Below, piece after piece: positions 1 through 64,000 of a stretch of 64,000 bases of DNA. A program made the position numbers and the translations under genes. The stretch lies in NCBI RefSeq assembly GCF_000336915.1, contig NZ_AOMD01000034.1, positions 28,504-92,503 of the forward strand, in the 5' to 3' direction. This DNA is from Halococcus saccharolyticus DSM 5350 (GTDB lineage Archaea > Halobacteriota > Halobacteria > Halobacteriales > Halococcaceae). Positions within the stretch are counted from its first letter, which is position 1. Each line of letters starts with the position of its first letter. The notes beneath the pieces were generated by a model. That model ran no database searches and was not told where the DNA came from. It saw only the letters and a list, made by a program, of their open reading frames with translations.

Positions 1-92
1 TTCGTTGCTGTAGTCCGCGAGCCCGTTGTTCCGCTTGCAGTTCGCGTCGTTGCCTTGCTCGCGGTCCTCGTTGATCACGTCGGTACAGCCTC
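1..92 (-). other. Open minus-strand fragment at window edge
   Basis: Read on the minus strand, this stretch is open (residues CTDVINEDREQGNDANC and onward) and almost every codon ends in G or C, the local signature of real coding DNA. None of the plus-strand frames shows this. The frame has a TGA immediately upstream (at about 93-95) and no ATG, only a possible GTG. It runs off the window start. It could be the 5' end of a gene that lies outside the window, or sequence joined here by rearrangement or mis-assembly. I do not recognise the protein. Confidence 0.25.
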
Positions 93-530
93 ACCGATTC
101 GGGCCAGCGATGGGTCGAGACCCAGCTTTCGGCCCGCGAGTCGGTCGTCGAACTGCTGACCGATCGCGGGTTCGACGCGAGCGCGAACACGACGGTCCAA
201 GGTGACTCCGGAACGGAACATCCGGTGCACGTCTACGGCGAGGACGAACTCCTCGACAGCCGGATCGTGGTGGCGATCCACGAACGCCCCGATCGGGAGG
301 ACGCCGCCGACCTCCGTGACGTCGCCGCCGATCTCGACGCGCGACCCATGATGGTCACCACACTCGGCTCGGTCGCGACATCGGTGGCCTCGCTCGCCGA
401 TCGCGACGATCTCCGCATCCTGAGCGCACAGACCGATGGCACGCTCGAACGCGACTACGAGGTGACCGATGATCCGCGCACGACTCAGTCGCTAGTCCAG
501 CGGATCGCCTCGGCAGTCAAGCAGCCCTGA
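75..530 (+). CDS. 5'-truncated protein, winged-helix remnant plus Mrr-like fold
   Basis: The frame is open from just after a TGA at 72-74 to the TGA at 528-530. It has no ATG, and the first start-like codon is a GTG at 225. The residues before that GTG still look coding: RRYSLTDSGQRWVETQ resembles the wing and last helix of a winged-helix domain. The remainder (HPVHVYGEDELL, then IVVAIHE) resembles the beta strands of an Mrr/Holliday-resolvase-like fold, but no catalytic set is clear. So the coding region is probably longer than the GTG start suggests and its 5' part is missing or displaced. Function is unknown and the fold assignment is inference. Confidence 0.45.
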   Translation, partial: SRRYSLTDSGQRWVETQLSARESVVELLTDRGFDASANTTVQGDSGTEHPVHVYGEDELLDSRIVVAIHERPDREDAADLRDVAADLDARPMMVTTLGSVATSVASLADRDDLRILSAQTDGTLERDYEVTDDPRTTQSLVQRIASAVKQP

Positions 531-557
531 TCGGTCGCAGACGGTCGATTTTTCGCG

Positions 558-953
558 TTACTCGCGAACGCTTTCGAGCTGCTTTCGTCGACGTTCGAGG
601 TCTACTTGTGGGTCGAGATCGCGATTGCTCGCGAGGCGATCGAGAACCAGTAGCGGGTCCGCACCGGCACGTTCGACACGCTGGAGGAGCGCTTCGATCT
701 CGGATCGGTAGACCGCAAACGAGTCGAGCAGCCCGACCGCGAGCGCCATCGGCACCGCTGCCTCAGTTGTGGGAAACGCGTCGCTTACACGGGTGAAATC
801 GGCTGTCGAAGCTGTATCAGCCTCCATAACGGGATGGAGTGTGAGGCAGTGCGTACAGAGTGCGACCCGCGTCTCGTCGCCGGGAACGTACTCGTGGAGG
901 TCATCGGGAACGGCGAACGCGACCGTCTCGCTGTCGCAGTTGGGACAGTCCAT
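558..953 (-). CDS. DUF6276 zinc-ribbon protein
   Basis: A 131-residue protein starting MDCPNCDSETV. Four cysteines, in an N-terminal CPNC pair and a CTHC pair near residue 33, should form a small zinc ribbon. The rest is a helical, acidic segment. It fits the haloarchaeal DUF6276 family, whose function is unknown. It is the last gene on the strand of the ATP synthase operon, 40 bp past atpD, so it may be co-transcribed. Nothing in the sequence ties it to the enzyme itself. Confidence 0.75.
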   Translation of the reverse strand: MDCPNCDSETVAFAVPDDLHEYVPGDETRVALCTHCLTLHPVMEADTASTADFTRVSDAFPTTEAAVPMALAVGLLDSFAVYRSEIEALLQRVERAGADPLLVLDRLASNRDLDPQVDLERRRKQLESVRE

Positions 954-993
954 GATTGGGTGGCGGACGAACGCAGTAAAAATGTGGGTGCCG

Positions 994-1698
994 TCAGTCC
1001 GAGGTAACGGCGACTTCGCCTTCGGGCCGCTCTTTGGTTTCGGCCGCGGCTTGCTCGCGGGCCTCGCTCTCGGCCTCTTCCTTTTTGTTCTTGATCTTCT
1101 TCATCCGGAAGATCTCCTCGCGCTCTTGCTCTTCGAGCTTCTGCTCGATGTACTCCTGGTTTTCCTTGAGTTCGGGCAGAAGCTTGAATTCGAGGGCGTT
1201 GACCCGGCGCTTGGTGGTTTCGATTTCGTGGAGCATCTTCTTCATCGCGGTCTCGACCTCGGCCGCGAGGATGATCGACTCGATCAGTTCCTCGTAGGCG
1301 TCGGCGGCCTCGTCGATGCGTGCGCTCGTGCCCATCACGCCGTAGCCACGCTCCGCGAGGTCCTTTTTCACCTTCGAGGACTCGATCTGAGGAACCACCA
1401 CGCCCATGATGTTGTGTGACTGGAGCGTGATCTCGGGGTGGTCTTCGAGCGCCGCCGCCGCGCCACGGACCTCGAGGTCGCCGTCCATCGCGCGTGCGAT
1501 GTCGATGGCCTCTTGGGCGTCTTCGTAGTTGTCGGCGAGCCCCGAGCGCACATCCTGGGCCTGATCGAGGATGTCCATGAACTCCATGATCAGCCCGTCG
1601 CGTTTCTTCTCTAGGGTGTCGTGGCCGCGCTCGGAGAGGTCGATCCGCTCCTCGATCGCCATCAGGTTCTTGCGCGTGGGTTTGACGTCGGTGGCCAT
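994..1698 (-). CDS. atpD: A-type ATP synthase subunit D
   Basis: 234 residues. This is the central-stalk rotor subunit of the archaeal A1Ao ATP synthase, which couples proton flow through Ao to ATP synthesis in A1. The sequence begins [19 protein letters not shown], typical of the family, and has two long helical segments (about 1-75 and 110-205) that form the coiled-coil shaft. The C-terminal 25 residues are an acidic, glutamate-rich tail common in halophiles. It lies 26 bp downstream of atpB in the same operon. Confidence 0.95.
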
Positions 1699-1724
1699 TT
1701 GGGTGGACTAGCGGGGCGAGGCTC

Positions 1725-3203
1725 TTAAGCCTCGGCCTCCGCCTCGGCGGACTCTTCGGTTTCCTCGTCGGCGGCGGTCTCGGTCGTAACGTCCTCGCGG
1801 TAGTACTCCTCGATGAGCTCCTCGTCGATCCGGTTGAGCTCGGACTTGGGGAGCGTCGAGAGCAGGTCCCAGCCGATGTCGAGGGTTTCCTCGATCTCGC
1901 GGTTGGTGTCGAATCCCTGATCGACGAACTCGTTCTCGAAGCGGTCGGCCAGATCGAGATACAGGTTGTCCCGTTCGGACAGTGCCTCCCGACCGACGAT
2001 GTTCACGAGGTCCCGAAGATCCTCACCCTCGGCGTAGGCAGCGTAGAGCTGATCGGAGACGTCACCGTGATCCTCGCGGGTCAGTCCCTCGCCGATCCCG
2101 TCGTCCATCAGCCGCGAGAGGCTCGGCAGGACGTTGACCGGTGGCTGCACACCTTGGGAATTGAGGTCCCGATCCATCATGATCTGGCCCTCGGTGATGT
2201 ACCCCGTAAGGTCGGGGATCGGGTGGGTGTCGTCGTCGCCCGGCATCGTGAGGATCGGAATCTGGGTCACCGATCCCTCGCGGCCCTTGATCCGACCCGC
2301 GCGCTCGTAGAGCTGGGCGAGGTCGGTGTACATGTAGCCAGGGTACCCACGCCGGCCGGGCACCTCCTCCCGAGCGGCACCGATCTGACGGAGTGCCTCG
2401 CAGTAGTTGGTCATGTCCGTCAGGATCACGAGCACGTGATACCCCTTCTCGAACGCGAGGTACTCCGCCGTCGTGAGTGCGAGTCGCGGCGTGATCTGTC
2501 GCTCGACTGCCGGGTCGTCCGCGAGGTTCGCGAACACGACCGAGCGTTCGAGCGCGCCGGTGCGCTCGAAGTCCGCGAGGAACTCGTTGGACTCCTCGGC
2601 GGTGATCCCCATCGCCGCGAACACCACCGCGAACTCCGATCCGTCGTCGTCCGTGTCAGCGTCCCCATCCTCCGCAGCCTCGTCGGCTTCCTCCTCGGGC
2701 ACCGACGCCTGGCGCGCGATCTGGAGCGCGAGATCGTTGTGAGGCAGCCCCGACGCCGAGAAGATCGGGAGTTTCTGCCCCCTGACAAGCGTGTTCATCC
2801 CGTCGATCGCCGACACGCCGGTCTGAATGAACTCCTCGGGGTACTCCCGCGCCGTGGGGTTGATCGCTGCCCCGACGATGTCCTGGCGCTCGTCGGGCAC
2901 GATCTCGGGACCGTCGTCGATCGGACGGCCCGAGCCGTCGAGCACTCTGCCGAGCAGGTCCTCGGTGACGGGCATCTTCATCGTCTCGCCGAGGAAGCGA
3001 ACGGAAGCGTCGCGGTTGATGCTGCCGGTCCCCTCGAACACCTGGATCGAGGCGAAGTCCTCGTTCGATTCGAGCACTTGGCCGCGCTTCTGTTCACCGT
3101 TCGGCAGTTCGATCTCGACGATCTCGTCGTACCCCACCGGCTCGTCGATCTCGACGAACACCAGCGGACCGCTGATCTCCTCGATGGTTTGATACTCTTT
3201 CAT
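1725..3203 (-). CDS. atpB: A-type ATP synthase subunit B
   Basis: 492 residues. Non-catalytic nucleotide-binding subunit that alternates with subunit A in the A1 hexamer. It starts [18 protein letters not shown] and carries the beta-barrel domain, then the degenerate nucleotide-binding core (no Walker A lysine) with conserved [21 protein letters not shown] and PSLSRLM. Two features are unusual: a roughly 20-residue Asp/Glu insertion at about 168-188 and an acidic Glu/Ala-rich C-terminal tail. Both look like halophilic surface decoration. It follows atpA with only an 8-bp gap. Confidence 0.96.
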
Positions 3204-3211
3204 GGCTGTAA

Positions 3212-4969
3212 TCAGTATTTCTCCCGGAGCTGCTCCTCGACGTCGGCCTCGATCTCGTCGATGTACTCCTCGTACTCCGCGGTCGTGCCGATCCGGTTGA
3301 GTCGGGGTGCGGCGTCGATGTCGGTGATCTCGTCGACCGGCACGCCGGCGTCGAGCGCCGCGAACGCCTCGTCGTTGTAGGTCTTGATCGCCTGCATGAT
3401 GAGGTAGGTCTTCTCCGGTGCGGAGTACGCGTCCACGTCGTCGAGCGCGTTCTGCTGGAGGAACGCCTCACGGAGATATCGGGCGATCTCGAGGGTGAGC
3501 TGCTGGTCGTCCGGCAGCGCGTCCTCACCGACCAGCTGGACGATCTCCTGGAGTTCGCTCTCCTCGTCCAGGGTGTCGATCGCCCACTGGCGGACGTCCG
3601 GCCAGTCGCTCGCGACGTTCTCCTCGAACCACGGATCGAGCTGGTCGCGATACAGCGAGTACGACTCGTCCCAGTTGATCGCGGGGAAGTGCCGGCGTTC
3701 GGCGAGGTCCGCGTCGAGCGCCCAGAACGTCTTCACGATCCGGAGGGTGTTCTGTGTCACCGGCTCGGAGAAGTCACCGCCCGGCGGGCTGACCGCGCCG
3801 ACCGCCGAGATCGACCCTTCAGTACCGTTGATGTTCTGGAAGTAGCCCGCGCGCTCGTAGAATTCGCTGAGTCGCGCCGCGAGGTAGGCGGGATACCCCT
3901 CCTCGCCGGGCATCTCCTCCAGCCGCGAGGAGATCTCCCGCATCGCCTCGGCCCACCGCGACGTGGAGTCCGCCATTAGTGCCACGTCGTAGCCCATGTC
4001 ACGGTAGTACTCCGCGATCGTGATCCCGGTGTAGACACAGGATTCCCGCGCCGCGACCGGCATGTTCGAAGTATTCGCGATGAGACACGTCCGGCTCATC
4101 AGCGGTTTCCCAGTGTTCGGGTCCTCGAGTTCGGGGAAGTCGTCGATCACCTCGGTCATCTCGTTGCCCCGCTCGCCACACCCGATGTAGATCACGATGT
4201 CGGCGTCGGCGAACTTGGCGAGGCTCTGCTGGGTGACCGTTTTGCCGGAGCCGAACGGCCCCGGAATCGCCGCGGTTCCGCCCTTCGCGAGCGGGAACAG
4301 CCCGTCCTGGACGCGCTGGCCCGTCACGAGCGGCGTGGTCGGTGTCTCCTTGTCGAGCGTGGGGCGGGCCTCACGCACCGGCCACTCCTGGTGCATCGTG
4401 ACGTCTTCGCCGGAGTCGAGTTCCACAACCGTGTCCTCGACGGTGAACTCGCCCTCCTCGACACTCGTAATTTCGCCACCCTCGTAGTCCGGCGGCACGA
4501 GCACCTTGTGTTCGATACTCTCGGTCTCTGGAACTGTTCCGACGATATCGCCGGCCTCGACCGTGTCGCCTTCCTCGACGGTGGGCGTGAACGCCCACGT
4601 CTCCTCCATATCGATACCGGGCGCGTCGACCCCGCGGTCGAGGAACGCCCCCATCCGGTCTTCGAGCACATCCAGCGGGCGCTGAACGCCGTCGTAGATC
4701 GAGTAGAGCATCCCGGGCCCGAGATCGACCGAGAGCGGCTCGCCGGTGTTTTCGACGGGTTCGCCCGGCGCGACGTTCGAGGTCTCCTCGTACACCTGAA
4801 TCGTCGTTCGGTTGCCCTCGATCTCGATGACCTCGCCCATCAACCCTTCCTCGCCGACGTACACCACGTCGTTCATCCGGGCTCCGAGGTCCGTGGCGAC
4901 CACGACGGGGCCGCTCACGCTCGCGATCGTGCCGTCCTCCGTGACCTGTGTCTCCGTTGCTTGACTCAT
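3212..4969 (-). CDS. atpA: A-type ATP synthase catalytic subunit A
   Basis: 585 residues, normal family length. Catalytic subunit of A1, making ATP from ADP and phosphate. The N-terminal beta barrel (1-75) is followed by the non-homologous region characteristic of A/V-type A subunits (about 110-195), the Walker A loop GPFGSGKT at 237-244, and the later [18 protein letters not shown] motif. There is no intein. It starts at an ATG 4 bp after the atpF stop and ends 8 bp before atpB, so translation is probably coupled. Confidence 0.97.
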
Positions 4970-4973
4970 TGTG

Positions 4974-5303
4974 TTATTGGTCGTCGTCCATCAAGTCGAT
5001 GCCGATGGCGCGTTTGATCTGCCCCCGCAACCCGCCGGTGCCGGCACCTTCGCCGCCGAGCGTCACGAGTGTGGGTTCGATACTGGTTTCCGCGTCCTGT
5101 CTCACACCGCGCGAGAGATACTCCATGTCCTCGTCGGCCATCACCACGATTCCGACGTCGTCGTCGTCGAACACCTGCTCGACCGCACCGTCGAGCGTGT
5201 CCGCCTTCTCGTCGTCAGGGACGTTCTCGAACTTCCGGACGCCCGCGAGTCGAAAGCCCGTGGTAAACTCCGGACTCCCGACGACCGCGATCTCCTGACT
5301 CAT
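4974..5303 (-). CDS. atpF: A-type ATP synthase subunit F
   Basis: 109 residues. Small central-stalk subunit with a Rossmann-like N-terminal domain. The start [20 protein letters not shown] contains the conserved G(S/D)xxxxxGFxLAG pattern, and the [12 protein letters not shown] strand is recognisable near residue 50. The C-terminal segment contacts subunit A and adjusts ATPase activity in related enzymes (family knowledge). It sits between atpC (49-bp gap) and atpA (4-bp gap), the usual haloarchaeal order. Confidence 0.94.
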
Positions 5304-5352
5304 GGTGCATCCATCGGCGGGTGTTGGGTACCCGTCGGTTTCGGCCTGTCGA

Positions 5353-6414
5353 TCATAGCATCACCAGTTCGTCTTCGATGGTGTCGGGATCGAGTCCGGC
5401 CTCCTTGCCCCGCGCGATCGCCCGGACGTTCTCGACCTCGCGCATCTTCGCGAGGACGAACGCGAACACCGGACAGACCGACAGCGGGTAGCGACTCGAG
5501 AGCGTGCGCGAGTATTCGAGCAACGCCGCATCGAGCGCGCGTTCGAACCCGCGCAGGCTCTCGGCGGTGTCGAGTTCGGACAGCGCGGCGTCGAGATCGT
5601 CGCTGTAGGGACTCTCACGAAGCTGCGCGACGAGCTCGTCCGTGTTCGTGACGAGCTGGCTGATCTCGTCCTCGTCGAACAGCCGCCCACCCGAGATGAA
5701 GTACTCGGCGGGATCCATCTCCGCACCGCTCCGTGAGAGCCGGAGCGCGTTCCGAACGTTCCGAAAGTCGATCTCGCTTTCGAGGAAGTCGACGTACAGC
5801 TGCGTCGCCCGGTTCGGTTCGTTCGGCAATCCGTCGGTGAGCGCCTCGTAGAACGCCCGATCGACCGCGTTTTCGAGCGGGACGAGCAACGACTCCGCTT
5901 CGTACTCCTCGTAGGCGTTCGCGAGCGGTTCGCCGAACAGGGTGTCGTCGAGCAGCGTGACGACCTCCTCGATCGAGCCAGCCCCCAGCAGTCGATCGAT
6001 GCGCTCGTCGCTGAACTCGCCGGCTCGGATCAGGTCGACCTCGATCGACTCGCGGTCGGCCTCGGAGTACAGTCCCCGAAGCACGGTCTTGACGTTCCAC
6101 GCGTCGAACTGCCGGAGGTAGCGTGCGATGTAGTCGTAGAGCGCGCCGTCGGCGAACCGGAGGAGGTCGTCGAAGTGGTTCGCGAGATTGCGGTGGAGTG
6201 CGTTCTCGATGAGGTCCACGCCGGAGTGACGGCTCCCGAGCGCGTTCATCTCCTCTTCGTACTCGCTCTCCTCCATGAACCGCGCGATCTCGCTCGGCCC
6301 CATCCGGATCAGCTTCCGGTAGTCGTCCTCGTCGAACAGCCGCGACCGTCGCGAGCGGACGCGCGCGATAACGTACTCGTAGTTCGACTCGCCCGAGCCC
6401 GATCGAACGCTCAT
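5353..6414 (-). CDS. atpC: A-type ATP synthase subunit C
   Basis: 353 residues. Socket subunit (V-ATPase subunit d homologue) linking the central stalk to the membrane c-ring. It is all-helical and soluble, starting MSVRSGSGESNYEYVIARVR with the family motif YxYxxARVRxxxxRL. Length fits archaeal AtpC. The start codon overlaps the atpE stop by 4 bp (ATGA), indicating coupled translation within the operon. Confidence 0.95.
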   Translation of the reverse strand: MSVRSGSGESNYEYVIARVRSRRSRLFDEDDYRKLIRMGPSEIARFMEESEYEEEMNALGSRHSGVDLIENALHRNLANHFDDLLRFADGALYDYIARYLRQFDAWNVKTVLRGLYSEADRESIEVDLIRAGEFSDERIDRLLGAGSIEEVVTLLDDTLFGEPLANAYEEYEAESLLVPLENAVDRAFYEALTDGLPNEPNRATQLYVDFLESEIDFRNVRNALRLSRSGAEMDPAEYFISGGRLFDEDEISQLVTNTDELVAQLRESPYSDDLDAALSELDTAESLRGFERALDAALLEYSRTLSSRYPLSVCPVFAFVLAKMREVENVRAIARGKEAGLDPDTIEDELVML

Positions 6415-6992
6415 TGCTCGAACAGTCGCGTGCTGATTTCCTGCAGTCGATCCTCCCAGACGCTATCGAGCACCGAGTCGAACGTATTGTTCACCCGCAC
6501 CCGCGAGGCGTCGCTCTCGGCGACCACGCCGCCGAGACAGTCGACTTCGCCAGCGTGCTCGAACCCGTCGTACTCCGCGACGAGCGATTCGAGCAGGTCG
6601 GCGTCGTCGGCTCGCCCCGAAATCCGCACCGTATCGCCCTCGTCGAACTCCGCAGCGGCGTCGTCGAGCAGCGCGCGCGTGACCTCCTCGCGTCGCTCGC
6701 CGGAGAGGTCGGCGATGCGGGATTCGGCCTCGTCGCGGGTGTCTTCGAGGACGATGCGGCGGCCTTCGAGGCGCTTCTGTTTGGCCTCCAGCTTCGCACT
6801 GGAGAGTTTCTGTTCACGTTCCTGTTCGATCCGGCGTTCGATCTCGCGTTCGCGCTCGGCGCGGATCTCCTCGGCATCGGCCTCGGCCTCGGCGACGATC
6901 TCATCGGCGCGCTCGTCGGCCTCGTTCCGGATGCGTTCGGCCCGGTCCCTCGCGTCGTCTTTGATGTCCTCCGCAACCGTATCGAGACTCAT
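6411..6992 (-). CDS. atpE: A-type ATP synthase subunit E
   Basis: 193 residues. Peripheral-stalk subunit that pairs with subunit H as a right-handed coiled coil holding A1 static. Residues 1-105 are a long charged helix rich in Glu, Arg and Ala (repeating EEIRAEREREIERRI pattern). The C-terminal globular half caps the A/B hexamer. It follows atpK by 25 bp and overlaps the atpC start. Confidence 0.94.
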   Translation of the reverse strand: MSLDTVAEDIKDDARDRAERIRNEADERADEIVAEAEADAEEIRAEREREIERRIEQEREQKLSSAKLEAKQKRLEGRRIVLEDTRDEAESRIADLSGERREEVTRALLDDAAAEFDEGDTVRISGRADDADLLESLVAEYDGFEHAGEVDCLGGVVAESDASRVRVNNTFDSVLDSVWEDRLQEISTRLFEQ

Positions 6993-7017
6993 GATGTGTT
7001 GAAAAAACCGGCCGTCG

Positions 7018-7269
7018 TTAGGCGACGAAGACGGTGACGAATGCGATGATGATGAGCGTCTCCGGCAGGGCGGTGAAGATCAGCGCCTGGACGAACACGT
7101 CGTCGTCCTCGGCGACTGCACCGACCGCCGCCGCACCGATCGATCGCTGGGCGAGGCCCGTCCCGAGCGCACCGAGACCGACCGCGAGCGCCGCCATACC
7201 ACTTGCGGTGATGGCGGGACCGCCCTGCTGCAGTACGAGTTGCGTCAGCGCTGGAATGATTTCGAGCAT
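7018..7269 (-). CDS. atpK: A-type ATP synthase subunit K (c-ring)
   Basis: 83 residues with two membrane helices. This is the proteolipid that forms the rotating ion-carrying ring of Ao. Helix 1 has the glycine-rich pattern LAVGLGALGTGLAQ. Helix 2 contains LPETLIII, whose glutamate is the expected proton-binding carboxylate. A single hairpin of this length is the typical haloarchaeal form, not a duplicated one. The gene lies 178 bp downstream of atpI; no hairpin was noted in that gap. Confidence 0.94.
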   Translation of the reverse strand: MLEIIPALTQLVLQQGGPAITASGMAALAVGLGALGTGLAQRSIGAAAVGAVAEDDDVFVQALIFTALPETLIIIAFVTVFVA

Positions 7270-7447
7270 TGGGTGAGATTCCGTTTGGCTTGGTCTTCCG
7301 ACGGTCGTGAGTTGGTCCCGAAGCAGGCATAAAACTTCCTAAATCGGTCGAGAGACCCGCCCAAGTCCGTGGACTGTGACGATGCCGATGAACCGAAAAG
7401 AACACGAACGATCGCTCGGACCGTCCCCGGTCGGCAGGCGACGAACG

Positions 7448-9790
7448 CTACTCGTCAGTGGTGAACCGACGGGCGTACCCGAACGGCTTGTAGGTGGTTC
7501 CGCTGCCCTCGTAGAACTTCGTGAAGAACTCGAAGTATTCGAGCCGGATCGACTGGATTCCTGCCGAAGTGATCCCGAGCAGGAGGACGACGAGATGACC
7601 AACTATCAGGACGAGCACGCCGAGGGCGACGAAAAGCGGTCCCTGATGGATCAGCCCGGGTCCGAGGATTTCGATGACCTCGTGACCATGATACATCGAG
7701 TTGAGCTCCGGCATCTTGCCGAGCGCGAAGTGCCACTCGGCACCGCTTTCGGATTCGGTGGCGTAGACTCCAAAGAAGAGGAGGTTGACCGCAAAGGCCA
7801 TCCCCGCCTTCGCCAGCAGGACGGCGGCGATCCGGAGATACGACAGCACGTGTGCGAGTACCTGGTGGATCTCGACGAGTTCGTGGGTGGGACCGGCGAC
7901 CAACAGTCCGGCACCGACGAGGAATGCAACGCCGCCGACGATCCCGACCCACGACGGGAAGCCGGTAAAGCCAAGTTCGAACGCCGCTCCCTCGCCGCTG
8001 GCGAACACCTCGAACAGCAGGTCGGGCTTCGAGCCATCGAACAGCCGGCTGAAGATGAACACCCAGAGCCCGTTCAGCGCGAGCAGCCACGAACCGGTCT
8101 CCTTCAGCGCGTCGGCGAACCCGTGGAACGTGTACTCCTCGATGAACTCGAAGGTCCACGCGAGATTCAGGTGCAGGACCCCGAACAGCGCGGTGACGAC
8201 GAACCACGTCCGGGCCCAGTAGCTGGTCGCGGGCGAGAGTCCTTTCTCGATCGGGGCGTGTGAGAGGCCAACAACCCCCTCCCAGAGGTACGTCGAGACC
8301 AGATGTAGCCCGAAGATTTCGCCGTAGAGCACGCCGAACACGACCGTCGAGATGCCGGCCGCGAGCGCGACCGCGCCGAACCGCTGGAACGTATCGGAGT
8401 CGAAGCCGGTGTACATCCAGTACCCGATCCCGCTGTAGATTAGCCCGTAGCCGACGTCGCCGATCATGAATCCGAACATCAGCGGGAACGTCAGAAACAG
8501 GATGATCGTCGGATCGAACTCGGCATACGACGGTCGACCGACCGCTTTCGTCAGGAGTTCGAACGGCCGTACTCCCTTCGGGTTCTTCTGGACCACGGGC
8601 GGCTCGCCGTTGCCCATTCTGGTTTCGGTCCCACCGTCGGACTCGCTTCGCTCGACCGACGAGGATCGCCTCGCTTCGCTCGGCTCACCACCGTCGGCTT
8701 CGAGCCGGCTATCGTCCGATTCGCTGTCGTCGTCCAGCGGCTGGAGCCCGCTCGACTGCTCGTCGGCGTTCCCGCTGCCGTCAGCGGCGGTTTCGGGCTC
8801 GCCCACGCCGGGTTCGGTCGGGCCGGTCGGTTCGCGGTCGGCGACCTGGCCGCTGCTGTCGTAGGCGGCGCGTTCGAGCTCCTCGACCTCGCAGTGCTCG
8901 CCGACGCTGGCTTGGAGCGACTCCGCGAGGTCGACGAACTGCTCGGTCGGGAGCCAGCCCTCGGCTACGAACGCGTTGTTCGTGGTGGCGAACGCGAGCG
9001 GGATCTCGCGCTTTTCGACCTCGATGGTGAGCTGTTCTTCGGCCGCGAGCAGGAAGTCGCCGTGTTCTTCGCGGAGCTCGTCGAGCTCGGCTTCGACGGA
9101 TTCGGTCTCGCGATCGAGTTCCGCACGGCGGTCGTCGAGGTCGTCGAGGTACGCTGTGGGGCTCTCCTCGGCGTCGGGGACCTCGATGGCCGCGAACTCC
9201 GCACCGACCAAGGCATCTTCGAGCACGTCGCTCGATCCTGCTGCAGGGCGTGCGAACACCGCAATCACGCCGTCCTCGGCGAACGTCTCGTAGCGCTCGA
9301 TGTCCTCGGCGGCGTCGAGTGCCGCCCGGACCGCTTGCTCGTCACCCTGTCCGACGCTGGTTTCGAGCGAGTCGTACCCGGAGAGCAGGTCGAGATCGAT
9401 CCCGAGCGTTTCGAGCGGAGCCATCGCGCTGGCGCGCTCGTCGAGTGTGCGACGCTCGTCGCGGAGGTCGTCGCGCCGATCGTCGCAATCGTTGACCGCC
9501 TCGCGAACCCGCTCAAGTCGATCGGCGAGGTTGTCGGTATCGACGCGCCCGCCCGAATTGTCCCGATCGCCGTCGATGTCGAGAATCGACTCGAGCGAGC
9601 GGACGGTGACGAGGCGTTCGGCGGCCGCGTCAGCGCCCGCGATCGGGTCACCGGGTTCGAACCCCTCCCACGCGCCGTCGTAGTCGGTCACGTGGAGCAG
9701 GTTGAGGTCGTGGGTGGTCTCGATTACGTCGTCGAGCACGCGCTTTGCGCCCGTGATCGACACCCGGCTCATCCGCTCTGGCCTAAGCAT
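7448..9790 (-). CDS. atpI: A-type ATP synthase subunit I (stator a-subunit)
   Basis: 780 residues. Membrane stator subunit that forms the proton half-channels against the K ring. The start is the ATG at 9790 (MLRPERMSRVSITG), which overlaps the ahaH stop by 8 bp; the frame stays open further upstream, but that part is out-of-frame ahaH. The N-terminal half is soluble and helical. The C-terminal half (from about 455) has seven to eight membrane helices, including LSYLRIAAVLLAKAGMAFA with the essential arginine. Residues about 325-410 form an unusually long Ser/Glu/Asp-rich insertion, making the protein longer than most AtpI. Part of it is encoded by repeat-like DNA (8631-8697). Confidence 0.95.
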   Translation of the reverse strand: MLRPERMSRVSITGAKRVLDDVIETTHDLNLLHVTDYDGAWEGFEPGDPIAGADAAAERLVTVRSLESILDIDGDRDNSGGRVDTDNLADRLERVREAVNDCDDRRDDLRDERRTLDERASAMAPLETLGIDLDLLSGYDSLETSVGQGDEQAVRAALDAAEDIERYETFAEDGVIAVFARPAAGSSDVLEDALVGAEFAAIEVPDAEESPTAYLDDLDDRRAELDRETESVEAELDELREEHGDFLLAAEEQLTIEVEKREIPLAFATTNNAFVAEGWLPTEQFVDLAESLQASVGEHCEVEELERAAYDSSGQVADREPTGPTEPGVGEPETAADGSGNADEQSSGLQPLDDDSESDDSRLEADGGEPSEARRSSSVERSESDGGTETRMGNGEPPVVQKNPKGVRPFELLTKAVGRPSYAEFDPTIILFLTFPLMFGFMIGDVGYGLIYSGIGYWMYTGFDSDTFQRFGAVALAAGISTVVFGVLYGEIFGLHLVSTYLWEGVVGLSHAPIEKGLSPATSYWARTWFVVTALFGVLHLNLAWTFEFIEEYTFHGFADALKETGSWLLALNGLWVFIFSRLFDGSKPDLLFEVFASGEGAAFELGFTGFPSWVGIVGGVAFLVGAGLLVAGPTHELVEIHQVLAHVLSYLRIAAVLLAKAGMAFAVNLLFFGVYATESESGAEWHFALGKMPELNSMYHGHEVIEILGPGLIHQGPLFVALGVLVLIVGHLVVLLLGITSAGIQSIRLEYFEFFTKFYEGSGTTYKPFGYARRFTTDE
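8631..8697. repeat. Repeat-like insertion inside atpI
   Basis: Two 10-bp direct repeats (CCACCGTCGG at 8631-8640 and 8688-8697) lie 57 bp apart. Between them are two copies of CTCGCTTCGCTCG (8642-8654, 8670-8682), the same motif that builds the intergenic repeats of this chromosome. Because 57 is a multiple of three, the atpI frame is kept. The segment encodes part of the Ser/Arg/Glu-rich insertion. Confidence 0.6.
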
Positions 9791-10109
9791 GAACCCTCTC
9801 GATGAACTCGGTGACGACGTAGTCGGCCACGTCGTCGACGTTCTCCCTCGCACCCGATTCGAGCCGTTCACGCTCTTGGGCACCCGATTCGAGGATTGCC
9901 TCACGCTCGGCCTCGATCTCCGCGCGCGCCGTCTCGAGGCGTTCGGATTCGAGTTCGTCGGCCTCCTCGCGGGCGGACTCACGGATCTCCTCGGCTTTGC
10001 GCTCGGCCTCGGCGATGCGTTCCTCGCGGTCTTCCTCGGCGGATTCGACGATCTCCTCGGCCTCGCGCTCGGCCGCCTGGATTCGGTCGAGAACCTCTGG
10101 CCTCGCCAT
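9783..10109 (-). CDS. ahaH: A-type ATP synthase subunit H
   Basis: 108 residues, entirely a charged coiled coil (MARPEVLDRIQAAEREAEEI, then Glu/Arg heptads). It pairs with subunit E in the peripheral stalk. The ATG at 10109 is chosen because the 26 residues upstream are basic and non-halophilic, unlike the protein. It is the first gene of the operon, and its stop overlaps the atpI start. A weak TATA-like ACCAAATAG lies at about 10142-10149, 36 bp upstream. Confidence 0.85.
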   Translation of the reverse strand: MARPEVLDRIQAAEREAEEIVESAEEDREERIAEAERKAEEIRESAREEADELESERLETARAEIEAEREAILESGAQERERLESGARENVDDVADYVVTEFIERVHA

Positions 10110-10217
10110 AATCTTGTCTGGGCGGCTCTTGTGCGAGCGCCTATTTGGTAGTTGCGAATACCGTGTGGCCCAACAGCGCCGTCCCATCGGTTGGCGAGCC
10201 GCACCACCGACCCCCGG

Positions 10218-10330
10218 CGGTGGCGCGCGGCTGCGCGGCTGCTCTGACGGAGCGCCCGCGCGACTCTCGCGCGAGGGATGACTGAGCGAGCGTAGCGAAC
10301 GAAGGAATCGGTTGGGGGAGGTGTGTGGCT
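10218..10330 (+). repeat. Intergenic repeat family B, copy 1
   Basis: GC-rich element containing CTCGCGCGAGGGATGA, then GAGCGAGCGTAGCGAACGAA, then ATCGGTTGGGGGAGGTGTG. The same blocks in the same order recur at 11238-11390 (inverted) and 45879-45968. It is non-coding and lies between divergent genes. Confidence 0.7.
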
Positions 10331-10367
10331 GTTGCGGTGCGGTGCTGAGGTGGTGGTGTCAGTAATC

Positions 10368-10470
10368 GAACCGCGAACGAGCCGCAGGCGAGTGAGCGGC
10401 TCTTTTTAGTCCAGGTTTTTCAAGGAGTGGTCGGCGAACGAAGTGAGTCGACCCGACGCAGAAAAAAGTG
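10368..10470 (+). repeat. Intergenic repeat family A, copy 1
   Basis: Core TTTTTAGTCCAGGTTTTT at 10403-10420, preceded by a GAGTGAGCGG block and followed by CAAGGAG, GCGAACGAAGTGAG and finally CCGACGCAGAAAAAAGTGG. It is shared with 20145-20227 and 36771-36874. A GCTGTTGCGGTGCGG block upstream (10329-10343) also precedes copy 3 (36607-36621). Confidence 0.75.
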
Positions 10471-10517
10471 GGTGTGTATCCCCAGAGTTATGCCGACAGC
10501 CGGCGAATCCGCGGCCA

Positions 10518-11138
10518 ATGGGAGTGCTCGAAGACAAGGCGCGTGCGCGGGTGTTCTACAAGTACCTCTCCCGCGTCTACGACGAGATCAACCCCTTCAT
10601 CTGGAACGAGTCGATGCGGGCCGACGCCATCGATTGGCTCGACCCTGCGCCCGACGATCGGGTGCTCGACGTGGGCTGTGGCACGGGCTTTGCCACCGAG
10701 GGCCTGCTCGAACGCACCGACAACGTCCATGGACTCGACCAGAGCAGCCACCAGCTCGAACGCGCCTGGGAAAAGTTCGGGAAGACCGACCAGGTCCGAT
10801 TTTATCGAGGCGACGCCGAGCGGCTCCCCTTCGCCGACGACGCCTTCGATGCGGTCTGGTCGTCGGGATCGATCGAGTACTGGCCCGATCCGGTCGCCAC
10901 CCTTCGGGAATTCTGTCGGGTGGTCAAGCCGGGCGGTAGCGTGCTCGTTGTCGGTCCTGATGCGCCGACATCGTCGGTCTTCGGCCGGGTCGCCGACGCG
11001 ATCATGCTGTTCTACGACGAGGACGAGGCCGACCGGATGTTCGACGCGGCGGGTTTCGAGGAATTCGAACACCACATCCAGCAGGCCCGTCCTGGCAGTC
11101 CACGAGCGATTACGACGGTCGCACACGTTCCTGAGTAG
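10518..11138 (+). CDS. VTE3/MenG-like quinone methyltransferase
   Basis: 206 residues; class I SAM-dependent methyltransferase. The start is the ATG at 10518 (MGVLEDKARARVFYKYLSRV); the 25 residues upstream look non-coding. Motif I is DVGCGTGFAT (51-60). Then come GLDQSSHQLE (72-81), GDAERLPF (98-105) and SGSIEYWPDP (116-125). This set closely matches plant VTE3, which methylates plastoquinone and tocopherol precursors, more than generic UbiE (from memory). In a haloarchaeon the likely substrate is demethylmenaquinone or another prenylated naphthoquinone, but the substrate is inference. It is monocistronic. Confidence 0.8.
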   Translation: MGVLEDKARARVFYKYLSRVYDEINPFIWNESMRADAIDWLDPAPDDRVLDVGCGTGFATEGLLERTDNVHGLDQSSHQLERAWEKFGKTDQVRFYRGDAERLPFADDAFDAVWSSGSIEYWPDPVATLREFCRVVKPGGSVLVVGPDAPTSSVFGRVADAIMLFYDEDEADRMFDAAGFEEFEHHIQQARPGSPRAITTVAHVPE

Positions 11139-11437
11139 GTGTTGTCGGTCGGATCCCGGTATGTCTCGTGATTCCGTGATGACAACTCCGGAGTCGGTTC
11201 GTCTGCATCTATTTTCGACACAAACGAGTGATCGCAGACCACACCCTCCCCAGCCGTTTCGCTCGCTTTGTTCACTCAGTCGCCCTCTCGCGCGAGTCGC
11301 GCGCCTCCGGCGCGCTCACGGGTCGCTTGCGCACCCCGTTCACATCCGAGGCGCTCACTTCGGTCGCGCCGCGCTCTGCTCCCGCGCGCCAGCGTCCCGG
11401 CCCGATGGTCTGGCTTTTCGATCGATGTCAGCCGATA
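11139..11437. other. Convergent intergenic region
   Basis: About 300 bp between the convergent ends of the methyltransferase and pilin genes. The right two thirds are an inverted copy of repeat family B. The rest shows no ORF with coding character and no obvious RNA gene. Confidence 0.6.
11238..11390 (-). repeat. Intergenic repeat family B, copy 2 (inverted)
   Basis: On the minus strand this reads GGCGCGCGGGAGCA, then GCGCGACTCGCGCGAG, then GAACAAAGCGAGCG, then CGGCTGGGGAGGGTGTGG. That is the same block order as copies 1 and 3, with extra GAGCG-type units in the middle. It is the longest copy in the window. Confidence 0.7.
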
Positions 11438-11911
11438 TCACGCTCGTGCCGTGGCGATGGCCGTTCCGTCGACGTAGAAGTTGATAGTTAGGCTCGATCC
11501 CGTGCTCGGATACGGTGAGTTCGTCCCGGCGACCACCAACGAAGTCGTTTCCCCGGCCGACCAGGTGTTGTCGCCCCCTTTTTGGAGAGGGGCAGACAGT
11601 GTTCCGACGAAACCATCCATCCCCGCAGGGGCTGGAACGACCGGTTGGTCTTCGAGCGGTTGCCCATCGACCAAGATACGGATGGTGAGATCGCGGGCAT
11701 TGAGTTCGTCGCCAGCTACGTGTGTCAGCACGATCTTCGGATTGTCGTACCTGTCCCCAGTTTCCCTCTCGGCAGTGATCGTAGCCGTTGGTGGATCGTC
11801 CATCTGACCATCGACCCCGACGACGAACACGCCGACGATACCGGCGAGCGTGACGACGACGGCGAGCACGAGAACGACGCCAACTACCGGAGCGACTGCA
11901 CGGCGTGACAC
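11438..11911 (-). CDS. Type IV pilin-like protein
   Basis: 157 residues. The start MSRRAVAPVVGVVLVLAVVV is a classic haloarchaeal type IV pilin N terminus: a short basic leader, then the hydrophobic helix used for assembly after prepilin peptidase cleavage. The remainder is an extracellular beta-rich domain (about 40-157) with LTHVAGDELNARDLTIRI, seen in many haloarchaeal pilin-domain proteins. Its role in adhesion or surface structures is inferred from the family. It lies 50 bp downstream of the secreted DUF7096 gene on the same strand. Confidence 0.85.
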   Translation of the reverse strand: MSRRAVAPVVGVVLVLAVVVTLAGIVGVFVVGVDGQMDDPPTATITAERETGDRYDNPKIVLTHVAGDELNARDLTIRILVDGQPLEDQPVVPAPAGMDGFVGTLSAPLQKGGDNTWSAGETTSLVVAGTNSPYPSTGSSLTINFYVDGTAIATARA

Positions 11912-11961
11912 GCCACGCGGTGGTCCCGGCCTCGTACTTCAACGTTCGGCGACGCGGACGG

Positions 11962-13284
11962 TTACGGCGAGGTGGGGGCAACGAGCGCCGTCCCGTTCGT
12001 CGTGACGGCCACGCTCGTCTCGACGCGCATGATCGATCCGTTCACGCGGACCGTCACCGTGGCGTTTCCGCGCGGTGCGACCGTCCACAGACGGCCGTCG
12101 GGGCCGGTTTCGCCCACCGTTCGGTTCTCGATCGTCACGGTGCCGTCGAGCCGTTTGCCGCTCTCGGTCGTCAGGAGCACTTCGAGCGGGCCGGTCGGAT
12201 GGGTGCGATTGACCACGAGTCGCCGGTTCGCGGCGGTGGTAGTCACCGGCGCGGCCGTTGGCAGCCGTGTCAGAGTCTTCTGTTGGTGTTCGACGAACAC
12301 CTGGCTGGTGCTCTGATCGAGATACGCCGTGAGTCGGCCGTGATCGTGTGAGAATCGGAATCGGGAGATACCGACTTGCTGGACGTTGCGCTGGCCTTTG
12401 GATCCGGAGTTATTCTCGGCCCAGGGATACAACATCGCGCGGCGATTGCGCACGTCCGTGTTGTTCTCGACGCTGCCTGCAGTAGTATTTCGTTCGCTCG
12501 GAAGGTACGCCTCACGATAGTACTGCCCGTCGTCGACGGTCGCCAGCACGACCCCATCGGCCGTCGTTTCGGCGTACACCCAGAGGGGTTCGAGACGCTC
12601 CTCACGGGTCGAGCCGACCCGGGCGACGCCGGACGGAACGTCGGCGTCGACGGGAACCGTGTTCTCCCCGCGAAGCGCCGTTGTGACTCGATCACGGACC
12701 GGGCCGCCGAACGGCGCGAGTTCGAACTGTCGGTTCTGTGCCCAGTTGATCACTGATGTACCGTCGATCGTCGACTGTGGGACCGACTCCGCCCGCCGCT
12801 GTAACTGCTCGACTGCCGTTTCGAGTCGACCGGCCGCAGCGCCGATCCGCGCGAGATCGCGGAGGAACGCCTGTCCGGACAACGATCCGTTGTTGTAGGC
12901 CGTGATCGTGGTGGCCTGTCGATCGTGAAGCGCCGCGATCCGTTCGTCGATTCGGGCGGCAGTCGTCTCGATCTGCTCGTGACGTGCCGTGACGGACTCG
13001 GTATCCGAAAGGCGCTGTCGGAGCACCTCCTGTTGAAACCGGCCGTCGAGCTGCTGTGTTTCGAGTGCGAGCGTTCCCGAAACGTCGATCGTCGCGCCAT
13101 TGTACGCCGCGGTTTCGAGCGAATCGGGTGTGATGCGGAGATACGAGGTCGTCTCGGTCGCCGGCGTGACCGGGGCCGCCGAGCTGACGCGAGCCCCGTC
13201 CGGCGGACGTGAAGCCGGAGCCGCGAGCGCGACCGGCGCGAGGACACAGCAGAGAGCAAGCACGAGTGCGATCGCGCGGCGCAT
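11962..13284 (-). CDS. Secreted DUF7096-like protein
   Basis: 440 residues. I choose the ATG at 13284 (MRRAIALVLALCC), not the ATG four codons upstream, because the TATA box at 13311-13319 lies about 30 bp from it and no leader is needed. The Sec signal peptide covers about 1-22. The mature protein has a helical region with paired helices (about 80-165) and beta-rich C-terminal repeats (about 310-440). There are many Asn-X-Thr/Ser sites and no C-terminal anchor. It matches haloarchaeal DUF7096-type secreted proteins of unknown function. It is divergent from a membrane-bound regulator and upstream of a pilin gene. Confidence 0.7.
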   Translation of the reverse strand: MRRAIALVLALCCVLAPVALAAPASRPPDGARVSSAAPVTPATETTSYLRITPDSLETAAYNGATIDVSGTLALETQQLDGRFQQEVLRQRLSDTESVTARHEQIETTAARIDERIAALHDRQATTITAYNNGSLSGQAFLRDLARIGAAAGRLETAVEQLQRRAESVPQSTIDGTSVINWAQNRQFELAPFGGPVRDRVTTALRGENTVPVDADVPSGVARVGSTREERLEPLWVYAETTADGVVLATVDDGQYYREAYLPSERNTTAGSVENNTDVRNRRAMLYPWAENNSGSKGQRNVQQVGISRFRFSHDHGRLTAYLDQSTSQVFVEHQQKTLTRLPTAAPVTTTAANRRLVVNRTHPTGPLEVLLTTESGKRLDGTVTIENRTVGETGPDGRLWTVAPRGNATVTVRVNGSIMRVETSVAVTTNGTALVAPTSP

Positions 13285-13310
13285 CGGATGGACCATCTGT
13301 TCCCGTCGCT

Positions 13311-13319
13311 ATTAAAATC
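13311..13319 (-). promoter_or_regulatory. Promoter of secreted protein gene
   Basis: On the minus strand, GATTTTAATAG is a good haloarchaeal TATA box. Its centre is about 30 bp upstream of the ATG at 13284, predicting a leaderless transcript. It lies in the 121-bp region shared with the divergent regulator gene. Confidence 0.55.
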
Positions 13320-13405
13320 CCGGCCGAAACATGGCTCGGAGGCGGCCATACACGGTGATCCAGGGGATGAAAAGGGTTTTCGTGTCGGCCCGAGCAGAGT
13401 CGGGT

Positions 13406-14587
13406 ATGCGCTTTCGGGCGGTGCTGTGCGCGCTCCTCGCTGCCGTCGTCGCCGTCACCGCCGTCGGGCCGGCGGTCGTGTACGGCCAGCCCGGGACGGA
13501 CATCGACCAGGCGGCGTCGCCGATCGACAGCGCCGACGCCGCCACGACCATCGCCATCCAGCCCCGACCGAACGGCGACGCCCGACTCCGGATCTCGACG
13601 CGCTTCGCTCTCACCAGTACGAACGAGACCAGAGCGTTCAGAACGATCGCGAGGGAGTTCGAGGAGAGCGCCAACACCGATCCGATCCCGACGTTCCGGC
13701 GCGCCGCGACCGCGGCGAGCAACGCCACTCGCCGGCCGATGAACGTTACGAACGTCAACCGAACCGCGACGATCGTGGGCCGGAACAACACCAGCAAGAA
13801 CGACACCGGCCGGCTCGTGGTCGCGTTCACGTGGACGAACTTCGCCCGGCAGAGTGACGACGAGCTGATCGTCGGTGACGTGTTCAACACCAGCCAGGGA
13901 ACCTGGCTCCCGTCGCTCACATCGGAGCAGACGTTGCGCATCGAAACGCCCCGAGGGCACACCATCGATACCTCGCCGATCGGATATACCAATCGCACGC
14001 TCGTGTGGAAGGGGTCCCGATCGTTCGCTCCCGGGGAGCCGCGGGTGATCTACGATCGCACCGGCGCACCACTCCAGCCCACGACTGGCGAGAATCCCAA
14101 CGGAAGCGAAGATGGCAACGGCGACACCGGACCGTTCGCCGCAGTACCGCCGCTCGTGGTCGGCGCAGGAGCGATCGTTCTCGGGGCGGGTGTCGTGATC
14201 GTCGGGGCGTACACCTGGACGCGACGCGAGACGGACGGTGACGGGGACACACCCGATGTCGCCGATGACGACTCCGGATCGGGGACGACGCCGGCGACGG
14301 CGCAAACGGAAGCGGGAACCGGCGCTTCCGCCGTGGCGACCGCCGACGAACCCGACGACGAACCGCCTGACGACGAACTCCTCTCGGACGAGGAGCGTGT
14401 CGAGCGACTCCTCGAACGCAACGACGGGCGGATGAAGCAGGCCTCGATCGTCGATGAGACCGGCTGGTCGAACGCGAAGGTATCCCAGTTGCTGTCGGCG
14501 ATGGACGACACGGGCAGAATCGAGAAGCTCCGAATCGGCCGGGAGAACCTCATCAGCCTGCCTGATCGCGACGATGAGACGGTTTGA
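13406..14587 (+). CDS. Membrane-anchored winged-helix regulator (DUF7345/DUF7343 type)
   Basis: 393 residues from the ATG at 13406 (MRFRAVLCALLAAVV); the 25 upstream residues are basic and unlikely to be translated. A signal peptide (1-29) is followed by an extracellular domain (about 30-225) with several Asn-X-Thr sites. Then come a Gly/Asn linker, one membrane helix (about 244-268), an acidic Asp/Glu/Thr linker, and a C-terminal winged helix (about 325-390) with MKQASIVDETGWSNAKVSQLL. This is a one-component membrane sensor: outside signal, inside DNA binding. It is divergent from the secreted protein and pilin genes, which are plausible targets (inference). Confidence 0.8.
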   Translation: MRFRAVLCALLAAVVAVTAVGPAVVYGQPGTDIDQAASPIDSADAATTIAIQPRPNGDARLRISTRFALTSTNETRAFRTIAREFEESANTDPIPTFRRAATAASNATRRPMNVTNVNRTATIVGRNNTSKNDTGRLVVAFTWTNFARQSDDELIVGDVFNTSQGTWLPSLTSEQTLRIETPRGHTIDTSPIGYTNRTLVWKGSRSFAPGEPRVIYDRTGAPLQPTTGENPNGSEDGNGDTGPFAAVPPLVVGAGAIVLGAGVVIVGAYTWTRRETDGDGDTPDVADDDSGSGTTPATAQTEAGTGASAVATADEPDDEPPDDELLSDEERVERLLERNDGRMKQASIVDETGWSNAKVSQLLSAMDDTGRIEKLRIGRENLISLPDRDDETV

Positions 14588-14597
14588 CGCTTTCGGA

Positions 14598-14608
14598 ACC
14601 GTTAACAT
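14598..14608 (+). promoter_or_regulatory. Promoter of etfBA
   Basis: CGGAACC (BRE-like) followed by GTTAACAT, centred 28 bp before the etfB ATG at 14632. This is the spacing of a leaderless haloarchaeal promoter. Confidence 0.5.
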
Positions 14609-14631
14609 TCGCGGGCGGCGACTCCCGTCCG

Positions 14632-15426
14632 ATGAAGATCCTCATCGCGGTAACCGAGGTGGCCGAGGTCGAGGACGACTTCGAGATCGACGGTCTCGCG
14701 GTCGCCGAGCAGTACCTCGACTACGATCTCAACGAGTGGGACGACTACGCCATCGAGGCGGGCGTCCAGCTCCAGGAGGCGGGTGAGGACGTCGAGGTCG
14801 TCTCGGTCACGATCGGCCCCGAACGGAGCGAGGAGACCATCCGGATGGGGCTCGCGAAAGGTGTCGACCGCGCGATCCGGGTCTGGGACGACGCGCTCGA
14901 AGGGGAAGGACAGCTTGGCGTCGAAACCAAGGCCGATATCCTCGCGGCGGTCGCCGAGGACGAAGACCCCGACCTCGTGCTCGCGGGCGTCCAGTCGAAC
15001 GACGACGCCTTCGGGGCCACCGGCGTCTCGCTCGCCGACGAGATCGGCTTCGAGTGGGCTGCGGTCGTCAACGATCTCGATCTCGATCCTGGGGGAAGCG
15101 TCGCCTCGGTCCACCGCGAACTCGAAGGCGGCGTCGAGGAGCTCACCGACGTGGAACTCCCCGCCGTCCTCACCATCCAGACCGGGATCAACGAGCCCCG
15201 GTATGCGAGCCTCCGCGGGATCCGCCAGGCCCAATCGAAGGAGATCGCTCCAAAGGACCTCGCGGACATCGGCCTCGATGCGTCGGTGACTGAGAGTCCG
15301 ATCACGCTCACCCAGCTCTACGAGCCAGAAACCGAGAGCGACGCGACGGTGTTCGAGGGCAGCCCCGACGAGGAAGCCGACCAGTTGGCTGAACTGCTCC
15401 GCGACAAGGGGGTGGTCGAGGGATGA
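14632..15426 (+). CDS. etfB: Electron transfer flavoprotein beta subunit
   Basis: 264 residues. It forms a heterodimer with EtfA, taking electrons from acyl-CoA or other dehydrogenases towards the quinone pool. The ATG at 14632 (MKILIAVTEVAEVEDDFEID) is preferred because it matches family N termini and lies 28 bp past a TATA box. The conserved core includes DLVLAGVQSNDDAFGATG and, near 185, the signature IQTGINEPRYASLRGIRQA. It overlaps etfA by 4 bp (ATGA), so the two are a translationally coupled pair. Confidence 0.93.
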   Translation: MKILIAVTEVAEVEDDFEIDGLAVAEQYLDYDLNEWDDYAIEAGVQLQEAGEDVEVVSVTIGPERSEETIRMGLAKGVDRAIRVWDDALEGEGQLGVETKADILAAVAEDEDPDLVLAGVQSNDDAFGATGVSLADEIGFEWAAVVNDLDLDPGGSVASVHRELEGGVEELTDVELPAVLTIQTGINEPRYASLRGIRQAQSKEIAPKDLADIGLDASVTESPITLTQLYEPETESDATVFEGSPDEEADQLAELLRDKGVVEG

Positions 15427-16391
15427 CGGTCCTCGCCATCGCCGAACACCGCCGCGGCGAGCTGCGCGACGTGAGCTTCGAGCTTGCTACCGTGGGCCGC
15501 GAGCTCGCCGACGCCACGGACGGCGACCTCCACCTCGCCGTGATCGGCGGCGAAGTAGCGGAGTTCGCCGACCGGCTCGACCGCGAGGGTGTCGACGTCG
15601 TCCACACGGTCGACGAGGGCGAGGAGTTCAACCACGACGTCTATGTCCAGGCGGTCACCGCGCTCTACGACGAGGTCGAGCCCGACACGCTGCTCATGCC
15701 GAACTCGGTCAACGGGCTAGATTACGCTCCTGCGGTCGCCAACCGTCTCTCGCTGCCGCTCGTGACCGACGCGATCGACATCGAGCGCGACGGCGTCCTC
15801 TCGGTGACCCGCGAGAAGTACGGCTCGAAGGTGGAAACAGTAGTCGAAGTCGACGCCGACCGCGCGGCGGTGACGGTTCGGCCCGGCGAGTGGCCGCCCG
15901 CCGAGGGCACCAACGGAGCCGAAATCCGAGCGTTCGACGCCGAGATCGACGAGTCGGCGGTGCGCTCGACGGTAACCGGATTCCAGGAGGTCGGCGGCGG
16001 CGACGTCGACATCAGCGAGGCCGACGTGCTGGTGTCGGTGGGCCGCGGGATCGAAGAGGAGGAGAACATCGCGCTGGTCGAGGCGCTGGCGGATACCCTC
16101 GACGCGACGCTCTCTTCCTCGCGGCCGATCGTCGACAACGGCTGGCTCCCGAAGAATCGCCAGGTCGGCCAGTCGGGGAAGGTCGTTACGCCCGACGTGT
16201 ACATTGCAATCGGGATTTCGGGTGCCGTCCAGCACGTCGCTGGGATGAAGGGAGCCGAGACGATCGTCGCGATCAACACCGACCCGAACGCGCCGATCTA
16301 CGACCTCGCGGACTACGGGATCGTCGACGACCTCTTCGACGTGGTGCCGGCGCTGATCGAGGCGTTCGGCGGCGAACCGCCCGAAATCTGA
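15423..16391 (+). CDS. etfA: Electron transfer flavoprotein alpha subunit
   Basis: 322 residues. FAD-binding partner of EtfB. The C-terminal FAD domain is clear: VSVGRGIEEEENI (about 200-212), SRPIVDNGWLPKNRQVGQSG (about 235-254), then YIAIGISGAVQHVAGMKGAE and VAINTDPNAPIYDLADYGIV. The N-terminal domain pairs with EtfB. No fixABCX-type partners, such as an ETF:quinone oxidoreductase, lie next to it here. Confidence 0.94.
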   Translation: MTVLAIAEHRRGELRDVSFELATVGRELADATDGDLHLAVIGGEVAEFADRLDREGVDVVHTVDEGEEFNHDVYVQAVTALYDEVEPDTLLMPNSVNGLDYAPAVANRLSLPLVTDAIDIERDGVLSVTREKYGSKVETVVEVDADRAAVTVRPGEWPPAEGTNGAEIRAFDAEIDESAVRSTVTGFQEVGGGDVDISEADVLVSVGRGIEEEENIALVEALADTLDATLSSSRPIVDNGWLPKNRQVGQSGKVVTPDVYIAIGISGAVQHVAGMKGAETIVAINTDPNAPIYDLADYGIVDDLFDVVPALIEAFGGEPPEI

Positions 16392-16452
16392 CGATTCGTT
16401 CTGGTTACCGCCGATCGTCACGTACTTTCACGCCGGGTCTAAAGAGCGGACA

Positions 16453-17295
16453 ATGGAGTATCTCGAACGCCGGCGGGCGATGGTCGAGGAGCGCCTCGAA
16501 GCCGTCTGCGAGGCGTCCGAGCCCGACGATCTCGCCGCCCAGCTCGAACACGTCGCGCTCTCTGGCGGCAAGCGCGTCCGGCCAACAGTCACAGTTTTAG
16601 CCTGTGAGGCTGCCGGCGGGGAGGGTGAGGACGCGGTCGATTTCGCGGTCGGGATCGAGCTGGTGCACAACGCCTCGCTCGTGGTCGACGACATCATCGA
16701 CGAGTCGGACGTCCGCCGGGGGACCGATAGCGCGTGGGCGGCCTTCGGCCACGGCTCGGCGCTGATCGCCTCGGATGGGCTGCTCGGCGAGGCGTTCGCG
16801 CTCTTTGCGACCGACGAGCGTGCGATGGAGGTCGTGAGCGAGGCGATGGTCGAACTCGGCGAGGGTGAAGCGACCGAACTCGTCGCTCAGCCCACCACCC
16901 AGACGGAGTACATGGAGCTCGCCCGCCGGAAGACAGGGGCGCTCTTTCGTGCGGCGGCCCAGTTGGGCGCGGTCGCGGCCGACGCCGACGACGCCACGGT
17001 GGCAGCGTTCGGCGACTACGCCGAAGGTGTCGGGGTCGCCTTTCAGATTCGCGACGACGTGCTCGATGCGACTGCCGACGCCGACGATCTCGGCAAGCCG
17101 ACGGGTCAGGACAGCGAGATGGACCGCCCCTCGCTCGTCGAAGTCACCGATCTTGCGCCGGAGGAAGCGAACGACCTCGCACGTCGAACCGCCGACGACG
17201 CGCTCGCGGCGCTCGACTCGGTTTCGATCGCCGATGAACAGGCCGAGGAGTACCTCCGCGATCTCGCGGAGTTCGTGGTCGTCCGCGAGCGATAA
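16453..17295 (+). CDS. Polyprenyl diphosphate synthase (trans-type)
   Basis: 280 residues. Condenses isopentenyl diphosphate with allylic diphosphates to give C20-C40 chains for archaeal lipids or quinones. The first aspartate-rich motif is DDIIDESDVRRG (about 78-89) and the second is QIRDDVLD (about 198-205). SGGKRVRP near residue 38 is the IPP-binding loop. It is shorter than many GGPP synthases (300-350) because the C-terminal helices are compact. Chain length cannot be told from sequence. A methyltransferase of quinone type lies 5 kb away. Confidence 0.88.
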   Translation: MEYLERRRAMVEERLEAVCEASEPDDLAAQLEHVALSGGKRVRPTVTVLACEAAGGEGEDAVDFAVGIELVHNASLVVDDIIDESDVRRGTDSAWAAFGHGSALIASDGLLGEAFALFATDERAMEVVSEAMVELGEGEATELVAQPTTQTEYMELARRKTGALFRAAAQLGAVAADADDATVAAFGDYAEGVGVAFQIRDDVLDATADADDLGKPTGQDSEMDRPSLVEVTDLAPEEANDLARRTADDALAALDSVSIADEQAEEYLRDLAEFVVVRER

Positions 17296-17307
17296 TTTGC
17301 CGTGAGA

Positions 17308-17802
17308 TCACAAATTCGCTTGCAAGCGGTCAACCGCCTCATTCCCTCGATCTTGAACCTCTCCTAATTCTTCGTAGAGATCAGAGAGAAGTTCGCTCTG
17401 TTCCGACCGTGTATCAATCTCCTCGTGTCTTGCTGCAGCGTGTGGCATTGCTTCGGCAAGAACGGATACTGAAGAATAGAATTCAACGACGCACTCAACT
17501 TCTTTTGCCGTGAGGATCCCAATGTCGGCAGCAGTTGAATCGAATACCGTCCGTGGAAGGAAATCGTGTTCAGGAACGAAAGCAAACGCTGCAGAGGCAT
17601 CTCTCCAGTATTCAATCCTACTAGCTGTTTCGTTAATTTCGGATATTAATGCTCTCCTTAATTTCTCTTGCTGATTCTGCTTCTGTCGATAATCAAGATA
17701 GTATCTGACTAGGAACGAGCCAGCTGAGCCAATCAAAGCACCAAAACCAGCAGCGAGGACCGGACTCAATTCTCCGGTAGCTTGTAAGAGCAGTGCAGTC
17801 AT
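17308..17802 (-). CDS. AT-rich orphan membrane protein
   Basis: 164 residues; not recognised. One membrane helix (about 15-35, LAAGFGALIGSAGSFLVRYY) is followed by a helical cytoplasmic domain with a charged segment KQNQQEKLRRALISEINETA, likely coiled coil. The gene is much poorer in GC and in third-position GC than its neighbours, which suggests recent transfer or relaxed selection. It is convergent with the polyprenyl synthase gene, with a 12-bp gap. The general layout resembles small phage or plasmid membrane proteins, but there is no specific match. Confidence 0.6.
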   Translation of the reverse strand: MTALLLQATGELSPVLAAGFGALIGSAGSFLVRYYLDYRQKQNQQEKLRRALISEINETASRIEYWRDASAAFAFVPEHDFLPRTVFDSTAADIGILTAKEVECVVEFYSSVSVLAEAMPHAAARHEEIDTRSEQSELLSDLYEELGEVQDRGNEAVDRLQANL

Positions 17803-17884
17803 GACAACCGATCCTTGCGGTCGTTTTAATTGTCTTCTGGGAAATGGTTGGGGGTGAAATTGTGCTCCTTCGACGAGTGGAAGA

Positions 17885-18970
17885 CTATGCTGGCTCGGGT
17901 ACGCTCGGCGAGCGCGACTCGGCGATAGCGAAGGCGAGCGTGCTCACGAGGCCGAGCAGCGTTCCGGCGGTGAGCGCGACCGCCATGTACGAGAGTCCGA
18001 CATCGCCGAGGAGGTACGCACCGACGCCGTGGAGGACGGCCGCGATCGCGAGCACGTAGAAGGGTGCGTTGAGGTAGCGCCACCGGAACCGCTCGGCGAG
18101 ATAGGTGTCGGTGATCCGGCCAACGCTGCTGGTGACTCCCGCCGCGGCGATCCACGGCACCGCACCGACGACGAACGCCGCGGCGGTGTCGACCGGCGTC
18201 AGCGCTCCCGCTCCCGCTTGGGCGGCGTCGAGCGTTCGGACACCGCTGACGCCGCCGATGACGAACAGCGCGAGCGCCACCACCGACGTGATGAGCATGA
18301 CCCGGCCAGCGTACAGCCCGCTTCGTGCGCGCGCGACCGACTCGTCGACCGCGCGTTCGAGTCCGAGACCGCGAAAGAGGACGTACAGTCCGAGCAGCGC
18401 CGAGATGACGCCGATCACCGCCGTCCCCGGCACCCCCAGCCGGCCGGCGAGTTCCACGAGCGGGTAGATCAACAGGAGAATACCGAGCGGCACGAGGATC
18501 GTTCCCCGCGTTTCGGGATCGTCGAGCACCTGCTTCATCGTGTAGTAGATCGACTCCAGGTTCTGGGCCTGGCGGACGACCACCCGGCGCACCCCGTCGA
18601 CCGGCAGCCGCGACCGGATCACTGGCAGCACCGACTCGTCCTGCGCGCCGTCGGTGACCACCAGCGCGCGGACGTCCTCGCCGGTGACGAGCCCCGCGAG
18701 GATCGTGTCGACCTCCTCGCCGACGCGCCGGTTGGCGGCGACGCCACCGCTCTCGACACCCGTGACCGCCGCGACCTCGATCCGCTCGTCGGTGATGTCG
18801 TCGTGGATGTGGAGGCCCTCGAACAACACATTGGAGTCCGAGTCCTCCGGGTCCGCGGTGGCGAGCGCGACCGCCGCCCGCTCGACCGCATCTCGCCCGA
18901 CAACGGGCGTCTCGACGCCGGCCTTCCGGCCGAGATCGTCGTCGAGGTCGACACACAGCACGAGCAGCAT
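17885..18970 (-). CDS. DUF373 family membrane protein
   Basis: 361 residues. The soluble N-terminal domain (1-150) starts MLLVLCVDLDDDLGRKAG and includes LVVTDGAQDESVLP, a conserved DUF373 pattern. The C-terminal half holds six to seven membrane helices (about 158-350). It is a euryarchaeal family of unknown function. It is divergent from the COG2108 radical SAM gene, with 133 bp between the starts. Confidence 0.88.
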   Translation of the reverse strand: MLLVLCVDLDDDLGRKAGVETPVVGRDAVERAAVALATADPEDSDSNVLFEGLHIHDDITDERIEVAAVTGVESGGVAANRRVGEEVDTILAGLVTGEDVRALVVTDGAQDESVLPVIRSRLPVDGVRRVVVRQAQNLESIYYTMKQVLDDPETRGTILVPLGILLLIYPLVELAGRLGVPGTAVIGVISALLGLYVLFRGLGLERAVDESVARARSGLYAGRVMLITSVVALALFVIGGVSGVRTLDAAQAGAGALTPVDTAAAFVVGAVPWIAAAGVTSSVGRITDTYLAERFRWRYLNAPFYVLAIAAVLHGVGAYLLGDVGLSYMAVALTAGTLLGLVSTLAFAIAESRSPSVPEPA

Positions 18971-19069
18971 CGCCTGGCCGTACGCGATCCGGGGTTAACT
19001 GCTTTCCGTGCGAACGGTTCGGATGGTGGAGAGTCAGTGATCGCCACTACGCCGAACGGAGTCGTGCGG

Positions 19070-19077
19070 CTTTTGAG
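19070..19077 (+). promoter_or_regulatory. Promoter of radical SAM gene
   Basis: CTTTTGAG centred about 30 bp before the ATG at 19104, the usual place for a TATA box of a leaderless or near-leaderless haloarchaeal transcript. Confidence 0.45.
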
Positions 19078-19103
19078 CGTCGGTCTCCGAGAACGCCCAA
19101 CGA

Positions 19104-20096
19104 ATGATCTCGAAGGGCTGTGAACAGTGCGCCAAAGGCGGGAAGATGGTGCTGTTCGTCTACGGCTACTGCGATCAGCGTGACTGCTTTTACTGTCCGC
19201 TCGGCGAGAACCGCAAGAACGTCACTGACGTCTACGCCAACGAGCGTCAGGTCGAGGACGACTCGGACGTGATCGAGGAGGCCCATCGGATGGACGCCCT
19301 CGGAACCTCGATCACCGGCGGCGAGCCTCAGGAAGCGCTCGATCGGACCTGTCGCTACCTCTCGCTGCTGAAGGACGAGTTCGGCGAGGACCACCACACC
19401 CACCTCTACACCGGAATCACGGGCGGGCGCGAGAACATGCGCCGGCTCTCGGAAGCGGGCCTCGACGAGATCCGCTTTCACCCACCCTACGAACTGTGGG
19501 GCGACATGCACGGCACGGAGTGGGAGGACATCCTCTACATCGCACGCGAGGAAGGGCTGACGCCGGCGTTCGAGATTCCCGGCATCCGAGCCGAAACCGA
19601 GTTCCTCGACTTTCTCGACGAGGGTGCGGCGGACTTTTGTAATATCAACGAGTTCGAGATGTCCGACGGCAACGCCGAGCGGATGCAGGAGGCGGGCTTC
19701 GAACTCCGAGAGGGCCACATGAGCGCGGTCGAGGGGAGCCACGACGTGCTCGACGCGATGGGCGACCACGAGAAGGTCTACTACTGCACCAGCGTGTTCA
19801 AGGACGCCGCCCAGCACCGCAATCGACTGAAGCGGATGGCGAGAATCGTCGGGCGAGAGTTCGACGACGTGACCGACGACGGTACCCTCGTCTACGGCAA
19901 GATCTGGGAGCCCGTTACGCGCCTCGCCGAACTCGGCGTTCCCGAGGAGTTCTACACCGAGAAGACCGACCACGTCGAGCTCGCGTGGTGGCTCGCCGAG
20001 GAGATGGTCGACGAGGGAGACATCGGGAAAGGCGAGATCGTCGAGCAGTACCCGACTGCCGACGGCACGGTAGTCGAACGGACGCCCTTAGCGTAG
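19104..20096 (+). CDS. COG2108-like radical SAM protein
   Basis: 330 residues. The predicted [4Fe-4S]/SAM site is GYCDQRDCFYC, with cysteines at 23, 28 and 31. The spacing is CX4CX2C, not the common CX3CX2C. A further CxxC pair (C6, C9) precedes it. ITGGEPQEAL (about 70-79) is the GGE motif that contacts the SAM amino group. The sequence fits an archaeal family (COG2108, uncharacterised Fe-S oxidoreductases related to pyruvate formate-lyase activase). Substrate is unknown and the neighbours give no clue. A repeat family A element follows the stop. Confidence 0.8.
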   Translation: MISKGCEQCAKGGKMVLFVYGYCDQRDCFYCPLGENRKNVTDVYANERQVEDDSDVIEEAHRMDALGTSITGGEPQEALDRTCRYLSLLKDEFGEDHHTHLYTGITGGRENMRRLSEAGLDEIRFHPPYELWGDMHGTEWEDILYIAREEGLTPAFEIPGIRAETEFLDFLDEGAADFCNINEFEMSDGNAERMQEAGFELREGHMSAVEGSHDVLDAMGDHEKVYYCTSVFKDAAQHRNRLKRMARIVGREFDDVTDDGTLVYGKIWEPVTRLAELGVPEEFYTEKTDHVELAWWLAEEMVDEGDIGKGEIVEQYPTADGTVVERTPLA

Positions 20097-20144
20097 AGCA
20101 GACGACGCGCGAAGCGCGGCGTTTCACCGCGAGTAACCACTGGG

Positions 20145-20227
20145 AACGAGCGGGTGTTTTCAATCCAGGTTTTTGCAAGGACTCTGAGCGAGCGCAGCGA
20201 GCGAACGGGGACGAAGTAAAATGGTGG
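20145..20227 (+). repeat. Intergenic repeat family A, copy 2
   Basis: GAACGAGCGGGTGTTTT, then a slightly diverged core ATCCAGGTTTTTGCAAGGA (20162-20180), then GAGCGCAGCGAGCGAACG and GACGAAGTAAAATGGTGG. It lies between the 3' ends of two convergent genes. The T runs could help end transcription of the radical SAM gene. Confidence 0.7.
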
Positions 20228-20236
20228 TGGTGCGGT

Positions 20237-22279
20237 TTACCGCCGTCTGACAGCGACGAGCGCGGCGGCCAGCAGCGCGATCACCGCAACGACGACCCCG
20301 AAGCCGGGGCCGGTCAGTCCGGAGGTCGCGCCCGTCAGCCCGAGATACTCGTTGGCCTGGCTGGTGTTCGCCGACGGCATCGTCCGGTTCCACGTGTTCG
20401 GCAGGTGGACCGACGTGTCCTCACCCACGTACCCGAGTTCGCGAACCTGTGACTCCGAGGCGTTCTCGGAGACAGCGCCCTCGACCCGGACGTAGGAGGT
20501 CGTCGTTCCGTTGTCGGTGCGGCCGACGACGCTCTGGACGTTCTGTCCGCCTTCCATGGTGACGAACGCGTCGCGAAGCGCCGTCATGTTCTCGAAGGCC
20601 GCACCGGTCTCCAGCTGCATCCGGCCATCCTCGACCGAGACATCCATCTGGGCCTTCCGGAAGCCCGCCTCGCGGAACGCCGTGACGTACTCACGAGTCT
20701 GGCCCGCCTGCGGGCCGGTGCTGCTGTTGAGCATCTGGTTCGTCGCCTGCTTGAGGAGGTTCTCGCCCGAGACCGAGACTGCGGCGGTCACGTTGACACG
20801 CTCGCCCTCGGTGGCGGCGTGGAGCTCGTATTCGAGATCACTGGTATCGATATCGCGGTCTTCCAGTTCGTCGACGTACGCTCCCCAGTTCTTGGTCCGG
20901 GACTGTGAGTCGAGGTCGACGCTGAGTGCCTGCGGGGAGTTCTTCGTGACGTTCGCGGTGAACGTGCTCGTCCGCGTGAGGTTCGCGGCCTGCTGGGCCT
21001 CGAACTGCTTGCGGAAGCGTTCGAGGCTCTGGTTGAACGACGCCGCGCTCGTGGCTGCGGCGTTCGTGGCTGCGGCGTTGGAGGGTGTCACATTCGACGT
21101 GGCTGCCGGCGTCGTTTCCGTGCTCGCGGGCATCGACCCGACGCCAGCCGTGTTCATCCCTGCCATGGTGCCCGCGTTGAGCGCTTGCATGTCGGTCGCT
21201 TCCGCGACATCGAGCGCCGCGAGCACGGCTCCGTCGTAGTTATCGAGGTCGGCGCTCATTCCGGCCTCGATCGACCCCTGCCGCTGGTCGTACCGGACCG
21301 AGAGCTCGTTCACCGTGAGATTTCGGAGGCGCTGGGAGACGTTGCGGGTCTCCGAGCGGTTGAGATCGACGTCTTCGGCCGACGTCAGCGACGACACCAG
21401 CTGGTCGGCGACGGCACGTTCGATCCCTTGGTAAGTGACCGAGTAATCGATGTCGAGCTGCGACCGGCCCGACTCACTCTGAGTAAACGAGTACGAGTCG
21501 ATCGTGAGATCGGCCGAACCGTTCATCGACTCGGCGAGCGCGACGTACTGCGACTCCAGCGTTCGCTTGGCCTGCTCGCGGGTTTCCCACTGTGACGCGG
21601 TGGCCCCGAGAACCGGCCGCTCCTGGGAAACGTTCAGCGTGTACGTGCCGTTGCCCTCGGTGATCTGGTAGGACTGGTGTTGGGGCTGCCCCAGCGGCTG
21701 GGTCAGCTGAGCGTTCGCCGAGAGATCGGCGTCGAACGTCGAGCCCGTGGTCGTGACGTCGCCGGTGATCCCCGCACGCTCGATGGGCACTGACCGGGCG
21801 ACGTTCTCACCGGTGACGGTCGCCGCGGCGGAGACGTCCGACCGCGCGTTCTCGTCGGTCCGCACGCCGGTGGCGTTCACCGAGAGGTTCGAGAGCGTCT
21901 CGGGCCGAGCCATTCCCAGCGTCCCGTTGCCGGTGACGTTCTCGCCGGTCATGACCGCCGTGACGTTGGCGGCGAGATCGTCCGAGCCCTCGATATCGCT
22001 CGCGACGAGCGCGTGGAACAGCTCCTCACTGACGTTCAGGCCGTAGTTCGCTTGCGTGCCGTTCGCCGCCTCCTCGTAGGCGAGGACGGCGTCACCGTTG
22101 TCCTCGACGTAGACGTCGTCGGCCGGTGGGAGATCGACACCCGTCTCGGCCGTGGCGTTCGTCCCGTTCGTGCCGCCTGCATCGCTCTGTGCGCCGACGA
22201 TTCCCCCACCGGCGACGACGGTGCTCAGCACGACCAGAACCGTGACGAGGACTGCCGCCGATCGGGAACGCGCTGTCAT
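20237..22279 (-). CDS. PGF-CTERM surface glycoprotein
   Basis: 680 residues. The signal peptide (about 1-31, ending in GIVGAQ) is followed by a long Asn/Thr/Ser-rich extracellular region with many N-glycosylation sites and two related halves, each with repeated Glu/Val/Ser beta segments. The C terminus is a Thr/Gly linker, then TGPGFGVVVAVIALL and a short Arg tail: the PGF-CTERM signal that archaeosortase A removes while attaching a lipid anchor. A Gly/Ala/Asn low-complexity stretch (about 370-405) divides the halves. It is likely an abundant cell-surface protein; its exact role is unknown. A possible leader ORF overlaps its start. Confidence 0.82.
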   Translation of the reverse strand: MTARSRSAAVLVTVLVVLSTVVAGGGIVGAQSDAGGTNGTNATAETGVDLPPADDVYVEDNGDAVLAYEEAANGTQANYGLNVSEELFHALVASDIEGSDDLAANVTAVMTGENVTGNGTLGMARPETLSNLSVNATGVRTDENARSDVSAAATVTGENVARSVPIERAGITGDVTTTGSTFDADLSANAQLTQPLGQPQHQSYQITEGNGTYTLNVSQERPVLGATASQWETREQAKRTLESQYVALAESMNGSADLTIDSYSFTQSESGRSQLDIDYSVTYQGIERAVADQLVSSLTSAEDVDLNRSETRNVSQRLRNLTVNELSVRYDQRQGSIEAGMSADLDNYDGAVLAALDVAEATDMQALNAGTMAGMNTAGVGSMPASTETTPAATSNVTPSNAAATNAAATSAASFNQSLERFRKQFEAQQAANLTRTSTFTANVTKNSPQALSVDLDSQSRTKNWGAYVDELEDRDIDTSDLEYELHAATEGERVNVTAAVSVSGENLLKQATNQMLNSSTGPQAGQTREYVTAFREAGFRKAQMDVSVEDGRMQLETGAAFENMTALRDAFVTMEGGQNVQSVVGRTDNGTTTSYVRVEGAVSENASESQVRELGYVGEDTSVHLPNTWNRTMPSANTSQANEYLGLTGATSGLTGPGFGVVVAVIALLAAALVAVRRR

Positions 22280-22365
22280 CGCCCGCTCCCACGGGCGAGC
22301 GCAGCCGTATCCGATCGGGCGCTGTCCGTCGAAATCGACACCGTATCACTCGCAGTTCGGTTCAT
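22276..22365 (-). CDS. Candidate 29-residue leader ORF
   Basis: An ATG at 22365 opens a frame of 29 codons (MNRTASDTVSISTDSARS and onward). Its TGA overlaps the ATG of the surface protein (ATGA). A TATA box centred near 22393 places the predicted transcript start almost exactly at this ATG, so it would be the first translated codon of a leaderless mRNA, with the surface protein translated by coupling. Third-position GC is only moderate, so it may be a non-coding leader. Confidence 0.35.
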   Translation of the reverse strand: MNRTASDTVSISTDSARSDTAALARGSGR

Positions 22366-22665
22366 GCAATGAATCTCATACTAGTTCCCAATAAACATTT
22401 CCATGCGCCCCGTTTCTTCGGACTCGGATCACGGCTAATCGAAGCACCGACACGGCCGGTCCGAAGATCGATCGTATCGACAACCGTCTGTGCGTCGTGC
22501 TGCCGGCGGGCGATAACGGGCAACGAATCGGGGTCTGGGTTGTCCATCACTTCGACTGTGCCACGGAAACAGTCCACTAGGAGAAGGGTGGCTGTACCAC
22601 GAGTGTCCACCACGTGAGTGGGGTGTGGTGGCCTACCGGCTGGAAGGGAGATAAAAACGGTGGAG
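22366..22665. other. Intergenic region between surface protein and tRNA-Pro
   Basis: 300 bp. It holds the surface-protein promoter near 22393 and a T5 run on the minus strand (22652-22656) that should end the tRNA transcript. The frames open here on either strand lack consistent coding bias. I see no other feature. Confidence 0.5.
22389..22400 (-). promoter_or_regulatory. Promoter of surface protein gene
   Basis: On the minus strand, AAATGTTTATTGG contains a good TATA box (TTTAT, 22391-22395). The distance to the ATG of the leader ORF is 28 bp, and to the surface protein start 114 bp. Confidence 0.5.
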
Positions 22666-22738
22666 TGGGACCGTCGTGATTCGAACACGAGTCCGACGCA
22701 CCCCATGCGCCGAGGATACCAAGCTACCCCACGGTCCC
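22666..22738 (-). tRNA. tRNA-Pro (anticodon GGG)
   Basis: 73 nt cloverleaf on the minus strand. The acceptor GGGACCG pairs with CGGTCCC and the discriminator is A. The anticodon stem GGCGC/GCGTC encloses the loop ATGGGGT, giving anticodon GGG (reads CCC and CCU). The T arm is TCGTG-TTCGAAT-CACGA. CCA is not encoded. No intron. Confidence 0.95.
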
Positions 22739-22763
22739 GCGTCCCGAACCACGCCACCTCCGG

Positions 22764-22782
22764 GATTAAGCCCTTCGTTTCG
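22764..22782 (-). promoter_or_regulatory. Promoter of tRNA-Pro
   Basis: On the minus strand, CGAAACGAAGGGCTTAATC combines a purine-rich BRE with a TATA-like CTTAAT, about 28 bp upstream of the mature 5' end. Confidence 0.55.
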
Positions 22783-22857
22783 CCCACGCGGAACACCGAC
22801 GGCCGGCGACTGGGCGGTAAAGGGCGTCGAACCGAACGAACAGGCGATGCATTCATG

Positions 22858-22869
22858 ACGCGTACGCGT
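22858..22869. promoter_or_regulatory. 12-bp palindrome upstream of mscS
   Basis: ACGCGTACGCGT is perfectly self-complementary and sits 13 bp before the mscS ATG. It could be an operator. With such simple CG-rich content it could also be chance. Confidence 0.3.
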
Positions 22870-22882
22870 ATCACGTCATTCG

Positions 22883-23806
22883 ATGCGTTCGCTACTGCTC
22901 CAGCAAGGACAGGGAATTCCGACAAGTCCAGAGGGGATCATCGACCAGTACGGAACGGCGTTGATCGACGTCGCCGCGACGGTCGTGCTGTTCGTCGTCG
23001 CGTTCGTCGCCATCTACGTCATCGGGCGATTCGTGCTCGTCCGCCTCGTGAAGGGTGCTCTCAGCGCCCGAGGATTCGACCCGAAGGTAGTGGGACTTGG
23101 CGGCACCATCGCCCGTGCGCTCGCGCTGTTCGCCGCGCTCTCGCTCGCCGCGACGATGGCTGGCTTCGGGACCGTGCTCGCGGCGTTTGCGACCCTGCTC
23201 GGCGCGCTCTCGCTCGCGCTCGGATTCGCCGCCCAGGACCTGCTCGCGAACTTCGCCGCCGGAATCTTCATTCTGAAGGACGATCCGTTCGGCATCGGCG
23301 ACTGGATCGAGTGGCCCTCCGGCGACGGAACCAAATCCGGCGTCGTGCAGGAGATCGGCCTCCGGGTGACGAAGCTCAAGACGTTCGACAACGAGCTCAT
23401 CACGGTTCCCAATTCGGAACTCGCGGACAACGCCGTCACCAACCCCGTCGCCGACGATCAGCTCCGGGTCCCGTTCACGTTCGGAATCGGCTACGAGGAC
23501 GACATCGAGCAGGCCAAAGAGATCATCGTCGAGGAGGCGGCGACCGTCGACCGGCTCAAAGGCGAGCCTGAGCCCGACGTGATCCTGACCGAACTCGCCG
23601 ACTCGTACGTCGGTCTCACCGCCCGCGCACACATCGCCGACCCATCACGGGGGAAGTACGTCAAAGCGCTCTCTGCGTGGGTCCAGTCGGTCAAGGAACG
23701 TTTCGACGCCGAAGGGATCGACATGCCGTACCCCTACACCGAACTCACGGGCGGAATCGACGTCGAGAACCTCAGTGAAGCCGACCTCGCACCTGCGGAC
23801 GATTAA
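22883..23806 (+). CDS. MscS-family mechanosensitive channel
   Basis: 307 residues. Small-conductance mechanosensitive channel that releases solutes on osmotic downshock. Three membrane helices lie at about 25-50, 68-92 and 95-122. The third carries the Gly/Ala-packed pore pattern GALSLALGFAAQDLLANFAAG. The beta domain follows (DPFGIGDWIEW, then VPNSELADNAVTN) with the mixed C-terminal domain. The gene ends 4 bp inside the convergent cbf5 gene. A 12-bp palindrome (22858-22869) lies 13 bp upstream of the start. Confidence 0.92.
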   Translation: MRSLLLQQGQGIPTSPEGIIDQYGTALIDVAATVVLFVVAFVAIYVIGRFVLVRLVKGALSARGFDPKVVGLGGTIARALALFAALSLAATMAGFGTVLAAFATLLGALSLALGFAAQDLLANFAAGIFILKDDPFGIGDWIEWPSGDGTKSGVVQEIGLRVTKLKTFDNELITVPNSELADNAVTNPVADDQLRVPFTFGIGYEDDIEQAKEIIVEEAATVDRLKGEPEPDVILTELADSYVGLTARAHIADPSRGKYVKALSAWVQSVKERFDAEGIDMPYPYTELTGGIDVENLSEADLAPADD

Positions 23807-24681
23807 ACCAGGACGCGTTCGAGGTCGACGACCGTCCCGCTCTCCGCATCGGCCGTTCCCACGAGCCGCCCGAGACAGACCGCAGCCCCATTCGGGGTGT
23901 AACACGCCACTAGCGGCGATTCGTCGGCGTTCGTCCCCGACGCGCCATCGATTGAGAGCACGCCGGGCGCGTACACCGGCGCACCCTCGGCGACCTCGCG
24001 GGCGGCGCTCGGTGCGACCGTCACCCGTGGGAGGTGGGCGAGCGCGCGCTCGGCTGGCTGGACGGCAGCCGCGAGCAGTTCGGTATCATCGTCCTCGGCG
24101 AACGCGAGCGCGTCCGTGAGGTCGTGGAGGCTCACGAGATCCGTGTCGTCGAACGGTGTCGTTCCCACTCGCCGAAGGTCGCCCATATGCGCACCGGTAC
24201 CGAGCGCGAGCCCGAGATCGTGACACAGCTTCCTGACGTAGGTTCCGCTCTCACACCGGATCCGGAGCAGGACGCGACGTTCCTCGACATCGAGCGGGTC
24301 GAGTGCGTGGATCGTTCGGACGCGTAGTCGGCGGGTGACCGCACTCTTCTTCGGTGGTTTCTGCTGGATCGGTCCCTCGAACGCTGCGAGCACGGCATCG
24401 AGATCGTCGGGGGTCGGTCCGTGGAGTTCGAGGACCGCCACGTACTCCTTCGCCCCTTCGAGGAAGACCTGGGCGAGTCGGGTAGCGTCGCCGAGCAGGA
24501 TCGGGAGACAGCCCGTGACTTTCGGGTCGAGCGTCCCGGCGTGGGCCGCGCGGTCGACCCCGACGAGATCGCGGACCCAGCCCGTGACCTGATGGGCGGA
24601 GGGGCCGGGCGGTTTGTCGAGGTTCACGACGCCGAAGTCGAGGCGATCGGTCGGCGGACGCTCGCCTGGCGGGCCGCGCAT
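23803..24681 (-). CDS. truB: tRNA/rRNA pseudouridine synthase Cbf5 (H/ACA RNP)
   Basis: 292 residues. Catalytic subunit of archaeal H/ACA guide RNPs, also able to make pseudouridine 55 in tRNA. GVVNLDKPPGPSAHQV is the family start. HAGTLDPKVTG holds the catalytic Asp52. RCESGTYVRKLCHDLG lies near 155. A PUA domain occupies about 215-290. Its ATG overlaps the cmk stop by one base (TGATG), so the two are coupled. The 3' end overlaps mscS by 4 bp. Confidence 0.93.
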   Translation of the reverse strand: MRGPPGERPPTDRLDFGVVNLDKPPGPSAHQVTGWVRDLVGVDRAAHAGTLDPKVTGCLPILLGDATRLAQVFLEGAKEYVAVLELHGPTPDDLDAVLAAFEGPIQQKPPKKSAVTRRLRVRTIHALDPLDVEERRVLLRIRCESGTYVRKLCHDLGLALGTGAHMGDLRRVGTTPFDDTDLVSLHDLTDALAFAEDDDTELLAAAVQPAERALAHLPRVTVAPSAAREVAEGAPVYAPGVLSIDGASGTNADESPLVACYTPNGAAVCLGRLVGTADAESGTVVDLERVLV

Positions 24682-25256
24682 CAGCGATCGTAGTCGGCGT
24701 CGACGACGACTCCACCCTCGTCGGTCGCGGGGTCGTAGCGCTCACACGCCTCGCGAGCGAGGTCGACGACGGTCTCGGGGTCCCATCGTGCGGTGTTCAC
24801 CGCGAGATCGTAGATCGATCGGTCCTCGATGTCGATGGCGTAGTACTCGCGGTACCGCCGCGCCTCGCTCTGTGCGCGGGCCTCGGTCTCCTCGCGCGCG
24901 AGATCGACGGGTTTGTCCTCGCGATCGGCGATCCGCTCGGCTCGGACCGCCAGGGGTGCGTCGAGCCAGAGCCGGAGGTCGGCGTGCTCGCCCGCCATCC
25001 ACCCCGCGAGCCGGGATTCGAGCACTACGTCGTCGCGCTCTGTGGCGATCTCGCGCTGGCGGCGGTCGAGCGCGCGGTCGATCTCGTCGTCGTCCTCGGC
25101 GAGCCGGTTGAGTTCTAGCGGCGTGAGCCCACGCTCGTCGGCCACGGACCGAAAGATGTCGCCGCCGCTGATGTGTTCGTAGCCGAGTGCCTCGGCGAGG
25201 TCAGCGGCGGTCGTCGACGTGCCGCCGCCAGCCGGCCCCGACAGGGTGACAAACAT
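24681..25256 (-). CDS. cmk: Cytidylate kinase
   Basis: 191 residues from the ATG at 25256 ([20 protein letters not shown]). The frame extends upstream, but that part is basic and not conserved in character. Converts CMP or dCMP to the diphosphate with ATP. The P-loop is GPAGGGTST (7-15), with Thr in place of the usual Lys, as in archaeal cytidylate kinases (GxxGxGxTT type). It includes [11 protein letters not shown] and [15 protein letters not shown]. It is coupled to cbf5. Confidence 0.92.
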
Positions 25257-25321
25257 GTCTCTTCTGGGTCCGGCGCGGTACAAATCGGTTGTGTCTCTCG
25301 CTCGCCGTCCTTGCGAAACGT

Positions 25322-26272
25322 CTACGAGCCGGGCGTGGTCCGGATGTTGAGCGACTTCTGGATGATCATCCGGAACGCCGTTGAGCAGAGGAAGTACCAG
25401 ACCAGCCAGACCGGCGCGATACCGGCGATCTTCCCCGCCGATCCTGCCCACTCCAGCTCGCCGAAGATCGGGAGGATGAGCGACGACTCGGCGGGTGCGA
25501 TGTGTCCCGCACCGCCCCGGAAGCCGATCATCCAGTACATCCAGACGAACGCCGGGATGGTGAGCAGCATGATCCACACCATCGGGCGGAACTGCTCTTT
25601 GAACATCCCGAGCTGATCGCTCATCGCGTCCATCTGCTCCTCCTGGATGCGTTCGAGGGCGGCGTCGTCGCCCCGTTCTTTCGCTTCCTTTCGACGCTCC
25701 TGAATGTTGCTCATCTTCTCCTGGACGGCGCTCATCTTCTCGGTGTTCATCAGGTTTGCCTGCAACAGCGTCGAGTAGAGTCCCGTGAGCACCGAGAGTA
25801 CGATCACGACGGCGTAGAACGGGAGAATGGCGTCGAGCGGTCCGAGGAAGAGGTCGACCGCGCCGCCGACCGCGTTCCGGATCGGGGCGAACCAGTAGGC
25901 GGGAAAGAGTGCGAGCGCGCCCAGACCCGCGAGCTTGTCGTAGGTGGTCCAGCTCGACTCCTCGTCGTCGTCATCGCTCGCTTCGACCGCGTCGTCGCTG
26001 AGTGCCTCGCGCACTCCGTCGGGGTCGTTCACTGCGAACCCGCTGCCGTCGGCGTCGGTCAGGATGCCGACTTCGATGAGTCGGCCCCACTGGCCGCTCG
26101 TGAGTTCGTCGCTGACGTCGCCCCACGTCACGGTGTGTGGTTGGGTACCGCCGTCGGGAGTGGCCTCGTCGGGGGATGCGTGGCCGGCCCGCGAGAGCAC
26201 GACCGAGAGCGCGTCCTCGAACGCGCTGTCCTCGGCGATCAGCGAACGCACTTTGTCGGCTGTCCGCGCCAT
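25322..26272 (-). CDS. DUF106 (EMC3/TMCO1/YidC-superfamily) membrane protein
   Basis: 316 residues. The N-terminal soluble helical domain (1-105) is followed by membrane helices at about 113-133, 150-170, 233-253 and 282-300. Between the first pair and the last pair lies a charged coiled coil ([20 protein letters not shown]). This is the archaeal Oxa1-superfamily layout: membrane protein insertase, related to YidC and to eukaryotic EMC3. It lies between adk and cmk, the position it has near the archaeal ribosomal superoperon. Confidence 0.88.
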
Positions 26273-26392
26273 TGCAAGCCCTTTCGGCGTGGACGCTAAT
26301 CAACCTTTTAGTTCGTCCGCCCCAGCGACCCGTCTCGAAGCAGCGCACGTGCTGCCCCGCAGGACGGTCGGCGACGGCGATGCGTCGGGGCG

Positions 26393-27028
26393 TCAGATCG
26401 CCTCGTCGATCGTCGTTCGGAGGTCGTCCCACACCGCGTCGGGTGACTGCTCGCCGTCGATCTCTTTGAGCGCGCCCGCCTCACGGTAGTGCTCGATCAC
26501 CGGCTCGGTGGTCTCGTGATAGACCCGGAGGCGCTCGCGCACAGTGTCCTCGGTGTCGTCGTCGCGCTGGATCAGCTCGCCGCCGCATTCGTCACAGACG
26601 CCCTCCTCCTCGGGTTGGTCGAACTCGACGTGGTAGTTCGCGCCGCACTCGTCACACACCCGTCGGCCGGTCAGCCGATCGACCAGCTCGGACTCGCTCA
26701 CCGAGAGCAGACAGACGGCGTCGAGAGTCGTGATATCCGCGAGATACTCGACCTGGTCTTCGTTCCGGGGGTAGCCGTCGAGCACGTAGCCCTCAGCGTT
26801 ACCAAGTGCCTCGGCGACGATCTCGTTCACCACGGGGTCGGGGACGAGTTCGCCCGCCTCCATGAACGATCGGGGGGTGCCGTGTTCGGTCTCCATGTCC
26901 TTGTTCGCCCGGAGCGCGTCGCCGGTCGTGACGTGAGGGATGTCGTACTCCTCTGCGACGTTCGCGCTCTGGGTGCCCTTCCCTGCACCGGGTGGTCCGA
27001 GCAGCAGGACGTTCGGTTGCTGGCTCAT
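26393..27028 (-). CDS. adk: Adenylate kinase
   Basis: 211 residues. Interconverts ATP+AMP and 2 ADP. Walker A is GPPGAGKG (11-18). The bacterial-type long lid has two CDECG pairs (about 128-153), giving a zinc-binding LID. The [12 protein letters not shown] and GRRVCDECG segments are intact. This is the long Zn-lid form, not the trimeric archaeal form. It leads the adk-DUF106-cmk-cbf5 group. Confidence 0.95.
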
Positions 27029-27132
27029 GGGCGCGCTTCGCAGGCGACAGTAAAAGGTTTGCAGATACGCGTCGAGACGCCCTGTCGGCTCGGTGACGTT
27101 CGCCGCCGCGTTCGCCTACTGAGGTTGGAGTG

Positions 27133-27411
27133 TTACCGACGCGCTTCCTCGTCGGCCTCGGCGAGGTCTGCCGCCTGCTCTTGGACAGCGGTTATCTCGC
27201 GGTCGGCCGCCGCCTTGTCGACGTCGTAGACGTGTCGCCACGATTCGAGCGGCGGCCCCTCGGTCGACTCGGCCGGTCGTTCCGCCGTGTCGGCGTCGGC
27301 GGTTCTCGTGACCCGCCGGTAGCCGAGGACGATCACGAAACCCACTACTAGGGCCGCGATGGCCGCGTTTGCCAGCGCCCCGATCGGAGCGAGGAGGGAA
27401 AGCAGGGCCAT
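27133..27411 (-). CDS. Small single-pass membrane protein
   Basis: 92 residues, unrecognised. One membrane helix (about 10-32, IGALANAAIAALVVGFVIVLGY) is followed by an acidic tail with a short predicted coiled coil (ADREITAVQEQAADLAEADE). Third-position GC is high, so it is a real gene. It is 104 bp upstream of adk on the same strand and divergent from DUF460. Confidence 0.65.
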   Translation of the reverse strand: MALLSLLAPIGALANAAIAALVVGFVIVLGYRRVTRTADADTAERPAESTEGPPLESWRHVYDVDKAAADREITAVQEQAADLAEADEEARR

Positions 27412-27504
27412 GGGATGGCTCGTGTGTCTGGTGACTAAAATGTTCCTCTGTCCGTCACGTCATTCATCGTTCGATCCCCACCGTCCGAACTCCGCCGTGG
27501 ATTT

Positions 27505-29508
27505 ATGCCGGCAGATCCCCTACGCGAGCGCGTGAGCAGTCGCATCAGCGCGCTCGATGCGGTGGTGTTCGGGGTCGACGTCCAGAGCGGGGACGTCCGC
27601 GGTGACGCACCCTCCTACGCCGTTGTTGCGTTCGATGGCGAGAACCTCGATCGTGACGTCGTCTCGCACCGAAAGCTCCGGCGGCTGATCGACCGCGAGG
27701 AGCCCGCGATCGTCGCCACCGACAACGTCTACGAACTCGCCGCCGACAAGGACGCTCTCGTCCGACTGCTGGGCAGTCTGCCGGACGAAACCAGGCTCGT
27801 CCAGGTCACCGGCGACGAGCAGCCCGAACCCCTCTCGCGGGTGGCGAGCCGCCACGGAGTTCCATATGGCAAGAAGCCGATGAAGGAGGCAGAAGCCGCC
27901 GCACGGCTCGCGGCCGCGAACGTCGGATACGAGGTTTCGGCGTTCACCGACACTACCGAGGTGAAGGTCTCGCGTGGCCGTTCGACCGGCAGCGGCGGGT
28001 GGTCGGAGGATCGCTACACCAGGCGGATCCACGGGTCGGTCAAGCGTCGCGCTCGCGAGGTCGACACCGAGCTGCGGGAGGCGGGCCTCGACTACGAGAT
28101 GGACGAGACCGAGAAGTACGGCGGGTACGCCAACGCGGTCTTTACTGTCGAGGCGCGGCCGTCGGACATTCCGGTGTCGGCCAGGCGCTCGGGCGACACC
28201 AGAACCGAGATCGAGCGCGTCCGGCGGGACGGGATCGAGTTCCGCCCGCTCGCGAAGCGCCGGGATCACGTGCTCGTGGGGATCGATCCAGGCACGACGA
28301 CCGCGGTGGCGATCGTCGGGCTCGACGGCGCGGTGCTGGACGTGCTGAGCACGAGGACCGCCGACACCGCCGCGGTGATCGAGTGGATCGTCGAGCGCGG
28401 TCGGCCGGTCGTGGTGGCGGCCGACGTCGAGCCGATGCCCTCCACAGTCGAAAAGATCCGCCGGAGCTTCTCGGCGGCGGGCTGGGTGCCCGAGCGCGAT
28501 CTGGCCGTGGACGAGAAACAACACCGGACTCGCGAGGAAGGATACGACAACGACCACGAGCGCGACGCGCTCGCCGCCGCCCTCCACGCGTTCGACGAGT
28601 ACGAGGACACCTTCGAGCGCGTCGGCCGGAAGGTGCCCCCACGGATCGAGACCGGCGAAGTGATCGCTCGCGTGGTCGCGGGCGAAGAGTCGGTCGAGAC
28701 CGTTCTCGCGGATCTCGCGGGCGACGACGAGGCCGACGACGACGAGGACGAGCACGAACCACGCGAACTCACGCCCGAGGAGCAGCGGATCAAGGACCTC
28801 GAAACACGGGTCGAGCGCCTCGATTCACACGTCGACGACCTCGAGACGACGATCGAAGCAAAAGACGAGGAGATCGCGGAGTACGAGCGCGAACTCACCG
28901 ACGCGAGGCGCGAGGAGCGCCGCGAAGCGCGGGAGCGCCGCGAGGTCAACCGGCTCGAACGCGAGAACGAGCGCCTCGAACGCGAACTCGACGAACAACG
29001 CGAGGCGAACGAGGAACTCACCGAAAAACTCGATCGGCTGAAGGAGCTTTGGCGGCTGGATCACTCGAACTTCGCCGACGTGGCCGAGGCGAAACAGGGC
29101 CTCGTCCCTGTGAAGCCGGTCGCGAAGTTCACCAAGAGTGCGCTCCGGGAAGCCGACGAGCGCTACGGCCTCGCGGCAGGCGACGTGGTCTACCTCCGCG
29201 ACGCGTCGGGTGCCGGCCGCTCGACCGCCGAAACGCTGGTTGAGCGCGAGCCCCGCGTCGTCCTCAAGGACGGTGGGCTTTCGGAGGTCGCTCGGGAGCT
29301 GCTGTTCGAACACGAGATCCCGGTCGCGCCCGCCGACGAGGTGCCGATCGAGGAGGTCGACGATCTCGCGGTCGCGCGCGAGGGGACGGTCGAGGCCGCC
29401 ATCGAGGGGTGGCGAGAGCGCGCTGTCGCGTGGCGCAAGGACCAGAACGAATCGATGGTCGATCAGGTCATCAGCGAACATCGGGCGGACCGCAGCGAGA
29501 GCGACTGA
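27505..29508 (+). CDS. DUF460 (COG2433) RNase H-fold protein
   Basis: 667 residues. The N-terminal region (1-240) is followed by a RuvC/YqgF-like RNase H fold with VLVGIDPGTTTAVAIVGLDG (about 252-271) and acidic residues DNDHERDALAAAL near 352. A long coiled coil (about 425-515) with Arg/Glu heptads comes next, then a C-terminal domain starting GLVPVKPVAKFTK. The family is predicted to be a nuclease, but no activity is established to my knowledge. It is monocistronic, with high third-position GC throughout. Confidence 0.85.
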   Translation: MPADPLRERVSSRISALDAVVFGVDVQSGDVRGDAPSYAVVAFDGENLDRDVVSHRKLRRLIDREEPAIVATDNVYELAADKDALVRLLGSLPDETRLVQVTGDEQPEPLSRVASRHGVPYGKKPMKEAEAAARLAAANVGYEVSAFTDTTEVKVSRGRSTGSGGWSEDRYTRRIHGSVKRRAREVDTELREAGLDYEMDETEKYGGYANAVFTVEARPSDIPVSARRSGDTRTEIERVRRDGIEFRPLAKRRDHVLVGIDPGTTTAVAIVGLDGAVLDVLSTRTADTAAVIEWIVERGRPVVVAADVEPMPSTVEKIRRSFSAAGWVPERDLAVDEKQHRTREEGYDNDHERDALAAALHAFDEYEDTFERVGRKVPPRIETGEVIARVVAGEESVETVLADLAGDDEADDDEDEHEPRELTPEEQRIKDLETRVERLDSHVDDLETTIEAKDEEIAEYERELTDARREERREARERREVNRLERENERLERELDEQREANEELTEKLDRLKELWRLDHSNFADVAEAKQGLVPVKPVAKFTKSALREADERYGLAAGDVVYLRDASGAGRSTAETLVEREPRVVLKDGGLSEVARELLFEHEIPVAPADEVPIEEVDDLAVAREGTVEAAIEGWRERAVAWRKDQNESMVDQVISEHRADRSESD

Positions 29509-29526
29509 CGAACGGGTGCGTTCGCG

Positions 29527-29715
29527 TCAGAACATCCCGTCCATCCCGAACGCGGCAAGCATTCCCGAGAGCAGTCCGCGTGCCACGAGAAGGAGTCCGA
29601 CGAGCACGAGCGCGATCCCGCCAGCGACGATCGGGGCGGCGTAGGCGACGACAGCGAGGCCGGCGAGACAGCAAAGGACGCCAACGACGCCGGCGAGGCC
29701 GAGTCGGTTCAACAT
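29527..29715 (-). CDS. Small DUF7470-like membrane protein
   Basis: 62 residues with two hydrophobic helices (about 6-26 and 30-52) joined by a short turn, starting [20 protein letters not shown]. It fits the haloarchaeal DUF7470 type of very small membrane proteins of unknown function; that family match is from memory. It lies between convergent DUF460 and divergent eif1A. Confidence 0.65.
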
Positions 29716-29826
29716 ATCGACGAACAGTCCGTCGGCGGGTTAAACACAGTGAAGTTCCAGCACGACGGTAGCGGTCGAGACACGGATCTCGCCCTGTGTC
29801 GGTTCGGAATCCACAGCCGGGGCCTT

Positions 29827-29840
29827 GAAAGAGTTAAACC
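29827..29840 (+). promoter_or_regulatory. Promoter of eif1A
   Basis: GAAAGAGTTAAACC gives BRE and TATA (AGTTAAAC), centred about 28 bp before the ATG at 29863. It predicts a leaderless mRNA and decides the start. Confidence 0.6.
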
Positions 29841-29862
29841 GTTCGCTGTCGAACGTCGGCCC

Positions 29863-30150
29863 ATGAGCGACAACCAGGGACGGAAAGACCTTCGGATGCC
29901 CGACGACGACGAGGTGTTCGCCGTCGTGACCGAGATGCTCGGCGCGAACCGGGTGAACGTCCGGTGTATGGACGGCACCGAACGAACCGCACGGATTCCT
30001 GGTCGGATGCAAAAGCGGGTTTGGATTCGGGAGGACGACGTCGTGCTCGTCTCGCCGTGGGACTGGCAGGACGAGAAAGCCGACATCGAGTGGCGATACG
30101 ACAAACAGGACGCCGACCAGCTCCGACGGGAGGGCCATATTCAGGGATAA
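29863..30150 (+). CDS. eif1A: Translation initiation factor eIF1A
   Basis: 95 residues from the ATG at 29863 ([18 protein letters not shown]); the 38 upstream codons are excluded by the promoter. It is an S1/OB-fold protein that helps scan and position initiator tRNA on the small ribosomal subunit. Conserved: [35 protein letters not shown]. It is followed by a candidate tiny ORF and rio1 on the same strand, a plausible translation-linked operon. Confidence 0.95.
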
Positions 30151-30187
30151 CGTGGCCATCCAGACACTCTCCCCCGTTTTTCTCGAT

Positions 30188-30274
30188 ATGCACCGACGAC
30201 TGAGTGACCAGTACAGCGCCATCGGCACGAAGAACGTCGGCCCCGCCGACCCACACCGCGGTGACGACGAATGA
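30188..30274 (+). CDS. Candidate 28-residue gene coupled to rio1
   Basis: The ATG at 30188 opens MHRRLSDQYSAIGTKNVG and onward, ending DPHRGDDE. 22 of 28 codons end in G or C, as in neighbouring real genes. Its TGA overlaps the rio1 ATG (ATGA). A GTG at 30152, one base after the eif1A stop, would extend it to 40 residues with the same bias. I do not recognise the peptide. It may be a small protein or simply a coupling leader for rio1. Confidence 0.45.
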   Translation: MHRRLSDQYSAIGTKNVGPADPHRGDDE

Positions 30275-31137
30275 GTGGCGAGGAGGAGTACGATCTCGTC
30301 GATACCGACGCCACCGAGGAGCCGGGCGACGAGTGGGAGGAACTCGACGTGTCCGACACCGACGCCGACCGCGTCGCCCGCAAGCAAGACCGGGAGTTCG
30401 CACAGTTCAGGGAGCGCATCAAGGACGCCGACCAGTTCAAGGTCGAGGGTGGCGTCTTCGACGAGGCGACCCTCGGCGCGCTCTACAAACTGGTCCAGGA
30501 CGGCCACATCGACGCGTTCGGCGGGCCGATTTCGACGGGAAAGGAAGCCCACGTCTTCCTCGCGGACGCGGACGGGGCCGACGTCGCGGTCAAGATCTAC
30601 CGGATCAACGCGAGCGATTTCCGGCAGATGCGCAAGTATCTGGAGGGCGACCCGCGATTCGATAACATCGGCTCGAAAAAGAAGAAGGTGGTGCTCGCGT
30701 GGACGAAAAAGGAGTTTGCCAACCTCCGGCGTGCGGCGGCGGCAGGGGTCAACGTGCCGAACCCGATCGCGGTCGAGCGCAACGTACTCGTGATGGAGTT
30801 CGTGGGCCAGGACGGTGAGCGTGCGAAACGCCTCGGCGAGGTTCACATCGAGAACCCGCAGACGACGTACGAGGTCGTCCGGGAGTACACCCGCCGGCTG
30901 TACGACGCCGGGCTGATCCACGGCGACCTCTCTGAGTACAACATCGTGGTCCACGACTCGCAGCTGTGGATCATCGACCTCGGCCAGGCGGTCACGATCC
31001 ACCACCCCAACAGTCGCGAGTTCCTCGAACGTGACTGCCGGAACGTGGCGAACTTCTTCGCGCGTCAGGGGCTCGACACCGACGGCGAGGAGCTGCTGGC
31101 GCACGTGACGAGCGAAGCCGAGCCGCGCGAAGACTGA
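30271..31137 (+). CDS. rio1: RIO1-type serine/threonine kinase
   Basis: 288 residues. Atypical kinase/ATPase involved in small-subunit ribosome maturation. An acidic N-terminal tail (1-40) is followed by the RIO domain: the P-loop equivalent STGKEAHVF (88-96), lysine of VAVKIYR (108), catalytic loop IHGDLSEYN with Asp219, and metal-binding IIDLGQ with Asp236. STGKEAHVF and LGQAV are RIO1-type rather than RIO2. The position beside eif1A fits a role in translation. Confidence 0.94.
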   Translation: MSGEEEYDLVDTDATEEPGDEWEELDVSDTDADRVARKQDREFAQFRERIKDADQFKVEGGVFDEATLGALYKLVQDGHIDAFGGPISTGKEAHVFLADADGADVAVKIYRINASDFRQMRKYLEGDPRFDNIGSKKKKVVLAWTKKEFANLRRAAAAGVNVPNPIAVERNVLVMEFVGQDGERAKRLGEVHIENPQTTYEVVREYTRRLYDAGLIHGDLSEYNIVVHDSQLWIIDLGQAVTIHHPNSREFLERDCRNVANFFARQGLDTDGEELLAHVTSEAEPRED

Positions 31138-31162
31138 TTGTCGTGGGGGCCGTACACATGGT

Positions 31163-31675
31163 ATGAACGATGTATCGGTTCGAGCCGCCACAGTGGATGA
31201 CGTGGCCGCGATCCAGCGGGTCGCGCGCCAGGCGTGGCACGCGACATACGGGGAGTTCCTGGCTACGGAGGCCATCGATACGATTCTCGCGGACTGGTAC
31301 GCGGCCGAGGAGATCGAGGCCCCGATCACGAGCGAGCGGAGCGTCTACCTCGTGGCCGAAAGTGAGGAAATCGTGGGCTACGCGAGCGCCGCGCCGATCG
31401 GCGCGGAGGACGACGATCAGGAAGCGCAGTTGTATGCCATCTACGTCGATCCCGACCGGTGGGGCGACGGGATCGGCACGACGTTGCTCGAAGCTGTCGT
31501 CGATCGCCTCGCCGAGCGTGACGTCGAACGGCTTCGAGTCGAGGTCCTCGCGGACAACGCGGTTGGCGTCTCGTTTTACGAATCTCGCGGGTTCGAGCGG
31601 ACCGCCGAGCGCGAGCGCGAAATCGGCGATCAGACCCTCTCAGAGTACGTCTACTACCGTTCGGTACCGCTTTGA
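31163..31675 (+). CDS. GNAT-family N-acetyltransferase
   Basis: 170 residues. Acetyl-CoA binding motif A is YAIYVDPDRWGDGIGTTLLEA (pyrophosphate loop about 101-110), with the usual beta4/alpha3 arrangement. VEVLADNAVGVSFYESRGFE is motif B. The substrate is unknown: RimI-type, antibiotic-type and small-molecule enzymes look alike at this level. It lies 25 bp after rio1 and could be in the same transcript. Confidence 0.85.
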   Translation: MNDVSVRAATVDDVAAIQRVARQAWHATYGEFLATEAIDTILADWYAAEEIEAPITSERSVYLVAESEEIVGYASAAPIGAEDDDQEAQLYAIYVDPDRWGDGIGTTLLEAVVDRLAERDVERLRVEVLADNAVGVSFYESRGFERTAEREREIGDQTLSEYVYYRSVPL

Positions 31676-31837
31676 CCCACGAGCCCTGTCACAGCCGATA
31701 CTGTCTCTCGTCTCTGTGGAGTAACCAAACCTCATTTGCCGACGATGGCTGGCATGCTGACTGGTAAGTCCATCGAAACGTCTCACACGACTCTTCTGGG
31801 TTGTACATCGTGAGATCTCAAAGACCGCTCTCGCGGC

Positions 31838-32458
31838 TCAGTCGTCGGTTTTCGCTGGTTCTTCGGTGACGTTGATCGAGACGCCGATGTTATCCTGCGT
31901 CTCGCCGAATCCTGCGCTCAGGACCCGGGTTAGCGCGTCCTCGACGCGTTCGTCGGTTTCCGAGTAGTCGTCGGGTGCGACCTCGACGACGAACCCGGTG
32001 GTGATGTTGGGCGCAGTCGGAAGAAAGAGCACGTCGCGGCCGTCGCTAGTCTGCTTGCCGGTTTTGAACGCCGTCATCCGCATCCCGTTCCAGGTTTCGA
32101 GTTTCACCGGGGCCTGGAGGTCGCCGGTGCCCGTCACCGCGGTTTCGACCGCCATCTTCGAGGCGTTGTAGACCACCCTGAGCCCCGGGAGGCTGTTCAT
32201 CACGTCGTCGATCGCACCCTCGACCAGCGGCCCTGTCGCCGTGCGCATCAGATACCCGATCGCGAACACCAACAGGGCGAACAGGATCAGCGTGAGCGGA
32301 ACCCGAACCCACCCCGGCTCGATACTTTCGATGAACGGCAGCGTCGCGATGGCGTTGTAGATGAACGCGATGACGTAGAGCGTGACGATGACCGGCACGA
32401 GCACGATCAACCCGCTCGTGGCGTCGCGCTTCCAGGAGGTCATTTGTTCGACGGTCAC
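31838..32458 (-). CDS. DUF502 membrane protein
   Basis: 206 residues. Two membrane helices (about 15-36, 52-72) are followed by a soluble domain with GLRVVYNASKMAVETAV and FLPTAPNITTGFVVEV, the DUF502 hallmarks. The family is widespread in bacteria and archaea with unknown function. An acidic C terminus is typical here. It is 24 bp downstream of the proline dehydrogenase gene on the same strand. Confidence 0.85.
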   Translation of the reverse strand: MTVEQMTSWKRDATSGLIVLVPVIVTLYVIAFIYNAIATLPFIESIEPGWVRVPLTLILFALLVFAIGYLMRTATGPLVEGAIDDVMNSLPGLRVVYNASKMAVETAVTGTGDLQAPVKLETWNGMRMTAFKTGKQTSDGRDVLFLPTAPNITTGFVVEVAPDDYSETDERVEDALTRVLSAGFGETQDNIGVSINVTEEPAKTDD

Positions 32459-32482
32459 CCCCGACCGTAATGAGCGCTTCCC

Positions 32483-33316
32483 CTACTGCCCCACGATCGC
32501 CCGCAGCGCAAACGTGAGGTTCTCGGTCCGTTCCATCGCCCGCCGGGAGAAATAGGATAGCCACTTGCCGCCGTAGGGGGCGTACTGCCAGACGTCGTAC
32601 TCCTCGGCGAGTTCGAGTTGGGCCTCCTCGCGGACCCCCATCAGCATCTGGATCTCGAAGTCCGTCCCGAACTCCTCGTGGCGGCGGGTTGCGTGCTCGA
32701 TCATCGCGGGGTCGTGACTTCCCACCGCGATGCCGTCGTCGAACTCTTCGAACATGAAATCGAGACAGTCGCGGTAGGCCTCGTTGACCCGCGGCTTCTT
32801 CCGGTGGGCGATCGCCGCGGGCTCGTCGTACGCACCCTTCACCAGCCGGACTTTCCCCGGCAGGTCTGCCAGCCGGCGGAGGTCCTCGGGGGTGCGCTTC
32901 AGATTCGCCTGAATGCAAACGCCGACCCGCTCGTACTCCGTGGCGTGATCGGCGTAGGCGTCGAGCGTGGCGTCGGTCGTCGGATGGTCCTCCATGTCGA
33001 TCCAGACGAATTTTTCGTGGGTGGCCGCCCGATCGACGATAATCGCGAGGTTCTCTCGAAACGTCTCCTCGCCGATCCCGAGGCCGATCTGTGAGGGTTT
33101 GACCGAGATGCATGCCCCGAGTCCCGCGTTGTCGATATCCGTGAGGAGATCACAGTAGGCGTCGCGGTCGTCGATCGCGGGTTCGGGCTGCTCGTAGTGC
33201 TCGCCGAGCCGGTTACAGATGGTTCTGACGCCCTGGTCCTCGAGCTGGCGGACGTGTTCTAAGAGTTCGGCCGGGGTCTCGCCCGCGACGAACCGACTGG
33301 CGATCGGCGGGATCAT
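32483..33316 (-). CDS. Proline dehydrogenase (single-domain)
   Basis: 277 residues. FAD enzyme oxidising proline to pyrroline-5-carboxylate. The TIM barrel contains ISVKPSQIGLGI, VRLVKGAYDEP (near 158) and the C-terminal YGGKWLSYFSRRAMER with the RR pair that binds substrate carboxylate. The length fits the short monofunctional form; no P5C dehydrogenase domain is fused and none is adjacent. Electrons would go to the quinone pool. Confidence 0.88.
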   Translation of the reverse strand: MIPPIASRFVAGETPAELLEHVRQLEDQGVRTICNRLGEHYEQPEPAIDDRDAYCDLLTDIDNAGLGACISVKPSQIGLGIGEETFRENLAIIVDRAATHEKFVWIDMEDHPTTDATLDAYADHATEYERVGVCIQANLKRTPEDLRRLADLPGKVRLVKGAYDEPAAIAHRKKPRVNEAYRDCLDFMFEEFDDGIAVGSHDPAMIEHATRRHEEFGTDFEIQMLMGVREEAQLELAEEYDVWQYAPYGGKWLSYFSRRAMERTENLTFALRAIVGQ

Positions 33317-33438
33317 GCGCGCAATTCTTGCCGGGCGATCAATAGCAGTTCCGCTCCGCGATCGGGTCCGGTTCCACCGACCGCAGCTGCTCGTCGAGAA
33401 TCGAATCGGCGTTGGATCGGTGGTTCGAGCGACGGTCG

Positions 33439-34686
<1,248 letters not shown>

Positions 34687-34710
34687 ATCATCCGAATTCG
34701 TCGTGGCGCG

Positions 34711-34717
34711 CTCAAAG
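34711..34717 (-). promoter_or_regulatory. Promoter of icd
   Basis: CTTTGAG on the minus strand, centred 28 bp before the ATG at 34686. Weak TATA but correct spacing. Confidence 0.4.
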
Positions 34718-34796
34718 GTCTACCGTTCTCCGATCCGGGGTACTCGGTCTCGTACCGGTTCGTGAGGGTTATGCGACCGGCCCCGGTGGCGCACTC

Positions 34797-35654
34797 ATGC
34801 AGCTCATCGTCCACGGTGGGGCGGGCAGCGCACCCGACGATCCCGAGTCGCGCCAGAGAGCCCTCGACGAGGCTGCGGCGACCGGCACCGGAGAACCGAC
34901 GCCGGCCGCCGCAGTCGTCGCAGCTATCGGCGTCCTCGAACGCGCTCCACGGTTCAACGCCGGCGTCGGCGGGGCAATCCAGGACGACGGGACTGCCAGA
35001 ACCGACGCGGGGATCATGACCGACGAGCGCGAGGTGGGGGCGGCCTGCTCGATGCCCGGTGTCCGCGACGCCGGGAGGGTCGCCCGAGCCGTCATGAACG
35101 AGACGCCACACGTGCTCGTCGCCGGCGACCATGCCGTTTCGCTGGCCGAAGGATTCGGTGTCGAGACCGAGGTCGATCTCACGACCGAGCGGACGCGCGA
35201 GCGGTGGGATGACCTCTCACCGTCTGATGGGAACGACGTCGAGGAACGGCTCGCGTGGGTCCGCGAGCAGTTCGGCGGCTCGGATACGGTTGGAGCGGTC
35301 GCCGTCGACGATGGAGAGATTGCGGCAGCAACCTCGACCGGGGGACGGTGGTGTGCGCTCGCCGGTCGGGTGGGCGACGTTCCCCAGGTCGGGAGCGGGT
35401 TCTACGCCACGCCCGCGGGCGGTGCGAGCGCGACCGGGGCGGGTGAGGACATCGCCCGAATGACGCTCTCGCGGCTGGCGGTCGAGCGGCTCGAAGCTGG
35501 CGACGGTCCCGAGACGGCCGCCGAGCACGCTATCGACGAGTTGGCGACCGAAACCGATGGCGGGGCGGGAATCATCGTGCTCGATGACGAGGGTAGGGTG
35601 GGAAGCGCGTACAACACCGAAGCGATGCAGACGAGCACGGCCAAGCAGTCGTAG
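34797..35654 (+). CDS. Isoaspartyl peptidase/L-asparaginase (Ntn hydrolase)
   Basis: 285 residues. Made as a precursor that cleaves itself before Thr164 (SDT-VGAVAVD), the N-terminal nucleophile. It removes isoaspartyl dipeptides and has L-asparaginase activity. MQLIVHGGAGS starts the protein. APRFNAGVGGAIQDDG and ATSTGGR support the assignment. A TATA-like GGTTATG about 28 bp upstream suggests a leaderless transcript. Confidence 0.9.
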   Translation: MQLIVHGGAGSAPDDPESRQRALDEAAATGTGEPTPAAAVVAAIGVLERAPRFNAGVGGAIQDDGTARTDAGIMTDEREVGAACSMPGVRDAGRVARAVMNETPHVLVAGDHAVSLAEGFGVETEVDLTTERTRERWDDLSPSDGNDVEERLAWVREQFGGSDTVGAVAVDDGEIAAATSTGGRWCALAGRVGDVPQVGSGFYATPAGGASATGAGEDIARMTLSRLAVERLEAGDGPETAAEHAIDELATETDGGAGIIVLDDEGRVGSAYNTEAMQTSTAKQS

Positions 35655-35697
35655 CCCGAACGGCAGGCGTTTTGGTGGTTCGGTCCAACGTCGTGCC

Positions 35698-36591
35698 ATG
35701 AGCGATGTGGACCTCTCGTCGGAGCAGTACGAAAAACACCGTGAGGCTGGCGAAATCCTCGCCCAGGTGCGCGAGGAGGCTGCCGAGCGCGTCGAGGTCG
35801 GTGTGAGCCACCTCGATGTCGCGGAGTGGGCCGAGGAGCGCACCCGCGAGCTGGGGGGCGAGCCCGCCTTCCCGGTCAACATCTCGATCGACGAGGAGGC
35901 CGCCCACGCCACCCCGAGCGCTGACGACGAGACGACGTTCGGTGAGGAGATGATCAACCTCGATATCGGGGTACACGTCGACGGCTGGCTCGCTGACACT
36001 GCCATCACCGTGGACCTCTCGGGTCACGACGACCTCGCGGAAGCGCCCGAGGCCGCACTCGACGCCGCACTCGATCTCGTCGAACCGGGTGTCGAGACCG
36101 GCGAGATCGGCGCACGCATCGAGGAGGTCATCGACGACTACGGCTACAACCCCGTCGTCAATCTCACCGGCCATGGGCTCGGCCGCTGGGAACAGCACAT
36201 CCCGCCGAACATCCCGAATCGGGCAGTGAGCCAGAGCGTCGAGCTCGAAGCGGGCGACGTGGTCGCTGTCGAGCCGTTCGCCACCGACGGCGGCGGGAAG
36301 GTCTCGGAAGGTGGTGACGAGCAGATCTACGCACTCGACCGCGAGCAGTCGGTCAGAAACCGGGACGCGCGCAAGGCGCTCGAACAGATCACCGAGGAGT
36401 TCCGCACGCTCCCCTTCGCCACCCGGTGGCTCGACGTCGATCGTCCCGAGATGGCCCTTCGCCGGCTCGAACGCCAGAACGTGGTTCACGGTTATCCGGT
36501 GCTGAAAGAGGACGACGGTGCGCTCGTGAGCCAGAAAGAACACACCATCATCGTGACCGAAGACGGCTGTGAAGTGACGACCGAGCGCTGA
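35698..36591 (+). CDS. map: Methionine aminopeptidase, type II
   Basis: 297 residues from the ATG at 35698 (MSDVDLSSEQYEKHREAG). Removes N-terminal Met co-translationally. The metal ligands can be followed: Asp89 in NLDIG, Asp100 in LADTA, His in NLTGHGLGRWEQH, Glu in AVEPFATDG and Glu in the final EHTIIVTE. The helical type II insertion is present (about 195-260). It starts 43 bp after the previous gene, so the pair may be one operon. Confidence 0.93.
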   Translation: MSDVDLSSEQYEKHREAGEILAQVREEAAERVEVGVSHLDVAEWAEERTRELGGEPAFPVNISIDEEAAHATPSADDETTFGEEMINLDIGVHVDGWLADTAITVDLSGHDDLAEAPEAALDAALDLVEPGVETGEIGARIEEVIDDYGYNPVVNLTGHGLGRWEQHIPPNIPNRAVSQSVELEAGDVVAVEPFATDGGGKVSEGGDEQIYALDREQSVRNRDARKALEQITEEFRTLPFATRWLDVDRPEMALRRLERQNVVHGYPVLKEDDGALVSQKEHTIIVTEDGCEVTTER

Positions 36592-36770
36592 GACGTCGGT
36601 TGCGGGGCTGTTGCGGTGCGGGCCTGGAGGATGAAGGGCGAGAGAACGAACGGAGTGAGTGACCGAGGGCTTCGGCGGTTGCGGTATGGTTCCTGGTGGA
36701 TCGAGGGCGAGCGACCGCAGGGAGCGAGGGCTCGGGCGGTGCTGTGCGGTCGCGGAGAGCGCCAGTAGTT

Positions 36771-36874
36771 GTACCGCGAGCGAACGAAGTGAGCGAGCGG
36801 GTGTTTTTAGTCCAGGTTTTTACGAGGAGAGGTGCGCGAGCGAAGCGAGCACACCCGACGAAGTAAAAAAGTGG
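36771..36874 (+). repeat. Intergenic repeat family A, copy 3
   Basis: The best-preserved copy: GAGCGAACGAAGTGAGCGAG, then the core TTTTTAGTCCAGGTTTTT (36804-36821), then ACGAGGAG, GAGCGAAGCGAGC and CCGACGAAGTAAAAAAGTGG. It fills the gap between the map and carS 3' ends. Upstream (36600-36770) are further GAGCGACCG-type units and the GCTGTTGCGGTGCGG block. Confidence 0.8.
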
Positions 36875-36875
36875 T

Positions 36876-37421
36876 CTACCACGGCTCGCTTTTCAGTCCC
36901 ACTTGATAGGCGACCACGTTAGTGCCGACGTGGAGCAGCGGGGTGACGACGAGAACGACCGCGAGAACGGGCAGCGTGAACGTTGCGGTGAGCCACTCGA
37001 ACGCGCCGAGAGCGGTCAGGAGGAGTGCGCCGAGGACGAAATCGAACTGGTCGACGCCAGGGAAGGCCGCGCCGCGCTCCCGGCCGGTGCGACGCTTGAG
37101 GAAGGAAGCGGCTGCGTCGCCGACCATCGCGCCAATCGGTAGTGTGACCATCACGATAGGTGGGAACTCCGGGAGCGGGAGGCCAGTCGCCGCCGAGACC
37201 GGGGGTTCGATGGCGTTCAGCACGAGCGCGAGCGCGATCCCCGCGAGCGCGCCCGCGGCGGTCCCGCGCCACGTTTTGCCGTCGCCGAGCACGCGCGCGC
37301 CGCGCCACGTTCGCCCGGCGTCGATGGGGCGACCGCCGCCGACGAGGACGGCGGCGTTGTTCGGAACGTACGCCGGCAGCATCGCCCAGAACGCGACGGC
37401 GACGACTGCGACAGGGTCCAT
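36876..37421 (-). CDS. carS: CDP-archaeol synthase
   Basis: 181 residues with five membrane helices. Transfers CMP from CTP to unsaturated archaetidic acid, giving CDP-archaeol, the activated precursor of archaeal polar lipids. PAYVPNNAAVL near 16 and GDGKTWRGTAAG (about 46-57) plus GDAAASFLKRRTGRERG (about 100-116) are the catalytic signature regions. The protein ends four codons after VGLK; its stop abuts repeat A copy 3. Confidence 0.92.
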   Translation of the reverse strand: MDPVAVVAVAFWAMLPAYVPNNAAVLVGGGRPIDAGRTWRGARVLGDGKTWRGTAAGALAGIALALVLNAIEPPVSAATGLPLPEFPPIVMVTLPIGAMVGDAAASFLKRRTGRERGAAFPGVDQFDFVLGALLLTALGAFEWLTATFTLPVLAVVLVVTPLLHVGTNVVAYQVGLKSEPW

Positions 37422-37489
37422 ACCGCCGGATCGGCGGTCGGCGGTATGATACTGTCGGAGTTTGGGGACCGCACCACGCGGGACGTCCG

Positions 37490-38512
37490 CTACACGCCGG
37501 GGATGAACCCGAGTATACCGACGGTTTCGAGGACGAGCCAGCCGATGAACACCCCGTAGACGCCGAGCAGGCCGATCCCTTCCCGTTCGGTGAGTGTCAG
37601 TTCGGTCCTGAGAACGGTGAAGAGCACTAGCGTCGCGAGGGTGAGAAACGCCATCATCGGGACGGTGGCGGCGAAGTCGACTGCCGCGGTGCCGGCGACC
37701 AGTACGCCTGCGGGCACCGCGACGAGGAGATCGAACGTGTTGCTGCCGAGGACGTTCGCGAGGCTAGTCACGCCCTCGCCGCGCTTCGCTGCCTTGACAC
37801 TCACGAACGCGTCGGGCAGGCTGGTCCCGGCCGCGACGACGGTCAGTCCCCAGATGGAACTCGGGGTGTCGAACAGGTCGCCGAACCCGATCGCCGCCTG
37901 GACCAGCCCCTCCACCGCGATCAGGATGACGGCGAGGCTCACCGCGAGCGCCGCCCACTCCCGCACGACGTTGATCCCGTCGGTGGTCGCCGTCGATTCG
38001 TATTCGACGACGTCCTGATACTGGATAAACATGTAGAGTGCGTAGAGGGCGAGCGGGGCGAGCGCGAGCGGCCGCGTGACGGTGCCGACGAGCGAGCCGG
38101 GCGCGGTCGGGTTGTAGATGACCGCGAGCGCGAACGTGATGAGGAGCCCCGCGACCGCGAGCATGTAGAACTGGGCCTCTTTGTACACCAGCGTGCGATC
38201 CGCTTCGAGATCACCCTGGCTGAAATAGCCGCTGAGCGCCGGGATCACGAGGATGTTGAACACTGCGGAGCCGACGATCGCGCTCACGCCGAGATCAAAT
38301 TCGCCGTGGAGCAGCGTCGAGAGGACGGCCGCCGAAAGCTCCGGAAAGCTCGACCCGACCGCCGCGACGACGGCTCCCTGGACGACCGCCGGCAGCCCGT
38401 AGTACGTCGACAGTCGGTCGCTGGTGCGCTCCAGTAGACTGCTTCCCTTCCACACGCCGGCAGTAGCCACGACGGCGATCACCGCGTACAGGGCGACCTG
38501 AGTCGCGCTCAT
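37490..38512 (-). CDS. Sodium/calcium antiporter-type transporter
   Basis: 340 residues with about ten helices in two inverted halves. Both alpha repeats are visible: AVGSSFPELSAAV (about 52-64) with GSAVFN, and VAAGTSLPDAFVSVKAAK (about 226-243) with GSNTFD. The acidic residues in these repeats (Glu and Asp) bind the cation. Family: CaCA. Direction and ion are inferred from homologues. It is 68 bp upstream of carS on the same strand. Confidence 0.88.
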   Translation of the reverse strand: MSATQVALYAVIAVVATAGVWKGSSLLERTSDRLSTYYGLPAVVQGAVVAAVGSSFPELSAAVLSTLLHGEFDLGVSAIVGSAVFNILVIPALSGYFSQGDLEADRTLVYKEAQFYMLAVAGLLITFALAVIYNPTAPGSLVGTVTRPLALAPLALYALYMFIQYQDVVEYESTATTDGINVVREWAALAVSLAVILIAVEGLVQAAIGFGDLFDTPSSIWGLTVVAAGTSLPDAFVSVKAAKRGEGVTSLANVLGSNTFDLLVAVPAGVLVAGTAAVDFAATVPMMAFLTLATLVLFTVLRTELTLTEREGIGLLGVYGVFIGWLVLETVGILGFIPGV

Positions 38513-38573
38513 CGTCCGACGCTACCGACGGCCGATCCCATAACACTCCTGTTATCGCTCGACGACTGCCGAC

Positions 38574-40010
38574 TCAGCCGAGCTGGTCGGCCACGATCGC
38601 GTCCGCACGCTCGACGAACGCTTCCTTCTCCTCGGTCGGAATCGTCGCCCCGGCGGCGACGTCGTGGCCGCCGCCGTCACCGTCGAGTGCGCGTGCGGCT
38701 TCGCCCATCACCGCCGAGAGGTCGAGGCCCTCCCGCACCAATCGGTGACTCCCACGGGCCGAAACCTTGCTCTCGACATCGTTCTTCGCGGCGAACGCGA
38801 CGATCGGCTTGTCCGAACGCGTCGCGTCGGCTCCGAGCGCCATCCCCGCGACGATCCCCACGATGGTCTCGCGGATCTCGTCGCCGGCGTCGAACCACTG
38901 GAGGTAGTCCTCGCTGGTTACGCCCGTCTGCTTCACCCAGTCGAGGCCGGTCGCGAGGTTCCGGCGGTGGTTCGAGAGCAGGCGGCGCGCCCGTGCGAGC
39001 GCCTCGTCGCGATCGCCCAGACAAACCGCGAGACCGACGTCGGCGCGGTCGTAGCGGGCGGTGGCGTTGAGTAGTGTCGAGAACTCGCTGGCGTCTCGGA
39101 GTTCCGTGCCCGCCGGCTCGTCGGACAGTGTGTACGTCGTCCCCACCAGCTCGTCGATCCGTCCGGCGGGGACGCCACGCTCGACCGCGCGTTGGACGAG
39201 CCCGCTCGCCACCGCCTGGCGCTCGTCGGCGGTGAGATCGACCCACCGTCGCCAGCCGCCCTCGTCTTCGAGATCGAGGCCGAGTCCGGTAAGGAACTCA
39301 CGTGCCCCGCGCTCGCTTCCCGAGATTCCCGGAATCCGAACATCGGTCGCGTATTCGAGGAGTTTCGGGAGCGGCCGGGTTTGCTTGCCGTAGAGCGCCA
39401 GATCGGTGGCTTCGTTCACGACGTCCGCCGCACAGCCTTCGGCGACGATTTCGGTGTTCGCGCCCGTGAGTTCCCCGTCGCTCGCCTGCATGTCGCCGAC
39501 CGCGCCGACGACCGCGAGACCGGCGAGATCGCGGTTTTCCGTCGTTTTCCCTCCGCTCGTGTCACCGTCACACTCTGCCAGCGCCCGGGCGAGAACGTAC
39601 GTCGTCCCCGCTCCCGAGAGTTCCGACGATCCATCGAGACCAACGAGCAGCGGATTCAGGTGGAATTCCGTGTCGGCATCCGCGGGCTGGTGGTGGTCCG
39701 CAATCACCGGCGTGAATGCGCCTGCGGCCTCGTGTTCGGCGATGTGATCGAGCTGGCCGCTACCGAAGTCGGTAAACAGCACAGTTTCGAACTCGGTGGC
39801 CGCGATCTCGGCGATCGCGTCGGCGTCGAGCTGTTTCTCGAAGACGACCTCGAAGGGAATCTCCGCCCGCTCGAGCGCCCGTGCGGCGACTGCGGCGCTG
39901 GTCAGCCCGTCGGCGTCGATGTGCGAGGCCACGAGCACTTCGTCGGCCCCCACGAGTGCGTCGGCGCACGCGCGGGCGTCGTCGGCGAGCTCGGGGACCG
40001 GTGAGGCCAT
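38574..40010 (-). CDS. DHH-family phosphoesterase (archaeal RecJ-like)
   Basis: 478 residues; start is ATG 40010 (MASPVPELADDAR), since the long open frame upstream is hemD antisense-like sequence. The N-terminal DHH domain has SHIDADGLTSAAV (about 28-40), FTDFGSG and VIADHHQPAD (near 108). The DHHA1 substrate domain is near the C terminus, with GSHRLVREGLDLS and GGGHDVAAGATI. Archaeal members act as single-strand nucleases near the replisome (GINS-associated, GAN/RecJ). Haloarchaea have several paralogues, so the exact role is not fixed. Confidence 0.85.
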   Translation of the reverse strand: MASPVPELADDARACADALVGADEVLVASHIDADGLTSAAVAARALERAEIPFEVVFEKQLDADAIAEIAATEFETVLFTDFGSGQLDHIAEHEAAGAFTPVIADHHQPADADTEFHLNPLLVGLDGSSELSGAGTTYVLARALAECDGDTSGGKTTENRDLAGLAVVGAVGDMQASDGELTGANTEIVAEGCAADVVNEATDLALYGKQTRPLPKLLEYATDVRIPGISGSERGAREFLTGLGLDLEDEGGWRRWVDLTADERQAVASGLVQRAVERGVPAGRIDELVGTTYTLSDEPAGTELRDASEFSTLLNATARYDRADVGLAVCLGDRDEALARARRLLSNHRRNLATGLDWVKQTGVTSEDYLQWFDAGDEIRETIVGIVAGMALGADATRSDKPIVAFAAKNDVESKVSARGSHRLVREGLDLSAVMGEAARALDGDGGGHDVAAGATIPTEEKEAFVERADAIVADQLG

Positions 40011-40036
40011 CGTCCTCGGTTGGCGCGCGATCCGGT

Positions 40037-40780
40037 TTAAGTCTCCGGACCGTTGGCGGCCGTCCCGTCCAAGAGATCGACCCCGGCCCGTGCGAGTGCG
40101 TCGAACGTCGCTTCCGTTGGCACGATGTCGACGCCGATCCCTGCGGCCGCCGCAGTTGCCCGAGTCGGCTCGCCGATCGCCCCGACGACCCCGTCTTCGA
40201 GACCGGCGACCGCCGCCTCGCGGAGTCCGCGATCGGCGGCCGCTTCGAGGAAGTGTTCGATCGTGAGCGAGGAGGTGAACAGCGCGGCCGCGAGATCGCC
40301 ATCGGCGGCGAGTTCGGCCGAGTGGCCCGCTTGCTGTGGACGAACGAGCTCGTACAGAATCGTCTCGTGGACGTATGCGCCGTTCTCGGCGAGCCCGTCG
40401 GTGAGCACCGCCGACCCGTGATCGCTCCTCGCGACTTCGACGCGCATACCGGGGACCTCGTCGGCGAGATGGGCCACGAGACCCGTCGAGGAGAACTCTT
40501 CGGGGACGTGATCGACCCGATAGCCAGCCATTCGGAGCGCGTCGGCGGTTGCGGTGCCGATGGCACACACCTTCCCCTCCGGCTCCCACCCCGCGTCGGC
40601 GACGATCTCGACGCCGGTTTTGCTCGTCAGGATCGTGTACTCGGCGTCCGTCCGTGGCGTGGTTCCCGTGGATTCGACCGCGAGCATCGGGTCCGCCACC
40701 GGCTCGACACCGAGCGATGCGAGCAGCTCGCTCGCCCGTTCGATGCGCTCGTCGGCCGGCCGGAACACCGCGACCTTCAT
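40037..40780 (-). CDS. hemD: Uroporphyrinogen-III synthase
   Basis: 247 residues. Cyclises hydroxymethylbilane with inversion of ring D. Sequence conservation is low in this family. The two Rossmann-like lobes, TSKTGVEIVADAGW (about 53) and LFTSSLTIEHFLEAA (about 165), and the operon place it. The start overlaps the cobA stop by 4 bp (ATGA). Third gene of hemC-cobA-hemD. Confidence 0.88.
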   Translation of the reverse strand: MKVAVFRPADERIERASELLASLGVEPVADPMLAVESTGTTPRTDAEYTILTSKTGVEIVADAGWEPEGKVCAIGTATADALRMAGYRVDHVPEEFSSTGLVAHLADEVPGMRVEVARSDHGSAVLTDGLAENGAYVHETILYELVRPQQAGHSAELAADGDLAAALFTSSLTIEHFLEAAADRGLREAAVAGLEDGVVGAIGEPTRATAAAAGIGVDIVPTEATFDALARAGVDLLDGTAANGPET

Positions 40781-41544
40781 TTTCGAAGGAACTCCCGTAC
40801 CCGATCGCGCTCACTGGCTACGTCGCCGATGACGGTGACAGCGGGCGGTTCGATACCCTCGCGGTCGGCGACTCCGGTGATCGTTTCGAGCGTGCCGGTC
40901 ACGACCCGTTCGTCGGGCCGGCTCGCGCGCTCGACCAGCGCGACCGGTGTTTCGCTACCCATGCCGGCTTCGCGGAGCGCGGCGGTGTACTCTGGCAGTT
41001 TGCCGACACCCATCAGCACCACGATCGTGCCGTGGGTGGCGGCGAGCGCGTTCCAGTCGACTGCCGACTCTTCTTTCGTGGGGTCCTCGTGGCCGGTCAC
41101 GAACGATACAGTGGAAGCGTGTTCGCGATGAGTCGCGGGGATGCCCGCGAGTGCGGGGCCGGCGAGTGCCGAGGTCACGCCGGGGACGACTCGAAAATCG
41201 ACGCCGTGCTCGGCGAGATAGGCTGCCTCCTCGCCGCCGCGGCCGAACACGAACGGGTCGCCCCCCTTCAGCCGGACGACCGTCTTCCCCTCACGCGCGA
41301 GTTCGACCAGCCGCTCGTTGGTGTACTCCTGGCTGGTGCGTTCGCCGCCCGCACGTTTGCCGACGTCCTCGCGCTTGTCTTCGGGGATCGTCTCGATGAT
41401 CGCCGGCCCAGGAAGCTTGTCGTGGAGCACGACGTCGGCCTCGTCGATGAGTCGGCGGGCTTTCACGGTAAGGAGTTCGGGATCGCCCGGGCCGCTCCCC
41501 ACGAGGGAGACGATCCCGGTTGCCTCAGTCTCGTTCTCGGTCAT
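40777..41544 (-). CDS. cobA: Uroporphyrinogen-III C-methyltransferase
   Basis: 255 residues. Adds two methyl groups from SAM to uroporphyrinogen III, giving precorrin-2 for siroheme, B12 and archaeal heme. GIVSLVGSGPGDPELLTVKA (about 11-30) is the SAM-binding start. VRLKGGDPFVFGRGGEE (about 91-107) and VPGVTSALAGPALAGIP follow. It sits between hemC and hemD with 4-bp overlaps at both ends. Confidence 0.94.
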   Translation of the reverse strand: MTENETEATGIVSLVGSGPGDPELLTVKARRLIDEADVVLHDKLPGPAIIETIPEDKREDVGKRAGGERTSQEYTNERLVELAREGKTVVRLKGGDPFVFGRGGEEAAYLAEHGVDFRVVPGVTSALAGPALAGIPATHREHASTVSFVTGHEDPTKEESAVDWNALAATHGTIVVLMGVGKLPEYTAALREAGMGSETPVALVERASRPDERVVTGTLETITGVADREGIEPPAVTVIGDVASERDRVREFLRK

Positions 41545-42695
41545 TCCGCGCGTTTCGCCTCCTCTTCCTCGTCCCGTTTGGCCTGTTCGATCAGGTCGGC
41601 CGCGCCCCGATCGGCGAGGTCACCGGCGAAGTCGCGGGCCGCCGTCGGATGGCGCTCGATCGGGAGGTCCCGCGTGGCGGCCACCTCCTCGCTGCCGTCC
41701 TGACTCAGTACCCGAACGACGACTCGGACGTACTCTCCTTGGATGACTGCGTGTACGCCCATCGGTGCGACGCAGCCACCGCCGAGCTCCTCCAAAACCA
41801 CCCGTTCGACGGTGGTTTCGACACGCGTTCGGGGGTGATCCAGCACCTCGTTGAGAGTTTCGGCGAGTTCGCCGTCACGGGCCGTGACCGCGAGCGCGCC
41901 CTGGCCGGGTGCCGGGACGAATTCGCCGGTCGGCAGCTCGCGGGTGTCCACGCGGCGCGCGAGGCCGGCGCGTTCGAGTCCCGCCGCCGCGAGCACGATG
42001 GCGTCGAGTTGGGTCTCGACGTCGCGTTCGAGCGATCGGCGCTCGATCTCGTTCAGATCGTCAAACCACTCCTGGGGTGTGCGGTCGTACTCTGGCAGGT
42101 CGTCCTCGTTCCCGTCGTTCGTGTTCTCTCCGTCTCCCTCCCCGCTCTCACTCCCCTCCTCGTCCGCATTTGCGGCCTCCATCCGCCGTTCGTGTTCGTG
42201 CTGGCGGTGCGGCGCGAGCAGCTTCTCGATCCGCGTATCGACGTTCCCTCGGAGCGGCTGAACGTCGAGATCGGGCCGCGTTGCGAGCAGTTCGGCCTTC
42301 CGTCGGAGGCTCGACGTGCCGACGACGCTCCCTTCGGGAAGATCGTCGAGCGTCGCTCCGTCGGGCGTGACGAGGAGGTCACCAGGCGTGGCGCGTTCGG
42401 GGACGCCCGCGATCACGAGATCGTCGGGGCTCTCGGTGGGAACGTCCTTCATCGAGTGTACCGCGGCGTCACAGTCGCCGTCGAGGACTTGCTGGTCGAG
42501 CGCACGGACGAACGCACCGGTCTTGCCGAGGCGGTGGATGAGTTCGTCGCGGAGCTGGTCGCCCGTGGTTTCGACCTCGACCAGCTCGACCGTGTGGCGG
42601 CGGGCTTCGAGGCGTTCTTTCACCGTCGCCGCCTGGCGGATGGCGAGGTCGGAGCCCCGCGTCGCCAGCCGGATGGTCCCGTCGCGCGCGTTCAT
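41541..42695 (-). CDS. hemC: Hydroxymethylbilane synthase
   Basis: 384 residues from the ATG at 42695 (MNARDGTIRLATRGSDLAIR). Joins four porphobilinogens. RLATRGSDLAIRQA opens domain 1. GVPERATPGDLLV and SVVGTSSLRRKAELL follow. The cofactor-binding cysteine is in ELGGGCVAPMG near 307. A 35-40 residue acidic Glu/Gly/Asp/Asn insertion (about 155-195) lengthens it from the usual 300-320. First gene of a coupled three-gene tetrapyrrole operon. Confidence 0.94.
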   Translation of the reverse strand: MNARDGTIRLATRGSDLAIRQAATVKERLEARRHTVELVEVETTGDQLRDELIHRLGKTGAFVRALDQQVLDGDCDAAVHSMKDVPTESPDDLVIAGVPERATPGDLLVTPDGATLDDLPEGSVVGTSSLRRKAELLATRPDLDVQPLRGNVDTRIEKLLAPHRQHEHERRMEAANADEEGSESGEGDGENTNDGNEDDLPEYDRTPQEWFDDLNEIERRSLERDVETQLDAIVLAAAGLERAGLARRVDTRELPTGEFVPAPGQGALAVTARDGELAETLNEVLDHPRTRVETTVERVVLEELGGGCVAPMGVHAVIQGEYVRVVVRVLSQDGSEEVAATRDLPIERHPTAARDFAGDLADRGAADLIEQAKRDEEEEAKRAE

Positions 42696-42859
42696 ACCTG
42701 CCTTCGGACACCGAGCTTCAAACCACCTTCGAGAGACGTACGCGACCGTTGTTCTGTCAGTCCGTGGGTGAGCGGGCCGAGCAAACGGTGGATATCCGGG
42801 TTCGGCTGACGGCGAGCCACGGGCTTTCGAGGTAGGTGGCGTGGTAGAAAATAACTCGA

Positions 42860-43060
42860 TTACGCGTTGTTCATCCGCAGCGCCGTCTCCTCGCCGCAGA
42901 TCATGCATTCGCTGATCCGGTAGGGTTCGCGCGAGAACTCCGCGTTCTCGGCTTTCCCGCTCTCGGTGCGAAGCTCGATCGAGACGCTATGGCTGGTGTC
43001 GCGGTCGCAGACATCGCAAGATTCGCTGACGCCGTCTGCAGCATCGGTGCGGGTTGACAT
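42860..43060 (-). CDS. DUF7835 small zinc beta-ribbon protein
   Basis: 66 residues with four cysteines in two pairs (CDVCDR near 15 and CMICGE near 53), consistent with a zinc ribbon. The middle (SHSVSIELRTESGK) forms the beta strands. It resembles haloarchaeal DUF7835-type proteins; function unknown. It lies 165 bp upstream of hemC on the same strand. Confidence 0.75.
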   Translation of the reverse strand: MSTRTDAADGVSESCDVCDRDTSHSVSIELRTESGKAENAEFSREPYRISECMICGEETALRMNNA

Positions 43061-43227
43061 CGACAGGTGCTCGGGGTGTTGCCACCATAAACCTCCAATT
43101 CCGTTGGCCTCAGTTCCGACGGTTCAACTGCCGATAGCGACAATTGCCGGCGAAACAGGCTCGGAACACGGAATTTGCCGCCCACTGTTCAACCGTTCAT
43201 CCTGGCCGAAACAGTCGAAAACGGCCG

Positions 43228-43241
43228 AAAAGTTTATATAT
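43228..43241 (+). promoter_or_regulatory. Promoter of HIT gene
   Basis: CCGAAAAGTTTATATATGG: BRE (CGAAAAG) and a near-consensus archaeal TATA (TTTATATA, 43234-43241). A start site would fall near 43265, leaving a leader of about 40 nt before the ATG at 43304. It is the strongest TATA box in the window. Confidence 0.75.
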
Positions 43242-43303
43242 GGCTGTCGTTGGCACTCGATACATCCGGAAAGTCTCTAACCGCGCCACCGCTCAGTCTC
43301 CAC

Positions 43304-43834
43304 ATGGAGCAGGTGTTCGCCCCGTGGCGCATCGAGTGGGTCGAGCGCGACGGCGACTCTGGAGGGTGTCCGTTCTGCGAGCTTCCCGACCGCGACGCGG
43401 ACCGTGAATCACGGATCGTGGCTCGGAGCGAGCATGCCTTTTGCCTCCTGAACAACGCCCCGTACAACCCGGGCCACGCGATGGTGATCCCCTATCGCCA
43501 CACCGGCTCGTACCCCGATCTCGACGACGAGGCACTCCTCGATCACTCGCGGCTCGTCCAGCGCACGCTCGCCGCGATCGACGACGGACTCGATCCCGAT
43601 GGAGCGAACACCGGGATGAACCTCGGTGATTCGGCTGGCGGCTCGATCGACGATCACCTCCACACTCACGTGGTCCCTCGCTGGCAGGGGGACACCAACT
43701 TCATGCCGGTGGTGAGCGACACGAAGGTGATCGTGGAAGCGATCGACGACACCTACGACCACCTCCACGACGCGTTCGCCGCACAGGACGGGGTCCGTGA
43801 TCCCGGTCCCGACGAGGCGATCGTCATCGAGTGA
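43304..43834 (+). CDS. HIT-family nucleotide hydrolase/transferase
   Basis: 176 residues from the ATG at 43304 (MEQVFAPWRIEWVERDG); upstream codons are promoter. The histidine triad is HLHTHVVPRW (His118, 120, 122), with GMNLGDSAGGSIDDH before it. CPFC (22-25) probably binds zinc with downstream ligands, as in the Ap4A phosphorylase/HIT group. It could hydrolyse dinucleoside polyphosphates or AMP conjugates. Its stop overlaps an upstream GTG of the CDF transporter frame. Confidence 0.92.
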   Translation: MEQVFAPWRIEWVERDGDSGGCPFCELPDRDADRESRIVARSEHAFCLLNNAPYNPGHAMVIPYRHTGSYPDLDDEALLDHSRLVQRTLAAIDDGLDPDGANTGMNLGDSAGGSIDDHLHTHVVPRWQGDTNFMPVVSDTKVIVEAIDDTYDHLHDAFAAQDGVRDPGPDEAIVIE

Positions 43835-43869
43835 GCACGTCCCGCCGGCTTCGGCGTGTCGAAGCGTCT

Positions 43870-44859
43870 ATGCCATCCGCTCGCCAACCGTCGACGATGA
43901 GTCGTGCGGCCGCGGTCCGGCGTGTCGGGCTGCTCGTGCTCGCCGCGAACGTCGTGCTCGTCGGGACCAAGGGGGCCGCGTGGATCGCCACCGGGAGCCT
44001 CGCGGTCGGCTCGGAGGCTGCAAACTCCCTCGTGGATGCGGGCTACGCCGCGGTCGTACTCGGCGGACTCTACCTCACGACCCAACCCCCGGACAGCGAA
44101 CACCCCCACGGTCACGAACGGATCGAGCCGTTCGTCGCGCTCGCGATCGCGCTCGCGGTCTTTCTCACCGGCGGCACAGTTCTGTGGCGGTCGCTCACCG
44201 CGATCGCCGCAGGTGACGTATCCGCCACCGGCAGCCCGATCGCGGTCGCGGTGCTCGGGGGTGCGGCGATCGGCAAGTTCGGACTGTACCGCTACTGTCT
44301 CGCTGCCGGCCGGACCCACGACTCGCCCGCGCTGACCGCGACCGCGCTCGACAACCGCAACGATGTGCTGACCGCAGGCGCGGCGCTCTGCGGCGTGGTC
44401 GGTGCACGGCTCGGCTACCCGCTGCTCGACCCGCTCGCGGCCGCGCTCGTTTCGGTGGGGATTCTCTACACCGGAATTGAGGTGGTTCGGGACAACCTGC
44501 CGTATCTCGTCGGCGGCGCACCCTCCGAGGAATTTCAGACCCGTATCCTCAGGCGCGCGCTTGCCCATCCCGATGTCGAGGGTGCACACGACGTGATCGC
44601 TCACTACGTCGGCCCCGAGATCGACGTCAGTCTCCACATCGAGGTCGAGGGCGATCGCACGCTCAGGGAGGCCCACGCGATCGAGAGCGCGGTCGTCGAG
44701 TCGATCCGCGCGCTCGATCGGGTCGACGACGTATTCGTCCACATCGACCCGAAGGAACTCGGCGAGTGGAAGGCGGACCCGGACACCGACCGCCTGGTTC
44801 GCCAGAGCGAGGAACACCCCGATGACGGCGAGCCCAGGCCGAACAGGAGCCGCCAATGA
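43870..44859 (+). CDS. Cation diffusion facilitator transporter
   Basis: 329 residues if the ATG at 43870 is used. Alternatives are a GTG at 43831 that overlaps the HIT stop (GTGA), and an ATG at 43897. Six membrane helices are present, with metal-site residues in SEAANSLVDAGYA (helix 2), HPHGHERIEP (loop) and TATALDNRNDVLTAG (helix 5). The cytoplasmic ferredoxin-like domain (about 210-300) ends HIDPKELGEW. Predicted to export Zn, Mn or Fe; the helix 5 ALDNRNDV pattern differs from the usual ...HLxxD, so metal choice is open. Confidence 0.88.
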   Translation: MPSARQPSTMSRAAAVRRVGLLVLAANVVLVGTKGAAWIATGSLAVGSEAANSLVDAGYAAVVLGGLYLTTQPPDSEHPHGHERIEPFVALAIALAVFLTGGTVLWRSLTAIAAGDVSATGSPIAVAVLGGAAIGKFGLYRYCLAAGRTHDSPALTATALDNRNDVLTAGAALCGVVGARLGYPLLDPLAAALVSVGILYTGIEVVRDNLPYLVGGAPSEEFQTRILRRALAHPDVEGAHDVIAHYVGPEIDVSLHIEVEGDRTLREAHAIESAVVESIRALDRVDDVFVHIDPKELGEWKADPDTDRLVRQSEEHPDDGEPRPNRSRQ

Positions 44860-44862
44860 CGA

Positions 44863-45831
44863 TTACTCCGGGAAGATGCTCTCGGGGAGGTACGCCGAGA
44901 CCGTCCAGTTGGGGGCGTCGACGACCTCGCTGATCTTGAGGTCGACTGCGGCCGAACACAGGATGTACGCCTCCGCCCGGGTCAGCCCACGCTCGTTGTG
45001 GAGATGGTCGATCATGTGCCGTACTGCCTTCTTCGTCGCCGTCATCAGGTCGTCGCTGATGCCCGTGGTTCCGTACATCGGCTCGTCGACGCCGGTGGGG
45101 GTGAACGGTCCCTCGGTCCGGAACTGGGGCTGTTCGATCTCCATGTCCGATCGCACGTCGAACCGCGCGGTCACGAACATCGGCGCTTCGATCCCCGTCA
45201 CGCAGACCTCGCCGTCGCCCTGGGCGGCGTGACAGTCGCCGGTCGAGAACAGGCCGCCCTCGACTTCCACGGGCAGGTACAGCGTCGAGCCTTCGGTGAG
45301 GTGTTTGACGTCCATGTTCCCGCCGACGTCGCGCGGCGGCAGCGTGTCGTGTGTACCGTCCTCGCCCGGAGCGACCCCGATAGTCCCCGGGAACGGGTCG
45401 AGGGGGATTTCGATCCCGTTCACGAACTGGCCGACGTCGCCCTCCAGGTCCCAGATGTGGAGGCCCGGCTCCTCGAAATCGTCGGGCAGCAGCCCGAGCC
45501 CCATTTCGCTGGGGAAGAACACGTTGTACCCCCAACCCTTGTGCTGGCAGTCGAGGAGTTCGACTTCGAGGACGTCGCCCGGTTCCGCACCCTCGACCGC
45601 GACCGGTCCCGTGAGTGGGTGGACGGGATCGAAGCTCACGTCCGGGACATCCTCGACGGTGGTCTCGACGTCGATCTGACCGTCGACCGCGTCCCGGCAT
45701 TCGAACCGGACGACGTCGCCCGGTTCGACGGTCAGCGCGGGATCGAGACTGTTGTCCCACGCGCTGTGGATGTTCTCGTCGCGATCGCTCAGTCGATGAT
45801 CGATGGTGTACTCGCGTTCGGTGTGTGCCAT
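44863..45831 (-). CDS. Acetamidase/formamidase family protein
   Basis: 322 residues. Zinc-type amidohydrolase related to FmdA, releasing ammonia from formamide or acetamide. Recognised by GDVVRFECRDAVDGQ (about 38), VNGIEIPLDPFPGTIGVAPG, the metal/substrate stretch GDCHAAQGDGEVCVTG (about 207-222) and the C-terminal EAYILCSAAVDLKISEVVD. It is slightly short of bacterial FmdA (about 400). It is monocistronic with its own TATA box. Substrate is inferred from the family. Confidence 0.88.
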   Translation of the reverse strand: MAHTEREYTIDHRLSDRDENIHSAWDNSLDPALTVEPGDVVRFECRDAVDGQIDVETTVEDVPDVSFDPVHPLTGPVAVEGAEPGDVLEVELLDCQHKGWGYNVFFPSEMGLGLLPDDFEEPGLHIWDLEGDVGQFVNGIEIPLDPFPGTIGVAPGEDGTHDTLPPRDVGGNMDVKHLTEGSTLYLPVEVEGGLFSTGDCHAAQGDGEVCVTGIEAPMFVTARFDVRSDMEIEQPQFRTEGPFTPTGVDEPMYGTTGISDDLMTATKKAVRHMIDHLHNERGLTRAEAYILCSAAVDLKISEVVDAPNWTVSAYLPESIFPE

Positions 45832-45857
45832 GCGTTCGCGCTCGACGTGTCGTCACC

Positions 45858-45866
45858 ACATAAAGC
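45858..45866 (-). promoter_or_regulatory. Promoter of acetamidase gene
   Basis: GGCTTTATGTGG on the minus strand; TTTATG is centred 30 bp before the ATG at 45831. Repeat family B copy 3 starts 12 bp further upstream. Confidence 0.55.
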
Positions 45867-45878
45867 CGCAGGACGGGT

Positions 45879-45968
45879 GGCGCGCGGGAGCACGCCGAAG
45901 GCGTGCGACTCGCGCGAGGGATGAGCGAGGAACGAAGTGACGAGCGAATCGGCTGGGGAAGGTGTGGC
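45879..45968 (+). repeat. Intergenic repeat family B, copy 3
   Basis: GGCGCGCGGGAGCACGCC, then GCGACTCGCGCGAGGGATGA, GCGAGGAACGAAGTGACGAG, then ATCGGCTGGGGAAGGTGTGG. It is the most compact copy and is used here to define the family. It lies between the acetamidase start and the methylthiotransferase end. Confidence 0.75.
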
Positions 45969-46080
45969 TTGCGGTCTCTCATTTGCAACGGGATTCGTTG
46001 CTGCGTTCTCTGCTACCGTCGAACCTGTGAGAAGCTACTGATGTCTGATATTCAACTGAACGCTTCGAGCCCAATCGACA

Positions 46081-47325
46081 CTACACCGGCTCGCCGAAGG
46101 CGTACACCGTGTTCTGACTCGTGATCTCGACCTCGACGAAATCGCCAGGCGCGACGCCGTGTTCGGGTGCGTCCTGGATGATGATTTGGCGGTAGGCTTC
46201 GTCGTAGCACTTGACCGACTCGCCAGTGCCGGGTTCGACGACCAGGACCTCGTGGCGCTCGCCGACCATCGATTCGTAGGCCGCACCCACGACGTCCATC
46301 TTCAGGTCGGACATCGCTTTCGAGCGCTCCTTCTTGATGGTGCCGCCGAGGCCCTTCATGTCGGCGGCGTCGGTGCCGGGCCGCTTCGAGAACCGAGTGA
46401 CGTTGATCCGCTCGGGCTGAGTCTCGCGGAGCAGTTCCATCGACTCCTCGTGATCGGCGTCGCTCTCGGTCGGAAAGCCCGTGATGAAGTCGGTCGCGAG
46501 CGTCCAGTGGTCGAGGTGGTCGTCGAAGGTTTTGACGACTTCGCGGAACTCGCGCACCTGATGTTGGCGGCGCATCTCCCCGAGTACGTCGTCGCTCCCG
46601 CTCTGGACCGGCGCGTGGAGGAAGTTGTAGAGCTTCTCGTTTTCCGCGAAGACCTCGGCCAACTCCTCGCGGATGCCGTGGACGCCCTTCGGATTCGCCA
46701 TCCCCACCCGGACGCGGAAGTCACCGTCGATGGCACAGATCCGATTGAGGAGCTCGTGGAGCTTTCGCTCGCCGTCGTCCCAGCCGTACACGCCGGTGTC
46801 CTGGCCCGTGATTCGGATCTCCTTCGCACCGGCGTGGACCAGCGCGCGGGCTTTCTCGACGTTCTCCTCCACAGGAGGTGAATCGATCTTGCCGGTGGCG
46901 TGCTTCGTGATGCAGTACGAACAGTCGCTCATGCAGCCCCGTGCGATCGGAAGAATGCCGATCACGCCGTCCAGAATTGGCTCCGTCCCCGGCGTCACCG
47001 TTGGACACTCGCCGTTGAGCACGACTTCGGGAACCTCGTCCCAGCCACAGACCGTGGCGTCGAGGTCGGCGAACTCCTCGCCCTGAGCGAGCGCCATGCA
47101 ACCGGTGACGACGAGATCGGCAGTCTCACTTTCGAGTTCGCGCGCCCGCCGGAGCATGTTGGTCTCGGTGGTCTCGACCACGGTGCAGGTGTTGAGGATG
47201 GCCACGTCGGCCGCTTTAGGGCCATCGACCGGGTGATGACCGCCGTCGCGAAGCCGGCGCTCGATCGTGCGGCTCTCCCCGCGGTTCGCGGTGCAGCCGT
47301 AGGTTTCGAGGTGGTAGCTGGCCAT
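46081..47325 (-). CDS. tRNA t6A37 methylthiotransferase (MtaB/CDKAL1 type)
   Basis: 414 residues. Radical SAM enzyme adding a methylthio group to N6-threonylcarbamoyladenosine at position 37 (ms2t6A). The N-terminal cluster cysteines are C11 (ETYGCTANRG), C47 (LNTCTVV) and C76 (VTGCMALAQ). The radical SAM cluster is C131/C135/C138 (CMSDCSYC). A TRAM domain ends the protein (about 350-414). This is the archaeal/eukaryotic type of MiaB relative. A TATA-like GCTTTTGCC lies about 30 bp upstream. Confidence 0.93.
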   Translation of the reverse strand: MASYHLETYGCTANRGESRTIERRLRDGGHHPVDGPKAADVAILNTCTVVETTETNMLRRARELESETADLVVTGCMALAQGEEFADLDATVCGWDEVPEVVLNGECPTVTPGTEPILDGVIGILPIARGCMSDCSYCITKHATGKIDSPPVEENVEKARALVHAGAKEIRITGQDTGVYGWDDGERKLHELLNRICAIDGDFRVRVGMANPKGVHGIREELAEVFAENEKLYNFLHAPVQSGSDDVLGEMRRQHQVREFREVVKTFDDHLDHWTLATDFITGFPTESDADHEESMELLRETQPERINVTRFSKRPGTDAADMKGLGGTIKKERSKAMSDLKMDVVGAAYESMVGERHEVLVVEPGTGESVKCYDEAYRQIIIQDAPEHGVAPGDFVEVEITSQNTVYAFGEPV

Positions 47326-47417
47326 CCGCTGTCATCAACTCTCGGGCGCGCGTGGGCAAAAGCGCGACGACTCGGCTCCCGAGAGCAGACTCGCGTCGCC
47401 GCTCGAACGAGGAGCGA

Positions 47418-47912
47418 CTATCGCCTGGCGGCGAGGTAGATCACCGCCGCCTCGTGGAGCGCCGGATGGGAAACGGCGTGCGGGCGAGCCTCGTGGACGA
47501 TGGCGAACGCGTCGTCGAGTCGACGATCCTCCTCCGCGGCGATCGTTATCGCAACGAGCGCGCTGCTCCGCGAGATCCCGGCCTTGCAGTGAATCAGTAG
47601 TGAGCCATCACGTCGGTAGAGCGCTCGTGCGGTGTCCACCGCAGCCTCGAACGTCGGCCAGTCGTTGCCTGGCCCATCGTCGAGCGGGTGGTGATGGGTC
47701 GTCAGCGGTCGTTCGTCCGTGGTGACAGAGAGGACGAACTCGAACGTGTGGTCGTGCTGTACAGGATCAGTGGCGGCCTCGTTGCCGAGGTACAGTTCCC
47801 GTTCGCCGATCCGACGGACGATCGGTTCGTCAGCCACGTAGCCGAACGGTCGAACGATCGGCTCCGAAGTCTCCAACCGGTTCTGCGTGGCGGCCGTTTC
47901 GTCCGGATTCAT
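47418..47912 (-). CDS. Dual-specificity protein phosphatase family
   Basis: 164 residues. The active-site loop HCKAGISRS (Cys109, Arg115) follows the HCx5R(S/T) rule. The general acid is probably Asp78 or Asp79 in HHHPLDDG. A DSP-like fold with LYLGNEAATD near 41 and final helices SHPALHEAAVIYLA. It could remove phosphate from Ser/Thr/Tyr. Its promoter (47936-47941) is flanked by two palindromes, so expression may be controlled. Confidence 0.9.
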   Translation of the reverse strand: MNPDETAATQNRLETSEPIVRPFGYVADEPIVRRIGERELYLGNEAATDPVQHDHTFEFVLSVTTDERPLTTHHHPLDDGPGNDWPTFEAAVDTARALYRRDGSLLIHCKAGISRSSALVAITIAAEEDRRLDDAFAIVHEARPHAVSHPALHEAAVIYLAARR

Positions 47913-47920
47913 GCCCGCAT

Positions 47921-47963
47921 CAAGTACTTGCCCGCGATAAAGGTCCGTTCTATTCGAGGACCT
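47921..47963 (-). promoter_or_regulatory. Phosphatase promoter with two palindromes
   Basis: On the minus strand the order is AGGTCC-N11-GGACCT (47963-47941), overlapping the TATA box TTTATC (47941-47936) by one base, then the 10-bp palindrome CAAGTACTTG (47930-47921). The ATG at 47912 is about 27 bp from the TATA centre (leaderless). Palindromes on both sides of a TATA box are a typical arrangement for repressor binding. Confidence 0.45.
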
Positions 47964-47989
47964 TCTTGATCATGTCGGAGCACTACCCG

Positions 47990-48010
47990 TCAGCAGAGAG
48001 AGTCTGCTGA
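47990..48010 (-). terminator. Hairpin after the AT-rich orphan gene
   Basis: TCAGCAGA-GAGAG-TCTGCTGA, a perfect 8-bp stem, starts 18 bp past the stop of the gene ending at 48029. It has no long T run after it, so an operator role for the phosphatase promoter is also possible. Confidence 0.4.
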
Positions 48011-48028
48011 CAGGGATGAAACGTGTGA

Positions 48029-48385
48029 TTATATGCTGTTTGTGTTCGGTATTCGACTCGTGGCAAGACCGGAGATAAGGAGAACAAGTGCAGTTGGGAT
48101 CATGAATACCCACAGGACAGCCTGCCAGAATCCGAGTAGTACGAGCCCACCCACACTCATTGCTAATAGTGATCGTCGTTGTTGAAGAACGCCGAATATC
48201 CCAATCCAGCTACAGGCGAGTATAGACAAAAAGAAGAGAAGACGTACTGTTGTATATCCTTCTGACGGGAGAAGCCACAGTAGGCCACCTGTGAGATAGA
48301 AAGCAGCGAGAATCGCTGTCCCACGAGCAATAGTGTCTGGCCGAATATCTGATGAATTCACTTCCATGTCCAGTATTGCAAACAT
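48029..48385 (-). CDS. AT-rich orphan membrane protein
   Basis: 118 residues, or 112 from the second ATG at 48367 (MEVNSSDIRPD). Four hydrophobic helices (about 25-43, 48-64, 74-90 and 94-108) and almost no loops. Base composition and codon use are clearly more AT-rich than in the neighbours, as in the orphan at 17308. I do not recognise it. It might be part of a small acquired piece of DNA spanning about 47.95-48.42 kb. Confidence 0.55.
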   Translation of the reverse strand: MFAILDMEVNSSDIRPDTIARGTAILAAFYLTGGLLWLLPSEGYTTVRLLFFLSILACSWIGIFGVLQQRRSLLAMSVGGLVLLGFWQAVLWVFMIPTALVLLISGLATSRIPNTNSI

Positions 48386-48530
48386 TTTATTAAAAATCTA
48401 CTCCCTTGACGGTCGAGGGCCGTCTCAGCGCTGGCTGGATGAGTACGAATCGTGACCGCCACCACAGGACCGCCACGGTGTGTCAATCACGATCCGTGCC
48501 GCCATCTCGCCATGATGCGGACGAGTCGGT

Positions 48531-49922
48531 CTACCGGAGCGGCTCGCCCCGCGTCTCGCGGCCGAACGCCAACACCACGATTCCGCCTGCAGCGAATGCG
48601 ATCGCGAGCGGGACGAGCGCGGCGAGGTACCCACTCTCGACCAGTGCACCGGCGAGAATTGGGCCGATGACGGCCGCGATCTTGCCGACCCCGCCCGCAA
48701 AGCCGTTGCCGGTCGCGCGCGCCTCGGTCGGGAACAACTCGGGGGTGTAGGCGTAGATCGCACCCCATGCCCCGAGCGAGAAGAAACTCGCCGCGAGCAG
48801 TCCGCCGAAGAAGGGCCAAAAGCCCGAGAAGCCGAGGCCGAACAGCGAGACGCCGGGCATCGACGTGGCGAACACGAACGTGAACACGCCCGAAAGCACG
48901 AGGTAGCTCCCGAGCGTGGGCTTGCGGCCGATCTTCTCCACGAGGTACGCTGCGCTGAAGTAGCCGGGGAACTGGACGAGGCCGACGAGCAGGAAGTAAC
49001 CGTAGACGTTGCCGACCACGCCGGCCGCGCCCACAGTCTGGGGCAGCCAGATGAACACGCCGTAGTACCCGAAGTTGATCGCGAACCACGCCGCCGCGAT
49101 CATCAGGGTCTGTCGACGGATATCCGGCGCGAACAGCCGCGAGACGCTCGCGGCGGCGGACGATTCGACCCCCTCGATCTCGGGCGGCGTGTGCTCCTCG
49201 CCGTTCTCCTCGGCGATCGCCGCGAGGCGCTCGTTCGCCCCCTCGACGTCGCCGGTGCGTGCGAGGTAGTAGGGGGTCTCGCGGAGCTGTGAGCGGATCA
49301 CGAACACGAGAAGCGCGGGGAATGAGGCGGCCGCGAACAGCAACCGCCAGCCCGCCACCGCACCCACGACCGGTACCGTGATCATTCCACCCGACGGCAG
49401 CGCGGCGAGGAAGACCCACGCGAACACCACTGCCAAAACGTAGCCGACCGGCCAGAACGCATCGAGATAGACCAGATACCGGCCCCGACGGTCGGTCGGC
49501 AGGTGCTCGGAGAGATAGGACGTATCGACCGCGAGCGCACCACCGAGACCCACACCGGTGAGAAAGCGCAGCGCGAATCCGGAGTAGAAGCCGACCGCGA
49601 GCGCGGTCAATCCAGTAAAGACGCCGTAGACCAACACCGTCCACTGGAAGGCGACCTGACGACCGCGCTGGTCGGCGTACCAGCCCCAGCCCCAGTTACC
49701 GAGCACCATCCCCATCAGGCTCGCCGAGCCGAGCAGCCCGGCCGAGAGCCCCGAGAGCGTCCACGCCTCGATCAGCACGGGCAGCGTGAAGCTGATGATG
49801 ATGACCTCCATCCCGTCGAGCGCCCACGCGCTGCCACAGATCGCGAGCAGCCGGCGGTGGAACGCCCCGATCGGGATGCAATCAAGTACCTCCGAGACAG
49901 TAACCGTGCCCTGGTCCGACAT
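48531..49922 (-). CDS. MFS transporter
   Basis: 463 residues, twelve membrane helices. The loop between helices 2 and 3 reads GWYADQRGRQV, the common G-x-x-x-D-R-x-G-R pattern, and the second-half copy is VEKIGRKPTLG. It resembles the sugar-acid/aromatic-acid (SV2/AAHS) branch. The central acidic loop (about 200-235) with EENGEEHTPPEIEG is halophile-typical. Substrate is unknown. A 23-bp dyad lies 76 bp upstream. Confidence 0.88.
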   Translation of the reverse strand: MSDQGTVTVSEVLDCIPIGAFHRRLLAICGSAWALDGMEVIIISFTLPVLIEAWTLSGLSAGLLGSASLMGMVLGNWGWGWYADQRGRQVAFQWTVLVYGVFTGLTALAVGFYSGFALRFLTGVGLGGALAVDTSYLSEHLPTDRRGRYLVYLDAFWPVGYVLAVVFAWVFLAALPSGGMITVPVVGAVAGWRLLFAAASFPALLVFVIRSQLRETPYYLARTGDVEGANERLAAIAEENGEEHTPPEIEGVESSAAASVSRLFAPDIRRQTLMIAAAWFAINFGYYGVFIWLPQTVGAAGVVGNVYGYFLLVGLVQFPGYFSAAYLVEKIGRKPTLGSYLVLSGVFTFVFATSMPGVSLFGLGFSGFWPFFGGLLAASFFSLGAWGAIYAYTPELFPTEARATGNGFAGGVGKIAAVIGPILAGALVESGYLAALVPLAIAFAAGGIVVLAFGRETRGEPLR

Positions 49923-49997
49923 CGATTCGGTTCTCCGTACTGATGACGAATCTTTTCATACACTTAGCAACAGCGCTTTCCCACCATCAATGCCGCC

Positions 49998-50020
49998 TTC
50001 GAAGAATTACGTTCTTCGAA
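49998..50020. promoter_or_regulatory. Perfect 9-bp inverted repeat between deoC and MFS gene
   Basis: TTCGAAGAA, five bases TTACG, then TTCTTCGAA. The half sites match perfectly. It lies 24 bp beyond the deoC stop and 76 bp upstream of the MFS start, above its TATA-like TATGAAAAG (49951-49960). It fits an operator for the transporter or a hairpin ending deoC transcription. Confidence 0.5.
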
Positions 50021-50043
50021 TCTGCCGTATGAAATCCCCTGAT

Positions 50044-50685
50044 TCATCGGGTTTCGTCGAAGTCCTCGACGAGCGCGACACCGCTCGACGCGCCGATCCG
50101 CTCCGCACCCGCCTCCAACATCGCTTTCGCCTCCTCGTAGCTGCCGACCCCACCGCTGGCCTTCACGGGGAGAAACTCGCTCATGAGTTCGACATCCGCG
50201 ACCGTCGCGCCGCCATCAGCAAAGCCGGTCGATGTCTTCACGAAGTCGGCGTCGGCGTCGACCGCACAGGAACACGCGCGGCGTTTCTCCCCGTCGCTCA
50301 GTAGCGCGGCCTCGATGATGACCTTCACCGGAAGCGGCACCGCGGCCACCATCTCGGCGAGTTCCGCCGTCACGGCGTCGTCCTCGCCCGCGCGGAGCCG
50401 ACCGACGTTTATCACCACGTCGAGTTCGTCCGCGCCGTCCTCCCACGCCCGGACCGCCTCCGCCCGCTTCGTTGCGGGAGCGTGCTGGCCGTGGGGGAAC
50501 CCGATCACGGTGGCGAGAGTCACGTCGGGTGCGGTTTCGGTCGCGATGTCGAGATAACACGGCGGTACGCAGGCGTTCATCCCATGTTCGTCGGCTTCCG
50601 TCACGACTCGCTCGACATCGGCAGGTGTGGTTTCGGGGCCGAGAACGGTGTGATCGATCGTCGCGGCGAATGCGGTGCGGTCCAT
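50044..50685 (-). CDS. deoC: Deoxyribose-phosphate aldolase
   Basis: 213 residues from the ATG at 50685 ([20 protein letters not shown]). Class I aldolase splitting deoxyribose 5-phosphate to glyceraldehyde 3-phosphate and acetaldehyde. The Schiff-base lysine is Lys150 in FVKTSTGF and the second lysine is Lys175 in [18 protein letters not shown] near 86 is conserved. It is divergent from DUF63, with an 83-bp gap between starts. The upstream open frame is not real coding. Confidence 0.94.
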
Positions 50686-50768
50686 AGCGGGGCGAACGGA
50701 GCCACGGACAAAAAATCGCGTATCCGCCGATCGGAACCCTTTCGCCGCCGCCGGTCGCGTCGTCGGCC

Positions 50769-51617
50769 ATGGTTCCCGTGCAGGTGCTCCCCGAAGGAAC
50801 GACGCTCCCGTCGCCCGGTGTCCTCCTCGCTCTGGCGATCGGGTTCGCGGGTGTCGTCGTCGCACTCCGACGGATCGCCCCGCGGGTCACCGATCGGGTG
50901 GTGGTCGCGTTCGCGCCGTGGATGGTCGCTGGATCGAGCTGCTACGTGCTCTATCAGGTCGAGGCGGTGCCTCAAAGCGTGGCCCCGTTTTTCAGTTCGC
51001 CGGCGGTCTACGTCTCGATCGCCGTTCTCGCAGGTGCAGTGTGGGCGGCGACGGCGGCGACCGGACTCCCTGCGGACCGGTGGCGACTGCCGTCGGTGCC
51101 TGGTGTCGTCGCGCTCGTGGGGAGCGCGGTCGCGATCGCGGCCGTCGGGTGGGCGTTCGCGTTCGGCGTGGAGACGAGCCAGGGGCTCACGGTGGCGTGG
51201 CCAGCAGTTGGACTCGTCGTCGCCGTGGCGGTGGCGACGGTGGTGTGGCTTCTCCTGGGACGTCTCGCCCCCGAAACCCGGATCACCGGCGGTGTCGGCG
51301 CGCTCGCGGTGTTCGGCCACGCACTCGACGGTGTCTCGACTGCCGTCGGGATCGACGTCCTGGGGTTCGGCGAGCAGTCGCCGATCTCGCGGGCGATCAT
51401 CACGTTCGCCGCAGATCTCCCGACGGCACCGGTTCTCGGCACGGTCTGGCTCTTCGTCCTCGTCAAACTCGTGCTCGCGTCGGTCGTCGTCGTTCTCTTT
51501 TCGGGCTACGTCCGCGACGAACCCACCGAGGGCTACCTGCTGCTCGGCGCGGTCGCCGCCGTCGGGCTCGGACCAGGCGTCCACAACCTGTTGTTGTTCA
51601 CCATCGCTTCGCCGTAG
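50769..51617 (+). CDS. DUF63 membrane protein
   Basis: 282 residues, about eight membrane helices. Conserved family features are [15 protein letters not shown] near 57 and [20 protein letters not shown] near 180, which includes polar residues within helices. It is a euryarchaeal family of unknown function, sometimes compared with membrane proteases, but with no settled role. A tiny ORF follows after 33 bp. Confidence 0.85.
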
Positions 51618-51650
51618 ATTCGTCACACAGTAAGAACGAACCGCGGAGAC

Positions 51651-51755
51651 ATGGCCGACAACGCTCGACCGATGCCCAGCGATCTCGATGTGTACAAGGA
51701 CCGGATCGAACGTATCGTCGAGGAACGCCGCGAACTCTTCGATCGGCTCGCCTGA
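51651..51755 (+). CDS. Small 34-residue gene
   Basis: ATG at 51651 to TGA at 51755: MADNARPMPSDLDVYKDR, then RIVEERRELFDRLA. Third-position GC is high and charge is acidic-helical, both as in real genes here. It has no recognised family. It lies 33 bp after DUF63 and 109 bp before nadE on the same strand. Its amphipathic helix could be a partner for a larger protein. Too short for most automatic gene finders. Confidence 0.55.
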   Translation: MADNARPMPSDLDVYKDRIERIVEERRELFDRLA

Positions 51756-51864
51756 GCCGCGCTACTCGGCTTTCGACGGGCGGTCTCGGTGGCGAAAGCG
51801 ACCGAACGGCCAGTTTCTTGATCCGGGTGGCAGGTATTAGTGAGCCGAAGGCCTACAGCCGGCA

Positions 51865-52716
51865 ATGTCCGATGCAGAGGCGGTCGCGGGGACCGACGTA
51901 CCGCTCGATCTCACCCTCTCGGGGGCCGAACTCGACGCACGCCGCGAGCACATCCTCCAGTTCATCCGTGAGACTGTCGACGACGCGGGAGCGGAGGGTG
52001 CGGTGCTCGGGCTCTCCGGCGGGATCGACAGCACCCTGACGGCGTATCTGACCGTGGAGGCGCTCGGTACTGACGGCCTCCACGGTCTCGTGATGCCGAG
52101 CGAGGTCAACGACGACGCGAACATGAGCGACGCCGAGCGGGTCGCCGACGACCTCGACATCGCGTACGACGTGATTGCAATCGAACCGATCGTCGAGTCG
52201 TTCCGCGAGGCGTTCCCGGCTGACTTCGACACCGAATCGGATTCCGCGGCGCTCACGACGGCAGTCGGCAACGTCCGCGTCCGAACGCGCGCGGTCTTCA
52301 ACTACTTCGCTGCCAACCTCGAAAACCGGATCGTGCTCGGAACCGGGAACCGCAGCGAGGCACTCGCCGGCTACTTCACGAAGTACGGCGATCAGGCCGT
52401 CGATTGCAACCCGATCGGGAACCTCTACAAAGTGCAGGTTCGCCAGCTCGCGCGCCATCTCGGCGTCCCCGACGACCTCGTGGCGAAGACGCCGACCGCA
52501 GGGATGTGGGTCGGCCAGACCGACGAGGACGAGATGGGCCTGAGCTACGACGTCCTCGACGCCGTGCTCGCACTCCACATCGACGGCCCGCTCTCGAAAT
52601 CCGCGACCGTCCGCGAACTCGACATCGACGAAGCGGTCGTCGAGCGAGTCGAAGGTCTCGTCGCTCGGAGCGAACACAAACGTCAGATGCCGCCCGCGCC
52701 CGAACCGCTCGGCTGA
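51865..52716 (+). CDS. nadE: NAD+ synthase (ammonia/glutamine type)
   Basis: 283 residues. Amidates nicotinate adenine dinucleotide to NAD+ with ATP. The ATP-pyrophosphatase loop is SGGIDST (51-57). RTRAVFNYFAANLENRIVLG and GTGNRSEALAGYFTKYGDQ (about 173-191) complete the site. There is no fused glutaminase domain, so it is probably ammonia-using. A TATA-like GGTATTAGT centred near 51835 lies about 30 bp upstream. Confidence 0.94.
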   Translation: MSDAEAVAGTDVPLDLTLSGAELDARREHILQFIRETVDDAGAEGAVLGLSGGIDSTLTAYLTVEALGTDGLHGLVMPSEVNDDANMSDAERVADDLDIAYDVIAIEPIVESFREAFPADFDTESDSAALTTAVGNVRVRTRAVFNYFAANLENRIVLGTGNRSEALAGYFTKYGDQAVDCNPIGNLYKVQVRQLARHLGVPDDLVAKTPTAGMWVGQTDEDEMGLSYDVLDAVLALHIDGPLSKSATVRELDIDEAVVERVEGLVARSEHKRQMPPAPEPLG

Positions 52717-52819
52717 CACGATGGTTTCGGGCCCGTCTCTCCACGGTGGACCGCTCGCCGGATTCTGTCACTCGACGGGGACAAAAAGATAACTTCACCG
52801 ATCACGATCGAGATGATGG

Positions 52820-53182
52820 ATGGCGATACTCGATACACTCGTCATACTCGCGGTGAGCCTGCTGGTCGGCGCTCTCGCGATCTTCGCCGGTGTGCGATTC
52901 GTCGTCGATGACACGGTACGCCCCGTGGATGCGTTGTTCACCGCAGCAACTGGGGCCGTCGCGTGGACTGTTATCAGTTTCTACGCCGGTCGCGTTCCGA
53001 TCGTTGGCCCCGTGACGGCACTCGTCGTCTGGATCGTCGTTATCGTTTTGCAGTACTCCAGCGGCTGGCCGACCGCCGCCGTGCTCGGATTCGTCGCTTG
53101 GCTCGTCTCCGTCGTCGCGTTGTACGTGCTCGGAACTCTGGATATCGTCTCGCTTTCCGTTCTTGGTGTCCCGGAGGTGTGA
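52820..53182 (+). CDS. Small four-helix membrane protein
   Basis: 120 residues, four membrane helices (about 5-25, 37-54, 60-80, 85-107). Third-position GC is high. I do not recognise it. It stands between nadE and the exported beta-helix protein, 58 bp before the latter on the same strand. An AAAAAGATAAC box about 32 bp upstream could be its promoter. Confidence 0.65.
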   Translation: MAILDTLVILAVSLLVGALAIFAGVRFVVDDTVRPVDALFTAATGAVAWTVISFYAGRVPIVGPVTALVVWIVVIVLQYSSGWPTAAVLGFVAWLVSVVALYVLGTLDIVSLSVLGVPEV

Positions 53183-53240
53183 CTGTCGTGATAGCACAGG
53201 AGCACAGTAGCGCACGAATCGACGACGGGAGAGCTGTTCC

Positions 53241-54896
53241 GTGAGCGATCGGCCGCCGAAATCAGATCTTCCGACCACCAGACGTGCGTTTCTTCGAAGT
53301 AGCGTCGGTATCGGTGCCAGCGGAACGTTCGTGAGTGCGGGAGTCGCAAAATCGAGTGGTACTATCGATCCCGCGACGAAACGGACGCAAGAGACGCTTC
53401 GCGACGGTAGCCGGTTCGAAACCCCGGGTCAGCCGTCCCGAGCCGCATACCGTGCCCTCGCGCAGATCGAGCGAAACGTCGCACAGCGATCGGGATCGCC
53501 GACGTTCGATCGCGTCGTGAGCGCAATCGAGTATCTCGGCATCGGACCGAACGATCCGATCGACGAGGCGCTCGAACGAGCCGACGCCGCCGGTGATCTC
53601 GACGGCGTGCTCCTCGATTTCCCGCCCGGAACCTACCGCCTCTCGGATGGGTTCAGTATCTCGCCCGATGGAGACTTCGGTATCGTCGGCCCCCGAGCCA
53701 CGTTTCGACTCGATCCCGATCTCCGTTGTGAGGTGAAGATCCATGACCTCTCGCGCGGGCTGTTCGAGGGGTTCACGTTCGATCAGCGTGCCGGACGGGC
53801 CGCCGTCTCGGTCCTTCTGAGTACCGACGGCCACATCGATGCCCGCGATCTCACCTACCGTGGCACGGCCGCGGCCGTCGACGACGACCAGGGCGCGCTG
53901 TTGCGCCCGGTCGCGGAGAACCGAACGGCGAGCATCCGGATCGACGATCTGCACGCACGCGGCGGCACCAACGCCGGGTCGCACGCCTGGGTGGGGTCCG
54001 ATCCACCGCCGAACCACGTCGCTGGCGGTATCGTCGGCGCGTTCGTCGGCCGTGCGAACGAGGGCGTGGTGCAGTTCGTCGATCCGGTACTTCACGGGTG
54101 GGAGAACGGGCTCTACGCCACACGAACCAGGGGTGCTGTTCAGGTGATCGGCGGCCGGTTCGTCAACAACAACAACACGGCCGTTCGGATCAGCGGTGCG
54201 GAGTCGTTCTGCGATGGGGCCACGATCGTCCTCGATGCGCAGCGGTGGCCCGACAGCCATCCCGGCGCGTTCACGATCGGCGAAATCCAGGGCGTAAGCG
54301 CCGTACGATTGGAGACCGGTGGCTTGGACAAGTCGGGAACACAGCTCAGAAACCTGGACGTTCGGGCGTACGCGATGCAGAAATGCCCGGGACTCGTCGT
54401 CTATCGCGGAAGTGCTGGAGCGGGGCGGATGCGGCGCTGTCGGCTGACGAACCACCTCGACGGAACGCCGGCGATCGTGATCGACCCACCGGGAGCGGGT
54501 CCGTATTCGGCACCCCCGGGCTCGCAGGCTGTACGGATGGACCACATCGAGATACGGGGATCGATGACGAGCGCGCCAGCCGTCCGTGGGTCCACCGAGC
54601 GGCCGAACTCCTTGCTCGCGGATAGCTGTATCCGAATCCCCGACGCGGGTCCCGCCGACGTCAGAGCGGTTCGGACGCGAAACGTCGGCTACGGCGCGGA
54701 CTGCACCGCCAGCCAGCGTATCGACAGTCAGTTCGGCGTACCGAGCGACGTCCCGGCGATCCGAAATACGACTGTCCAACCACCGTCGCCCGGTCCAGGA
54801 TTGCCGGGATTGGGAGTTCTGGTCGGTCTCGGCGCGATCACCGCATACGTGATGGCGACGTTGCCACCGATACTGCGGGAGAAGTTCCGTTCGTAA
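53241..54896 (+). CDS. Tat-exported right-handed beta-helix protein
   Basis: 551 residues, GTG start. The Tat signal TTRRAFLRSS (12-21) is followed by a hydrophobic stretch, so the protein should be exported folded. The body (about 85-470) has the parallel beta-helix pattern of short strands with Asn/Gly turns (GGRFVNNNNTAVRISG; DGATIVLDAQ), as in pectate lyases and polysaccharide-binding proteins. A Pro/Gly linker, one membrane helix (about 518-538, PGLGVLVGLGAITAY) and a basic tail end it. The anchor resembles but is not a canonical PGF-CTERM. Enzyme activity cannot be told. Confidence 0.8.
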   Translation: MSDRPPKSDLPTTRRAFLRSSVGIGASGTFVSAGVAKSSGTIDPATKRTQETLRDGSRFETPGQPSRAAYRALAQIERNVAQRSGSPTFDRVVSAIEYLGIGPNDPIDEALERADAAGDLDGVLLDFPPGTYRLSDGFSISPDGDFGIVGPRATFRLDPDLRCEVKIHDLSRGLFEGFTFDQRAGRAAVSVLLSTDGHIDARDLTYRGTAAAVDDDQGALLRPVAENRTASIRIDDLHARGGTNAGSHAWVGSDPPPNHVAGGIVGAFVGRANEGVVQFVDPVLHGWENGLYATRTRGAVQVIGGRFVNNNNTAVRISGAESFCDGATIVLDAQRWPDSHPGAFTIGEIQGVSAVRLETGGLDKSGTQLRNLDVRAYAMQKCPGLVVYRGSAGAGRMRRCRLTNHLDGTPAIVIDPPGAGPYSAPPGSQAVRMDHIEIRGSMTSAPAVRGSTERPNSLLADSCIRIPDAGPADVRAVRTRNVGYGADCTASQRIDSQFGVPSDVPAIRNTTVQPPSPGPGLPGLGVLVGLGAITAYVMATLPPILREKFRS

Positions 54897-54940
54897 CCGT
54901 CGAGAGGATCGTCGTGAGACGCGATCGGCGGGAGAGCAGA

Positions 54941-55897
54941 TTACGCTATCGCGGCCAGCCGTCGATCCATCCCGTCCTCGATCCAGGTCGCGGTCTCTTC
55001 GCGGGACTCGCCAGTGAACTCGACGAGGCGCTCGTAGAACCCGGAGTTGCCGAGAAATCGGACGGCCTCGTAGATCGGCCGTCGATCCACGAATCTCTCC
55101 GGAAGCCCGCCCGCCCGTTCGCGGTAGCCGTCGTGGAAGCTATCCACGATTGCTGCCGGGCCGTCGCCACGGAGCGTATCGAGATACCCGCGGGTGCGGA
55201 CGACATCTCGTGCTGGGTCGCCGATGTGGGCGATCTCCCAGTCGAGAAACCCTATGCGGCTATCGGTGCGAAAACAGTTCGGCTTGGCGGCGTCGCCGTG
55301 AAGCAGGGCGGCCGGTGCGTCGTCGAGCAGATCGCGGTTCTCCTCGACCGCCGCGGCGACTTCCTCGAAGTGGTGGTCGAACCGTTCCGACGAGGCGATC
55401 TCACGCTTTTCGGCGATTTTATTGAGAAGGATATCCGTCCATGATCCGGTATCGATATCGAGCCCGTCCACGCTCCCGCCGGTGATGTGTCCGTGTCGTT
55501 CGAACCGTTCGGCGTGGACGCACGCGAGCGATTCTCCTACTTCGTGGGCCAGTGACGCCCGTTCGGCGGTTTCTGCGTCAGTCCAGAGTTCCAGAAAATT
55601 TTGTCCGCCGACCGGTGCGGTCGCGAGATACGGTCCGGGGTCGCCGGTCGCGCTCGCCACCACCCTTGGCACGGAAATCGGACTGTTCGCGCCGACGTAG
55701 GCGATGACCGCGCGTTCACGAGCCACGCGGGTCCCGTCGCCGTCGACGGCCACTTTCAGGTAGATCGTTGTTCCGTCGTCGAAATCGACCCTGACCGTAT
55801 GATTCTTCTCGTTCCACGATGGTCCCGGGGACCTCACCTCGTCGACCTCGTGTCCTGGGAACCCATCACCGAGAACCGTTGCGACTCGGTCGTCCAT
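54941..55897 (-). CDS. Aminoglycoside phosphotransferase-like kinase
   Basis: 318 residues. Small-molecule kinase of the APH/choline kinase fold. A nucleotide-binding lobe (1-100) with the beta3 lysine in TIYLKVAVDG, then the catalytic loop LLHGDAAKPNCF (about 198) and the metal-binding segment GFLDWEIAHIGDP (about 214). Archaeal members often act on sugars or are of unknown substrate. It need not give antibiotic resistance. Monocistronic, convergent with the beta-helix gene. Confidence 0.85.
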   Translation of the reverse strand: MDDRVATVLGDGFPGHEVDEVRSPGPSWNEKNHTVRVDFDDGTTIYLKVAVDGDGTRVARERAVIAYVGANSPISVPRVVASATGDPGPYLATAPVGGQNFLELWTDAETAERASLAHEVGESLACVHAERFERHGHITGGSVDGLDIDTGSWTDILLNKIAEKREIASSERFDHHFEEVAAAVEENRDLLDDAPAALLHGDAAKPNCFRTDSRIGFLDWEIAHIGDPARDVVRTRGYLDTLRGDGPAAIVDSFHDGYRERAGGLPERFVDRRPIYEAVRFLGNSGFYERLVEFTGESREETATWIEDGMDRRLAAIA

Positions 55898-55965
55898 GTC
55901 CGTCGGTGATGCGTGTTCGGAATGGCTCTTGTGGTGGTGCGAGGGTGCCTCTCGTTCAGCAATTC

Positions 55966-56658
55966 TCAGCCGTCGCGGAGCGTCCCGGCGTTCCGCGTGA
56001 CGAGGGCTGCGAACACCTCACGTTCGGCACGTTCGCGGTCAGCGGCGGTCCCCTGCTGTCGCAGTAGTGGTTGTAGTCGTTCGAGTGCAACGGGATCGCT
56101 CGCTGCTACCTCACGAGCGACTTCGGACGGATCGTCGCTGATGCGCGAAACCAGCCCCATTCTGAGCGCTTCCTCGGTGTCGACAGTCCGTCCCGAGAGT
56201 GCGAGGTCCATCGCGTTGCCCTCGCCAACGACTCGTGGAAGGCGATGTGTGCCGCCCCACGCGCCGAACAGCCCGAGCCGCACTCCCGTTTCGGCGAACG
56301 TGGCGTTCGGGGTGGCGACCCGGAGATCACAGGCGAGCGCGAGTTCGACGCCACCGCCGCGCGCCGCACCGTCGATCGCCGCGACCACGACTGCCGTCGA
56401 CTCTTCGATGACTCTCGCGACCCGCTGGCCCTGTTCGGCGAACGCGGTCGCTTCCTCGTGATCGAGGTCGGCAACGACATCGAGATCAGCGCCGGCACAG
56501 AACGCGGAGCCCGCGCCGTGGAGACAGATGACGGGCGTCTCGCACTCCTCGATGGCAGCCTGGAGCGCATCGAGGCCGTCCGGTGTTAGCGCGTTGCGTC
56601 GGTGGGGTCGATCGACGGTGACGTACGTGACGTCTGCCTCGGCGGTCGTCTCGATCAT
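55966..56658 (-). CDS. Enoyl-CoA hydratase/isomerase family protein
   Basis: 230 residues from the ATG at 56658 (MIETTAEADVTYVTVDRP). Crotonase fold. Oxyanion-hole segments are GAGSAFCAGADLD (about 50-62) and GAARGGGVELALACD (about 97-111). It is shorter than typical hydratases (about 255) because the C-terminal helices are trimmed. Whether the catalytic Glu pair is kept is unclear (FGAWGGTHRLPRVVG has no clear second Glu). ETF genes elsewhere in the window would fit fatty acid oxidation. It is divergent from DUF7114. Confidence 0.85.
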   Translation of the reverse strand: MIETTAEADVTYVTVDRPHRRNALTPDGLDALQAAIEECETPVICLHGAGSAFCAGADLDVVADLDHEEATAFAEQGQRVARVIEESTAVVVAAIDGAARGGGVELALACDLRVATPNATFAETGVRLGLFGAWGGTHRLPRVVGEGNAMDLALSGRTVDTEEALRMGLVSRISDDPSEVAREVAASDPVALERLQPLLRQQGTAADRERAEREVFAALVTRNAGTLRDG

Positions 56659-56717
56659 GGCCGACGCTGGGTACGCTTTCCAAAGGCCTTTGCCCTCCCC
56701 GCGGCTATTTTCGGGTG

Positions 56718-57413
56718 ATGGAGGAAGCCTCCCAAGTCCGACGTGCCGCGCGGGAGGCCGTCCGCGACGTCGGTCCCGAACGGTTCGGTGACGCCGTCGG
56801 GGCCGTGCTCGATGAAGGGTCGATGACGCCCGGCGTCCTCGCAGTAGCGTGTGCGCGCGCGGCCGACGAATCGGTCGCGTTCGATACCGTCGCCGAGCGC
56901 GCTGCCGGAACACAGCTCATCTACGAAGGCCTTCGACTGACGCGCGCGCTCGCCACCGATCCACCGTGGGAGGGTGCCACCGACGAGGGTGCCGACACCA
57001 CCTTCGATCCCGACGTCGAGACGGGAGCCAACGTCGACGTGCTCGTGGCGGACGTGCTGGTTGCTCGTGGGTTCCATCTGCTCGCACGGACCGAGGCCGC
57101 CGGCACCGCCGTCGAGACGGTGCGGAGCTTCGGCCGCGATCAGACGCGCCGCCGATCGGCGGCCGAAACGGCGCTCGACACCAGTCTCGAAGCCGACGTG
57201 TTCGAACTTGCCGCGGTCGCGGGCACGACGGCCGTCGGCGCACCCCCCTCGACCGAGTGTCGTGAGTTCGTCGCCGCCCTCGCGAGGACGGACGATGGGC
57301 TGCCGACTCCGGAGACGGTGTTCGGCGCGTCGGTACGCGAATCGCTTCGGGCGTTTTCGGCTGCTCCCGCCGTCTCCGGTGAGGGTGTCCGCCCATCTGC
57401 GACCGACTCGTGA
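56718..57413 (+). CDS. DUF7114-like helical protein
   Basis: 231 residues; ATG at 56718 preferred to a GTG one codon earlier. All-helical, with AGTQLIYEGLRLTRALA near 65 and DVLVADVLVARGFHLLARTEA (about 110). The helical pattern and the LIYEGLRL/VLVADVLVARG segments faintly recall polyprenyl synthases without the aspartate motifs. It fits haloarchaeal DUF7114 proteins (from memory). Function unknown. It ends 44 bp before tRNA-Thr. Confidence 0.7.
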   Translation: MEEASQVRRAAREAVRDVGPERFGDAVGAVLDEGSMTPGVLAVACARAADESVAFDTVAERAAGTQLIYEGLRLTRALATDPPWEGATDEGADTTFDPDVETGANVDVLVADVLVARGFHLLARTEAAGTAVETVRSFGRDQTRRRSAAETALDTSLEADVFELAAVAGTTAVGAPPSTECREFVAALARTDDGLPTPETVFGASVRESLRAFSAAPAVSGEGVRPSATDS

Positions 57414-57416
57414 ATC

Positions 57417-57429
57417 GAAACGGATAAAC
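57417..57429 (+). promoter_or_regulatory. Promoter of tRNA-Thr
   Basis: CGAAACGGATAAAC: BRE followed by TATA (ATAAAC), about 30 bp before the mature 5' end. It begins 4 bp past the stop of the upstream gene. Confidence 0.6.
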
Positions 57430-57456
57430 ACGGGTCGGCGGTACTCACAGGTGCCT

Positions 57457-57528
57457 GCCTGGGTAGCTTAGCGGTAAAGCGCGTCCTTGGTAAGGACGAG
57501 ACCCCGGGTTCAAATCCCGGCCTAGGCT
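57457..57528 (+). tRNA. tRNA-Thr (anticodon GGU)
   Basis: 72 nt. The acceptor GCCTGGG pairs with CCTAGGC (one G-U). The D stem is GCTT/AAGC. The anticodon stem CGTCC/GGACG closes the loop TTGGTAA, anticodon GGU (reads ACC and ACU). The T arm is CCGGG-TTCAAAT-CCCGG. The discriminator is U, which is expected for archaeal Thr. No intron and no encoded CCA. Confidence 0.95.
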
Positions 57529-58035
57529 TTCTGGATTTCTCCCAGACTCCTGCCGGAGCGGTGGCTCTGTCGAACGGGCTCTTTCTGGATACTCTCCAAC
57601 ACACGTGAGCAGGGCCGCTATCCCACTCACCAAATGTGTGACCAGTGAGCGATATCTTAGTGAAGAATCTGGTCAGTAAGAACAATCTTACTCTGATCAG
57701 CGACCCAGAACAGAAATAATCAAACTGATATACATCGAGAAAATAAGTTATATTTGATATCAGGCCGGTTTCAGCCCTTCGGAGTCCTTCAAAAGCCATA
57801 TCTTCAGAATAAAATTCTCGGCTGATATAAGAAATCTCCAATTCATTATATCTGATCTCCTGTTGTCTGATTGTTTCATAGCGAGCGTTAGTTGTGAAAT
57901 GTTTGACTAACTGCTCAACAAGATGGAAATTCCATACATCCAATGAGCCGTATTGACCGCTGAGTATTGTGGAATGAGTGGGTGTCTCGTTGGGAAACGA
58001 ACGAATACTTCTGTGTCGATTGCCTCGTGCGGACA
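57529..58035. other. AT-rich scar downstream of tRNA-Thr
   Basis: About 500 bp, strikingly AT-rich (57.63-57.95 kb), between tRNA-Thr and the ABC exporter. One minus-strand frame stays open for over 100 codons with plausible residues (VWNFHLVEQLVKHFTTNARY and later YQFDYFCSGSLIRVRLFLLTRF), but it runs on without a stop through the tRNA, so it is not an intact gene. It is probably a decayed piece of acquired DNA; tRNA genes are common integration points. I found no repeated tRNA end or integrase in the window. Confidence 0.45.
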
Positions 58036-59943
<1,908 letters not shown>

Positions 59944-59946
<3 letters not shown>

Positions 59947-59962
59947 ACCAATATCTGGTTCA
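59944..59962 (+). terminator. Hairpin at the end of the ABC exporter gene
   Basis: TGAACCA-ATATC-TGGTTCA, a perfect 7-bp stem with a 5-base loop. The first three bases are the stop codon. It lies between convergent genes and probably helps end transcription or protect the 3' end. Confidence 0.45.
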
Positions 59963-59989
59963 CGCGTCTGTTATCCGAATCTTCGACCG

Positions 59990-61705
59990 CTAACACACTG
60001 CCTGATCGGCTACGATCTCGTTTGGTCTCGGATCGACGAACCTGTCCCGAGCCGTGTCTCGCGGAGAACGACCCGGAGTAACTGAGCGAAAACGACCACG
60101 ACCGCTGCGAGACTGCCCCAGACGAGCACCGCGAACGCGAGTGGACCGAGAATCATCGTTTCGCCCTCTATTGCCGCCAGGCGTGGTCTCCTCTCGGCCG
60201 CCGTCGGCCACGGGATCGCCGGATGTGTCGTCGAGCGAGTGGACCTCGGCAGCGAGGCTGTCGAGGTCGAAGCGACCGTCACTCAGCCGTGCGGAGAGCA
60301 CTGCGATGACTGACGAGACTCCCGCCGCCCCGGCGAACGAGTGGATGAACGAGCCACCAGGAAGCAGCGGCCCGACGACAGGGAGCCCGACCAGCGCGGC
60401 GTGGAACGTCGGGAAGTAGGCGAGACCGACGAGGAGTCCGGCAGTGCTGGCGAGCAAGGCACCGGACTCGGTCGCCCGGCCGGAGTAGAGGCCGTGGAGG
60501 AAGGGGACGAACGTCGCTGCTCCGAGGAGGTCCGCGAGCAAGAACAGTTCGAGCACCGAGTAGCCCTGTGCACCGACGACGATGGCGGCAAGGGCGACGA
60601 TGATCGTCAACCCGCGGGCGGCGTACTGGAGGGTTCGTTCGTCGGGATCGTCGAGCACGCGCGAGAGGTCGGCGGTGACGATGCTCGCGAGTCCGTTGAA
60701 CAGCGTGTCGGCCGTGCTCGTCACGAGCAAGACCACGAGAACGACGACCCCGAGCGTCGCCCACTCGGGGAGCGCTGCAGCCACGACGACGAACAGCGCG
60801 ACGCTCGGTCCCGCGTCCCCGATCAGCCCGAGTCCGGCCGCCGCGACGCCGAGCAGCCCCGCCAGAAGGATCATCGGGACGGTGACGACCGCCGCGACGG
60901 CGAAGCCACGGCGGAGCGCGTCGTCGTCCGCGGCGGCGAAGACGCGCTGCCAGCGGCCCTGGTTGAAGACGCTCGCACCGGTGATGGCGATCACCACGTA
61001 GCCCCCGAACGCGAGGCCGGGAACGAAGCCCGGATCGAGCAGGTGCGGGTTCGAAGCCACGATGGCGCGATGGATTTCGCCGGTGCCACCGAGCCCGACG
61101 ACGACTGCCGCGAAACTGAGGGTGAGCAGCGGCAGGATAACGAGCGTCTGGACCGTGTCGGTGAAGATGCTCGCCACGAGGCCCCCGTAGCCGGTGTAGA
61201 CGAGCACGAAGCCGCCGATGACGCTGGCGGTGACCCATCCCGGCACGCCGGCGACGAACGCGAGCGCGTCCGCGGCGGCCGTCATCCCCGCCGCGAGCGA
61301 GATGAACATGTAGAACACCGCTATCAGCAGGGCGTAGCCGTACATCCAGGTTCCGTAGCGCGCGTAGACGTACTCGGTCAGCGAGTGACCCTGTGGGAGA
61401 TACTCGCGGAGACGGACGCCGACCGAGACGAACAGGAGGAGCGGGACGGCGCTGCCAACGGCGTAGCCGGCCGCCGCAGCGAGACCCCCGAAGGCCGCGC
61501 CCGCCTCCGCGGGGCTGAACAGTATCCACGCACCCATTCCCGACGCGATCAGCGTGGCCGCCGTGGTCCCCGAATCCGCCGAGTTGCGGGCGCTGATGTA
61601 GTCCTCGACCGACAGCATGCGCGTGCGCGAGTGAGCGACCCCGAGGGTAGTCATGGCCGCGAGCATTGCCACCGTGACCCCGAGTGCGAGCGCGGTCCCG
61701 ACCAT
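59990..61705 (-). CDS. SSS-family sodium:solute symporter
   Basis: ATG at 61705 (MVGTALALGVTVAMLAAM), overlapping the tenA stop by one base (TGATG). About 12 membrane helices are seen up to residue 500. The Na+-linked LeuT-fold helix 1 region is SGTTAATLIASGMGAWILFSP. YTGYGGLVASIFTDTVQTLV and VTSTADTLFNGLASIVTADL mark the core. After about residue 510 the reading frame loses coding character, and the last helix continues in another frame (60010-60156), so the true C terminus is probably there. Coupling to tenA suggests uptake of a thiamine precursor (inference). Confidence 0.85.
   Translation of the reverse strand: MVGTALALGVTVAMLAAMTTLGVAHSRTRMLSVEDYISARNSADSGTTAATLIASGMGAWILFSPAEAGAAFGGLAAAAGYAVGSAVPLLLFVSVGVRLREYLPQGHSLTEYVYARYGTWMYGYALLIAVFYMFISLAAGMTAAADALAFVAGVPGWVTASVIGGFVLVYTGYGGLVASIFTDTVQTLVILPLLTLSFAAVVVGLGGTGEIHRAIVASNPHLLDPGFVPGLAFGGYVVIAITGASVFNQGRWQRVFAAADDDALRRGFAVAAVVTVPMILLAGLLGVAAAGLGLIGDAGPSVALFVVVAAALPEWATLGVVVLVVLLVTSTADTLFNGLASIVTADLSRVLDDPDERTLQYAARGLTIIVALAAIVVGAQGYSVLELFLLADLLGAATFVPFLHGLYSGRATESGALLASTAGLLVGLAYFPTFHAALVGLPVVGPLLPGGSFIHSFAGAAGVSSVIAVLSARLSDGRFDLDSLAAEVHSLDDTSGDPVADGGREETTPGGNRGRNDDSRSTRVRGARLGQSRSGRGRFRSVTPGRSPRDTARDRFVDPRPNEIVADQAVC
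60010..60156 (-). CDS. Displaced symporter C terminus or small membrane protein
   Basis: An ATG at 60156 opens 48 codons: MILGPLAFAVLVWGSLAAVV, then a basic tail ending RDQTRS. It overlaps the end of the symporter frame but has the strong third-position GC that the symporter frame lacks here. Upstream in the same frame, RLAAIEGE continues smoothly for about 8 codons. So it is either the frameshifted last helix of the symporter (one extra base near 60168-60195) or a separate one-helix protein. Confidence 0.55.
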   Translation of the reverse strand: MILGPLAFAVLVWGSLAAVVVVFAQLLRVVLRETRLGTGSSIRDQTRS

Positions 61706-62388
61706 CAGGCGTCCTCTCGCATCTGGCGTGCGTGCGGCCACGACTCCTCGGTGTAGGCCATCTCCCAGAAGGCGTGCTCTAACTGGGCGCTCCGCCGAAA
61801 CGCCGCCTCCATCTCGTCGTGGAGCGAGGGATCGTGCTCGGCACACCGATCCACCAGTTCGCGCATCCATGCCACGGACTCGCGGAACTCCTCGCTCGTG
61901 TACTTCGTGATGAACGGGGTGTAGCGGTGCTCGTCGTCGGCCAGTTCTGCCATGTGCTCGGCGATGTCGAGATACCCCTGGCCACAGGGGTAGATGGCGG
62001 CCGCACCGACCCCGAGCGGGCGTTCGCGGGCGGTTCGCAGCAGGTAGTTCGTGTAGGCGACGCAGGTCGGTGCCTTCTCGACGGCGGCGAGATCTTCGGG
62101 AGTGAGCCCGTATTCGGCCGCGAACTCTCGGTGAAGGTCCATCTCCTCGGCGACGATCGTCCCCGCGACGTCGAAGCAGTGGGCCATCGTCGCCTCATCA
62201 CGCGCTTTCGTGCCGAGCACGGCGAAGGTGCGCGCGTAATCGAGGAGATACCGGTAGTCCTGTTCGAGCCACGTGCGGAACGCCGCTTCGTCGAGCGTTC
62301 CATCGGCCAACTCGCGGACGAACGAATGGTCTTTCTGTGCCGCCCAGAGCTCCGCTTCGTTTTCGACGAGGTGATCGCTGAAGCGCAT
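61705..62388 (-). CDS. tenA: TenA family aminopyrimidine aminohydrolase/thiaminase
   Basis: 227 residues from the ATG at 62388 (MRFSDHLVENEAELWAAQKD). All-helical TenA/heme-oxygenase fold; DFR/EQDYRYLLDYARTFA (about 45-60), GAAAIYPCGQGYLDIAEHM (about 131-149) and the C-terminal ELEHAFWEMAYTEESWP-like region. Family members salvage HMP from degraded thiamine or hydrolyse thiamine. The catalytic cysteine is probably in YPCGQGY. Its stop overlaps the symporter start, tying the two together. Confidence 0.9.
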   Translation of the reverse strand: MRFSDHLVENEAELWAAQKDHSFVRELADGTLDEAAFRTWLEQDYRYLLDYARTFAVLGTKARDEATMAHCFDVAGTIVAEEMDLHREFAAEYGLTPEDLAAVEKAPTCVAYTNYLLRTARERPLGVGAAAIYPCGQGYLDIAEHMAELADDEHRYTPFITKYTSEEFRESVAWMRELVDRCAEHDPSLHDEMEAAFRRSAQLEHAFWEMAYTEESWPHARQMREDA

Positions 62389-62554
62389 TGGTTGAACGGT
62401 AGGATTCGCGAGTGATATAACTATCGAATAATTCTGCGAGAGCGAACGACACAACGTGCTTCGAAGGGATGACTTCGTCGAGTGCAGCAAGGATCGGAAC
62501 GACGATAGCACTGCAAACACCGCTGACGCGACACTACGGAACGCTGCCCGTCGA

Positions 62555-63106
62555 TCAGCGTTCGACGACGCGATCCGCCCACGATCGCAGCGTGTCGAGG
62601 GCGGCGCGCTCGTTGCGAGAGATGCCGTCGTCGACACCGAGATCATCGCTCTCGAAGGCGTTGCAAACCGCCACCTCCACACCGTCACAGTATGACAGTA
62701 ACGCCGTTGGATCGAACTGGCCGGCTTGAAATGGGATGGTAGCATCGTTGACGAAGACCGCACACGGATCGGCGGGAGCCGACTCCACCATCCGTTTCGA
62801 CTGTCGGGCGTTTTCCGTCGCGAGATCGAGCGCCGCGGAAACCGTCGCGCCGGACGCCCGTGGTGCGTGGGCGTCGAGGCGCTCGTACCAAACGTCGTCC
62901 GGCACGTCGGTGAATCGTGTCAGGAACCCACCGAGCAGCCGGCCGTCCCGTCGAACTTCGGGGGCGAAATCGAGAATTACGACCCCGTCCGTTCCGTGCT
63001 CGTCGATCCACGCGTCGAGCGCACGGGCAGTCAAGCGCGTCTTGCCCACGTTCGATGGGCCAGTCACGAGTGTCGTTCCGGCGAGCGGAAACGGAAGATC
63101 AGTCAT
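62555..63106 (-). CDS. P-loop NTPase-like protein of unknown function
   Basis: 183 residues. Walker A is GPSNVGKT (16-23), preceded by a short strand TTLV. VVILDFAPEV (about 42-51) and CAVFVNDATIPF (near 117) are candidate second strands, the latter as Walker B. There is no GTPase NKxD motif and no helicase or ABC signature. It follows the Nramp-type gene with a 1-bp gap, so a link with metal transport is possible but unproven. No match in memory. Confidence 0.7.
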   Translation of the reverse strand: MTDLPFPLAGTTLVTGPSNVGKTRLTARALDAWIDEHGTDGVVILDFAPEVRRDGRLLGGFLTRFTDVPDDVWYERLDAHAPRASGATVSAALDLATENARQSKRMVESAPADPCAVFVNDATIPFQAGQFDPTALLSYCDGVEVAVCNAFESDDLGVDDGISRNERAALDTLRSWADRVVER

Positions 63107-63107
63107 C

Positions 63108-64000
63108 TCAGCCTGCCGACTCGACGGTTGTGCTGGCGCTGCCGAACTGTTCGCGGACGAACAGCGCGAGCAACAGCAGCGTCGCGGTCCCGAGAACGGC
63201 GGCGAAGACGAGAACGAACAGCGTGACTGGTGTCAACCCGCCCGCGATCTGTTCTCGGAGGAACGACCCCGCCGTGACGGCGGTCACGCCGATGAGCACC
63301 ACGCCGCCGACGTTGGCGACCGTCGGGTTCGTCTCCGGGACCGCCTGCCGGTCGTTGAGCAGGTAGAGGACGAGTGCGAGCGCGAACGGTGTCCCGACGA
63401 GCCCGAACGCGAGCGTCAGGACGAGCAGCGGGAAGACCTCCCCGCCGACGAACACGCCAGCGATGCCGGCGAGCGCGACGGCGACGACGGCCGCCCGGTA
63501 TCGCGGATCGGCGACGTCGCGCTCCCACCCTAGCTTGTCCGCGAGGAGGTACGGCGGGACGACCGTGTTCGCGCCGAGCGTCGAGATGGCTGCACCCCAG
63601 AGACCGAGCAGGAACAGCCAGCTGGCGGACTCGCCGACGAGCGGTCCGAGCGCCTGTGCGGCCGCGGTCGCGGTCAGCTCGCCGGCCGCGACGTTCGGTC
63701 CGTGGAGCACCGACGCGGCCACGAGGAAGATGGCGAGGCTGTAGACGCCGAACGCACCCAACATCGAGACGATGACGTCGAAGCGCGCGAGACCGAACTC
63801 CTCGCGGGTCCAGCCGCGCGCCGCCATCGTGTACGACTGCATCGTCACGAGCGTGATGTGGACCGCGCCGCCGAGAACGCCCGCGGCGACGAGCGCGCCG
63901 TCCACGCCGGCGGGAATCCGTGGTACGAGTCCGCCGGCCGCCGCCGAGAGATCGATGGGCACGATGAACAGCGAGGCGACGAAGGCGAGAACGACGAGCG
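63108..64000 (-). CDS. Nramp-type divalent metal transporter, C-terminal part
   Basis: Cut by the window end; the open frame continues past 64000. At least seven membrane helices are visible. VHITLVTMQSYTMAARGWT followed by FGLARFDVIVSMLGAFGVY resembles the helix 6 to 7 region of Nramp and related APC-fold transporters (YLHSYAVxEKGWT type), and GANTVVPPYLLADKLGW resembles the second-half region. The usual metal-binding Met-Pro-His in helix 6 is not evident, so substrate may differ. The family assignment rests on these patterns only. Confidence 0.65.
   Translation of the reverse strand, partial: LVVLAFVASLFIVPIDLSAAAGGLVPRIPAGVDGALVAAGVLGGAVHITLVTMQSYTMAARGWTREEFGLARFDVIVSMLGAFGVYSLAIFLVAASVLHGPNVAAGELTATAAAQALGPLVGESASWLFLLGLWGAAISTLGANTVVPPYLLADKLGWERDVADPRYRAAVVAVALAGIAGVFVGGEVFPLLVLTLAFGLVGTPFALALVLYLLNDRQAVPETNPTVANVGGVVLIGVTAVTAGSFLREQIAGGLTPVTLFVLVFAAVLGTATLLLLALFVREQFGSASTTVESAG

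Follow-up and report, generated by a model that had tools for sequence, protein, structure and literature searches.

Hairpin repeats at gene ends in Halococcus saccharolyticus: a possible two-sided terminator or boundary element of haloarchaea

In bacteria, bidirectional terminators let one element serve converging genes, and either strand reads A-run, hairpin, T-run, the T-run coming last. REP elements are extragenic, strand-asymmetric hairpins often located at gene ends. Archaeal termination has mostly been described in terms of simple T-runs. In Haloferax volcanii, T stretches form the principal motif of intergenic termination, and T5C gave 95% termination in a reporter (PMC7237163). Small mobile repeats are described in Haloquadratum, with inverted repeats, no target duplication and, in that account, an unknown mobiliser (PMC3119063).

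Here, we describe a repeat family, A, which occurs with a second family, B, in a stretch of 64,000 nucleotides of Halococcus saccharolyticus DSM 5350 (contig NZ_AOMD01000034.1, positions 28,504 to 92,503; hereafter, the window). Judged from sequence, there is about an even chance that family A forms boundaries between the transcription units of haloarchaea, acting as a two-sided terminator and being spread and homogenised by recombination. Like bacterial bidirectional terminators, A would serve converging genes from one element; unlike them, it has its T-run before hairpin HP3 on each strand (T-run, hairpin, A-run). A shares extragenic hairpins, strand asymmetry and frequent gene-end placement with bacterial REP elements, but differs in hairpin design, in its T-runs and in the absence of a Y1/RAYT-type transposase from the genome. 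As for the H. volcanii T-stretch terminators, some of which have a hairpin upstream, a T-run follows soon after the gene end; however, those terminators are described in that report as T-runs, whereas A has T-runs on both strands flanking a hairpin with covarying arms, a fixed T5-N8-T5 spacing and multi-copy core classes (PMC7237163). Finally, A resembles the Haloquadratum small mobile repeats and PATEs in being short, non-coding and multi-copy, with inverted repeats or palindromes and no encoded transposase, but differs from that account in that clean insertion sites and an IS605 partner were not seen and orthologous gene-end positions have long been kept (PMC3119063).

None of the papers listed by literature searches was found to describe the A element, which does not prove that no such description exists. 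A structured, two-sided, order-wide element would add a new layer to archaeal termination and raises the question of what keeps so many copies similar when no transposase is known for them. Its classes, arms and hairpins could be exchanged singly in a laboratory haloarchaeon, which would make a clear test bed.

Repeat copies in the window and among genomes

When A is oriented so that its core reads on the plus strand, its blocks are, in order, (often) HP1, TTCAC, HP2, 2-3 bases, T5-N8-T5, HP3, A5-A6, an arm and the gene end; the view of the earlier note that these are defined elements with a constant block order was borne out. Three cores were present on the plus strand of the window (starting at 10403, 20157 and 36804), with zero expected from dinucleotide shuffles; the earlier note had all three copies, but with starting points that precede the cores by 12 to 35 nt and fall within HP2 or close to it.

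A copy 1 consists of HP2 (10371-10399; GCA triloop and two tandem G-A steps), an exact core, T5-AGTCCAGG-T5 (10403-10420), and, at 10421-10471, HP3, an A6 run (10462-10467) and the right arm AGTGG. A methyltransferase gene on the plus strand (10518-11138) lies downstream of it, and the copy has gene starts on both its sides and no gene end preceding it. In A copy 2, the core (20157-20174) carries two mismatches, TTTTCAATCCAGGTTTTT, and is followed at 20175-20226 by HP3 (inner GCA hairpin at 20185-20205), an A4 run (20218-20221) and the right arm. Its neighbours, according to Pfam matches of the flanking proteins, are a radical SAM gene and a minus-strand PGF-CTERM protein gene with its stop at 20237. 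A copy 3 comprises HP2 (36774-36800; GAA triloop, two tandem G-A steps), an exact core (36804-36821) and HP3 with an A6 run (36865-36870) and the right arm (36822-36874). It lies between a peptidase M24 gene and a minus-strand CDP-archaeol synthase gene with its stop at 36876. Upstream of this copy, two plus-strand copies of a third module, C, were observed at 36629-36679 (GGATGAAGGGC ... GGGCTTCGG) and 36698-36739 (GGATCGAGGGC ... GGGCTCGG).

Family B was found at all three places noted earlier (near 10218, 11238 and 45879): B copy 1, on the plus strand at about 10219-10329, lies directly 5' of A copy 1, so that the two families do occur side by side; B copy 2 (about 11239-11320) is inverted, on the minus strand downstream of the methyltransferase gene; and B copy 3 (45876-45967, plus strand) has minus-strand genes on either side and includes a hairpin with three tandem G-A steps at 45920-45950. 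Both families had also been described as threaded with GAGCGAACGAAGTGAGCG. As a literal unit this did not hold, the window having one exact match and five with 2-3 mismatches (0.34 expected); the kept feature is instead a hairpin, GCGA-N-C-GNA-G-N'-GAGC, with N and N' complementary in 134 of 139 units once copies close to a locus end had been set aside.

A search of the whole source genome (3.45 Mb, 36 contigs, 99.6% complete), as the earlier note had proposed, gave 23 copies of the exact core TTTTTAGTCCAGGTTTTT and 44 matches with at most three mismatches, versus 10 for the reversed control. The B signature was found 17 times here and 10 to 37 times in each of nine other genomes of the genus, versus 0 in all for the reversed control. 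The T5-N8-T5 form had 50 copies, with N8 being AGTCCAGG in 23, GGTCCAGA in 6, GATCCACA in 4, CATGAACG in 4 and other sequences in 13, and a scan of T5-N-T5 spacers of 3 to 16 gave exactly 8 in 50 of 68 matches; for these symmetric patterns the reversed control is the identical pattern, and hence uninformative. Both families are thus real, with counts far above those of shuffles and reversed controls, which rule out chance or low complexity as their source.

The sequence TTTTTRGTCCAGRTTTTT was present in all 10 genomes of the genus, with 6 to 34 copies each. Among 31 further genomes, 9 also had it, and the control gave no match in any of the 41. The architecture T5-N5-A-N2-T5, 20 to 45 bases, A5-NN-T was detected in 41 of the 59 genomes searched from the order, the reversed control matching none of the 59. 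A stricter search requiring the most frequent HP3 type gave matches in 9 of 24 genomes of the order and in none of 124 others from the phylum. Among the matches listed, Halococcus morrhuae and H. thailandensis each had many exact cores, and the dominant core class differed from genome to genome. Exact-core matches outside the haloarchaea (e.g. Mariniphaga, Staphylococcus, a Pelagibacteraceae cell) were attributed to chance, the DNA being AT-rich; where flanking sequence was inspected, the hairpins were missing. In the single-contig genome G004, no replichore bias of the copies was seen by eye. One element of that genome (G004:C1:2088635-2088702) had an HP3 with a long G-run followed by a C-run, perhaps an assembly fault.

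Hairpins, paired arms and the strand that may fold

The hairpins of A are characterized by C(GNA)G triloops and tandem G-A mismatches, the G-A steps lying mostly in a pyrimidine-GA-purine setting. In 163 A copies, we counted 282 GNA-loop hairpins with at least five Watson-Crick pairs; ANG loops numbered 8, and the five mononucleotide shuffles gave 2 to 7. When loops of 3 to 6 bases competed in 162 copies, 344 triloops were obtained, 252 of them GNA closed by C-G or T-A, together with 40 tetraloops, none of which was GNRA (cores outside the N8 form were left out of both sets). A TNC loop closed by C-G was observed in 27 hairpins; this is the GNA loop in reverse orientation, as though the inner hairpin had been flipped.

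In the right half of N8, bases 4-6 pair with the bases beyond A5 and two spacer positions. Among 195 A copies, the A-run was present in 191 and the arms paired exactly in 154, compared with a permutation mean of 102.6 and a maximum of 115. Copies close to the end of a locus, loci below 55% G+C and duplicates were dropped from these pairing counts and from the placement counts below. Outside the CCA class (n = 36), the arms were exactly paired in 30 copies and paired within one position in 32, with a permutation mean of 6.7 and a maximum of 15 for the latter; the four non-pairing copies were L187 (second site), L197, L206 and L207. Comparison of the copies indicates that the arms of A covary. 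The two spacer positions were usually purine mismatches on the plus strand, with GG facing AG in 93 of the 128 copies that were fully paired. Module C also changed in a paired manner: GAA occurred with CTTC in 63 cases and CGA with CTCG in 12, with no crossed combination and 6 other forms.

On the terminator reading, B and C would be additional hairpin modules joined to the upstream side of A. Among 219 copies, the upstream module was B in 19, C in 86 and neither in 114. It is highly improbable that A encodes small RNAs, with a plus-strand HP1-HP2 ending in a terminator-like T-run: HP2 followed by T5 does resemble an intrinsic terminator, and many copies have B or C upstream, but the upstream module varies, no promoter has been demonstrated as common to the copies, and the only Rfam match in the window was a tRNA (57457-57528). 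Neither A nor B matched a known structured RNA in that scan, and a family modelled in Rfam was rejected as the identity of A.

Single mismatches in the stems of unique hairpins were G-T in 42 cases and A-C in 5 when read on the plus strand, which favours that strand as the one that folds. The loop type favours DNA, as the GNA loops resemble those of mini-hairpins such as d(GCGAAGC), which melts at 78 °C (PMC4686876). Folding energy did not single out the plus strand, since for A copy 3 the RNA z-scores were -2.1 (plus strand) and -3.1 (minus strand), and the DNA was unremarkable relative to shuffles (-0.6 and -1.1). We regard as unlikely the specific version in which the selected object would be a folded DNA strand of very stable mini-hairpins (GNA triloops, tandem G-A), forming a physical gene-end boundary that stops polymerases from both sides, is order-wide in haloarchaea and swaps hairpin modules and core classes wholesale while its arms stay complementary.

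The same loops and G-A steps, the G-T excess and the stability of d(GCGAAGC) (PMC4686876) would also suit a DNA-structure site, whose plus strand would extrude GNA mini-hairpins bound by a putative protein for chromosome organisation, replication or recombination, gene ends being merely where this is harmless. This appears quite improbable: gene and tRNA ends lie within a few bases, tighter than gene avoidance requires, the T-run spacing is fixed, and copy 3 does not fold as DNA with a lower energy than shuffles.

Placement at gene ends and possible two-sided termination

Genes were called with a purpose-written codon-usage script rather than a standard gene finder. On the right (A5) side, of 175 elements with sufficient flank, 101 had the end of a coding-like opposite-strand gene, 49 had a gene start and 25 were assigned neither, the left side showing a mixed gene context. 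An opposite-strand stop lay 0-45 nt past the A-run in 115 of 187 elements, versus 23 of 935 random positions, and at 5-9 nt in 85 of those 115. As at archaeal terminators, a T-run stands just after the gene end on the coding strand in these 115 of 187 elements, the other 72 not being beside a gene end by this measure. A tRNA 3' end was located 7-8 nt from the A-run in L186 and L198. In L010, L120, L144, L002, L035 and L135, where the right side is a gene start, a CGAAAG-like, T/A-rich stretch past the arm looked archaeal promoter-like by eye.

In the window, two A copies do follow plus-strand genes, as the earlier note had pointed out (gene ends at 20096 and 36591 for the cores at 20157 and 36804), but the tighter link is with the opposite-strand gene ending on the other side, with stops about 62 nt (copy 2) and 54 nt (copy 3) past the core. 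The termination link at which that note hinted would fit this placement. The note was correct in regarding A and B as repeats, but missed the hairpins with covarying arms, the opposite-strand gene-end link and the order-wide spread.

A two-sided terminator or boundary appears to be the best reading because of the placement after genes and tRNAs, the T-runs facing both ways and the kept hairpins. Towards the gene, a T5/T6 run follows the stop codon, or the end of the tRNA, within a few nucleotides; on the far side, HP2 precedes T5-N8-T5, so that polymerases from that side would also meet a hairpin and T-runs; and HP3 stands between the T-runs, its closing arms covarying with the sequence of the gene end. 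RNA polymerase would terminate at the T-runs from both sides, like archaeal polymerases, and HP3 and HP2 may block read-through or protect ends. Several points argue against this reading. HP3 would lie beyond the T-run from either side and be absent from the terminated RNA, yet its structure is kept. Elements assigned between gene starts (24 of 175), or with a gene start on the right side (49 of 175), would have no gene end there to terminate. The loops look more like stable DNA mini-hairpins than RNA loops (252 GNA triloops; GNRA, 0 of 40). The folding energies of copy 3 are also unremarkable. Lastly, several genomes lack the element at sites occupied in others.

Orthologous sites and mobility

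The comparison of orthologous loci, also proposed earlier, revealed that occupancy differs from species to species within the genus. A T-run core was present at orthologous gene ends in 21 of 33 comparisons, a biased figure as loci were pre-chosen for holding a core; L007 versus L114, scored as lacking, had paired arms but no left T-run. At the CDP-archaeol synthase end, the element was present in 7 of 9 genomes and absent in G006 and G008 (a tenth, G007, ended at a contig end and was left out). The core classes at this site were AGTCCAGG, GGTGCAGA and AGCGTAGC, and every class came with the arm that matches it; G005 and G004 carried unlike HP3 types within one core class, and in G001 the left T-run was interrupted. 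The methyltransferase site was occupied in 5 of 10 genomes and empty in 5, with about 80 bp of other sequence, by eye, instead of the element. These comparisons indicate that positions are old, but that copies swap parts (core class, hairpin type) and are gained or lost.

The main rival to the terminator reading is mobility like that of small mobile repeats. A, with B and C, would then be a non-autonomous mobile or REP-like hairpin family inserting beside T-runs that happen to mark gene ends, its arms being short terminal inverted repeats. We consider this possible but rather unlikely. The 23 identical cores in one genome, the dominance of unlike core classes in unlike genomes (among the matches listed), the strand asymmetry of the hairpins, the half-occupied methyltransferase site and the Haloquadratum precedent (PMC3119063) are consistent with it. 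However, the methyltransferase site is not a clean insertion. Moreover, many element sites are common to several species and genera, and the arm varies from site to site along with the gene end. Both presence and absence were seen at two gene sites, where the empty forms have differing flanks. The arms around HP3 are inverted repeats, which a MITE would have at its ends, but are internal to a longer unit. No mobile enzyme was found nearby, as noted earlier: the nine flanking window proteins scanned all gave ordinary Pfam matches. The Y1 transposase (PF01797) had no match in the source genome, whereas 5 of 14 control genomes, including H. volcanii, had one; on this ground, IS200/IS605 or REP/RAYT-type mobilisation was rejected for this genome.

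On the boundary-element reading, copies would spread and stay alike through recombination and gene conversion, with modules B and C, HP3 types and N8 classes being exchanged and no dedicated transposase involved; gene conversion among copies is suggested by the swapping of core classes at fixed sites.

Tandem elements about 142 and 201 bases apart were observed in L194 and L199, those of L199 lying near a tRNA-Pro gene with apparent partial copies of the tRNA end. In L208 and L209, the core closely followed a plus-strand stop codon and was repeated along with a fragment of the gene end.
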